Shown here: positions 1 through 42,425 of the stretch, piece by piece
How positions within the stretch are numbered: the stretch's first letter is position 1
Layout: every line of letters begins with the position of its first letter
Assembly (NCBI RefSeq): GCF_030731595.1
Contig: NZ_JANQTS010000078.1
Location: 1 to 42,425 of the forward strand
Length of the DNA stretch: 42,425 bases
Direction: 5' to 3'
Source of the DNA: Yoonia sp.
GTDB taxonomy: Bacteria > Pseudomonadota > Alphaproteobacteria > Rhodobacterales > Rhodobacteraceae
The notes under the pieces: model-generated
Seen by the model: only the letters and a program-made list of their open reading frames with translations
What the model was told of the DNA's origin: nothing
Databases searched by the model: none
Translations under genes and position numbers: made by a program

Positions 1-2101
1 TGATCTTGAAATACCCGCCACCGGCCAGCTTCTTGAACTTCACCAGCGCAAAGTCAGGCTCGATCCCTGTGGTATCGCAATCCATGACCAGACCGATCGT
101 GCCCGTTGGCGCGATGACGGACACTTGGGCGTTGCGATAGCCGTGCTTTTCACCAAGGGCCAGTGCTTCGTCCCAAGTAGAAACAGCCAAAGCGACCAAC
201 CGCTGGTCAGGACAGTTGGCATGGTCAAGAGGGACAGGCTTGACGTCCAGTTTGTCATAGCCGGTCTTCTTGCCCAATGCGGCCTGACGGTGGTTCTTGA
301 TCACACGCAGCATGTGCTTGCTGTTTTTCTTGTAGCCCGGGAAGGCCCCCAGTTCGCCCGCCATTTCGGCAGAGGTGGCGTAGGAGACACCGGTCATGAT
401 CGCGGTCAGGGCAGCGCCCATCGCGCGGCCTTCGTCGCTGTCGTAACCCAGACCCATGTTCATCAGCAGACCGCCAATATTGGCATAGCCAAGGCCCAGC
501 GTGCGGAAGTCATAAGACCGTTGCGCGATTTCCTTGGACGGAAACTGTGCCATCATCACCGAAATTTCCAAGGTGATCGTCCAGAGACGGGTGGCATGCA
601 TATAGTCTTCGACCTGGAATTCACCGTTCTGGTAGAAGGTCAGCAGGTTCATCGATGCAAGGTTGCAGGCCGTATCATCAAGGAACATGTATTCGGAACA
701 AGGGTTTGACCCACGGATGGCTCCGTCTTCGGGACAGGTGTGCCATGCGTTCACGGTGTCATGATACTGGATGCCCGGATCGGCACAGGCCCAAGCGGCA
801 TGCCCGACCTGCTCCCACAGATCGCGCGCCTTGATGATCTTGGCGACTTCGCCGTTGCGGCGGTTGATCAGTTTCCAGTCGGCGTCTTCTTCGACCGCCT
901 TCAGGAAGGCATCGGTCACGCGGATCGAGTTGTTGGAGTTCTGGCCGGAGACGCTGGAATAGGCCTCGGAATCCCAATCGGTGTCGTAGGTCGGGAATTC
1001 GATGCTCGTATAGCCCTGTTTTGCATAGTCCAGCACACGCTTGATGTAAGTCTCTGGAATAGCAGAGCGTTTCGCGTCCTTGACGGCCGCGGCCAGCGTT
1101 TCGTTGGTCTTTGGGTCATAGGCAGAAGCCTCTGCCCCATCCCATGACTTGATCGCCGCAAAGATCGCATTCAGATAGCGCGAATGCATCTTGGAACCGG
1201 CGACGATAGACGCCACCTTTTGTTCCTCGATGACCTTCCAGTTGATGAATTCCTGAATATCGGGGTGGTCGGCATCGACGATAACCATCTTTGCCGCGCG
1301 GCGTGTCGTGCCGCCCGATTTGATCGCGCCTGCCGCGCGGTCACCGATTTTCAGGAAACCCATCAGGCCGGATGATTTACCGCCACCCGACAGCGCCTCG
1401 CCTTCGCCGCGCAAAGACGAGAAGTTGGTGCCGGTGCCAGAGCCGTACTTGAAAAGACGCGCTTCGCGGACCCAGAGGTCCATGATCCCGCCGTCATTGA
1501 CCAGATCGTCCGCAACAGACTGGATAAAGCAGGCGTGCGGCTGGGGGTGTTCGTAGGATGAGGCCGATTTTGTCAGCTCACCTGTCTTGTAATCCACATA
1601 ATAATGGCCTTGGGCCGGACCGTCGATGCCATAAGCCCAGTGCAGGCCGGTGTTGAACCACTGCGGGCTGTTTGGTGCCGCACGCTGGGTTGCCAGCATA
1701 TAGCGCATTTCGTCAAAATAGGTGCGCGCGTCTTCTTCGGTTGTGAAATAGCCGCCCTTCCAACCCCAATAGGCCCAGGCGCCAGCCAGTCGGTCGAACA
1801 CTTGCTTGGCGGATGTCTCACCGCCGAAGGTCGCGCCTTTTGCCGGCTCGGAGCGCCACAGGAACGCGGGCACGCCTTTCTCTTTTACTTTTTTCACTTC
1901 GGAAGGCACGCCTGCCTTGCGAAAATATTTCTGTGCGATCACGTCGGATGCGACCTGGCTCCATCCGGCAGGAATCTCGCAATCATCCAGCTTGAAAACA
2001 ATGGTGCCATCCGGGTTACGGATTTCAGATGTCGTCGTCTTGAAGTCGAGCTCTGCGTAAGCGTCCTTGCCGGATTTCGTGAAATTACGATCAATTTTCA
2101 T
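1..2101 (-). CDS. nrdJ: Vitamin B12-dependent (class II) ribonucleotide reductase, 5' part
   Basis: Adenosylcobalamin-dependent ribonucleotide reductase, which makes deoxyribonucleotides for DNA synthesis in the cytoplasm without needing oxygen. The gene runs off the left edge: about 700 residues are present, and family members are about 1,200 residues. Visible family signatures are the Cys-containing QPHACFIQS (Cys near residue 190), SGGTTRRAAKM, and NPCSEYM (Cys near 468), which match the substrate-binding and radical-site regions of class II enzymes; near the edge there is APTGTIGLVMDCDTTGIEP. The ATG at 2101 is chosen because it opens MKIDRNFTKSGKDAYAELDF, the expected N terminus; GGGGCAGA lies just upstream. 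The C-terminal part, with the reducing cysteines and the zinc-binding TSCPD-type domain of this family, lies outside the window. A long leader precedes it (see 2102-2647). Confidence 0.95.
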   Translation of the reverse strand, partial: MKIDRNFTKSGKDAYAELDFKTTTSEIRNPDGTIVFKLDDCEIPAGWSQVASDVIAQKYFRKAGVPSEVKKVKEKGVPAFLWRSEPAKGATFGGETSAKQVFDRLAGAWAYWGWKGGYFTTEEDARTYFDEMRYMLATQRAAPNSPQWFNTGLHWAYGIDGPAQGHYYVDYKTGELTKSASSYEHPQPHACFIQSVADDLVNDGGIMDLWVREARLFKYGSGTGTNFSSLRGEGEALSGGGKSSGLMGFLKIGDRAAGAIKSGGTTRRAAKMVIVDADHPDIQEFINWKVIEEQKVASIVAGSKMHSRYLNAIFAAIKSWDGAEASAYDPKTNETLAAAVKDAKRSAIPETYIKRVLDYAKQGYTSIEFPTYDTDWDSEAYSSVSGQNSNNSIRVTDAFLKAVEEDADWKLINRRNGEVAKIIKARDLWEQVGHAAWACADPGIQYHDTVNAWHTCPEDGAIRGSNPCSEYMFLDDTACNLASMNLLTFYQNGEFQVEDYMHATRLWTITLEISVMMAQFPSKEIAQRSYDFRTLGLGYANIGGLLMNMGLGYDSDEGRAMGAALTAIMTGVSYATSAEMAGELGAFPGYKKNSKHMLRVIKNHRQAALGKKTGYDKLDVKPVPLDHANCPDQRLVALAVSTWDEALALGEKHGYRNAQVSVIAPTGTIGLVMDCDTTGIEPDFALVKFKKLAGGGYFKI

Positions 2102-2647
2102 TGGATCTGCCCCATTTTTCTGCGCCGTCGTTGCGGCTTATTGTCAACCCCGCCGCTCAAGCGACGCAAACTACGTTTGGAACAAATCTTTTGATGGCGA
2201 ATGCTTCCCGTACCGATCAAAGATCGGATTAAACAAAACGGTGCCTGTTTTGATGCACCCGCCGATAGAACTGTCCCCGAGCCGACACCACATCTTGTGC
2301 TGCGGTTGTCAGCCCGCACAACCTGACGCAACTAGCCCTAGTGGGTCAACGGATTTTTAACACAAAATGCAGATAAAATGAGTTGACGTGTCTTGATTGA
2401 AATGGGCGGCAAAGGGACCACCGATTCACCCACAGGCTTGTCCACATTTTGATCGCCGCGCCAATTCAACAGAAAGCGTTAGAGTCAGCAGGTTTAGGGC
2501 AAAAGCTTCAGGCAACCTGTGAACAAGGTTAATGGCTTTCGCCTGATTCTTAACCTTGATTAACGTAAGATGAATGACAAATTTGCCACCCGCAATCGGG
2601 CCACCAGACGTGTGTCTGATGGGGCGCTCGTCAAGAATGTTGTGAAG
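2102..2647. other. 546-bp gene-free region upstream of nrdJ and downstream of tRNA-Pro
   Basis: No convincing gene lies here. The short reading frames on both strands lack ribosome binding sites and family signatures. The region holds several palindromes: CCGATC-AAA-GATCGG near 2216-2230, ACTA-GCCC-TAGT at 2331-2342, and CACCAGAC-GTGT-GTCTGATG at 2602-2621, the last just after the tRNA and possibly its transcript end although it lacks a T run. Two DnaA-box-like 9-mers occur, TTGTCCACA (2438-2446, +) and TTGTTCACA (2518-2526, -), and TTAA-N6-TTAA sits near 2551-2564, resembling a CtrA site with one base missing from the spacer. Since nrdJ and the tRNA both read leftward, everything here is 5' of nrdJ. 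Confidence 0.6.
2285..2344 (-). promoter_or_regulatory. Candidate NrdR-type operator pair and nrdJ promoter
   Basis: NrdR represses ribonucleotide reductase genes by binding paired 16-bp palindromes near ACACTATATATAGTGT. Here ACACCACATCTTGTGC (2285-2300) keeps 11 of 16 positions, and a second palindrome with ACTA-N4-TAGT half sites is centred at 2336.5. A -35-like TTGACC (- strand, 2349-2344) abuts the second palindrome, so a bound repressor would cover the promoter. The centres are 44 bp apart, rather than the usual 31 or 41-42, which weakens the call. Inference only. Confidence 0.25.
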
Positions 2648-2724
2648 TGGTCGGGGCGGAGAGATTCGAACTCCCGACCCTCTGTTCCCAAAACAGATGC
2701 GCTACCAGGCTGCGCTACGCCCCG
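2648..2724 (-). tRNA. tRNA-Pro (anticodon TGG)
   Basis: On the - strand a full cloverleaf can be drawn. The 7-bp acceptor stem is CGGGGCG/CGCCCCG, the D arm contains AGCGCAGCCTGGTAGCGC, the anticodon stem TCTGT/ACAGA encloses loop TTTGGGA (anticodon TGG), and the T arm contains GGGAGTTCGAATCTC. Discriminator A is followed by an encoded CCA (2648-2650), giving 77 nt in all. A possible promoter, TTTTCA-N17-TAAAGA, lies in the 45 bases between the DUF192 stop codon and the tRNA. Confidence 0.97.
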
Positions 2725-2769
2725 AACCATGGCGGTGTCTTTAGCCCCACCAAACTGATTTGAAAAGCC

Positions 2770-3246
2770 CTAACCGTCACTCTTTTCGACACAAGGCAAA
2801 ATAGCATCCGCGCCAAAGCTGGGGTGTTGCATCACATCCCCCGCCGCGATGCCCAAACGGGCGGATAGTCCACCGTTGATCTCAAGGACCATTTGCACGC
2901 CATCGCCACCGGGTATCGGTGTCAGATCGCCGGGAACCGCATTCTCATGGATGCGCAGGATTTCACCCGTTGGGCTGGCGAACAGCATATCAAGCGGGAT
3001 CAATGTATTCTTCATCCAGAAGCTGACAGTTTGCGGACGTTCGTAGACGAAAAGCATACCCGTCAAAGTCGGCATGGCCTCGACAAACATCAAACCGCGG
3101 GCACGTTCCGCAGCATCATCGGCAACATCGACAGTAAAGTTGGCCTGACCAAAATCACCGGTGATGGTCACTTTATCGTCGGCGCAAACGGCCCAGAGCG
3201 GCTGGGCGAACAAGGCCGCGCAGACCGAGAACACAAGCGCTCTCAC
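2770..3246 (-). CDS. DUF192 family exported protein
   Basis: A 158-residue protein with an N-terminal signal peptide (hydrophobic residues 3-20, probable cleavage near CA-DD at 21-23), so probably periplasmic. The body matches the DUF192 family: ERARGLMFVEAMP, then MLFVYERPQTVSFWMKNTLIPLDMLF, then a GDGVQMVLEINGG segment. The family's biochemical function is unknown. The start is a GTG at 3246 that overlaps the stop codon of the upstream cold-shock gene as GTGA, so the two are probably translated together. Length is normal for the family. Its pairing with a cold-shock protein is the only clue to its role. Confidence 0.85.
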   Translation of the reverse strand: MRALVFSVCAALFAQPLWAVCADDKVTITGDFGQANFTVDVADDAAERARGLMFVEAMPTLTGMLFVYERPQTVSFWMKNTLIPLDMLFASPTGEILRIHENAVPGDLTPIPGGDGVQMVLEINGGLSARLGIAAGDVMQHPSFGADAILPCVEKSDG

Positions 3247-3770
3247 TTTGCGGCGGCCTCCCAGCCGATGACCTCTATCGCCATGCGCCCGCGTTCGCCA
3301 TCAACCATACGCAGCCCCACGGCTTCGCCCGATTGCAAATCAGAAAGACCCGAGCGGCGCAAAACCTCGACATGAATGAACACGTCATCATTGTTGCCAA
3401 AGACGTTGGCAAAACCAAAGCCCTTTGCCTTGTCGAACCACTTGACCCGCGCGGGTTCAATCGGTTTGCTTGCAATATCTTCGGGCGTAAATTCTACCAT
3501 GTCCCGCAAAGGCAAAGTTTCGCTCGTTTCTGGCGGCTTGATGGATAACACTTCGATCGCCTGAAGACCGCGCTGCGTATCCTGCACGATAATCTTGATC
3601 GCCGATCCGTCCACGACAGACCCTTGTCCGTAATTACGTAAAACATTTGCATGCAATAAAATATCGGGCCCACCATCATCCGCGATGACAAAGCCAAAAC
3701 CTTTTGTGGGGTCGAACCACTTTACCTGTCCATTCACCTGCCGTTGTGCGCCGGTGTCCTGCGTGTTCAT
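3243..3770 (-). CDS. Cold-shock protein with two cold-shock domains
   Basis: A 175-residue cytoplasmic protein of the CspA family that binds single-stranded RNA or DNA. It has two complete cold-shock domains, about residues 13-80 and 107-172. Each has the RNP1-type KGFGF motif after a VKWFD strand (VKWFDPTKGFGF and VKWFDKAKGFGF), and the RNP2-type strands read DILLHANVLR and DVFIHVEVLR. Single-domain Csp proteins are about 70 residues, so this is an internal duplication; the twin form is known in alphaproteobacteria. The ATG at 3770 is preceded by AAGGGAAG at good spacing. A gene-free leader of about 110 bases separates it from pdxH. It is probably cotranscribed with the overlapping DUF192 gene. 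Confidence 0.9.
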   Translation of the reverse strand: MNTQDTGAQRQVNGQVKWFDPTKGFGFVIADDGGPDILLHANVLRNYGQGSVVDGSAIKIIVQDTQRGLQAIEVLSIKPPETSETLPLRDMVEFTPEDIASKPIEPARVKWFDKAKGFGFANVFGNNDDVFIHVEVLRRSGLSDLQSGEAVGLRMVDGERGRMAIEVIGWEAAAK

Positions 3771-3883
3771 CTATTCTTCCCTTCGGGCAACAGCCTCGTC
3801 CAAGCTGTAACCCCCTTTTTTTCGTTGTCTTTCAAACCGGCATGACTCGTCCAATAACACTCAATCATGACAAAATATGACAC

Positions 3884-4489
3884 TCATGGAGAAAGCCGAA
3901 TAACGTCCCACTCGGAATCGGCTTTTTTGCGTGACCACCGAAACCGGTCATGCAGTCGAAATGCACCATCTGACCAAAACTCGATTTCCAGAGGTACAAT
4001 CCGAAAACCGCCCCAAAAGGGCGGACGTTCCGGATCCGAACCCTTTTGTAATGTTACCTTTGCCACGTCCGCAATCAATGACGCACGTGTGTCTAGCGGC
4101 TGAGATTGGGACGAAGCCCAAGCGCCAAGCCGGCTCTTGAGCGACCGCGACTTGTAATAGGCATCAGCCTTGGGCCCGTCCTCTTTGCTCACCAGCCCGC
4201 GCACCCTTATCTGCCGCGCAAGAGATTTCCAATGCATAACAAAAGCCGCTTTGCCAGATTGCGCAATTTCTTGACCTTTGGCGCTATTGTAATTGGTGTA
4301 AAAGACAAATGCGTCCATCTCGATGTCCTTGAGAAGTACCATCCGCACATTTGGCAAACCATCGGCATCCACTGTTGATAGCGCGATTGCATTGGGGTCA
4401 CTGGGTTCAGTTTCGCACGCGGCATCCAGCCATTGCCGCGCAATGTCAAAGGGGTCTTTTCCCGCAAAAATGCCGTGTCGGTCAGACAT
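3884..4489 (-). CDS. pdxH: Pyridoxamine 5'-phosphate oxidase
   Basis: FMN-dependent oxidase that converts pyridoxamine or pyridoxine 5'-phosphate to pyridoxal 5'-phosphate, the last step of vitamin B6 synthesis and salvage, in the cytoplasm. The 201 residues have the usual length and order: FMN-binding [58 protein letters not shown], and the C-terminal signature from [11 protein letters not shown] through [15 protein letters not shown] to WDVIRLSP. The ATG at 4489 has AAGGA eight bases upstream. It is transcribed divergently from fabI across about 150 bases. A small hairpin with a T run overlaps the last codons but points the wrong way to terminate this gene. Confidence 0.96.
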
Positions 4490-4641
4490 TGCTGATCCTT
4501 AACAAAACCCCCAATCACAGACTTAGGCATAATTGTAGACAGTGGCAACCATTTTACGAGATTGTTCAGCTACTTGCTGCTTTACTTGCAATCGCCTAAA
4601 CGGGATGCAAATCAAGAGAAGAACTGCAAAAGGATCAGGCA

Positions 4642-5448
4642 ATGACATCACGGTTAATGGAAGGCAAACGCGGCCTGATCATGGGTCTTGCCAACGATAA
4701 GTCGATCGCATGGGGAATCGCCAAAGCCTGCGCCGATGCCGGTGCAGAGCTCGCTTTCTCCTATCAGGGTGACGCCTTGAAAAAACGTGTCGACCCTCTG
4801 GCTGCCTCTGTCGGATCAGATATCGTGCTGCCCTGTGATGTGGGCGACGAGGCCTCGATTGACGCGCTCTTTGCGGCACTCGAAACGCGCTGGGGCAAGT
4901 TGGACTTTATCGTGCATGCCATTGGTTATTCTGACAAAAATGAATTGCGTGGCCGCTATGTCGACACCACGCGCGGCAACTTTCTGACCTCGATGGATAT
5001 TTCGGTCTACTCCTTCACCGCCGTCGTTCAGCGCGCGGAAAAGATGATGACCGATGGCGGGTCTTGCCTGACGCTCACCTATTACGGCGCCGAGAAAGTG
5101 ATGCCACATTATAATGTGATGGGCGTGGCGAAGGCCGCACTCGAGGCCTCTGTGCGGTACCTCGCCGAAGACCTGGGCAAAGACAACATTCGCGTGAATG
5201 CGATCAGCGCCGGAACGATCAAGACGCTTGCGGCCTCCGGCATCGGAGATTTTCGTCTGATCATGAAATGGAATGAATATAACTCTCCGCTGCGCCGGAC
5301 CGTCACACAAGAAGAGGTCGGCAAATCCGCTCTCTATCTTTTGTCTGACCTCGGGAGCGCCGTCACCGGCGAGGTCCTGCATGTGGATGCAGGCTATCAT
5401 GTCGTCGGCATGAAGGCCGTTGACGCGCCAGATATCACCAAAGAATAG
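4642..5448 (+). CDS. fabI: Enoyl-[acyl-carrier-protein] reductase (NADH), FabI type
   Basis: Catalyses the last reduction of each fatty acid elongation cycle, trans-2-enoyl-ACP to acyl-ACP, in the cytoplasm. The 268-residue short-chain dehydrogenase fold shows the FabI-type nucleotide motif GLANDKSIAWGIAKA (15-29), the LDFIVHAIGYSDKNEL segment, and the catalytic Tyr157-x6-Lys164 in YNVMGVAK, with SAGTIKTLAASGI after it. Length and the Y-x6-K spacing separate it from FabG (Y-x3-K). The ATG has AAAGGATC seven to eight bases upstream. The gpt-like gene follows after nine bases, so the two are likely cotranscribed. A second FabI-family copy is common in these bacteria; whether one exists cannot be seen here. 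Confidence 0.95.
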   Translation: MTSRLMEGKRGLIMGLANDKSIAWGIAKACADAGAELAFSYQGDALKKRVDPLAASVGSDIVLPCDVGDEASIDALFAALETRWGKLDFIVHAIGYSDKNELRGRYVDTTRGNFLTSMDISVYSFTAVVQRAEKMMTDGGSCLTLTYYGAEKVMPHYNVMGVAKAALEASVRYLAEDLGKDNIRVNAISAGTIKTLAASGIGDFRLIMKWNEYNSPLRRTVTQEEVGKSALYLLSDLGSAVTGEVLHVDAGYHVVGMKAVDAPDITKE

Positions 5449-5457
5449 GACAATCCC

Positions 5458-5961
5458 ATGACCGAGCGTCTGCCCCACGAAAAAGGCTTCCACATCAGCT
5501 GGGATCAAATCCATCGTGATAGCCGAGCGCTCGCGTGGCGTCTGGACGGACATGGCCCCGACAATGGCGCATGGCGGGCTGTGGTCGCGATCACCCGTGG
5601 CGGCATGGCTCCAGCCATGATCGCGGCGCGTGAATTGGACATTCGCACGGTCGATACGATCAGCGTGAAAAGCTACGACCATCAGGACCAGTCAGAGGCA
5701 AAGGTCCTCAAGGCGCCGGATGCGGCCCTGATGGGCGACGGCACCGGTATCTTGATTATTGATGATCTGGTCGATAGCGGCAAAACCCTTGAACTGGTGC
5801 GCAATCTTTATCCCAAGGCGCATTTTGCAACGGTCTATGCCAAGCCCAAAGGCCGCCCGCAGGTCGATACCTTCATCACCGAAGTGAGCCAGGACACGTG
5901 GATATTCTTTCCATGGGATATGGCGCTGCAATATGTAGAACCCTATCGCGGCAAGGATTGA
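5458..5961 (+). CDS. gpt: Xanthine (guanine) phosphoribosyltransferase
   Basis: Purine salvage enzyme that joins phosphoribosyl pyrophosphate to xanthine or guanine. The 167-residue type I phosphoribosyltransferase has the PRPP-binding signature [11 protein letters not shown] (100-110), an upstream [19 protein letters not shown] segment that forms the PPi loop, and [16 protein letters not shown] near the C terminus, as in Gpt of enteric bacteria. The start ATG has AGGACA just upstream. It lies nine bases after fabI and 22 bases before the aminotransferase, in one likely transcription unit. Base specificity (xanthine, guanine or hypoxanthine) cannot be read from sequence alone. Confidence 0.88.
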
Positions 5962-5983
5962 TCCGCCTGCTCAGGAAACCACG

Positions 5984-7159
5984 ATGACAGTGCCACGCAC
6001 CGCAACCACCTTCGCCCCCCCTGTCATGGAGGCCCGCCGCTGGTTGGATGGTGTGATCCTTCCCGACAATCAGCCCTTGCTGAACGTCAGTCAGGCAGCC
6101 CCGGTCGATCCGCCCCCTCTGGCCATGCGCGAAGCAATGGCGCAGATGATCCTCAATGACGACGCCGCCCATCTTTACGGGCCTGTGCTGGGTCTGCCAG
6201 AGCTGCGCGCAGAAGTGGCCAGGCAATGGACGCAAGGCTATGGCGGTCAGGTCAGTGCAGATCAGGTTGCGATCACGTCAGGGTGCAATCAGGCGTTTGC
6301 TGCGGTGATCACCACGCTTTGCACCGAAGGTGACGAGGTCATTGTACCGGTCCCCTACTACTTCAATCACCGCATGTGGCTGGATATGTCCGGCGTGAAA
6401 ACCGTGCCGCTGACAGTGGGCCAAGGCATGATCCCTGACCCCGGTGAAGCGGCCAAGCTGATCACGCCCAAGACCCGCGCCATTGCCTTGGTCAGCCCCA
6501 ACAACCCCTGCGGAGTGGAGTATCCCGCCACGGTCCTGCGGGCCTTCGTCGATCTTGCACGCGCCAGGGGCATCGCTTTGATCGTCGACGAGACCTACCG
6601 CGATTTTGACAGCCGCGCTGGCGCACCTCATGATCTTTTTTCAGACGCGCAGTGGGATGACACGCTGATCCAGTTGTATTCCTTTTCCAAAGCCTACCGG
6701 CTGACCGGTCATCGTGTCGGTGCCGTCATCGCCAGTGCCGCGCGGCTTGCCGAGATCGAAAAGTTTCTGGACACAGTCACGATCTGCCCCAACCAACTGG
6801 GGCAACGGGCCGCACTTTGGGGTATGCAGCATTTGGGTGACTGGCTCGCGGGTGAACGACTGGAAATCCTCGACCGGCGCGCGGCCATCAACGACTATTT
6901 CCCCGTGCTTGCCGCGCAAGGATGGGAGCTTTTGGGCTGCGGCGCCTATTTTGCCTACGTCAAACATCCTTTTGAGATGTCTTCTGCCGATCTGGCACCG
7001 CGCCTTGTCAAAGAAGTTGGCGTGCTTTTGCTGCCCGGCACGATGTTTATGCCCGACGATGTGGCAGGCGGCGAAAGCCAGTTGCGGATCGCCTTTGCCA
7101 ACATTGACCGCGCTGGTGTCGAGACGCTTTTCAACAGGCTGTCATCACTGTCGCTCTGA
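5984..7159 (+). CDS. Class I/II PLP-dependent aminotransferase
   Basis: A 391-residue fold-type I aminotransferase. The PLP lysine is Lys236 in YSFSKAYRLTGHRVG. Other family features are ITSGCNQAF (cofactor phosphate region), VSPNNPCGVEYP with its Asn, IVDETYRDF with the Asp that contacts the pyridine ring, and a C-terminal Arg in ESQLRIAFAN for the substrate carboxylate. Length is normal. The amino donor and acceptor cannot be assigned: aspartate, aromatic and other class I enzymes share these motifs. The ATG has AGGA upstream. Its position between gpt and a PpiD-like chaperone gives no pathway clue. Confidence 0.88.
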   Translation: MTVPRTATTFAPPVMEARRWLDGVILPDNQPLLNVSQAAPVDPPPLAMREAMAQMILNDDAAHLYGPVLGLPELRAEVARQWTQGYGGQVSADQVAITSGCNQAFAAVITTLCTEGDEVIVPVPYYFNHRMWLDMSGVKTVPLTVGQGMIPDPGEAAKLITPKTRAIALVSPNNPCGVEYPATVLRAFVDLARARGIALIVDETYRDFDSRAGAPHDLFSDAQWDDTLIQLYSFSKAYRLTGHRVGAVIASAARLAEIEKFLDTVTICPNQLGQRAALWGMQHLGDWLAGERLEILDRRAAINDYFPVLAAQGWELLGCGAYFAYVKHPFEMSSADLAPRLVKEVGVLLLPGTMFMPDDVAGGESQLRIAFANIDRAGVETLFNRLSSLSL

Positions 7160-7223
7160 CCCTTGCGCCCCTGCGTCCAGCCCCTTATTCATGCGCCAAT
7201 CAGCGGGCGGAGCAGTCGAAGAC

Positions 7224-9062
7224 ATGGCAGACAAAAAGAAACCTCGGTACGGCGCATGGATCATCGTGGGCGTTATCCTGCTTGGTCTTGCAGGGTTTGG
7301 CACAGGTGGCCTGAGCGGGAACATCCGCAACATCGGCACGGTGGGTGACAAGGAAGTCTCTGTGGCGTCCTATCAGCGCGCGCTGAATGAACAGATCCGC
7401 GCCTTGTCTGCCCAGTTTGGCCAGCAGATTACATTCCAGCAGGCCCAGCAATTCGGCCTTGATCAGCGCGCGCTCAGCCAGCTTGTCTTGCTGCGCACCC
7501 TCGACAACGAAGCCGCCGCGCTTGGTGTTTCGGTCGGGGATGAACGTGTCTTTGCGCGGCTGCAGGCCATTCCGTCGTTTCAGGGCGCTGGAGGCTTCAA
7601 CCGCGAGACCTATCGGCTGGCATTGCAGCAATCCGGTCAGACCGCCGCCGAATTTGAAGCTGGCATTCGCGAAGAGGTTGCACGCAGCTTGCTGCAGGCG
7701 GCTGTGGTCAGCGGCATCCCGACGCCAGACCCCTATGCCGATGCACTCGTCCAATACCTGAGCGAAACGCGCAGCATTACATGGGCAGCCGTCGGGTCGG
7801 ATGCGCTCACAGCACCGGTCCCCGGTGCCACGCCAGAGGCACAGCAGGCTTATTATGATGCAAACCCCGAGGCCTTCACCCTCCCCGAAGCGCGCGACAT
7901 CACTTATGTCTGGCTGACACCGTCCATGATCCTTGACGACATGACAGTGACAGATGCGGCAGTCGAACAGCTTTACACGCAGCGCCTGAGCGACTTCGTC
8001 CAGCCGGAACGTCGTTTGGTGGAACGTCTGGTCTATCTGGATCAGGCCCGCGCCGAAGATGCACGCGCCCGTCTTGATGCAGGTGAGGTCACTTTCGAAG
8101 AACTGGTCGCCGAACGGGGCCTTGCGCTGACCGACATTGATCTGGGTGACGTCAGCCGCGAGGACCTGCGCGCCGCCGGTGATGCGGTCTTTGCCGCAGA
8201 GACGGGCGAAGTGGTTGGCCCCTTCAATTCGACCCTTGGCCCTGCCCTGTTTCGGATGAATGCGGTTCTTGCCGCGCAGGAAACCCCGCTGGAAGAGGCC
8301 GCCCCTGAATTGCGTGAAGAACTGGCAGCCGAGGCAGCACGGGAATTCATCAATGACAATACCGACCAGATCATTGATCTGTTGGCGGGCGGTGCGACGA
8401 TGGCCGACCTTGCCGAACGGACCGACATGCAACTGGGCACAATCTCATGGACACCTGACAACAGCGAAGGAATCGCCTCTTATGATGCTTTCCGGCGCGA
8501 AGCTGCCCTTGTCCAAGAGGGCCAGTTTGCCGAGATTTTCGATCTCTCGGATGGCGGCATTTTCGCGCTGACGTTGAATGGAATCACGCCACCGCAGCTC
8601 CAACCGCTTGAGGATGTCCGCGAACAGGTCATCGCGGCATGGATGGCACAGGCAGAACAAGAGGCCGTCATCGCCAGAGCCGAAGAGATCGCCGCCGACA
8701 TCCTGCCCTTGACGGGATTTGAAACACTGGGACTGGTTCCAGTCGTCGAAGAGGGCATGACGCGGCGCAGCTTTATCGAAGGCACCCCTCCGGGGTTCAA
8801 TGCGCAGATCTTTGAGATGAGCATCGGCGAAGTGCGTGTGATTGATGCCTTGGAGGGTGCGTTGATTGTGCGGCTTGACGATATCGCGCAGCCGGATCTG
8901 GCCGATCCAACCGTCGTGGCACAGCGAGATGCCGTCGCAGATACGGCGGCATCGGGCATCGCACAGGATCTTTTTGACGCCTATGCCACGACCTTGCAGC
9001 AACAGACCGAACAGAACCTTAACCAAGCGACGATCAACGCGGTCAACGCGCAGTTCCAATAG
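7224..9062 (+). CDS. ppiD: PpiD/SurA-type peptidylprolyl isomerase, membrane-anchored periplasmic chaperone
   Basis: Probable periplasmic folding factor of outer membrane and secreted proteins. The 612-residue protein starts with a basic stretch (MADKKKPRYG) and one membrane anchor (about residues 11-28), then a SurA_N-like helical region (QRALNEQIRALSAQFGQQITF to about residue 180). A parvulin-like domain lies around residues 270-350 (RRLVERLVYLDQARAEDARARL through VVGPFNSTLGPALFRM), followed by a long C-terminal region. The parvulin domain is diverged, so catalytic activity is uncertain. The same frame stays open upstream into the aminotransferase gene, but ATG 7224 is chosen because it directly precedes the anchor and has GGAG upstream; ATG 7191 is an alternative. 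trpE follows after only eight bases. Confidence 0.85.
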   Translation: MADKKKPRYGAWIIVGVILLGLAGFGTGGLSGNIRNIGTVGDKEVSVASYQRALNEQIRALSAQFGQQITFQQAQQFGLDQRALSQLVLLRTLDNEAAALGVSVGDERVFARLQAIPSFQGAGGFNRETYRLALQQSGQTAAEFEAGIREEVARSLLQAAVVSGIPTPDPYADALVQYLSETRSITWAAVGSDALTAPVPGATPEAQQAYYDANPEAFTLPEARDITYVWLTPSMILDDMTVTDAAVEQLYTQRLSDFVQPERRLVERLVYLDQARAEDARARLDAGEVTFEELVAERGLALTDIDLGDVSREDLRAAGDAVFAAETGEVVGPFNSTLGPALFRMNAVLAAQETPLEEAAPELREELAAEAAREFINDNTDQIIDLLAGGATMADLAERTDMQLGTISWTPDNSEGIASYDAFRREAALVQEGQFAEIFDLSDGGIFALTLNGITPPQLQPLEDVREQVIAAWMAQAEQEAVIARAEEIAADILPLTGFETLGLVPVVEEGMTRRSFIEGTPPGFNAQIFEMSIGEVRVIDALEGALIVRLDDIAQPDLADPTVVAQRDAVADTAASGIAQDLFDAYATTLQQQTEQNLNQATINAVNAQFQ

Positions 9063-9070
9063 GCGCACCC

Positions 9071-10579
9071 ATGGCCCTTTTGCCAGACTATGACCACTTT
9101 GTCCGCGCCTACGAGGCCGGTGAAAATCAGGTTGTCTATACGCGCATCGCGGCAGATCTCGACACGCCTGTGTCGCTGATGCTGAAACTCTCGGGTGCGG
9201 GCAAGAATGCCTTTATGCTGGAAAGCGTGACGGGCGGCGAAGTGCGCGGGCGCTATTCGATCATCGGCATGAACCCCGATCTGGTCTGGGAATGCCGGGG
9301 AACCGCATCGCGCGTGAACCGCAATGCCCGTTTTGATGATGCGGGATTTGTCACATCCGAGGATGATCCGCTGACGGCCCTGCGCGGCCTGCTTGCGGAA
9401 TCGCGCATTGATCTGCCCGCTGACCTGCCTGCGGCCTCTGCCGGTCTGTTTGGCTATCTGGGCTATGACATGATCCGCCTGATCGAGCATCTGCCCGATG
9501 TGAACCCCGACCCGCTGGGCCTGCCGGATGCGATGATGCTGCGTCCATCGGTGGTGGCGGTTCTGGATGGCGTCAAAGGTGACGTGATCCTTGTGGCACC
9601 TGCCTATGTGAACGCGGGCCTCTCCGCACGCGCGGCCTATGCCCAAGCCGCAGAGCGGGTGATGGATGCGCAACGCGCCCTCGAACGCCCCATGCCCAGT
9701 GAAGCGCGCAGTCTGGCAGAGCCCGCAGCAGTCGCCCCACCGCAGTCGAACTTTGCCCATGCCGCCTATCTTGCGGCGGTCGAGAAGGCCAAAGACTATA
9801 TCCGCGCGGGCGATATTTTTCAGGTGGTTCCGTCGCAGCGCTGGACACAGGATTTTCGTGAACCCCCCTTTGCACTTTACCGCTCGCTGCGCCGCACGAA
9901 CCCTTCGCCTTTCATGTTCTTCTTCAACTTTGGCGGTTTTCAGGTGATCGGGGCCAGCCCCGAAATCCTTGTGCGGGTGTTCGGTAAAGAGGTCACCATC
10001 CGCCCCATCGCAGGCACCCGCCCCCGCGGTGCGACCCCCGCCGAAGACAACGCCAACGAGGCCGATCTGATGGCAGACCAGAAAGAACTGGCCGAGCATC
10101 TGATGCTGCTTGATCTGGGCCGCAACGACACCGGCAAGGTCAGCAAGATCGGCACCGTGCGGCCGACCGAACAGTTCATCGTCGAGCGCTACAGCCACGT
10201 GATGCATATCGTCTCCAATGTCGTGGGTGAATTGGCCGATGATCAGGATGCGCTCAGCGCGTTCTTTGCGGGGATGCCGGCGGGCACCGTATCAGGTGCG
10301 CCCAAGGTCCGCGCAATGGAGATCATCGACGAGCTTGAACCCGAAAAACGCGGTGTTTACGGCGGTGGCTGCGGTTATTTCAGTGCCAACGGTGACATGG
10401 ACATGTGCATCGCCCTGCGCACAGCCGTCTTGCAGGATGAAAAGCTTTATATTCAAGCGGGTGGCGGCGTTGTCTATGACAGCGACCCCGAGGCCGAGTA
10501 TCAGGAAACCGTCCATAAATCGAATGCGATCCGCAAGGCCGCAGCAGATGCCACGATGTTTCGCGGCAGCGGCAACTGA
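9071..10579 (+). CDS. trpE: Anthranilate synthase component I
   Basis: Converts chorismate to anthranilate with ammonia delivered by TrpG, the first step of tryptophan synthesis. The 502 residues show the tryptophan feedback-site segment FMLESVTGGEVRGRYSIIG near the N terminus, the catalytic core AHAAYLAAVEKAKDYIRAGDIFQVVPSQR, then SPEILVRV, RPIAGTRPRG, LLDLGRNDTGKV, MPAGTVSGAPKVRAMEIIDELEP, YGGGCGYF and AGGGVVYDSDPEAEYQET. The ATG follows ppiD by eight bases and has only a weak ribosome site, which suggests coupling to ppiD. It is separated from trpG by a divergently oriented deacetylase gene, so trpE is not in one transcript with trpGDC. Confidence 0.96.
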   Translation: MALLPDYDHFVRAYEAGENQVVYTRIAADLDTPVSLMLKLSGAGKNAFMLESVTGGEVRGRYSIIGMNPDLVWECRGTASRVNRNARFDDAGFVTSEDDPLTALRGLLAESRIDLPADLPAASAGLFGYLGYDMIRLIEHLPDVNPDPLGLPDAMMLRPSVVAVLDGVKGDVILVAPAYVNAGLSARAAYAQAAERVMDAQRALERPMPSEARSLAEPAAVAPPQSNFAHAAYLAAVEKAKDYIRAGDIFQVVPSQRWTQDFREPPFALYRSLRRTNPSPFMFFFNFGGFQVIGASPEILVRVFGKEVTIRPIAGTRPRGATPAEDNANEADLMADQKELAEHLMLLDLGRNDTGKVSKIGTVRPTEQFIVERYSHVMHIVSNVVGELADDQDALSAFFAGMPAGTVSGAPKVRAMEIIDELEPEKRGVYGGGCGYFSANGDMDMCIALRTAVLQDEKLYIQAGGGVVYDSDPEAEYQETVHKSNAIRKAAADATMFRGSGN

Positions 10580-10600
10580 GTTTCAAGCGGCGTCAGACGA

Positions 10601-12172
10601 TTACTCGTCTTGCGCCAAGAGGATCGCAGAGGTTGGCGCAATCAAGAGCGTCTGGGTATCAATATCTGAAGACCAATCCGCCAATACGGCAAGCGTTTGC
10701 GGCGTCAGACGCCCCAGTAGTACCGCCGCACCGGTTTGACGGGCCCGAAATGCAGATTGATCCAGCGCCCGAGTCATCGCGCCCGCATCCTCGCCCGCAC
10801 CATCGAAATCCCGCAGGATCGTTGCGACCGGAACGCTCTCTTGGCCAGCCACCCGCAGGGCGTTGCCCAATCCGCGTTGCACAGAGACAAAACCACGCCC
10901 CTCGGCCGCCAGTATCTGCATCACTTGCGTTGTGACACGGCGATCATCCTGAAGCGTACCGGTGCCATCGGAAAACAGCACTGTCGCTTCCGGCACGATG
11001 CCAAAGGCAGCCTCGAATGCGACTTCGACATCGGTCGGTTGCGCACCAGCGGGCAATGACAACTGCACGGCCACTTCCGCTGCCGCAGCACGATAGATCG
11101 CCGCGCGACTGCCCGCATTTTCAGCAAGCGCATCCACCACGATTGTTGGAGAAAAGGGCAAAGCGGCGATGGCTTGCGCCATGTCCGACATCGCCCCCTC
11201 GTCCAGCAGAATGACGGAAATCAGCGGCAGGTTTTCCGGATTCTCGAACGGGGCAGCAAAGCGCAGCAAAGCAGGTGCATCCGCTGGAACCGTATCCGCG
11301 TCAACGGCCTCTGCTGCATCATCCAGCGGGGCCGCGGGAACTGCGCCCGGTCTGTTGATCCGGACCGCAGGACCTGGCTGCGTCGCAGGCTCCGCCCCTG
11401 CGTCCTGCACTGTTTCAGTGACAACCGGCGCAGGCTCGGGCGTGAAGACTTCGGGCATCTGTGCAACCTCTGCAATCAGCGGCGCGGGCGTCTCGGCCAC
11501 CGGCGCAGGCGCAGGCGCAGGCGCGGCCTGAGCTTGCGCAGGCACGTCAGCCACAGCATTACTTTCGCTGTCCACAGGGGTCTCGATCGGGGATGGTTCC
11601 GGTGCGGCCTCTGTGATGACAATCAGCGGGGCTTGTGTCTCTTCCGGCGTAGCTGCGGCAGTGGTCTGTGTTTCATTCTCTGCTTCGGGCGCGGCCTCGA
11701 TGACCAGCGGGACCGGCGCATCGGCAATGCCCGCATCCAACAAAGGGGCTTGCGGCGCTGCATTTTGCACATCCAAGGTGGAGGGGGCCTGTGGCACAGC
11801 GCCGGCAATCGTCGCATCAGCGCGTGGCGCAAGCTCTGGCTCCGCCGTATCTGCGGGCAGATCAAGTGCCGTATCCACTTGTGCTGTTTGCGGTGGCGCA
11901 ACGGGTGCTGTGGTGATTTCCGGCGTGGTCTCCTGGGCGACGGGCTCTGGAACTCGCGGGGAAATCGGGGCGAACTGCGGCGCTTGTTCCTCAGCCACAG
12001 TGACCGAAACCGACGGTGTCGGGCTGTCGACAGTCAACGATGGTGCAACCAGTTGCGGCGCAGGTGGCCCCTCGGCAAAAATGGGCTGTTCGTTGATCAA
12101 TGAGACAAAGCTCAGGATGACACCGCCAAGTACGACTGCCCAAAGCGTGCCCTTTATGAAGCCTCGTATCAA
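10601..12172 (-). CDS. Divergent polysaccharide deacetylase family protein (YibQ/DUF610 type)
   Basis: Envelope protein of unknown substrate. An N-terminal hydrophobic anchor (FIKGTLWAVVLGGVILSFVSL) is followed by about 270 residues rich in Ala, Pro, Glu and Val (low-complexity periplasmic linker). The C-terminal domain of about 220 residues begins near NLPLISVILLDEG and includes LPFSPTIVVDALAEN, LSLPAGAQP and FVSVQRGLGNALRVAGQESVP, matching the divergent deacetylase fold. The frame is open to a GTG at 12277, but that start has no ribosome site and overlaps trpG control DNA. The TTG at 12172, with GGGG upstream and the anchor immediately after, is preferred (523 residues). Catalytic residues typical of true deacetylases are not evident. 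It converges on trpE with a 21-base gap. Confidence 0.75.
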   Translation of the reverse strand: MIRGFIKGTLWAVVLGGVILSFVSLINEQPIFAEGPPAPQLVAPSLTVDSPTPSVSVTVAEEQAPQFAPISPRVPEPVAQETTPEITTAPVAPPQTAQVDTALDLPADTAEPELAPRADATIAGAVPQAPSTLDVQNAAPQAPLLDAGIADAPVPLVIEAAPEAENETQTTAAATPEETQAPLIVITEAAPEPSPIETPVDSESNAVADVPAQAQAAPAPAPAPVAETPAPLIAEVAQMPEVFTPEPAPVVTETVQDAGAEPATQPGPAVRINRPGAVPAAPLDDAAEAVDADTVPADAPALLRFAAPFENPENLPLISVILLDEGAMSDMAQAIAALPFSPTIVVDALAENAGSRAAIYRAAAAEVAVQLSLPAGAQPTDVEVAFEAAFGIVPEATVLFSDGTGTLQDDRRVTTQVMQILAAEGRGFVSVQRGLGNALRVAGQESVPVATILRDFDGAGEDAGAMTRALDQSAFRARQTGAAVLLGRLTPQTLAVLADWSSDIDTQTLLIAPTSAILLAQDE

Positions 12173-12222
12173 ATCTAAAACCCCGTAGTTCCGCCTTGAC
12201 GCCGCGCTGCGCCCTGGCCCAT

Positions 12223-12240
12223 GTATAAGCGGTCTTATAC
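12223..12240. promoter_or_regulatory. Palindrome in the trpG / deacetylase divergent control region
   Basis: GTATAAG-CGGT-CTTATAC is a perfect 7-bp inverted repeat. Each arm contains TATAAG, which could serve as a -10 element on either strand, and TTGACG (12196-12201) lies upstream on the + strand with 19-22 bp spacing depending on the -10 register. It may be a divergent promoter or a regulator's operator. No ribosome-stalling leader peptide with tryptophan codons is evident before trpG. Inference from sequence only. Confidence 0.35.
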
Positions 12241-12294
12241 CGTCCTCTTGTCCACAGACGGTAGCCCCTTTTTCCACCTGCGCGGGATTTCACC

Positions 12295-12876
12295 ATGCTG
12301 CTTTTGATCGATAACTACGACAGCTTTACCTACAACCTTGTTCATTACCTTGGTGAACTGGGCGCCAAAGTCGTGGTCAAACGCAATGATGCGCTGGATG
12401 TGCAAGAAGCTATGGCGATGCGTCCCGAAGCAATCCTGCTGTCGCCCGGGCCCTGTGATCCGGCGCAGGCCGGCATCTGTCTGGCTTTGGTCCATGCCGC
12501 CGCCGAGACGAAACTGCCGCTGATGGGCGTCTGTCTGGGTCATCAGGCCATTGGCGAGGCCTTTGGTGGAAATGTCGTGCGCTGTCACGAGATCGTCCAC
12601 GGCAAAATGGGACAGATGCACCACGGTGGCAAAGGCCTGTTTGAAGGACTGCCCAGCCCGTTCGAGGCGACCCGCTATCATTCCCTGATCGTGGACCGCG
12701 CCACCCTGCCCGATTGTCTTGAGGTCACGGCAGAGTTGGAAGATGGCACCATCATGGGCCTGCAACACCGCACATTGCCGATCCATGGCGTCCAGTTTCA
12801 CCCTGAAAGCATCCGCTCCGAACACGGTCACAAGCTCTTGAACAACTTTCTGAAAATGACAAAGGTTCCCGCATGA
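12295..12876 (+). CDS. trpG: Anthranilate synthase component II (glutamine amidotransferase)
   Basis: Releases ammonia from glutamine and passes it to TrpE. The 193-residue class I glutamine amidotransferase shows [15 protein letters not shown] at the N terminus, the oxyanion SPGPCDP segment, the catalytic Cys80 in [15 protein letters not shown], and the partner His169 and Glu171 in HGVQFHPES. The domain is free-standing, not fused to TrpE as in some rhizobia. Its stop overlaps the trpD start as ATGA. It begins the trpG-trpD-ung-trpC-moaC-moeA run, each member overlapping the next. Confidence 0.96.
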
Positions 12877-13889
12877 GCGACGCGATGAAGCCCCTGATCT
12901 ACGCAGCCTCTGAAGGACCACTGTCCCGCTCGCAGGCCGAAGAGGCATTCGGCTATCTGTTCGAGGGGGCGGCCACGCCTGCGCAGGTTGGCGGGTTTTT
13001 GATGGCGCTGCGGGCGCGGGGCGAATCTGTTTCCGAATATGCCGCCGCTGCTGCCGTGATGCGCGCGCATTGCGTGCCTGTCAAAGCGCCCGCCGGTGCG
13101 ATGGATATCGTGGGCACCGGTGGCGATGGCAAACACACGTTGAATATCTCGACCGCGACGGCCTTTGTCGTGGCCGGCGCAGGCGTGCCGGTCGCCAAAC
13201 ACGGCAACCGCAATCTGTCGTCCAAATCCGGCACCGCTGATGTGCAATCTGCCCTTGGTATCAATGTCATGGTCGGTCCAGAGGTGGTGGAACGCGCCAT
13301 TGCCGAGGCCGGGATCGGCTTCATGATGGCGCCGATGCATCATCCTGCGATGAAACACGTGGGCCCCGTGCGGCTTGAACTTGGATGCAAAACGATCTTT
13401 AACATTTTGGGACCATTGACAAATCCGGCGGGAGTGACGCGGCAGTTGACGGGTGCTTTCGCCATCGACCTGATCCATCCCATGGCCGAAACCCTGCAAC
13501 AGTTGGGGTCGGAAAAAGCGTGGCTCGTGCATGGCAGCGACGGCACGGACGAGATCACGATCTGCGGGACAACCGCTGTTGCCGTGCTTGAGGACGGCAA
13601 GGTCAGGTCGCGCGAAATCCACCCCGAGGATGCGGGCCTTCCGGTCCACCATTTCCGCGATATTCTGGGTGGCACACCGGAAGAAAACGCCGTCGCCCTG
13701 CAAGCCTTGCTGGACGGGGCCGATGGGGCATACCGCGACGCGGTTCTGTTCAATGCCGCCGCCGCCCTGGTCGTGGCCGATAAGGCCGACAGCCTGAAAA
13801 CCGGCGTCGAGATCGCCCGCGAGAGCATTGACAGCGGCAAGGCCAAAACCGCGCTGGAAACCTTGGCCCGCATTACGTCTGCCGCCTGA
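12873..13889 (+). CDS. trpD: Anthranilate phosphoribosyltransferase
   Basis: Transfers phosphoribose from PRPP to anthranilate, the second committed step to tryptophan. The 338-residue protein has the family signatures: [15 protein letters not shown] (80-94, PRPP/Mg binding), [18 protein letters not shown] (107-124, anthranilate tunnel), [26 protein letters not shown] and [10 protein letters not shown]. Length is normal. It begins inside the last codons of trpG (ATGA) and ends with TGATG, where the ung start shares one base, so translation is likely coupled at both ends. Confidence 0.97.
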
Positions 13890-14530
13890 TGTTCGATCTG
13901 GGGGGGCTTGGCGCGTGGCGTGATCTGCCCTTCTTTGACACCGATCTCCCAAAGATTGCAGCCAAACTCGGTTCCGACATCCTTCCACCACCTGCCCTGA
14001 CCTTTGCCGCACTCAGGCAGTGTCAGCCGGACCAAACGCGGGTCGTGATCCTCGGGCAAGACCCCTACCATACGCCCGGCAAGGCGGATGGACTGGCCTT
14101 TTCGATCCCGCAGGGGTTTGGCGGGCGCTTGGACAGTCTTGGCAATATCTTCAAGGAAATTCAAAGTGATATGGGGTTCAGGCGCAGCAGAACCGCGCTT
14201 GACGATTGGGCCGGTCAAGGCGTTTTGCTCTTGAACACCGCCCTCACCGTCCCGCAGGGCCAGCCCAAGGCGCACGCCAAACTGGGATGGGACATACTGG
14301 TCAAACAGGTTTTGCACCAGCTCGACACCCGCCCCCGGGCCTTCCTGCTCTGGGGTGGCCCCGCACAGGCCTATGCCACGCATCTTGGCCCCGATCACCT
14401 TGTGATCCGGTCCGCGCACCCGTCCCCGCTTTCGGCGCATCGCGGGTTTTTCGGGTCGCGCCCATTTTCAAAGGTGAACCAGTGGCTTATTGATCAAGGC
14501 CAAGAGCCAATCAACTGGGCGGACCCATGA
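13889..14530 (+). CDS. ung: Uracil-DNA glycosylase, family 1
   Basis: Removes uracil from DNA, starting base excision repair of deaminated cytosine. The 213-residue protein shows the family 1 water-activating motif GQDPYH (56-61, catalytic Asp58) followed by GLAFSIP, the [12 protein letters not shown] segment, GWD, LWGGPAQ, and the C-terminal [21 protein letters not shown] (177-197) with catalytic His177 and the DNA-intercalating loop. It is slightly shorter than typical Ung (about 225), mainly at the N terminus. It is fully embedded in the trp operon: the start overlaps the trpD stop and its stop overlaps the trpC start. Nothing suggests a tryptophan-related role. Confidence 0.93.
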
Positions 14531-15333
14531 GCGACATTCTGGACAAGATCAAAACCTACAAGTTGGAAGAGGTCGCCGCGCGCAAGGCCGCCGTACCTTT
14601 GGCAGAGGTCGAGGCCCGCGCCAAAGAGGCCCCGCCGACCCGTGGTTTCGCCGCACGTCTGGCTGACGCGACCCGCGAAGGTTATGGCCTGATCGCAGAG
14701 ATCAAGAAAGCCAGCCCCTCCAAGGGCCTGATCCGCGCCGATTTCGACCCGCCCGCATTGGCGCAAGCCTATGCCGAAGGTGGCGCGACCTGCCTTTCTG
14801 TTCTGACCGACGCGCCTTCGTTCCAAGGTGATGACAGCTATCTGACTGCCGCGCGGTCGGCCGTGGACCTGCCTGCGCTGCGCAAGGACTTTATGTACGA
14901 CACCTATCAGGTGGCCGAGGCCCGCGCCCTGCATGCGGACTGCATCCTGATCATCATGGCCAGCGTCAGCGATGCGCAGGCGCAAGAACTGGAAGAGGCG
15001 GCCTTTGCATGGGGCATGGATGTCCTGATCGAGGTCCATGACGCGCCAGAGCTGGAACGCGCCACAGCGCTCAAATCGCCTTTGATGGGGATCAACAACC
15101 GCAACCTCAAGACCTTCGAAGTCACGCTAGATACCACGCGCAGACTGTCCAAACTGGTCCCAGCGGACCGGATGATCGTCTGCGAAAGCGGGCTGACAAC
15201 ACCATCAGAACTCGCTGATATGGCCCGTTATGGCGCGCGCGCCTTTCTGATCGGCGAAAGCCTGATGCGTCAGGATGATGTGGCTGCGGCGACCCGCACG
15301 CTTCTCGCCAATCCTGCAACCGGAGGCATGTGA
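14527..15333 (+). CDS. trpC: Indole-3-glycerol-phosphate synthase
   Basis: Closes the indole ring, converting carboxyphenylaminodeoxyribulose phosphate to indole-3-glycerol phosphate. The 268-residue TIM barrel shows [10 protein letters not shown] (58-67, with the catalytic Lys), [56 protein letters not shown] and CESGL, all in canonical order. There is no fused TrpF domain. It overlaps ung by four bases (ATGA) and its own TGA shares a base with the moaC ATG. trpF, trpB and trpA are not in the window. Confidence 0.97.
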
Positions 15334-15809
15334 TGTCGGGCCTTTCGCATTTCGACCAAGACGGCAAGGCCCATATGGTGGATGTCTCGGACAAGCCCGT
15401 GACCGCCCGTGTGGCGGTGGCCGAAGGACACATCACGATGACCGCCGAAACGCTGGCGCTGATCACCGAAGGCCGCGCCGACAAAGGCGATGTGCTGGGG
15501 ATCGCGCGGATCGCGGGGATCATGGGGGCCAAGAAAACCGCCGAACTGATCCCGCTTTGCCATCCGCTCCCCATCACCAAAGTCGCTTTGGACCTCACCC
15601 CCGATCCGGCTCTGCCCGGTGTACGGATCACCGCCACGGTCAAGACCGGCGGGCAAACCGGAGTCGAGATGGAAGCCCTGACCGCCGTCAGCACCGCCGC
15701 CCTGACCGTCTATGACATGGTCAAGGCCGTGCAAAAAGATATGGAGATCGGAGGCATCCGCCTGACCTTCAAGGATGGCGGCAAATCGGGACGGTTTGAA
15801 AACCCATGA
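15333..15809 (+). CDS. moaC: Cyclic pyranopterin monophosphate synthase
   Basis: Acts after MoaA to form cyclic pyranopterin monophosphate in molybdenum cofactor synthesis. The 158-residue protein has the N-terminal [13 protein letters not shown] strand, [26 protein letters not shown], then [28 protein letters not shown] with the conserved catalytic Asp, and the Gly/Lys-rich tail KDGGKSG. The ATG at 15333 is preferred to the GTG one codon earlier because it shares a base with the trpC stop (TGATG) and has GGAGG seven bases upstream. It overlaps moeA by four bases. Confidence 0.97.
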
Positions 15810-16978
15810 TCACTGTGAATGAGGCCCTAGCGCAGCTTTTCGCGCTCGTCTCACCGCTGGAGGCCGAAACCGTGCCTTTGATCCACGCATGCGGGCGCGT
15901 GCTGGCCAAAGATGTGCAGGCCGCGCGCAACCAGCCCCCTTTTGCCGCCTCTGCGATGGATGGTTATGCGGTGGATGGTGCCATGGTCAGTGCAGGCCGG
16001 ACATTCCGGGTGGTCGGCGAGGCCGCCGCTGGCCATGGCTGGCAAGGGCACGTCCTGCCCGGTGAGGCCGTGCGCATTTTTACCGGCGCTCCCCTGCCTG
16101 CAGGCACCAACCATGTCATCATTCAGGAAAACGTCACGCGCGATGGCGGCGTCATCACGCTGGATGACAGCGATAATGACGCGCCGAATGTGCGCCCTGC
16201 TGGTGCGGATTTCAAAACCGGCGATGCCATCAAGGCCCCCCGCATCCTGAGCCCCTCTGATATTGCCCTATTGGCCGCCATGAACATCGCAACGGTGCCC
16301 GTGACACGCAAACCGGTGGTCGCACTGATCGCCACGGGGGATGAGCTGGTCCAGCCGGGCGAAGTGCCCAGCGATGACCAGATCATCGCCTCGAACAGCT
16401 ATGGTTTGGCGGCGCTGATCGGGACCCTCGGCGGCCATGCCCGTCTGTTGCCGATCGCTCGGGATACAGTTGCTTCTCTTGAATTGGCCTTTGATCTGGC
16501 GGCCGATGCCGATCTGATCGTCACCATCGGCGGGGCCTCTGTCGGCGACCACGATCTGGTCGGTGCTGTGGCGCAAACCAAAGGGTTGGAGCGGTCATTC
16601 TATAAAATCGCCATGCGCCCCGGCAAACCGCTGATGGCGGGCCGGATGGGGCGTGCCACGATGATCGGCCTGCCGGGCAATCCCGTGTCTGCGATGGTCT
16701 GCGGGCATGTCTTCCTTGCGCCTGTCATGCGCAAGATGCTGGGTCTGGGCGCAGACCCTGCCCCGCGTGTCACCGCGACCCTTGCCAAGGATGCCTCCGC
16801 AAACGGACCGCGCGAGCATTATATGCGCGCATCGGAGGGCCCCGACGGGGTGACCATCTTTGCGCGGCAGGACAGTGCGCTGCTCACCGTTCTTGCCGAT
16901 GCCAACTGCCTTGCTGTGCGGCCTATCAACGACCCTGCCAAGCGTGCAGGTGACCGGATCGAGATTATCCGCCTGTGA
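15806..16978 (+). CDS. moeA: Molybdopterin molybdotransferase
   Basis: Inserts molybdate into adenylylated molybdopterin, the last step of molybdenum cofactor synthesis. The 390 residues show the MoeA order: [13 protein letters not shown], the domain II segment [40 protein letters not shown], the substrate loop [36 protein letters not shown], and a C-terminal beta domain. It starts inside the last codons of moaC (ATGA). It ends the run of overlapping genes, and the gap to lexA contains the lexA promoter. Confidence 0.96.
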
Positions 16979-17017
16979 TCCTTGCTACCCCGGTTCGGGC
17001 CGCTTTGCACAGCAGCG

Positions 17018-17046
17018 TTGACACAAAACAAGAACATGACTAGAAC
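17018..17046 (+). promoter_or_regulatory. lexA promoter with overlapping LexA (SOS) box
   Basis: The direct repeat GAAC-ATGACTA-GAAC (17032-17046) is exactly the alphaproteobacterial LexA box GAAC-N7-GAAC. A consensus -35 TTGACA (17018-17023) and a -10 TAGAAC (17041-17046) at 17-bp spacing place the box across the spacer and -10. LexA bound here would block RNA polymerase, so lexA should be autorepressed and induced by DNA damage. The start codon lies 30 bases further on. Confidence 0.9.
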
Positions 17047-17076
17047 ATAAGCACAACGTGGCAACGGAGCAGCCTG

Positions 17077-17763
17077 ATGCTAACCAAAAAACAGCTCGAC
17101 CTTTTGGAGTTCATCCACAAGCGCGTCCAGCGCGACGGGGTCCCTCCCAGCTTTGACGAAATGAAGGAAGCGCTAGACCTGCGCTCCAAATCCGGCATTC
17201 ACCGCCTGATCACGGCCCTGGAAGAACGCGGGTTCATCCGCCGTCTGGCGCACCGTGCCCGTGCGCTCGAGATCGTGAAGCTGCCAGATGCCATGCAGAC
17301 GAAAACCGGCTTTACCCCAAGGGTGATCGAGGGCGACAAGCCCGACAGCCGCCCTGTGGCCGCGCGCCGGATTGAAAACGGGTCCATTGATCTGCCGATG
17401 ATGGGCCGGATTGCCGCAGGTGTCCCGATCGAAGCCATCAGCGAAGCCTCGCGCTCGGTCTCTGTGCCGCAGTCGATGGTGGGGTCAGGCGAACATTATA
17501 CCCTCGAAGTCAAAGGGGATTCGATGATCGAAGCCGGTATCAACGATGGTGATGTGGTCGTGATCCGCGAAACCAGTGTGGCCAATAACGGCGATATCGT
17601 CGTGGCCTTGGTTGAAGATCAGGAGGCAACGCTCAAGCGGTTCCGCCGCAACGGCAGCGCCATTGCACTGGAGGCTGCGAACCCCGCCTATGAAACCCGC
17701 GTTTACCGCGATGATCAGGTCAAGGTGCAAGGCCGTCTTGTCGGGTTGATCCGCACTTACTGA
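17077..17763 (+). CDS. lexA: SOS response repressor LexA
   Basis: Transcription repressor of DNA-damage genes that cleaves itself when stimulated by RecA filaments. The 228-residue protein has an N-terminal winged helix (residues 1-65, recognition region [18 protein letters not shown]), a linker of about 40 residues, and a C-terminal S24 peptidase domain. The cleavage site is Ala114-Gly115 in [11 protein letters not shown], the nucleophile is Ser149 in KGDSM, and the base is Lys187 in ATLKRF. The linker is long, as in other alphaproteobacterial LexA proteins. The ATG has GGAG nine bases upstream. Its 3' end overlaps the convergent comEC gene by seven bases. Confidence 0.97.
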
Positions 17764-19919
17764 TCGGGGATATTTCCGGAAAGAAGGGTCGCGTCTGCGG
17801 CCCTTTTTTGTTGCTCGAAGGGCAGACTGGCGATGGCATCGACCGCACCCTGGTTCGCATTCCACGGGCGCGCGCCAACGACACTCTGCGCCGAGGTGAT
17901 TTCAAGATCGCCCGTTGCTGTCAGGTCAAAAGCCAAGGCCCCTGTCTGGCGCAAGCGCAGGATGTCAAACACCACGCAGGGGCGGCTGACCGCATCGACC
18001 TGATTGCTGATGAGAATATCCGCACCGCCGCAGCCTTCGATTTCGGCCAAGGCGGTCTTGCCGGAAACTTGCGAAATGCGCCAGCCTCCCAGATCTGCCT
18101 GCGCGATCCGTCCTTGCACCATCAGCCCGCCCCGCGCGGCCGCATCCGCCTGAGCGACGGGATTACCATCATTTTCAAGCCAGATCCCCGCGACAAATCC
18201 ACTGCCAGAAGACTTGGACAAGGCCCGCCCCTCTGGCCCCATGTAGCCCAGCAATGACCCATCATCCGCGACAAGCAGCGCCGGACGCTCGGTTTGCTGC
18301 CACAGAACGCCGGCCACGACTACTGCCGCCAGACCGGCAAGCCGTACCCGCCCTTGCACCAGAAAGAACCACAGCAACCCGAGCGACAGCACCGGCAAGA
18401 CCCGCCAGTCCGGGGCATGAATATGGCTGAGCGCGCCCTCTTGGACCGCCACGGTTTGCGCCACCCACAAGATCCAGCGCAGCCCCAGTTCCATGAACCA
18501 AAGGCCCACTTCCCACAGGCCAAGCGGCGCGAGGCATGCCGCCAGAACGGCCGCGGGCATCACCAGCAGACCCATTAACGGCACGCTCAGCAAATTGGCG
18601 ATCAGCCCGTAGTGCGAGAACTGGTTGAAATGCGCCGCAGCGAAAGGGGCTGTGGCAAGCCCCGCCACGAAGGACGAAATCACCACCGACAAGATCGGCC
18701 GCGTCCATCGTGGAAGTCGCTGCAGGTCGAACCTGCGCAGGGTGCCGAAGACGACTACAAGTGCGGTTGTCGCCGCAAAGGACATCTGAAACCCCGGCCC
18801 GATCAGCGACGCAGGCTGCCAGACCAGCACAATGATCGCCGCAATCGCGACCGCCCGCAACGTCACTGCCCGCCGGTTCAGCAAAACCGCAACCAGCATC
18901 ACGCCCACCATGATAAAGGCGCGTTCTGTGGCGACATTTCCCCCCGACAGGGCCAAATAGAAGGCCCCCACGATCAACCCGCAAAGCGCTGCGATCTTCT
19001 TGGTTTGCCAGCGCAATGCGACGCCCGGCACCAAGGCCAACCCATAGCGGACGACCGCAAAGACAAAGCCGGTCAAAAGCCCCATATGCAAACCGGAAAT
19101 GGCCAGAAGATGCGCCAGATTAGAGGCGCGCAGGTTCGCCAATGTCTCTTGGCCCATGCCGGAACGGTCACCGGTCATGACTGCTGCGGCAAAGGCCCCT
19201 GCCTCGCCGGGCATGGCCTTTTGTACGGCGTTCGAAATGGACATGCGGATCGTAAATATCCGCGTAGCTGTATCGGTTGGTGACGGTGCTGCCAGCCGCA
19301 GGACCGGCGTGCGCGTATAGCCCACAGCCCCCAGTTGCAGGAACCACGCGTGGCGCTGGAAATCAAAGCCCCCCGGCTCTGCCGGACCAGAGGGCGGCGA
19401 CAGATGGCCCGTAAGAATGACCACATCGCCCGGCGTGAAATGCGCGTAGACCTGTGTGCCATGCACAGAGACCCGCACCCGCTCGGGCGTCCGCTCCGGT
19501 GCCATACGGGCCAAGACGACCTGATCCAGCGTCAGCCGCGTTGCATCGCTGGCGGATCGGTCGATATTGACGATCCGCCCCTCAATCGGGCCATAATAGC
19601 GGAAACCAAGAACAGGCGCCGCAGCGGCATCGGTTTGCCATTTCGCGAGCCCCACACCCGCCAGGATCAGCAAAAGCGCCACGACCAAAGGCGCATAGGC
19701 CACATGCACCAGCCGCGCCAGAACCGCGAGGCAGATGATCGCAAGCCCCAGCCAAAGCATCACCAGAAGGTCAGGCTCTTGGCGCAGCCCGAAATAAAGT
19801 CCGATCCCGATGCCCAAACAGACCGGCACCCAGCCGATCAGCGCCCCCCGTTGGGCAAGAAGCACGTCTTCCAAGGCTGCACGCACTTGTCCTTCACCCC
19901 GCAGTTTCGTATCCCTCAC
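17757..19919 (-). CDS. comEC: ComEC/Rec2-type DNA uptake channel protein
   Basis: Inner-membrane protein related to the channel that passes single-stranded DNA into the cytoplasm during transformation. The 720 residues comprise an N-terminal DUF4131-like part (membrane segments about 28-45, 50-68 and 74-92, then an OB-like soluble part with [26 protein letters not shown]). The Competence domain follows, with [31 protein letters not shown] and several more membrane helices to about residue 540. The last 170 residues lack the HxHxDH motif of the metallo-beta-lactamase domain found in full-length ComEC and look like a shortened or diverged remnant. It reads toward lexA and diverges from gltX. 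Confidence 0.9.
17784..17809 (+). terminator. Intrinsic terminator of lexA, inside the comEC 3' end
   Basis: AAGGGTCGC (17784-17792), loop GTCT, then GCGGCCCTT (17797-17805) form a 9-bp stem with one T-G pair, followed by TTTT. It lies 21 bases past the lexA stop and within the last codons of comEC on the other strand. Confidence 0.8.
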
Positions 19920-19968
19920 CCGAGCCAGACCCTAGCGGAAAGCTGGTTAGCGAAAGGTTAATACTCCC

Positions 19969-21363
19969 ATGACTGTCGTCACACGCTTTGCCCCATCGCC
20001 CACCGGCGCCTTGCATATCGGCGGGGCGCGCACGGCCTTGTTCAACTGGCTTTATGCCCGTGGGCGTGGCGGGAAATTCCTGTTGCGGATCGAAGACACC
20101 GACAAGGCCCGCTCGACCGAGGAAAACCGGCAGGCGATCCTCGACGGGCTGACTTGGCTGGGCCTTGACTGGGACGGGGAACCGATCAGTCAAGCTGCCA
20201 ATGCCGCGCGCCACGCCGAAGTGGCCCATGAATTGCTGGCAACGGGCAAGGCCTATAAATGCTTCAGCACCCAGGACGAAATCGAGGCCTTCCGCGAAAA
20301 AGCCCGCGCAGAAAAGACATCAACCCTGTTCCGCTCGCCTTGGCGCGATGTGCAAGCGGCGGATCATCCGGACGCGCCCTTTGTCATCCGGATCAAGGCC
20401 CCGCGCGAAGGCCAGACCACGCTGCATGACGAGGTACAGGGCGATGTCACGTGGTCGAATGATCAACTGGACGACATGATCCTGCTGCGCTCGGATGGTA
20501 CGCCCGTCTATATGCATGCGGTGGTGGTCGATGATCACGATATGGGTGTGACCCATGTGATCCGTGGCGATGACCATCTTGCCAACGCCTTCCGGCAAAA
20601 CCTGATCTATGAGGCGATGGGCTGGCCCAAACCCACCCTTGCCCATATCCCGCTGATTTACGGCCCCGATGGCAAGAAACTGTCCAAGCGGCACGGCGCA
20701 ACGGGTGCGGCCGAATATCAGGCTTTGGGCTATCCCGCCGCAGGCATGCGCAATTATCTGACCCGCCTTGGCTGGAGCCACGGGGACGATGAATTCTTTA
20801 CCGATGAACAGGCACGTGAATGGTTCGATCTGGGTGGTATCGGCAAATCTCCAGCGCGGTTTGACGTCAAGAAACTCGAAAATATCTGTGGCCAGCATGT
20901 TGCTGTGGCCGACGATGCTGCACTGCTGCATGAATTGCAGGCATTTCTTGCTGCAACGCATACATCAGCCCTGACTGACGCACAGTCAATCGGGATGCTG
21001 AAGGCTATGTACTGCCTCAAAGAACGTGCCAAGACTTTCCCGGAACTGATTGAAAAAGCACATTTTCTGCTGACAGACAGACCGGTCGAACCAGATGAGA
21101 AAGCTGCTGCTCAGCTTACGGATGTATCCCGTCGTATACTGTCGGAATTGACGCCGCAGTTGCAAAATGCTAGCTGGGAGCGTGACGCCCTGGAAGGGAT
21201 CGTTGCGTCTGTTGCCGAAGCTCATGACACGAAACTTGGCAAGCTGGCCGGACCGCTGCGCGCGGCTCTTGCAGGACGCGCGGTATCGCCTAGTGTGTTC
21301 GATATGATGTTGGTTCTGGGGCAAGATGAAACCGTCGCCCGCCTCCAGGATGCGAGCGCCTGA
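19969..21363 (+). CDS. gltX: Glutamyl-tRNA synthetase
   Basis: Charges tRNA with glutamate. The 464-residue class I synthetase has the HIGH-type signature in [16 protein letters not shown] (HIGG at 16-19) and the KMSKS-type signature KLSKR (237-241), with RIEDTD and the stem-contact and anticodon-binding regions in order. Alphaproteobacteria usually carry two copies, one also serving tRNA-Gln through GatCAB; which copy this is cannot be decided here. The ATG has AAAGG upstream. The C-terminal third (from about 20890) has lower G+C (about 51% by hand count over 20881-21180) than the catalytic domain (about 60%), although the frame is intact. Confidence 0.95.
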
Positions 21364-21365
21364 AA

Positions 21366-21383
21366 CCAATCCGTTACGATTGG
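21366..21383. repeat. Inverted repeat between gltX and gltA
   Basis: CCAATC-CGTTAC-GATTGG is a perfect 6-bp inverted repeat starting three bases after the gltX stop. No T run follows on the + strand, so it is a weak terminator at best. It could be a processing hairpin or an operator in the gltA leader. Confidence 0.4.
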
Positions 21384-21458
21384 ACGGTAGCCGGAAACGA
21401 ACGATGCAAGACGCGCCTGTACTGCTGCACAGCGAACAGGGCCGATAGGGGAAGATAG

Positions 21459-22754
21459 ATGGCAGAAAATACAGATACCGCGACGCTGACGATCAAGGGC
21501 AAGACCTATGAATTGCCCATTCACTCCCCCACTGGCGGCCCCGATGTGATCGACATCCGCAAGCTTTATGCCCAAGCGGACGTATTCACCTACGATCCGG
21601 GTTTCACGTCGACAGCAGCCTGTGACAGCACGATCACCTTTATCGACGGCGAAGAAGGCATCCTGTTGCACCGCGGCTACCCGATTGACCAATTGGCAGC
21701 CAAGTCGCACTACCTCGAAGTCTGCTATCTGTTGCTTTACGGTGAATTGCCTTCGGCGCAGGCACTGGAAGAGTTTGAATCCCTCGTGACCAATCACACG
21801 ATGATTCACGAGCAGATGCACAACTTCTTCCGCGGGTTCCGCCGCGATGCGCACCCGATGGCCACGATGGTGGGTGTTGTGGGTGCGATGTCGGCGTTTT
21901 ATCACGATTCCACCGATATCAACGACGAACACCAGCGCGAGGTCGCGACAATCCGTTTGATCGCGAAAATGCCCACCGTTGCGGCGATGGCTTACAAGTA
22001 TTCGATCGGCCAGCCCTTCGTTTACCCGCGCAATGACCTCGATTATGCCGCGAATTTCCTGCATATGTGTTTTGCCGTACCCGCAGAGCCATATCATGTG
22101 AACCCGATCCTGAGCCGCGCGATGGACCGGATTTTCACGCTGCATGCGGACCATGAACAAAACGCATCGACCTCGACCGTGCGGTTGGCCTCTTCCTCCG
22201 GTGCAAATCCGTTTGCTTGCATCGCAGCCGGTATCGCCTGCCTTTGGGGCCCTGCCCATGGCGGCGCAAACCAAGCCTGCCTTGAGATGCTCAAGGAAAT
22301 CGGTACCCCTGACCGCATTCCCGAATTTATCGCCCGCGCAAAGGACAAGAACGATCCCTACCGTCTGATGGGTTTTGGCCACCGCGTGTACAAGAACTTC
22401 GACCCGCGCGCGACGGTGATGAAGCAAAGCGCCGATGAAGTGCTGGAACTCTTGGGTGTGGAAAACAACCCGATCCTGCAAGTGGCCAAAGAGCTTGAAA
22501 AGCAAGCGCTGGCCGATCCGTATTTTGCCGAGAAGAAGCTGTTCCCGAACGTCGATTTCTATTCCGGTATCATTCTTGAGGCCATGGGTTTCCCGACATC
22601 GATGTTCACCCCGGTCTTTGCCGTGGCCCGTACTGTCGGCTGGATTTCACAATGGAAAGAGCAGCTTGCCGATCCACAGTTGAAAATCGGTCGCCCGCGC
22701 CAGCTTTATCTCGGAGAGATGGAGCGCGACTATACCGACATCGAAAAACGCTAG
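21459..22754 (+). CDS. gltA: Citrate synthase
   Basis: Condenses acetyl-CoA and oxaloacetate to citrate, the entry step of the TCA cycle. The 431-residue type II (hexameric, NADH-sensitive style) enzyme shows the N-terminal strand domain with [21 protein letters not shown], the [24 protein letters not shown] segment, [11 protein letters not shown] with a catalytic His, [14 protein letters not shown] with the second His (about residue 308), and PNVDFYSGI with the catalytic Asp (about 365). The ATG has GGGGAAG upstream. A strong terminator follows, so gltA ends its transcription unit. Confidence 0.97.
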
Positions 22755-22777
22755 TCCGCGCAGTCGTGAAAATCAAA

Positions 22778-22804
22778 GGGCCGCATCTGGTGATGCGGCC
22801 TTTT
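22778..22804 (+). terminator. Terminator after gltA, probably bidirectional
   Basis: GGCCGCATC (22779-22787), loop TGGT, then GATGCGGCC (22792-22800) form a perfect 9-bp stem with TTTT after it on the + strand and a short T-containing run on the - strand. It lies between convergent gltA and the crotonase gene. Confidence 0.9.
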
Positions 22805-22813
22805 GCTTTGGCT

Positions 22814-23590
22814 TCAACGCCCTTCGTAGATCGCCTTCCGTTTTTCCAGAAAGGCCACAACGCCTTCTTGGAAATCACGGGTCTTTCCGCAGCGCCCTTG
22901 CAGCTTTGCTTCCAGTGCCAGTTGCTCGTCCAGCGAGTTTTCAAACGAACCCCGGATGGCTTTTTTCAACTGACGATAGGCCACTGTCGGACCCTGCGCC
23001 AAATGTGCAGCCCGTTCCTGCACATGGTCTTGGAAGGTCGCGGCAGGTGCCGTTTCATAGATCATACCCCAGTCGCTGGCCTGTTGCGCCGATATCTTGT
23101 CGGCGAACAAGGCCGCACCCATCGCCTTGGCCGCACCCACTTGCCGTGGCAGCCAATAGGTGCCGCCGGCATCGGGGATCAGGCCTATGCGCGTGAAGGC
23201 CTGCACGAAATAGGCATCTTCTGACGCAATCACCACATCCGCTGCCAGCGCGAGGTTCGCCCCTGCCCCCGCTGCTGGTCCGTTCACCGCCGCAATGGTG
23301 GGAATACGGCAATCAAAGATCGCCTTGAGCATAGGCACATATTCATCCCGCAAGGTCCTTTCCAGATCAAGCGAGGCCGCATTGCCGCCATCCCCCAGAT
23401 CCTGCCCTGAACAAAAGGCACGACCCGCACCCGTCATCACCAGCACGCGCGCGTCCTTCTCAGCGGCCTTCACGGCATGGGTGATTTCGGCCCGCATCTG
23501 CGTGTTCAGCGCATTCATCATGTCGGGGCGGTTCAATGTGATCATGGCAACCGAATTGCGGATCACGAAGGTAATAGCTTGATAGTCCAT
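22814..23590 (-). CDS. paaG: Enoyl-CoA hydratase/isomerase, PaaG-like
   Basis: Crotonase-fold enzyme acting on a CoA thioester. The 258-residue protein shows VAMITLNRPDMMNALN, the oxyanion segment GAGRAFCSGQDLGDGG, IAAVNGPAAGAGANLALAADVVIA, and LIPDAGGTYWLPR. The Asp in the last motif and the GQDL sequence resemble PaaG, the ring 1,2-epoxyphenylacetyl-CoA isomerase, more than a classical hydratase with two Glu residues. No other paa genes are present, so a role in phenylacetate breakdown or fatty acid isomerisation is inferred. The frame opens 20 codons earlier, but ATG 23590 has AAGGA upstream and the family's usual N terminus. Confidence 0.82.
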   Translation of the reverse strand: MDYQAITFVIRNSVAMITLNRPDMMNALNTQMRAEITHAVKAAEKDARVLVMTGAGRAFCSGQDLGDGGNAASLDLERTLRDEYVPMLKAIFDCRIPTIAAVNGPAAGAGANLALAADVVIASEDAYFVQAFTRIGLIPDAGGTYWLPRQVGAAKAMGAALFADKISAQQASDWGMIYETAPAATFQDHVQERAAHLAQGPTVAYRQLKKAIRGSFENSLDEQLALEAKLQGRCGKTRDFQEGVVAFLEKRKAIYEGR

Positions 23591-23689
23591 GCGCGGGGTC
23601 CTTATGCGTGGATCGCTTTGGCCCGGAAAGACCATTCGCTTTGCGCTCAATCTAGTGAACTGTTCGGTTCAGGAAACCCCTACGGTGCG

Positions 23690-24130
23690 TCACGACCGCA
23701 ATATTTTTTCCAATTCCAGCTTTTCAGCATCGGTCAGAGCCACGGTGGTGGCCTTGCGGCTGCGGATGGTGGACCAGCCGATGCCAAGCGCGATCAGCAA
23801 AAGCGCAGGTGCGGAGAGCCACAAGATCAGGTTCGCCCCGCTGGTATCAGGCCGCAGCAGCACAAACTCGCCATAGCGGGCAACCATGAAATCAACGGCC
23901 TCTTGGTCGGTGTCACCCGCCGCGATCCGTTCCCGCAGCACAATGCGCAGTTCCTTTGCCAAGGCCGCATTGCTCGCGTCGATACTTTCGTTCCGGCACA
24001 CAGGGCAGCGCAGCCCTTGCGACAGGTCCCGTGCCCGCTCTTCCAGGACAGGATCATCCAGCATCTCGCCGGGCTCGACCGCCCATAGTGGCGCGGCCCA
24101 GAGCATCAGGACAAGGACAAGGCGCTTCAT
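23690..24130 (-). CDS. ccmH: Cytochrome c-type biogenesis protein CcmH
   Basis: Periplasm-facing thiol protein that reduces apocytochrome c cysteines before haem attachment. The 146-residue protein has a signal peptide (1-17), the redox motif LRCPVCRNES (Cys42 and Cys45), a three-helix bundle with the ARYGEFVLLRP segment typical of CcmH/CycL, and one membrane helix (about 100-118) with a short cytoplasmic tail. This is the short form without the TPR half (CcmI). Its ATG overlaps the ccmF stop as ATGA, so ccmF and ccmH are translated together. Confidence 0.95.
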   Translation of the reverse strand: MKRLVLVLMLWAAPLWAVEPGEMLDDPVLEERARDLSQGLRCPVCRNESIDASNAALAKELRIVLRERIAAGDTDQEAVDFMVARYGEFVLLRPDTSGANLILWLSAPALLLIALGIGWSTIRSRKATTVALTDAEKLELEKILRS

Positions 24131-26106
24131 TCCGCAGGCACCCCGACAGGGGGCACTTCTTTCTTGGCCGCAGCCGCCCCGACGCGCAAACGCCGGTCAG
24201 AGAGCGAGAACAGACCGCCCAAGGCCATCAGCATCGCGCCGCCCCAAATCCAGTTGGCAAAGGGCTTGAGGTAGATCCGGACAGCCCAGCCACCGCCCGC
24301 CTGCGGATCACCGACAACGACATAGATGTCGCGCAGTACCCCGTTCAGGATCGCGGCCTCTGTCGTAGGCATGTTGGCCACCGGATAGAACCGCTTTTCC
24401 GGGTGCAGATCACCCACCTGATCCGCGCCACGCCAGACCGAAATATCGGCCATCGTGGTGATGTAATTGGGGCCCTGCAACTGGGCGACGTTGTCCAGCC
24501 GGAACTCGAACTGCCCGACCTCCCACTGGTCGCCAATGTCTGCGATACGGATGTCTTCCTTTTGCCATGCCAGCATGGCGGCGATCCCGAAGATCGTGAC
24601 ACCCATCCCGATATGCGCTGTCGCCTTGCCCCAATCGGCGCGCGGCAAGCGGCTCATGCGGCGCAGCCTGACCATGAACCCTTCGCGGCCGCTGCGCATC
24701 CACAGATCGCCGATGGCACCGCCGACAACCCAGACACCCAAAGCCACGCCAATCGGACCAAGCGCGGAATTTCCGCTTTGGATCGCATAGGCGAGACCCG
24801 CCATCGCAACCGCCAGAACCAGCCAGCCAACAACAGCCTTGGAGGCCCGCGCCAAGGTACCGCGCTTCCACGCGAGGATGGACCCGAGCGGCAGGATGAT
24901 CGCGAGCGCCACCATAAAGGGCGTAAAGGCCGCATCAAAGAAAGGCGGACCAACCGAAAGTGTGCGGTCAAACAGCATCTCTGCCACCAGCGGCCAGATG
25001 GTCCCGATAAAGACCACAAAGCAGCTCACCGACAGCAGGATATTGTTGAGGATCAGTGCGCTCTCGCGACTGACGGTCGAAAAGACGCCTTTCGATTCCA
25101 TCGACCCTGCACGGAAGGCAAACAGGGTCAGCGCACCACCAAGAAACACCGCCAGAATGATCAGGATCAGCATCCCGCGATCGGGGTCATTGGCGAAAGC
25201 ATGGACCGAAGTCAGCACCCCGGATCGGACGATAAACGCGCCCAGCAACGAGAAACCGAAAGCAAGGATTGCCAAAAGGATCGTCCAGCTTTTCAGCGCC
25301 TCGCGCTTTTCCACCACGATGGCAGAGTGCAGCAAGGCCGCGGAAATCAGCCATGGCATGAAAGAGGCGTTCTCGACCGGATCCCAGAACCAGAACCCAC
25401 CCCAGCCAAGCTCATAATAGGCCCACCACGACCCCAGCGCGATCCCTACGGTCAGGAACATCCACGCAGCCAGCGTCCAAGGGCGTACCCAGCGACCCCA
25501 AGCGGCATCAACCTTGCCTTCGATCAGGGCGGCAATCGCAAAAGAGAACGACATGCTCAGCCCCACATAGCCCAGATAAAGAAACGGCGGATGGAACGCC
25601 AAACCGGGGTCTTGCAGCAGCGGGTTCAGGTCGCGCCCGTTCAGCGGCGGGACTTCAAGGCGCAGAAAAGGATTGGAGGTGAACAGGACGAAGGCAAAGA
25701 AAGCCACGGCAATCGACGCCTGCACCGCCAGCACACGGGCGCGCAGCCGCATCGGCAACCCATCTCCGAACCACGCAGCAAAGGCCCCGAACAGTGTCAG
25801 GATCAGCATCCACAGCAACATCGACCCTTCATGGTTCCCCCAGACGCCGGTGATCTTGTAGATCATCGGCTTATCGGTGTGGGAATTGAGGTAGACAAGC
25901 TGGAGCGAGAAATCAGAGGTCACAAAGGCCCAAGTCAGCACCGCAAAGGAAAAGGCCGTCAGCAAGAACTGCACGGTGGCCGCGGGTTCCGCCAGCGACA
26001 TCCATGCTACATTGCCACGGTGCGCGCCGATCATCGGCACGATCATCTGCACAATGGCAACGCCAAACGCCAGGATGAGAGCGAAATGTCCAAGTTCTAT
26101 CAACAT
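24127..26106 (-). CDS. ccmF: Haem lyase CcmF, cytochrome c maturation
   Basis: Inner-membrane part of the System I haem lyase that moves haem from holo-CcmE to apocytochrome c. The 659-residue, multi-helix protein carries the tryptophan-rich WWD domain ELGWGGFWFWDPVENAS (about 230-246) that faces the periplasm, GVWGNHEGSMLLW upstream, and histidine-containing helices that bind haem b. The C-terminal periplasmic domain before the last helix is in place. The frame opens further upstream, but ATG 26106 gives the usual MLIELGHFALILA N terminus; ATG 26118 is a possible alternative. It is separated from ccmE by three lysis genes, an uncommon interruption of a ccm set. Confidence 0.95.
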   Translation of the reverse strand: MLIELGHFALILAFGVAIVQMIVPMIGAHRGNVAWMSLAEPAATVQFLLTAFSFAVLTWAFVTSDFSLQLVYLNSHTDKPMIYKITGVWGNHEGSMLLWMLILTLFGAFAAWFGDGLPMRLRARVLAVQASIAVAFFAFVLFTSNPFLRLEVPPLNGRDLNPLLQDPGLAFHPPFLYLGYVGLSMSFSFAIAALIEGKVDAAWGRWVRPWTLAAWMFLTVGIALGSWWAYYELGWGGFWFWDPVENASFMPWLISAALLHSAIVVEKREALKSWTILLAILAFGFSLLGAFIVRSGVLTSVHAFANDPDRGMLILIILAVFLGGALTLFAFRAGSMESKGVFSTVSRESALILNNILLSVSCFVVFIGTIWPLVAEMLFDRTLSVGPPFFDAAFTPFMVALAIILPLGSILAWKRGTLARASKAVVGWLVLAVAMAGLAYAIQSGNSALGPIGVALGVWVVGGAIGDLWMRSGREGFMVRLRRMSRLPRADWGKATAHIGMGVTIFGIAAMLAWQKEDIRIADIGDQWEVGQFEFRLDNVAQLQGPNYITTMADISVWRGADQVGDLHPEKRFYPVANMPTTEAAILNGVLRDIYVVVGDPQAGGGWAVRIYLKPFANWIWGGAMLMALGGLFSLSDRRLRVGAAAAKKEVPPVGVPAE

Positions 26107-26193
26107 GAGTCGGACCATAACGCAAAGCTTCGCCGTGCAACATAGCTGACAGGTCACAAGTGCGGTACAAATTGGCGCAGCCTGCCCGCAAGC

Positions 26194-26397
26194 TCAGATC
26201 GCTATGCCGCCCTGCACCAGATAGGTCAGCGCGGCCATCAAGAGCCCGCCGATAATCAACCGCACCAGCCACTTGAGCGTATCTTCGATAGCGCCAAGCC
26301 GTTGGGCGACATTGATCCGGTGTACCTCGTCCACCGCATTGCGTGTTTCCAACGCGACGATCCGCCGCTCGATGGTATCGGCCCAGTTATTGTCCAT
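26194..26397 (-). CDS. Small XhlA-like membrane protein of the lysis cassette
   Basis: A 67-residue protein starting MDNNWADTIERR. Residues 8-45 form an amphipathic helix or short coiled coil (IERRIVALETRNAVDEVHRINVAQRL, then GAIEDTLKWLVR), and residues 46-63 form one membrane segment (LIIGGLLMAALTYLVQGG). This layout, with KWLVR-IIG at the membrane boundary, resembles XhlA, the membrane-associated partner of the PBSX holin and endolysin; I recognise the pattern but cannot test it. ATG 26397 overlaps the holin gene by 11 bases, so it is probably coupled to it. The proposed role, helping to trigger or localise lysis, is inference. Confidence 0.65.
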   Translation of the reverse strand: MDNNWADTIERRIVALETRNAVDEVHRINVAQRLGAIEDTLKWLVRLIIGGLLMAALTYLVQGGIAI

Positions 26398-26890
26398 CTC
26401 TGGCCTGCCAGTCTTCAAGGGCCGGATTGTCCGGCACGGCAGGCGCTTGTTTGCGCGCCGGCTGCTGCATCAGCGCCACACCCGCCGCGACAGAGCGCTG
26501 GAATTCCTGCGCTTTTACCTGATGCCGCGCCCCGAAGTAAAAGCTGACAATCGCCCCCATCAGCCACCACAGCGGCTCTGGCACCAGCGCAAGCCCTTCC
26601 ATTCCTTTGACAAACTGGTCAGGCTTCTGCATCGCCATCACAAAAAGCCAGATCGTCCCCAAGGCCAAGGCCGGACGCGGCAAGCGGTTCAACCCGTCGA
26701 CAAGCCGGTCAAACATCCCCCGGCTTGGATGGACAAACTCGCCCGCAAACTGCGCCAGACTTTCCGCATGGCTGTCCGCCGCCCTCACGGCCCCTTTTTC
26801 GGTATTCTCGCGGAACACTTCGGCCGTCTCTGCCAGCACATTGCGGCCATCGCCAAAAAGGAAGGTCATAACCCCGGTGATCAAACCCAT
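26387..26890 (-). CDS. GTA-type holin (3TM holin family)
   Basis: A 167-residue protein resembling the holin family linked to gene transfer agent release (GTA_holin_3TM). An N-terminal half-hydrophobic helix (MGLITGVMTFLFGDGRNVLAE) precedes an amphipathic region, then membrane segments about 72-88 (PALALGTIWLFVMAM) and 104-120 (PLWWLMGAIVSFYFG), and a charged C-terminal tail. Holins make membrane holes through which endolysin reaches the cell wall. The ATG has AAAGGA upstream and overlaps the endolysin stop by ten bases. In Rhodobacter capsulatus a homologous holin/endolysin pair lyses the producing cells to release RcGTA. Confidence 0.85.
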   Translation of the reverse strand: MGLITGVMTFLFGDGRNVLAETAEVFRENTEKGAVRAADSHAESLAQFAGEFVHPSRGMFDRLVDGLNRLPRPALALGTIWLFVMAMQKPDQFVKGMEGLALVPEPLWWLMGAIVSFYFGARHQVKAQEFQRSVAAGVALMQQPARKQAPAVPDNPALEDWQARDGQ

Positions 26891-27492
26891 CGTGCTGTCC
26901 TTTCACGGTGTTGGGCATCTGTCAGATGATAGCGTGCGGCGATGAATTCCTCGGCACGGGTGATCCAGCCGCCTTTGCCACCATCGCGGCGGCGGGCAAA
27001 TTTGCGGCTTTGCGGGCGGCGGTCGGCCAGATCGTAATAGTAATTCCGGCGCGCGATTCCGTAGGCATCCACCAGATGATCGGGCGCTGCATCCATCGCC
27101 TGCTTGCTCGCGCGGATCGTCTGTGGCCCGATCGCGCCATCGACAACAACGTCGATGCGCATGGCGTTCAGCAATTGCTGCAAGATTTTCACCGCATTTG
27201 CGCCGGCGTTCACATACATATCGAAAACGCTCGCTTGCAATGCCTGCGGCAACCGGTCGATGCGCGGGCCGCGATAGTAATGTTCGACAAAGATGGCCAC
27301 CGCATGGTCACGGGTCAAAACCCGCACATCCTGCTCATCGACCTTCCCGTCATCCGTCAGATCCAGCCCCAAACGGCGCATCGTATGGATGGTGACACCA
27401 AAATTGGTGGCCCCACCCGGATCATCGGGATCATTCACAAAGCCGCCTTCGCGGGCGACAATCTCATTGGCAATTTGCGTAACCGTTTGCAT
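26881..27492 (-). CDS. GTA/phage-type endolysin, glycoside hydrolase family 108
   Basis: A 203-residue peptidoglycan hydrolase (N-acetylmuramidase) of the GH108 family. The N terminus carries the catalytic EGG motif (Glu15) in VAREGGFVNDPDDPGGATNFGVT, followed by VAIFVEHYYRGPRIDRLP, then the peptidoglycan-binding-like region FDMYVNAGANAVKILQQLLN with DGAIGPQTI, and the terminal RRNYYYDLADRRPQ segment found in this family. There is no signal peptide, so export depends on the overlapping holin. The ATG has GAGGGG upstream and lies 46 bases after ccmE. Context (ccmE on one side, holin and ccmF on the other) suggests a gene transfer agent release cassette rather than a prophage remnant. Confidence 0.88.
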   Translation of the reverse strand: MQTVTQIANEIVAREGGFVNDPDDPGGATNFGVTIHTMRRLGLDLTDDGKVDEQDVRVLTRDHAVAIFVEHYYRGPRIDRLPQALQASVFDMYVNAGANAVKILQQLLNAMRIDVVVDGAIGPQTIRASKQAMDAAPDHLVDAYGIARRNYYYDLADRRPQSRKFARRRDGGKGGWITRAEEFIAARYHLTDAQHRERTARWV

Positions 27493-27537
27493 CCCAGCCC
27501 CTCACATCAGTCAGGGGGCAAGGCTGCGCGCTATTGG

Positions 27538-28008
27538 TTAATTCGTGACGACAGCAGCGTCCGGTTCAACGTAGACACCTTGTTCTTTCAGTGCATCAAT
27601 CACTTCGGACGGCATATAGGTCTCGTCATGTTTTGCAAGGATTTCAACAGCTTCAAAGCGACCGTCGACATAGTGACCTTGGGCGACCATGCCCTGACCT
27701 TCCTCGAAAAGATCAGGCAGAATGCCCGTATAGACGACAGGCACAACCGCGCCCCCATCGGTCACAGCAAAGCTGATTTGCTCGCCTTGGCCACGCACCA
27801 GTGATCCTTCGGCGACAAGTCCACCGATGCGGAACCGCTCGTAAGGTGGCGGTGGCGCTTCGGCAACTTCCGACGGCGAGCGGAAGAACTGGAAACTGTC
27901 ATCCGGCAGGAACCACAACAACGCCAGCACGAGAGACAGGCTGACCCCGGCCATCCAGAGCACCTGAATGCGACGGCGCTTCTTGAGGCTTTTGAGCCCG
28001 CCCGTCAT
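27538..28008 (-). CDS. ccmE: Cytochrome c maturation haem chaperone CcmE
   Basis: Periplasmic haem carrier anchored in the inner membrane. The 156-residue protein has a basic N terminus (KKRRRIQ), one membrane anchor (about 15-34), a beta-barrel OB domain from about residue 56, and the haem-attachment motif AKHDETYMP with the covalent-haem His127 and the conserved Tyr131. This is the usual His-type CcmE. The ATG overlaps the argC stop (ATGA), so the two are translationally coupled. The last codons include TTAACCA on the coding strand, similar to a CtrA half site, a weak hint of promoter activity for the lysis genes. Confidence 0.95.
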
Positions 28009-29033
28009 GGGAACACAGGAGCCAGCATCAGCCCCTCCGTCTCTGGCAGGCCCAGCATCAGGTTGGCGTTCTGCAAGGCCTGACCCGATGACCCTTTGGT
28101 CAGGTTATCCAAGGCGGCGATGACAACAGCGCGACCCGGCACGCGGTCAGCGACCACACCGATATGGCAGAAGTTCGATCCCCGGATATGTTTGATCGAC
28201 GGATGTTGTCCCATCGGCAATACCTCTATGAATGGCTCGTCAGCATAGGCTGCGTTCAAGGTATCATATATGATCTGCGGATCGCCTTGAACATAGGTCG
28301 TGGCCAAAATGCCGCGGTTTGCCGGAATCAGGTGTGGTGTGAACTGGATATGCACAGGCCGTCCGGCCAGTGCCGTGAACTCCTGATCGAACTCGCCCAA
28401 GTGCCGATGCGTCCCGCCGACCGAATAGGCATGCGCCCCTTCGGACAATTCCGCGTGCAACAGATTTTCCTTGAGACTGCGCCCTGCCCCCGACACAGCA
28501 GCCATCAGGCTGATGATGATCTGGTCCAGATCAATCACGCCTGCGGCAATCAGCGGCCGCAGCGCATATTGGCCTGTGGCCGCGTTACAGCCTGTGCCGG
28601 CCACAAGCCGCGCGCCTTTGATCTCTTCGCGGTAGAACTCGGTCAGCCCGTAGACCGCCTCTTTTTGCATCTCCACCGCGGCATGGGGCTTGCCATACCA
28701 TTTTTCATAGGCGGCAGGATCACGCAGCCGGAAATCAGCGGAAAGATCGACGATCTTGAGGGTCGTCGGCAGTTCAGAAATCACCGCCTGCGACGTTGCA
28801 TGCGGCAAAGCGCAAAACACCAGATCAACGCCTTCGAGGTCCATGTCTTCGATGGTGGTCAGGCGTGGCAGGTCCAGATGGCGCAGATGGGGAAAGACAT
28901 CCGCCATGGCCATTCCGGCCTTTGAATTGCCCGAAAGCCCGACGATGTTCAGGCTGGGATGGGTTGCGATCAGGCGCACAAGTTCGGCGCCCGTGTATCC
29001 AGAAGCGCCCAGAATGGCGACGTTATAGGTCAT
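28005..29033 (-). CDS. argC: N-acetyl-gamma-glutamyl-phosphate reductase
   Basis: NADPH-dependent third step of arginine synthesis. The 342-residue protein shows the dinucleotide motif [12 protein letters not shown] (9-20), [16 protein letters not shown], and the active-site Cys149 in [18 protein letters not shown], followed by [31 protein letters not shown] and [18 protein letters not shown]. This is the longer, common ArgC type. It lies upstream of and overlaps ccmE. The 124-base gap to murI holds no recognised element. Confidence 0.96.
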
Positions 29034-29067
29034 AGGTCTATCCCTTTGGGATGTTGGTCAGAAAGGT

Positions 29068-29880
29068 TCAAGCGGCTTCAAACGTAATCTGTCGTCGCAA
29101 GAACTGTGTGGCGCGGCTGGACACGCGCGCCGGATCACCTGTGGTCAGAAAAGCCGAGTCTGTGCCCGGCCCTACCATCTCTGGCCGCCGTGTCAGGTAA
29201 TCGGCAAGGCTTTCAGCCACCAGATTCGCCTGACTGAAAACCTTGACATCAGGGCCAAGGGCCGCCTGAAAGGCTGCTTCCATCAACGGATAATGTGTGC
29301 ATCCCAGAACCGCCGCGTCCGGTTCCGGCATCTTGCGCTTGAGCGCGTCGACATGGCTGCGCACCAAGGCTTCGGCCAGGATCATGTCGCCATCTTCGAT
29401 GGCATCGACCACGCCGCCACAGGCCTGCGCCTCGACATCGACACCAATGGCGCGGAATGCCAATTCGCGCTGGAAGGCGCGGCTGGACACGGTGGCCGGT
29501 GTCGCGAACAGCGCCACATGCTTGACGTCAACCTCGCGCGGGGGCGAATTGTCCCCCCACTGCCGTTCTGTCAGGGCCTCGATCAACGGCACGAAAACGC
29601 CAAGCACACGCTTGCCTTCGGGCACCCAGCCTTCTTGCATGCGGCGCAAGGCGGCGGCAGAGGCCGTGTTGCAGGCCAAAATCACCAGATCGCAGCCCGC
29701 ATCGAACAAACGCTGCGTGGATTTGGTGGTCAGGTTGTAAATATCATCGGGTGTGCGCACGCCATATGGGGCATGCGCGCTGTCGCCCAAGTAGACCAGC
29801 GGCAGATCAGGCAAGCGTTTTGCCACGGCGTCCAGCACCGTGAGACCACCAAGCCCGCTATCGAATATACCTACGGCCAT
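29068..29880 (-). CDS. murI: Glutamate racemase
   Basis: Makes D-glutamate for peptidoglycan. The 270-residue protein starts [16 protein letters not shown], with GDSAHAPYG, the first catalytic cysteine Cys70 in ILACNTASA, and the second Cys194 in [10 protein letters not shown], in the usual two-domain order. The frame is open 17 codons earlier, but ATG 29880 has AAGGTG upstream and the family's N terminus. Its start lies inside the last codons of the acyltransferase gene (23-base overlap), so the two share a transcript. Confidence 0.95.
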
Positions 29881-30766
29881 TGCGCACCTTGTATTTCGCT
29901 TCAAACTCATGCCCCAGATGACTTGCGTCAAGGGGGCTTGGGCTCAACTCATACGTGGCTTTGCGCAGGAAATCCATGCATCCTTTGGGGTCTTTTTTAA
30001 AGGCCTCCAACTGGGCGGCAGGGATCGGTTCACCGATGACAACCCGCACCGGTTTGTTGATCTTGGTCTTGAATTCACGAATGAACATGCCGGTCCGCAG
30101 CGTGCTGTGAATATGGCTCGCCAATTGGAACAAGCGGCTATTGCAGCCTTCAAAGAACACCGGCACGACAGTCGCCTCTGATTTGGCGATCATTTTGGCG
30201 GTAAACGTCCGCCATCCGGGGTCCATAGGCTGCGAGAACGGGGTGGCCGAAGTTGAAACAGTGCCACCGGGGAAAATCCCGATTGCGCCGCCCGCTTGCA
30301 GATAGCGGACAGCCTCTGCACGGGTCTCGAGGTTCAGTTTCGCGGCTTCTTTGGTGTCATCAAAAGAGATCGGCAGAATGACCCGCTCCAGATCAGCGGC
30401 GCGGCGAAAAATACGGTGCGCAAGGACGCGAAAATCGCCCTGACGGCGTTCCGACAAGATCCGCCCCATCATCAACCCGTCGAGAATGCCATAAGGATGG
30501 TTCGAGACCACAATCAACGGGCCGGTTGTCGGGATCGTATCAAGCGTTCCGCCAATGACTTGCAATTCCAGCCCGTAACGCTCTGATATCACTTTCCAAA
30601 AATCATGACCTGCCGCCACATCAAGGTCGTATCCCTTGGCTTTGCGGATCAAACGCAGCCGCCCCGTCGCATTTTCCAGCACGCGGATCATGGCACGACC
30701 GCCACGTCCTTTGGCAGCGGAAGCATAGGTTATATCACGCGCGACTTGACGTTCGGTGGCGGGCAT
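29858..30766 (-). CDS. Lysophospholipid acyltransferase family protein (PlsC-like)
   Basis: A 302-residue acyltransferase of the PlsC superfamily, probably bound to the inner membrane face. The active-site block reads [10 protein letters not shown] with His90 and Asp96, an H-x5-D spacing in place of the usual H-x4-D. The glycerol-phosphate block reads [10 protein letters not shown], where the usual FPEGT has Gly for Glu. Both variations are typical of the haemolysin-like subfamily and not obviously inactivating. The substrate cannot be named; phospholipid or ornithine lipid acylation are possible. ATG 30766 gives [15 protein letters not shown]; the frame is open 18 codons further upstream. 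Confidence 0.85.
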
Positions 30767-30838
30767 CGTCGGGGCCTGTCTCGATTTCGTTTGGGTGCTC
30801 GTACCACGTCTGTGCAACAAGCAAATGACAAAACGGCG

Positions 30839-33800
30839 TTACTCGGCCGCCTGCTGCATCGGTGTTGCGCGCAGAACAGCCAGCAGTTCCTCGCGCCGCT
30901 TTTCCGCCTTGCGCGCGTTGGCGTCCTTGACCGGGCCAAAGCCGCGAATATCCAGAGGCAGCTGCGCCAAAGCTATCGCCGCATCGCGCGTATCAGGCCG
31001 CAGGATTTTCAGCACTTCGGCCATATCGGCCTCGTATTGCTTGATCAGCGCGCGTTCCATCCGACGTTCGGCAGTGCGCCCAAACGGATCGAACGGCGTG
31101 CCGCGCAACCACTTGAATTTGGCAAGCCTGGGAAAGAATGCCGCCATGCGCGCGCCGAATTCCTTTTTGGCGGGGCGCCCGTCGGGGCCTGTCTTGGTCA
31201 GCATCGGCGGTGCCAGATGATAGGTCAGCTTCAGATCACCATCAAACTCGGCTTCGGCCTTGGCCCGTGTTTCGGCCAAAAGCCGCGCGACCTCGTATTC
31301 GTCCTTATATGTCAGCAGCTTATGATAGCCTTTCGCCACAGCCTCTTGCAGGGGGACATCCTGAAACTGGTCGACCAAACGCCGGTAGCGCTTGACCAGA
31401 CGTGGCCCTTGATAGGCGGCCAAATGGTTCTCGCGAAAGGCGATCTTGTCTTCGACAGACTTTGGCAAAGCGATCACATTCGGCGTCAGCAACCCCTGCG
31501 CATCCTGCGGATTGAGATAGGCCCACCGCCCCAGTTCAAAGGCGCGGATATTGCGGTTCACGGCCGCCCCGTTCAACTCGATCGCCCCAAGGATCGCCTC
31601 GTAACTTACCGGAATCGCGCCCATCTGCCATGCCGCGCCAAAGATCATCATGTTTGAGTAGATGCTGTCACCCAAAAGCGCCTTGGCCAGATCAGAGGCA
31701 TCAAACATCATCAGATTGTCGGACAGGCGCGCCTCAAGCGACAGGCGCAACTGGTCTGTGGGGAGCTTGAATTCCGTATCACGGGTAAAATCGCCGGTGA
31801 TGATCTCGTGGCTGTTCACCACGCCTTTGGTGCGTCCGGTCTTCATCAGGCCCAGCGTCTTGGACCCCGCAGAGACCACCAGATCGCCCCCGATCAGCGC
31901 ATCGCATTCACCCGTTGCCACGCGGATCGCGTTGATATCGCTCGGGCTTTCGCCAATCCGGCAATGGATATGCACCGCACCGCCCTTTTGCGCGAGCCCC
32001 GCCATCTCCATCATGCCCGCACCCTTGCCATCAATATGCGCGGCCATGGCAAGAACGGCCCCGATGGTCACAACACCTGTGCCGCCGACGCCCGTGATGA
32101 CGGTATTGTAGGTGCCGTTGATGACCGGCAATTCAGGCTCGGGCATGTCCGGAAGATCGACCTCTGCTGTGGCCTCCTTGCGGATTTTTGCGCCCTCGAT
32201 CGTCACGAAGGACGGACAAAAGCCTTTGACACAGGAGAAATCCTTGTTGCAGGAGGATTGGTCAATTGCACGCTTGCGGCCCAGTTCGGTTTCGACAGGC
32301 ACAATCGAGACGCAATTGGACTGCACACCGCAATCGCCGCAGCCTTCGCAGATATCGGTGTTGATGAACACGCGCTTGTCAGGGTCCGGGAATTGACCGC
32401 GCTTGCGTCTGCGCCGTTTCTCGGCCGCGCAGGTCTGCACATAAACAATGGCGGACACGCCTTTGTATTTGCTGAATTTCTCTTGTACGAGCGGCAAATT
32501 GGCACGCTCGTTCACGTCCAGCCCCTTGGGGAAGAGCGACAGATCAAGGTCTTCTTTCTCGTCATGGACCAGCGCGATATGACGCACACCCATCGCCTGC
32601 AATTCGCGGCAAATCTGGTCTGCGGTCAACCCGCCGTCATTCCCCTGCCCACCGGTCATCGCGACCGCGTCGTTATAGAGGATTTTATAGGTGATATTGG
32701 TGCCCGCCATCACGGCAAAACGGATCGCCTGAATGCCGGAGTGGTTATAGGTTCCGTCACCGATGTTCTGGAACACATGGTCGCGCGTGGAAAAAGGGGC
32801 CTCGCCGACCCAATTGGCACCTTCGCCCCCCATCTGGGTAAAGCCCACGGTTTCGCGGTCCATCCACTGCACCATGTAATGGCAGCCGATCCCCGCATAG
32901 GCGCGAGACCCCTCCGGCACTTTGGTCGAGGAGTTATGCGGACAGCCTGAACAGAAATAGGGCAAGCGCGCCGCCAGTTCGGGCGCATTATCGGCCCTGC
33001 GCGCTTCGGCCAAAGCGGCCAAGCCTGCCGCGATCCCCGACGACCCGCAGCCTTCTTCCGTCAAGATGCCGCCCAGTTTTTCGGCGACGACAATGGGGTT
33101 CAGGTCAGCCTTGGTCTGGAAAATCTCTTCGCGGCGGCCAGCAGAGTGTTCATCGCCCTTGTGCCAGCCATAAACGCGGCGGCCCTGCCGATCATCAAAA
33201 AGCGCCTCTTTGACCTGCACTTCGATCAACTTGCGCTTTTCCTCGACGACGACGATCAGATCAAGGCCCTCGGCCCAGTCGTGGAAGGACGCCATATCCA
33301 GCGGCCAGACCTGCCCGATCTTATAGGTCGTGATCCCCAAGCGTTCAGCCTCGGCCGCGTCAATATTCAGCAGCGACAGCGCATGCTGCAAATCCAGCCA
33401 GTTCTTGCCCGCCGCGACAAAGCCTATCTTCGCGCCCGGCTTGCCCCATTTGCGCTGGTCCATCTTGTTGGCGCGGGCAAAGGCCTCGGCGGCAAAGCGT
33501 TTGTGGTCGATCATCCGCGCCTCTTGCAGTTGCGGCGTGTCGATCAGGCGGATGTTCAGCCCGCCCTCGGGCAGGTCCAGATCAGGCTGGACGAACGACA
33601 TCCGGTCAGGGCTGCCATCGACGACAGAGGTCACCTCGATCGTGTCCTTCATCGTCTTGAGGCCCACCCAGACGCCCGCAAACCGCGACAGCGCATAGGC
33701 ATAAAGCCCGTAATCCAGCACCTCTTGCACGCCTGCGGGCGACACGATCGGCATATAGGCATCAATCATCGCCCAATCGGACTGGTGCAAGGTGGTCGAG

Positions 33801-34255
33801 CTTTCGCCGGTATGGTCATCCCCCATCGCCATGATGACGCCGCCATGAGGCGAGGTGCCTGCCATATTGGCATGGCGCATCACATCGCCAGAACGGTCCA
33901 CGCCGGGGCCTTTGCCGTACCAAAGGCCAAAGACGCCATCATATTTGCCCTCGCCCCGCAGTTCCGCCTGCTGCGCGCCCCAAAGGGCTGTCGCGGCAAG
34001 GTCTTCGTTCAATCCGGGTTGAAAAGTGATATGGGCAGGGTCCAGCACATTCTTGGCGCGGGTCATCTGCATATCGACAGCGCCCAAAGGTGACCCGCGA
34101 TAGCCCGTCACATAGCCTGCGGTGTTCAAGCCTGCCTTTTCATCGCGCGCGCGCTGCATCAGCATCAGGCGCACAAGGGCTTGGGTTCCGTTCAAAAGAA
34201 CACGCGATTTCGTCAGGTCATACCGGTCGTTAAGGGATACATCCTGATGTGTCAT
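30839..34255 (-). CDS. Indolepyruvate:ferredoxin oxidoreductase, fused subunits
   Basis: Oxidatively decarboxylates aryl (or branched) 2-oxo acids to acyl-CoA with thiamine diphosphate and Fe-S clusters, passing electrons to ferredoxin or a similar carrier. The 1138-residue polypeptide joins both subunits of the archaeal IorAB: an N-terminal pyrimidine-binding domain (TGYRGSPLGAVDMQM), the CoA/TPP regions (YFCSGCPHNSSTKVPEGSRAYAGIGCH and GEGANWVGEAPFS), two 4Fe-4S-type Cys clusters (CEGCGDCGVQSNC from about 630 and CNKDFSCVKGFC), and a C-terminal gamma domain beginning ITGVGGTGVVTIGAVLAMAA (about 715). ATG 34255 gives MTHQDVSLNDRYDL. It is divergent from the LysR gene, which may regulate it. 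Confidence 0.9.
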   Translation of the reverse strand: MTHQDVSLNDRYDLTKSRVLLNGTQALVRLMLMQRARDEKAGLNTAGYVTGYRGSPLGAVDMQMTRAKNVLDPAHITFQPGLNEDLAATALWGAQQAELRGEGKYDGVFGLWYGKGPGVDRSGDVMRHANMAGTSPHGGVIMAMGDDHTGESSTTLHQSDWAMIDAYMPIVSPAGVQEVLDYGLYAYALSRFAGVWVGLKTMKDTIEVTSVVDGSPDRMSFVQPDLDLPEGGLNIRLIDTPQLQEARMIDHKRFAAEAFARANKMDQRKWGKPGAKIGFVAAGKNWLDLQHALSLLNIDAAEAERLGITTYKIGQVWPLDMASFHDWAEGLDLIVVVEEKRKLIEVQVKEALFDDRQGRRVYGWHKGDEHSAGRREEIFQTKADLNPIVVAEKLGGILTEEGCGSSGIAAGLAALAEARRADNAPELAARLPYFCSGCPHNSSTKVPEGSRAYAGIGCHYMVQWMDRETVGFTQMGGEGANWVGEAPFSTRDHVFQNIGDGTYNHSGIQAIRFAVMAGTNITYKILYNDAVAMTGGQGNDGGLTADQICRELQAMGVRHIALVHDEKEDLDLSLFPKGLDVNERANLPLVQEKFSKYKGVSAIVYVQTCAAEKRRRRKRGQFPDPDKRVFINTDICEGCGDCGVQSNCVSIVPVETELGRKRAIDQSSCNKDFSCVKGFCPSFVTIEGAKIRKEATAEVDLPDMPEPELPVINGTYNTVITGVGGTGVVTIGAVLAMAAHIDGKGAGMMEMAGLAQKGGAVHIHCRIGESPSDINAIRVATGECDALIGGDLVVSAGSKTLGLMKTGRTKGVVNSHEIITGDFTRDTEFKLPTDQLRLSLEARLSDNLMMFDASDLAKALLGDSIYSNMMIFGAAWQMGAIPVSYEAILGAIELNGAAVNRNIRAFELGRWAYLNPQDAQGLLTPNVIALPKSVEDKIAFRENHLAAYQGPRLVKRYRRLVDQFQDVPLQEAVAKGYHKLLTYKDEYEVARLLAETRAKAEAEFDGDLKLTYHLAPPMLTKTGPDGRPAKKEFGARMAAFFPRLAKFKWLRGTPFDPFGRTAERRMERALIKQYEADMAEVLKILRPDTRDAAIALAQLPLDIRGFGPVKDANARKAEKRREELLAVLRATPMQQAAE

Positions 34256-34414
34256 GTCGCACCTCCCAATGCGTCAAAGCGCTCTTGTTCAGCATAGGTC
34301 AAAAAGGCTGACCTACAAAGCAGAAAATAATTTCTCGCTGCGTTTGCATAAAAGGGGGTATTCCGCGTACTAATGTGTCAACGATAGCGGTAACAAAGGT
34401 GGCGGCTCGGCAGA

Positions 34415-35320
34415 ATGGACTGGGATAAACTAAGAATCTTTCACGCTGTTGCGGATGCGGGATCTCTGACCCACGCAGGCGACACGCTGCATTTGTCGCA
34501 ATCTGCGGTCAGTCGGCAAATTCGCGCCTTGGAAGAATCGCTCAATACCACGCTGTTTCACCGCCATGCGCGCGGGCTGATCCTGACCGAACAGGGCGAG
34601 CTTCTGTTTGACGCGACCAAATCCATGAACAAGCGGCTCGAAGCCGCCTCTGCGCGCATCCGCGACAGTGAAGAAGAAGTGTTCGGCGAGTTACGCGTGA
34701 CCACAACCACAGGGTTCGGCACGCTGTGGCTGGCCCCGCGCCTGCCCAAACTCTATGAACTTTACCCCGACCTCAAGATCGACCTGATGCTAGAAGAGCG
34801 CGTGCTCGACCTGCCGATGCGCGAAGCTGATGTGGCGATCCGCATGAAAGAACCCAGCCAGGCCGATCTGATCCGCAAACGCCTGATGTCTGTGCGGATG
34901 CGGCTTTATGCATCGCCCTCCTATCTGGAAAAGAACGGCACGCCGACAGAATTGGAGCATATGCGCGATCACAGGCTGATCTGCCAAAGCCTCAACTCTA
35001 TTCAGGTGGCCGCAGGTGCCACGCTTGTGCAGCATCTCATGACCTATGACATCCAGAACCTTTTCACAGTGAACAACTATTTCGGTGTGCTGCAAGGTGT
35101 CTTGAACAACATCGGAATCGGGATGCTGCCCGACTATGTCACCGAAGATTTTCCCGAACTTGTCCGCGTCCTGCCAGATCTGGAAAGCGGCGAGGTCCCC
35201 GTTTTTCTGGCCTACCCCGAAGAGTTGCGCCAATCCAAACGGATCGCCGCATTCCGCGATTTCGTACAAGAGGAAATCTTTGCTCACAGGCGAAAAATGC
35301 GCGAAGCAACAGAGCTTTGA
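34415..35320 (+). CDS. LysR-family regulator, LsrB/VtlR-like
   Basis: A 301-residue LysR-type transcription regulator. The N-terminal winged helix reads MDWDKLRIFHAVADAGSLTHAGDTLHLSQSAVSRQIRALEESL, then FHRHARGLILTEQGELL, closely resembling LsrB/VtlR of Rhizobiales as I recall them. The C-terminal effector domain begins VTTTTGFGTLWLAPRLPKL. In Brucella and Agrobacterium VtlR activates AbcR small RNAs and small-protein genes, and in Sinorhizobium lsrB lies next to the abcR1/abcR2 RNA genes. Here a candidate RNA of that type lies 120 bases downstream. It also diverges from the oxidoreductase gene by 159 bases, so either could be its target. Confidence 0.9.
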   Translation: MDWDKLRIFHAVADAGSLTHAGDTLHLSQSAVSRQIRALEESLNTTLFHRHARGLILTEQGELLFDATKSMNKRLEAASARIRDSEEEVFGELRVTTTTGFGTLWLAPRLPKLYELYPDLKIDLMLEERVLDLPMREADVAIRMKEPSQADLIRKRLMSVRMRLYASPSYLEKNGTPTELEHMRDHRLICQSLNSIQVAAGATLVQHLMTYDIQNLFTVNNYFGVLQGVLNNIGIGMLPDYVTEDFPELVRVLPDLESGEVPVFLAYPEELRQSKRIAAFRDFVQEEIFAHRRKMREATEL

Positions 35321-35439
35321 TCAACACCCATAAATTGTATTGAGGTCCGTTCCTTCGCACCGGTTGGATGTGAGCCATGCGCGCAACACATAGCGGGTTT
35401 GCGCACGCTTCATTCTATTTTTTCTTGAATGGTCAAAAA

Positions 35440-35536
35440 ACGCGCACTATCTCCTCCCTTGAAGGCGATGATGCCGAAACGCTCATCATCTTCACCTCCC
35501 TGTTGGACTTCGCCGGGCCTTGTGCCCGGCTTTTTT
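35440..35536 (+). ncRNA. Candidate AbcR/alpha-r15-like trans-acting small RNA
   Basis: The gene-free interval between the LsrB/VtlR-like regulator and purL contains an RNA-like layout. It has an anti-Shine-Dalgarno motif CTCCTCCC (35451-35458); a hairpin with stem GATGATG/CATCATC (35467-35473 and 35484-35490) extended by TGAA/TTCA; a second motif CCTCCCTG (35495-35502) followed by TTGGACTT; and a terminator with stem GCCGGGC/GCCCGGC and six T. Motif-hairpin-motif-terminator is the arrangement of Hfq-dependent AbcR RNAs. A possible heat-shock-type promoter is TTGAAT (35425-35430) with CTATCT (35447-35452); used as such it would start the RNA near 35459 and exclude the first motif. The 5' end is therefore uncertain. 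Confidence 0.55.
35512..35536 (+). terminator. Strong intrinsic terminator upstream of purL
   Basis: GCCGGGC (35512-35518), loop CTTGT, GCCCGGC (35524-35530), then TTTTTT. It is 192 bases past the LysR gene and 68 bases before purL. It would end the candidate small RNA or read-through from the LysR gene, and purL must have its own promoter after it or be attenuated by it. Confidence 0.92.
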
Positions 35537-35604
35537 CTTGGCAAATGGTGCTTTCCCATTGGCGCTTGCCTCGGTAAAAGGCGGCAACTGCCAAAGGGGT
35601 TATT

Positions 35605-37764
35605 ATGCAAGAGCCAGCCATCACCGAAGACCTGATCGCATCCCACGGGCTCAAGCCTGATGAATATCAGCGCATTCTCGACATCATCGGGCGCACGCCG
35701 ACCTTTACAGAGTTGGGCATTTTCTCGGCCATGTGGAACGAGCATTGCTCTTACAAATCCTCCAAGAAATGGCTGCGCACCCTGCCGACGACAGGCCCGC
35801 AGGTGATCTGCGGCCCCGGCGAGAACGCGGGCGTTGTCGATATTGGCGATGGTCAGGCGGTTGTCTTCAAGATGGAAAGCCACAACCACCCCAGCTATAT
35901 CGAGCCCTATCAGGGTGCGGCCACTGGCGTGGGCGGTATTCTGCGGGATGTCTTTACAATGGGTGCACGTCCGATTGCGGCGATGAATTCGCTCTCTTTC
36001 GGCGCACCATCCCACCCCAAGACCAAACAACTGGTCAACGGCGTGGTTGCGGGTGTGGGCGGCTATGGCAATTGTTTTGGTGTGCCCACTGTCGGTGGTG
36101 AAGTCCGCTTTGACCCCGCCTATAACGGCAACTGCCTTGTGAACGCCTTTGCCGCCGGCCTTGCCGATGCAGACAAGATTTTCTATTCCGCCGCTTCCGG
36201 CGTCGGCATGCCTGTCGTCTATCTTGGCGCAAAGACAGGGCGCGATGGCGTCGGCGGCGCAACCATGGCCTCGGCCGAATTTGATGACACCATCGAGGAA
36301 AAGCGCCCCACTGTCCAAGTGGGTGACCCCTTCACCGAAAAGCGCCTGATGGAAGCGACGCTGGAATTGATGGCAACAGGTGCGGTGATTTCGATTCAGG
36401 ACATGGGTGCCGCTGGCCTGACCTGTTCTGCGGTCGAAATGGGCGACAAAGGCGGCTTGGGTGTCCGCCTGAACCTGAACGCCGTGCCACAACGCGAAAC
36501 AAATATGACCGCCTACGAGATGATGCTGTCCGAAAGCCAAGAGCGGATGCTGATGGTGCTCAAGCCGGAACTGGAGGCCGAAGCCCGTGCGGTTTTCGAA
36601 AAATGGGACCTCGATTTTGCTATCGTTGGGGAAACAATCGCCGAAGATCGTTTCATTGTTGAACACAATGGCGAGGTCAAGGCCGACCTGCCTTTGGCAA
36701 CACTGTCTGGCTCTGCCCCCGAATACGACCGCCCTTGGGTGCCCACACCCGCCGCCGCCCCGCTGGGCGAGGTCACGGGCGTGCATCCGCTCGACGGGCT
36801 GAAGGCGCTGATCAGCAGCCCCAATTATGCAGGCAAGCAGTGGGTCTATGAACAATATGACCAGCAGGTTATGGGCGATACGGCCCGCACGCCCGGTCAG
36901 GGCTCTGGCATCGTGCGCGTACATGGTACCGATAAGTCACTGGCCTTCACAAGCGATGTGACCCCCCGCTATGTCAAAGCCAACCCCGTCGAAGGTGGCA
37001 AACAAGCGGTGGCCGAAGCCTACCGCAACCTGATTGCTGTCGGCGCGCGCCCCTTGGCGACCACTGACAATATGAACTTCGGAAACCCCGAAAAGCCTGA
37101 AATCATGGGGCAATTCGTGGGTGCGATTCAAGGGATCGGCGAAGCGGTCAAAGCGCTCGACATGCCGATCGTGTCTGGCAACGTCTCGCTTTACAATGAA
37201 ACCGACGGCAAGGGCATTCTGCCGACCCCCACAATCGGGGCTGTCGGGATTATCAACCACCCTGACGAGATGATCATCGGTGACATCCGCGAGGGGCACC
37301 TGCTGCTGCTCTTGGGCGAAACGACCGGACATCTTGGGCAATCGGCCCTTTTGGCCGAAGTCTATGGGCGGGCCGAAGGCGACGCGCCCGCCGTCGATCT
37401 GACGGCAGAAAAGGCCCACGGCGATTTCATCCGCGCCAACCACAGCTATATCAAAGCCTGCACAGACCTCAGCGATGGCGGGCTTGCATTGGCCGCCTTC
37501 GAGATGGCAGAGGCCGCAGGCGTGGGGATCACTCTGGACGTCGAAGACACGCCCACGCTTTTTGGCGAAGATCAGGCGCGCTATCTGATCGCCTGCAACT
37601 TTGATCAGGCAGAGGGCTTGATGGTCGCGGCCAATCAGGCAGGCGTCACGCTGACGACTGTCGGGAAAGCAGGCGGCGATCAAGTGACCTTTGGGCGCCA
37701 CAGCGCAGCTCTTGCGGATCTCGCCCAGATATTCCGCACGTCATTCGAGAAAGCGGTCGCCTGA
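35605..37764 (+). CDS. purL: Phosphoribosylformylglycinamidine synthase II
   Basis: ATP-dependent amidotransferase subunit of step 4 of purine synthesis, making formylglycinamidine ribonucleotide with ammonia from PurQ and with PurS. The 719-residue small-form PurL shows [23 protein letters not shown], the [37 protein letters not shown] signature, [39 protein letters not shown], and the second AIRS-like half with [10 protein letters not shown] and [12 protein letters not shown]. The ATG has AAGGGG upstream. purQ and purS are not in the window. It is followed by bolA, with its own likely promoter. Confidence 0.97.
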
Positions 37765-37788
37765 TCCGTCCCGCGATGGCGACACCAC

Positions 37789-37817
37789 TTGCCCACCCGA
37801 CGCGACGCACCTAGATT
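37789..37817 (+). promoter_or_regulatory. Candidate promoter of bolA-grxD
   Basis: TTGCCC (37789-37794), a 17-bp spacer, and TAGATT (37812-37817) in the gap after purL. The -10 keeps four of six consensus bases. The start codon is 26 bases further on. Confidence 0.45.
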
Positions 37818-37843
37818 AAGACCAACCGATCAAAGGACGACCC

Positions 37844-38074
37844 ATGGCCATCACCGCCCACGACATCGAAGAACTGCTGCGCGCCCATTTCCCCAATGCG
37901 ACAATCGAGATCCAAGGGGACGATGGCGTGCACTTCCAAGGGATGGTGATCGACGAAAGCTTTCGCGGCATGAACCGGATCCAGCAACAACGGGCGGTCA
38001 TGGCAGTAATCAAACCCAAGGTGGACAGCGGCGAAATTCACGCCCTTGGCCTTACCACCAAAGCCCCGGAGTAA
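37844..38074 (+). CDS. BolA family protein
   Basis: A 76-residue BolA-type protein, which in partnership with a monothiol glutaredoxin shares a 2Fe-2S cluster and takes part in iron sensing and Fe-S delivery. The fold is seen as AHDIEELLRAHFPNATIEIQGDDGVHFQGMVIDESFRGMNRIQQQRAVMAVIKPKVDSGEIHALGLTTKAPE, split here as helix 1 (about 4-15), the strand with VHFQGMVI, and the conserved His in IHAL. It is closer to IbaG/YrbA in length than to long BolA. The next gene, a monothiol glutaredoxin, starts six bases after its stop and is its expected partner. Confidence 0.9.
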   Translation: MAITAHDIEELLRAHFPNATIEIQGDDGVHFQGMVIDESFRGMNRIQQQRAVMAVIKPKVDSGEIHALGLTTKAPE

Positions 38075-38080
38075 ACGGAT

Positions 38081-38440
38081 ATGTCAGCCCAAGACAAAAT
38101 CAAAGAAACCGTCACGACCAATGACGTGGTCCTGTTCATGAAGGGCACAAAATCCATGCCGCAATGCGGGTTTTCGTCCCGTGTCGCCGGGGTTCTGAAC
38201 TTCATGGGCGTTGATTTCGCCGATGTGAATGTGCTGGCAGATGACGACATCCGCCAAGGGATCAAAGATTACTCTGACTGGCCAACCATCCCGCAGCTTT
38301 ATGTCAAAGGCGAATTTGTAGGTGGCTGTGACATCATCACAGAAATGACCCTGTCAGGCGAACTGGATACGCTGTTCTCGGAAAATGGCGTGACCTTCGA
38401 CAAGGACGCCGCCGATAAAATCCGCGAAGCTAACGCCTAA
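38081..38440 (+). CDS. grxD: Monothiol glutaredoxin, Grx4 family
   Basis: A 119-residue CGFS-type glutaredoxin that binds a 2Fe-2S cluster with glutathione and passes it to Fe-S proteins, with BolA as partner. Visible features are VVLFMKGTKSMPQCGFSSRVAGVL (active motif CGFS), the WPTIPQLYVKGEFVGGCDIITEM segment with the cis-Pro and GGCD glutathione-binding motif, and a C-terminal helix. Length is normal. It forms an operon with bolA (six-base gap). A hairpin terminator follows. Confidence 0.95.
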   Translation: MSAQDKIKETVTTNDVVLFMKGTKSMPQCGFSSRVAGVLNFMGVDFADVNVLADDDIRQGIKDYSDWPTIPQLYVKGEFVGGCDIITEMTLSGELDTLFSENGVTFDKDAADKIREANA

Positions 38441-38447
38441 ACTGACC

Positions 38448-38469
38448 GGGAGGGCACCGCGCCCTCCCT
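38448..38469 (+). terminator. Hairpin between convergent grxD and zapA
   Basis: GGGAGGGC (38448-38455), loop ACCGC, GCCCTCCC (38461-38468): a perfect 8-bp stem. T tracts are poor on both strands, so the termination strength is uncertain, but it fits a convergent gene pair. Confidence 0.55.
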
Positions 38470-38473
38470 CCCC

Positions 38474-38860
38474 TTAACGCGCTTCGACCTGATCGGCCAA
38501 AGCTTCGGCGCGGGCTGCAATTTCTGCAAGCGTATCAGTGATTTCAGCCGGAATAACCGGCACTTCAACGCGCATGGGTTCTGGCCGTGGCTGCGCCTGC
38601 ATCATCTCGATCTGGGCGCGGGTCTTGGCCGCTTCCGCTTCAAGCTGGCGCACCTTGTCCTCAAGTCCTGCGGTTTTGTCAGCCAGCATCAGGCCCGCCA
38701 TCAACAACATGCGCGATTCCGGCATCCGGCCGATCTGATCGGCCAAATGCGCCGCCTCGGCGTCCAGCATCGCGGCGGCGGAATGGAGGAAATGCTCTTC
38801 CCCGTCCTGACAGGCGACTTCGAATGTCCGTCCACCAATGGCGATCTCAACCTGCGGCAT
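38474..38860 (-). CDS. zapA: Cell division protein ZapA
   Basis: Small cytoplasmic protein that bundles FtsZ filaments at the division ring. The 128-residue protein has the ZapA domain (MPQVEIAIGGRTFEVACQDGEEHFLHSAAAMLDAEAAHLADQIG, then RMLLMAGLMLADKTAGLEDKV) and a C-terminal coiled coil (RQLEAEAAKTRAQIEMMQ) that forms the dimer, plus an extra tail rich in Pro and Ala. The frame is open 37 codons further up, but ATG 38860 matches the family N terminus; it lies inside the last codons of the coiled-coil gene (14-base overlap). Confidence 0.9.
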   Translation of the reverse strand: MPQVEIAIGGRTFEVACQDGEEHFLHSAAAMLDAEAAHLADQIGRMPESRMLLMAGLMLADKTAGLEDKVRQLEAEAAKTRAQIEMMQAQPRPEPMRVEVPVIPAEITDTLAEIAARAEALADQVEAR

Positions 38861-39317
38861 AGGGTGTCTCCTCGATAAGGGGCTTGAGTTCGGCAAGGAT
38901 GGCGTCAACCTCTGCGGCGTCTGCGGAACGCTGTGCGTGCAGCGCTTCAATCTCGGCAGCGACGGCGGCATCGTGCAAAGCGGGTGCGAGACCGGTCGTC
39001 ACCGCCTCGCGCAGCTTTGTATTCATATCCCGCAACTGCACGTTGGACGCCCGCAGTTGCTGTAGCTCTTCGTCCAGCTGCATCAGTTGATTGCGCTGGG
39101 TCTCGACCCGTGCAGTCAGGCTGGCAACCTGCGTATCCTGCCGTTCTTTCAGAAGACGGACGCGTTCAACCAATTCCGCGTTGCTTGCACGCTCTTCATC
39201 CAAGGCCACCTGCAAGGCCGCATCGGCAGCCCCGTCACCGACAGGCCGATCCAACCCGCGCCTGATACGATCCAGCGCCGCAGTAATGCGGCCCTCCAAT
39301 GCACTGATATCACTCAT
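38847..39317 (-). CDS. Coiled-coil protein linked to zapA
   Basis: A 156-residue cytoplasmic protein I do not recognise by family. Residues 1-22 (MSDISALEGRITAALDRIRRGL) and the core 45-110 (LQVALDEERASNAELVERVRLLKERQDTQ and onward) show heptad-like Leu/Val/Ala spacing typical of coiled coils, with many charged residues and no membrane segment. The ATG at 39317 has AAAGGA upstream. It overlaps zapA by 14 bases and is likely part of the same transcript, which suggests a division-related or ZapA-partner (ZapB-like) role. That is inference from context. Confidence 0.7.
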   Translation of the reverse strand: MSDISALEGRITAALDRIRRGLDRPVGDGAADAALQVALDEERASNAELVERVRLLKERQDTQVASLTARVETQRNQLMQLDEELQQLRASNVQLRDMNTKLREAVTTGLAPALHDAAVAAEIEALHAQRSADAAEVDAILAELKPLIEETPYAAG

Positions 39318-39578
39318 CCGCTCGTCCTTTCGTGGCCTTTGGGTTTCCCCGGGCACGCGCCATTATTCTTTCGGCTATTCGCAATTTTGTCACTTCCGCA
39401 GAACGTAAACGACCGAATCGCGCCTCCATATGTCGAGGGTAAGCTATCGCCTGCCCCCTCGCAAACTGACAGGTGCCAAGAAAAAGAGCAACTTAGCTGT
39501 CATGCTTGATCTTGGGTAAGGGCCTGCTATGAGGCTGTCAGCCTCGACGTTCATCTTTGTAAATAGGACCTGACCACC

Positions 39579-41597
39579 TTGGATATTGCAGCCCTGCGCA
39601 CCGCCCACCCCGACCATTGGATGAAAGCCACAGCCATCCGCACATTGACACTGGATGCAGTTGCCGCTGCGAACTCTGGCCACTCTGGTATGCCGATGGG
39701 CATGGCCGACGTGGCGACGGTGCTTTTTGAAAAGCACCTGAAGTTCGATCCCAAGGCCCCCGCATGGCCGGATCGTGACCGGTTTATCCTGTCGGCAGGC
39801 CACGGCTCGATGCTGCTGTATTCCCTGATGTACCTCACCGGCTATGAAGATATGCCGCTGGAAGAAATCAAGAACTTCCGTCAGTGGGGCGCAAAGACGG
39901 CAGGCCACCCCGAATACGGCCACGCCCGCGGCATCGAAACCACCACCGGTCCCCTGGGCCAAGGCATCGCCAACTCTGTCGGCTTTGCGATTGCCGAAGA
40001 AATCCAGCGCGCCACATGGGGCAAGAAGATCATCAACCACCACACTTACGTGATGGCCGGTGACGGTTGCCTGATGGAAGGCATCAGCCAGGAAGCCATC
40101 GCGCTGGCGGGTATGCAAAAGCTGTCCAATCTGATCGTGTTCTGGGACAACAACAACATCACCATCGACGGCACCGTCGATATCGCCGATATTACCAACC
40201 AGCAGATGCGCTTCGATGCCTCCGGCTGGCATGTCCAATCCATCGACGGTCATGACCCAGAGGCGATTGACGCCGCGATCACCATCGCCAAGCAAGACCC
40301 GCGCCCGTCGATGATTGCCTGCAAGACCCACATCGCATTGGGCCATGCGGCACAGGACACCTCCAAAGGCCACGGCGCATTGACCAACGCCGACCAGTTG
40401 AAAGCCGCGAAAGAGGCTTATGGCGCACCGATGGGTGACTTCGAAGTCGCACCGGATGTGCTCAAGCAGTGGGCCGCCATTGGCGCACGCGGCGCTGAAA
40501 CGCGCAAAGCCTGGGAGGCGCGCTTTGCCGCCCTCTCCGCCAACAAACAGGCCGAGTTCAACCGCACCTATGCAGGCGAAGCCCCCAAAAAGCTGTCGGC
40601 CACCATCCGCGCCCTCAAAAAGCAGATCAGCGAAGGCGCGCCTTCGGTCGCGACCCGCAAGTCCTCGGAAATGACGCTGGAAGTCATCAATCCGATCATG
40701 CCCGAAACCATTGGCGGATCGGCTGACCTGACAGGCTCCAACAACACGTTGACCAAGGACATGGGCGTATTCCACCCCGACAACCGCAAGGGCCGCTATA
40801 TCTACTACGGCGTGCGCGAACACGGGATGGCGGCTGCGATGAACGGCATGGCGCTGCATGGCGGTGCGCGGCCTTATGGCGGTACATTCATGTGTTTCAC
40901 CGATTATGCGCGCGGCGCGATGCGTCTGTCTGCATTGATGGGTATTCCGACCACTTACGTCATGACCCACGACAGCATCGGGCTTGGCGAAGACGGCCCC
41001 ACACACCAGCCGGTCGAGCATCTGGCCATGCTGCGTGCGACACCCAACATGAATGTCTTCCGCCCTGCCGATACAGTTGAAACGGCGGAAGCTTGGGAAA
41101 TCGCGCTGACCGCGCAGAAAACACCCAGCGTACTGTCACTGACACGGCAAAACCTGCCCACCGTGCGGACCGAGCATAAGGCCAAGAACCTGACTGCCCA
41201 AGGCGCCTATGTGCTGGCCGACGCGATAGCCAAGCGGCAGGCGATCCTGCTGGCCACCGGTTCCGAGGTGTCCATTGCGATGGAAGCCCGCGATCTGTTG
41301 GAAGCCGAAGGGATCGGCACACGCGTGGTTTCCATGCCATGCTGGGAGCTGTTCGAGGAACAGGACGAAGCCTACCGCAAACGCGTCCTGCCCGGCGGCC
41401 CTGTGCGCGTCGCCATCGAGGCAGGCATCCGCTTTGGCTGGGACCGCTGGCTCTTTGGCGAGCGCGGCAAGCGCGAGAAGTCAGGGTTTATCGGGATGCA
41501 CGGCTTCGGGGCTTCTGCGCCCGCCGAGGACCTGTTCGAGAAGTTCGGCATCACCGCCAAGGACACGGCGGAGAAGGTGAAATCGCTGTTGAAGTAA
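39579..41597 (+). CDS. tkt: Transketolase
   Basis: Thiamine diphosphate enzyme that moves two-carbon units in the pentose phosphate pathway (and in the Calvin cycle where present). The 672-residue protein shows the N-terminal [40 protein letters not shown], the TPP motif [13 protein letters not shown] through NNNITIDG, and the pyrimidine region [45 protein letters not shown]. The start is a TTG at 39579 with AGGACC about nine bases upstream, giving [14 protein letters not shown]; a better ATG in frame is not seen. A terminator follows nine bases past the stop. Confidence 0.95.
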
Positions 41598-41605
41598 GAC
41601 AAACA

Positions 41606-41637
41606 GGGCCATCGCAATGCGGTGGCCCTTCTTATTT
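41606..41637 (+). terminator. Terminator after tkt
   Basis: GGGCCATCGC (41606-41615), loop AAT, GCGGTGGCCC (41619-41628) form a 10-bp stem with one T-G pair, followed by TTCTTATTT. Confidence 0.85.
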
Positions 41638-41796
41638 GACAGACGCAATTTTGCTACCTTCGGAGATAGGTCTGCTTAGCGGACTTTGCTGCCGTCCACC
41701 ACTTGAGCAAGAAGGGCTGCTTTCTGGCGATTTCGACGGTTTATTGATGCATGAAATTTATCATGGGGGTGTCGTGTAGCTAATATAACAGAAGCA

Positions 41797-42087
41797 CTAG
41801 CTGCATGGTATCACTCGACGGAACCAATTGTTCCCTTCTCTTGTCACAATAAAACATTTTTGCGATTGTTCTCGGTCTCTTTCGGCAACTTCACAGGGCT
41901 CTTCTGCATAGAGAGCATCCTCATCATCGCCCCTATAGATAAAGCATTTTTTGACCGATTCTGGTGAATCTGAATTCTCGTTGCCAAAGAGATCAATGAC
42001 AAAAACATCTTCAGCAACTAGGATAGCCGGCGTAATGCAAAGGAACCCTGCACTCAGGACCAGTATTATAGATGAGAAGCGCTGCAT
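41797..42087 (-). CDS. Small exported protein with two cysteine repeats, unknown function
   Basis: A 96-residue protein I do not recognise. It starts MQRFSSIILVLSAGFLCITPA, a signal peptide (hydrophobic 4-24), so it is likely periplasmic or secreted. The mature part has two units with the same spacing: KCFIYRGD...EEPC and KCFIVTRE...RVIPC, each Cys-Phe-Ile followed by 13 residues and then Pro-Cys (18 residues from Cys to Cys). Each unit may form one disulfide. The ATG at 42087 has GGAG upstream, and TATACT on the - strand near 42162 could be its -10. It lies in an AT-richer strip after tkt. Confidence 0.65.
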   Translation of the reverse strand: MQRFSSIILVLSAGFLCITPAILVAEDVFVIDLFGNENSDSPESVKKCFIYRGDDEDALYAEEPCEVAERDREQSQKCFIVTREGNNWFRRVIPCS

Positions 42088-42328
42088 ATCTCCATTTCCG
42101 TTAATCAGAGATGACATGAAATCGTGTCAGTGTTGGTAGGACAGTGTCCAACCGGAGTATACTAGAATTTCGGCTTTGCTGCCATTTGTGCTGTTCGCAG
42201 CACCGGTTATTCTGGGCTCTAACCTGCCATTCGCTGCATTCTGCGCGACGGTCTGCTGTTTCCTTCGGAACATTCCGCACAGCATACCCGTTATTGCTTG
42301 CACCCGTCAGCCGTGCCACTTTCGCTCC

Positions 42329-42425
42329 ATGTGCAACCTTTATTCCATGACCTCTTCCCAGGCTGCGATCACGGATCTCGTCAAGCTTTGGCGCGATGAT
42401 ACGGGCAATCTACCGGCGATGCCTG
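42329..42425 (+). CDS. SOS response-associated peptidase (SRAP/YedK/HMCES family), 5' end
   Basis: Only 32 codons are present before the right edge. The frame from ATG 42329 reads MCNLYSMTSSQAAITDLVKL, then WRDDTGNLPAMP. This matches the start of SRAP domain proteins, where Cys2, exposed after Met removal, crosslinks to abasic sites in single-stranded DNA. The MCNLY start is a variant of the common MCGR form, which I recall in alphaproteobacteria. No GAAC-N7-GAAC LexA box is seen in the 240 bases upstream. The call rests on a short segment. Confidence 0.7.
   Translation, partial: MCNLYSMTSSQAAITDLVKLWRDDTGNLPAMP

Follow-up and report, generated by a model that had tools for sequence, protein, structure and literature searches.

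A SorY-type small RNA gene with a putative LsrB operator behind an LsrB/VtlR ortholog in Rhodobacteraceae

Introduction

In Rhizobiaceae, the AbcR1 and AbcR2 small RNAs (sRNAs; Rfam family ar15, RF02345) are encoded behind the gene for the LysR-type regulator LsrB/VtlR. These RNAs are 112-118 nt long, come in tandem pairs and carry two anti-Shine-Dalgarno motifs, with trxB upstream of lsrB; descriptions of the ar15 family place it in most Rhizobiaceae and Brucellaceae. In S. meliloti, AbcR1 is reported to be lost without LsrB, whose consensus GCAT-N3-TG-N3-T is given at -61 to -49 of abcR1, while AbcR2 is driven by RpoH1 and does not need LsrB (PMC8844928). Contrary to this, PMC7486931 reports that LsrB does not affect AbcR in S. 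meliloti; the same source mentions a conserved LTTR of the class. LsrB has been called unique to Rhizobiales in a 2025 paper whose tree, by its legend, holds three LsrB proteins and OxyR proteins (PMC11975290).

In Rhodobacter sphaeroides, the sRNA SorY (RSs1543, RF02651) is reported to depend on RpoHI/RpoHII, to co-precipitate with Hfq and to limit malate import (PMC5036791, PMC8307010), and its reported target is takP, for a malate transporter (PMC6238624). The same source places a further sRNA, SorX (RF02784), behind an OmpR gene, as a 3'-UTR product of ompR-1.

A search of the literature outside subscription papers found no paper naming both SorX and AbcR, and the only one naming SorY and LsrB together was an unrelated Salmonella paper. 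Papers naming SorY, sRNA and LysR included none on a SorY–LsrB link as judged by titles and the starts of abstracts, and a combined search gave no title on such a link among the matches listed. In three papers that name both AbcR1 and Rhodobacter, the Rhodobacter passages concern Hfq (PMC3712013), CbbR (PMC7486931) and RS0680a (PMC3927594), and a report on Paracoccus sRNAs (PMC5107571) mentions neither SorY nor LysR nor purL.

An sRNA gene between a LysR-type gene and purL

The window, the whole stretch of 42,425 nt from Yoonia sp. analysed here, belongs to a genome of 151 contigs and contains an sRNA gene on the + strand at about 35459-35537. An Rfam scan of the window at gathering thresholds gave two matches, a tRNA and SorX (RF02784), the latter covering 35454-35537 with 53.5 bits against a gathering score of 46.6 (E 2.2e-10). 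The segment 35459-35537 folds at -31.0 kcal/mol (z -4.1), a value equalled by none of 200 shuffles. With a family match and a fold better than that of shuffled sequences, the sRNA is more than a chance structure. Its fold consists of a hairpin, an open seed and a terminator, and the features of the RNA and its flanking genes are the following:

34415..35320, + strand: LysR-type regulator gene, LsrB/VtlR ortholog (phmmer match to PDB 9HH1, agreement of best hits, tree)
35459..35537, + strand: SorY-type sRNA (RF02784 match; synteny with SorY; 72.5 bits with model R1, which was built partly from the window's own sequence)
35460..35494, + strand: 5' hairpin, its end adjoining the seed (fold of the window)
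35495..35510, + strand: CCTCCCTGTTGGACTT, open anti-Shine-Dalgarno seed and conserved core (family alignment A1)
35512..35536, + strand: intrinsic terminator, with seven G-C pairs (paired part 35512-35530) followed by six T (terminator scan)
35605..37764, + strand: purL (open reading frame with AIRS/FGAR-AT domains)

The 5' end of the RNA is placed, to within about 3 nt, from the mapped start of R. sphaeroides SorY. The core CCTCCCTGTTGGACTT occurs once in the window, both strands counted. The terminator sets the sRNA apart from the downstream purL, and for five of its eight consensus pairs at least one sequence has both sides changed with pairing kept. The original prediction had proposed an sRNA beside an LsrB/VtlR homologue, and that proposal is upheld. 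Every element it described, namely CTCCTCCC at 35451-35458, the hairpin, CCTCCCTGTTGGACTT and the terminator with six T, is in the sequence.

The RNA is the positional ortholog of SorY

The window RNA is orthologous to SorY by position, not by Rfam membership. An iorAB-type gene, the LysR gene, the sRNA, purL, bolA and grx follow one another both in the window and in R. sphaeroides; we take the POR/DUF6537 protein encoded upstream of LysR to be of the fused iorAB type, and the window's bolA was recognised by eye. In the R. sphaeroides genome (G046), the ortholog of the window's LysR lies at 1631580-1632464, and the RF02651 match, with 115 bits, starts at 1,632,645, 3 nt after the published SorY start at 1,632,642 (PMC6238624). 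SorX lies at contig position 2,598,225 of the same genome; for its 5' end, an RNase E site has been published at 2,598,224 (PMC6238624). Because these coordinates match the published ones to within 1-3 nt, we took the genome to be that of strain 2.4.1, in which, as in the window, SorY lies between the LysR gene and purL.

The two RNAs share position, neighbours, promoter geometry, the hairpin-seed-terminator layout and the CCTCCCTGTTGGACTT core, and differ in the sequence of the 5' hairpin. With the SorY model, the window (501 nt, 35200-35700) reaches 34.4 bits (E 2.7e-5), below the gathering score of 111 bits, presumably owing to a narrow Rfam model, with which even R. sphaeroides reaches no more than 115 bits.

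The name SorX, by which the Rfam match would be called, cannot be taken at face value. Like the window RNA, SorX has a module of seed and terminator, and the window passes the SorX cut-off; unlike the window RNA, SorX is a 3'-UTR product. The SorX model finds three matches in the window's genome, at 77.9 bits on contig C58, 53.5 bits in the window and 37.1 bits on contig C36, and the C58 copy follows an OmpR-type response-regulator gene, which is where SorX is known to lie. We therefore rejected SorX as the identity of the window RNA, since the genome has its own, better SorX elsewhere. By passing the SorX cut-off and not the 111 bits of SorY, the segment 35454-35537 is labelled SorX by Rfam, and automatic annotation may misname SorY orthologs in this way. 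The copy on contig C36 (locus L008, 6241-6328, - strand; 40.9 bits with R1) adds a third member to this RNA family and is flanked by genes for a HerA-like helicase and an IalB-family protein.

Conservation of the RNA within Rhodobacteraceae

All 61 family genomes searched have a match to the window's LysR, the weakest best match being 8.2e-89. At a LysR identity of at least 66% we took 58 loci, 57 from the 61 genomes together with locus L102, and 54 of the 58 have CCTCCCTGTTG 95-213 nt behind the lysR stop. As these 54 loci were selected by CCTCCCTGTTG, its invariance in alignment A1 is by construction. Among the four loci lacking it, L062 has a variant matched by R1 (2.6e-9), and L070, L095 and L097 have none; among four more distant family loci, R1 matches L098 and L100 and leaves L099 and L101 unmatched. 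Five of the 62 family loci (L070, L095, L097, L099 and L101) thus show no sRNA match behind lsrB.

A hairpin ends beside the core in 53 of the 54 loci, against 33.1 expected from shuffles. RNAalifold run on A1 did not recover this 5' hairpin because its sequence varies too much for the alignment; support for the hairpin, which comes from per-sequence folding only, is modest. The original prediction had pointed to purL as a new neighbour. It is not peculiar to the window, being next to the RNA in R. sphaeroides as well, and in the downstream DNA fetched it follows (motif NEHCSYKS) in at least 28 of the 58 family loci. In one Rhodobacteraceae locus (L093), a model R2 built from 43 RNAs of the class, none from Rhodobacteraceae, has a second match at 635-727 on the - strand (E 3.6e-6), near the match at the SorY position, and this is perhaps a tandem copy.

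A candidate RpoH-like promoter and a first motif that is probably outside the RNA

Upstream of the hairpin lie a candidate promoter and the first motif of the original prediction:

35424..35429, + strand: CTTGAA, -35 element (51 of 54 family loci have CTTG between -55 and -76 of the core)
35446..35452, + strand: ACTATCT, -10 element (geometry like the RpoH1 consensus)
35451..35458, + strand: CTCCTCCC, between the -10 box and the inferred RNA start

A scan with the sigma-70 consensus found no promoter here. The RpoH1 consensus is given as CTTGAA-N16-CCTATAT (PMC8844928), and the -35/-10 geometry in the window matches, by sequence, an RpoHI/RpoHII promoter such as that of SorY. A -10 box of C-x-TA type starts 22 nt after CTTG in 30 of the 51 family loci with that element and 23 nt after it in 9. 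In R. sphaeroides, the SorY start precedes the CCTCCCTGTTG core by 41 nt and follows the C of CTTG by 35 nt, a spacing that places the start of the window's RNA near 35459.

With this start, CTCCTCCC falls between the -10 box and the first transcribed base and is therefore probably outside the RNA. A CCTCCC-type run at -60 to -30 of the core occurs in the window only among the 54 Rhodobacteraceae loci (none of the 53 others), and a plain CTCC in the same interval in 5 of the 54. The picture of two modules flanking a hairpin is thus not borne out, with motif 1 lying upstream of the inferred start. Of the expected conservation of both motifs in relatives, the CCTCCCTGTTGGACTT half stands, in rows picked by CCTCCCTGTTG, and the CTCCTCCC half does not.

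The same interval bears on whether the RNA could be processed from the 3' UTR of the LysR mRNA, in the way that SorX arises from ompR-1. As the scan detected no terminator from the LysR stop to the sRNA, transcripts of lysR may run on to that of the sRNA, and the SorX ortholog on C58 does sit behind an OmpR-type gene; against this, SorY in R. sphaeroides has its own promoter and a mapped start (PMC6238624), and 51 of 54 loci keep the promoter-like CTTG element in the expected position. We regard a 3'-UTR origin as very improbable and treat the RNA as the product of a separate gene.

The neighbouring LysR protein is an LsrB/VtlR ortholog

The window's LysR protein matches PDB 9HH1 with a phmmer E-value of 1e-71; this entry is A. 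tumefaciens LsrB (PMC11975290), to which the protein is 43.8% identical. In a class sample of 143 genomes, 89 match the window's LysR at 1e-50 or better and 90 match A. tumefaciens LsrB, and the best gene is identical for both queries in 88 of the 89 genomes with both matches. Rhizobiaceae seem to be missing from this sample, where identity to A. tumefaciens LsrB peaks at 54%, and were taken from PLSDB instead. In a quick tree of 75 proteins, in which long outgroup branches were flagged, a branch with SH-aLRT 96 separates all LsrB-type proteins, including those of Rhizobiaceae, from six other LysR proteins. The window's LysR is thus an ortholog of A. tumefaciens LsrB, in line with the LsrB/VtlR homologue named in the original prediction. 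No NCBIfam equivalog was found for it: 41 families match at E<=1e-10, and none of the best 25 of the 41 reaches its cut-off.

The redox-active cysteines of A. tumefaciens LsrB (C144, C236, C244 and C273) are absent from 23 of 23 Rhodobacteraceae proteins, the window's included, and among 40 other LsrB proteins only the C144 position is ever cysteine (2 of 40). Because the four cysteines are not kept in Rhodobacteraceae LsrB, the signal sensed must differ, and thiol sensing may be a rhizobial addition.

A conserved palindrome precedes the promoter at near-fixed spacing

Between the LysR gene and the promoter lies a putative operator:

35377..35391, + strand: ATGCGCGCAACACAT, palindromic LysR-type (T-N11-A) site of the form ATG-N9-CAT, putative LsrB operator of the sRNA, 47 nt before CTTG

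The window's palindrome is imperfect, its CAT not being preceded by G. ATG-N9-CAT occurs at -160 to -60 of the core in 41 of the 54 Rhodobacteraceae loci, the window included (shuffle mean 2.5, maximum 7), in 45 of 59 named loci (mean 4.5, maximum 10) and in 13 of 20 class loci (mean 1.5, maximum 6). The strict form ATGC-N7-GCAT occurs in 29, 39 and 11 loci of these sets, respectively (shuffle means 0.6, 0.57 and 0.2). Within 200 nt upstream of lsrB itself, ATG-N9-CAT is found in only 3 of 58 loci.

The distance from the palindrome to the -35 element (CTTG) is nearly fixed: among 39 measurable loci it is 47 nt in 32, 46 nt in 4 and 36 nt in 3, the last being about one DNA turn shorter than 47. 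Counted by eye, S. meliloti and R. leguminosarum have 36 nt between the palindrome and a -35-like element.

We scored sites with a matrix trained on 36 Rhodobacteraceae sites only. With the window left out of training, the site in the window scores 29.1; its overlapping reverse reading reaches 17.3, and the best non-overlapping site 6.9. On both strands of the 4864-base S. meliloti Ak57 locus, the top site is ATGCGCAAACGGCATGGCTGTCAT (score 11.3, next 4.0), which holds the published LsrB consensus and lies 61 nt before the ar15 match. Top scores elsewhere are 23.8 in R. leguminosarum, 16.2 in Shinella and 11.3 in Sinorhizobium K101, with the site in these three between lsrB and the first ar15 RNA, and 26.9 in Paracoccus denitrificans and 21.1 in Octadecabacter. 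In the 20 class loci, the top site falls inside the strict lsrB-sRNA interval in 12 and outside in 8. Within 450 nt of lysR coding DNA, the best score was -2.0 or less in 62 loci.

Among 18 core-bearing loci outside the training set, 10 score above 10. In five of the eight low scorers (L059, L065, L067, L069 and L085), a palindrome begins so close to the stop (2 nt behind it) that the scan did not cover it; the other three, L061, L083 and L092, have no clear site, L083 a weak one at most, and the sRNA-bearing locus L098 likewise has no clear site. The five family loci without an sRNA match are also without a site, their best score behind lsrB being -1.2 or less.

These results support, at the level of sequence, a LysR-type operator upstream of the sRNA promoter that is conserved and matches that of S. 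meliloti abcR1. The original prediction had foreseen the pairing of regulator and RNA extending to Rhodobacteraceae, and LsrB orthology together with this operator agrees with it.

A SorY ortholog could also do without LsrB, depending on RpoH (and RpoD) only, with the palindrome serving something else, for example repression. RpoHI/RpoHII dependence could by itself suffice for SorY, which is reported to be RpoHI/RpoHII-dependent and Hfq-bound (PMC5036791, PMC8307010), and the -35/-10 geometry fits RpoH. That the site stands 47, 46 or 36 nt from the promoter in 39 of 39 measured loci, matches the LsrB activation site of abcR1 and is absent along with the sRNA from five loci makes an RpoH-only gene unlikely, and we retain activation through LsrB as the preferred reading.

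In Octadecabacter antarcticus, an lsrB-sRNA pair with operator and RNA match (L293) lies beside repC on the 63-kb plasmid pOA307_63; the module can therefore be plasmid-borne.

AbcR shares the place of the RNA and not its sequence

With the AbcR1/AbcR2 loci, the window shares an LsrB ortholog upstream, an sRNA downstream on the same strand, a matching operator and anti-Shine-Dalgarno seeds; upstream of the regulator gene, trxB at the AbcR loci is replaced by the iorAB-type gene in the window. The RNA sequences are not detectably related. An Rfam scan of 35200-35700 at E<=10 gave 13 rows without ar15, the next after SorX being SorY and then suhB/mmgR (21.2 bits against a cut-off of 41), and ar15 was likewise missing from the 24 rows obtained with 35440-35560 alone. 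Since ar15 and suhB share a clan, a weak ar15 match could hide behind the suhB row in cmscan; in the scan of 35440-35560 one weaker match to a clan family, possibly ar15, was hidden, and in that of 35200-35700 none. Searching the whole genome directly with ar15 gave, at E<=10, no match at this locus and a sole match (13.6 bits, E 5.7) on another contig, while four Rhizobiaceae loci used as positive controls scored 97-127 bits. An ar15 search across the class matched nowhere, not even at its controls, and so carries no weight. The window RNA thus stays below 40 bits with RF02345, and the alpha-r15 part of the covariance check proposed with the original prediction came out negative. The family suhB/mmgR (RF00519), of the same clan as ar15, resembles the window RNA in its CCUCCCU...ACUU core before the terminator and differs in lying under its cut-off here.

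A true AbcR/ar15 RNA would account for the position behind lsrB, the operator type and the anti-Shine-Dalgarno seed. Beside the lack of any ar15 match at the locus, models R1 and R2 do not significantly match AbcR (best E 0.43 and 0.11), and of the two anti-Shine-Dalgarno motifs expected within such an RNA, the first lacks conservation and precedes the inferred start. We rejected ar15/AbcR membership and give it hardly any chance; from the proposal of an AbcR/alpha-r15-like sRNA, the sRNA beside an LsrB/VtlR ortholog stands and the family assignment falls. Any case for common descent with AbcR would draw on place, regulator and operator instead of the RNA sequence; at the level of the RNA, common descent could be revived only by a chain of intermediates.

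A model for LsrB-dependent expression of SorY

In the reading that we consider likely, the locus holds a separate gene for a SorY-ortholog sRNA that is switched on by the neighbouring LsrB ortholog through the palindrome and an RpoH-like promoter, and that acts by Hfq-aided seed pairing. The LsrB/VtlR ortholog would bind 35377-35391 and, when bound, activate the promoter at 35424-35452. The resulting RNA of about 79 nt would carry the 5' hairpin, an exposed CCUCCCUGUUGGACUU seed and the terminator, and with Hfq would pair with transporter mRNAs at their ribosome binding sites, takP being the example from R. sphaeroides, lowering uptake under stress and working like LsrB-AbcR1 in rhizobia. Both LsrB and RpoH would most likely act on one promoter; S. 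meliloti splits them, LsrB acting on abcR1 and RpoH1 on abcR2. We infer that LsrB binds at and activates SorY in Rhodobacteraceae, that the seed pairs at ribosome binding sites and that the RNA has such targets in this organism.

If this holds, SorY gains a candidate second input besides RpoH, and AbcR, tied to host interaction and ABC transporters, and SorY, tied to photooxidative stress and malate uptake, are joined under one regulator and one promoter design. It would also run against the printed view of LsrB as unique to Rhizobiales (PMC11975290).

Related RNAs lie behind lsrB across Alphaproteobacteria

Behind lsrB in many other alphaproteobacterial families, the site again accompanies an sRNA, and the RNAs have a recurrent core. 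A core 27-mer, allowing up to two mismatches, occurs in 91 of 289 class genomes, and its reversed control in none of the genomes listed. Of the genomes with the 27-mer, 44 are also in the 143-genome LsrB sample: 41 have LsrB and 3 lack a match at 1e-50. In these 41, the 27-mer lies 0-700 nt downstream of LsrB on the same strand in 33, at 1.9-5.6 kb in five and elsewhere in three. A scan of named genomes for the exact 27-mer gave at least 119 stretches, 80 of which were used as loci; among the 80 listed, LsrB is upstream on the same strand in 60 (within 471 nt of the aligned end in 59), 9 have no LsrB upstream and 11 are not judgeable. The named loci include Azospirillum, Roseomonas, Reyranella, Magnetovibrio, Inquilinus and Kiloniella. 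Behind lsrB, CCTCCCTGT is found in 15 of 20 class loci (L103-L122), in none of which Rfam gives anything at gathering scores: a widespread RNA core, in lineages including Azospirillum, goes unmatched there.

At E<=0.01, model R1, from the 54 Rhodobacteraceae loci, matches 15 of 27 class loci, its best E being 2.5e-7, and R2 matches 13 of the 14 tried among 64 Rhodobacteraceae loci. The part shared by R1 and R2 is mostly CCTCCCTGTT..ACTT together with the terminator, and SorX and the C36 copy carry it as well; both models match both of these RNAs. We therefore read the similarity as that of one RNA superfamily and not as locus-specific descent.

The likely LsrB site before the window RNA suggests that the class shares far more widely the pairing of regulator and RNA known from rhizobia and their relatives. 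One ancestral module, of lsrB and an LsrB-activated anti-Shine-Dalgarno sRNA directly behind it, may have arisen early in Alphaproteobacteria and been inherited vertically. Its descendants would be SorY in Rhodobacterales, AbcR in Rhizobiaceae and, in Azospirillum, Roseomonas, Reyranella, Magnetovibrio and others, an RNA with core CGTCTCCCAGACGTGAAGCCTCCCTGT that Rfam left unmatched in the loci tried; the rhizobial redox cysteines would be a late addition. We hold this history to be about evenly balanced between true and false.

In two genomes of one family (L301 in G178 and L302 in G273), up to three tandem copies of the sRNA stand behind lsrB, in parallel to the tandem abcR1/abcR2. By eye, three of the three copies in L301 and two of the three in L302 have a LysR-type palindrome of their own.
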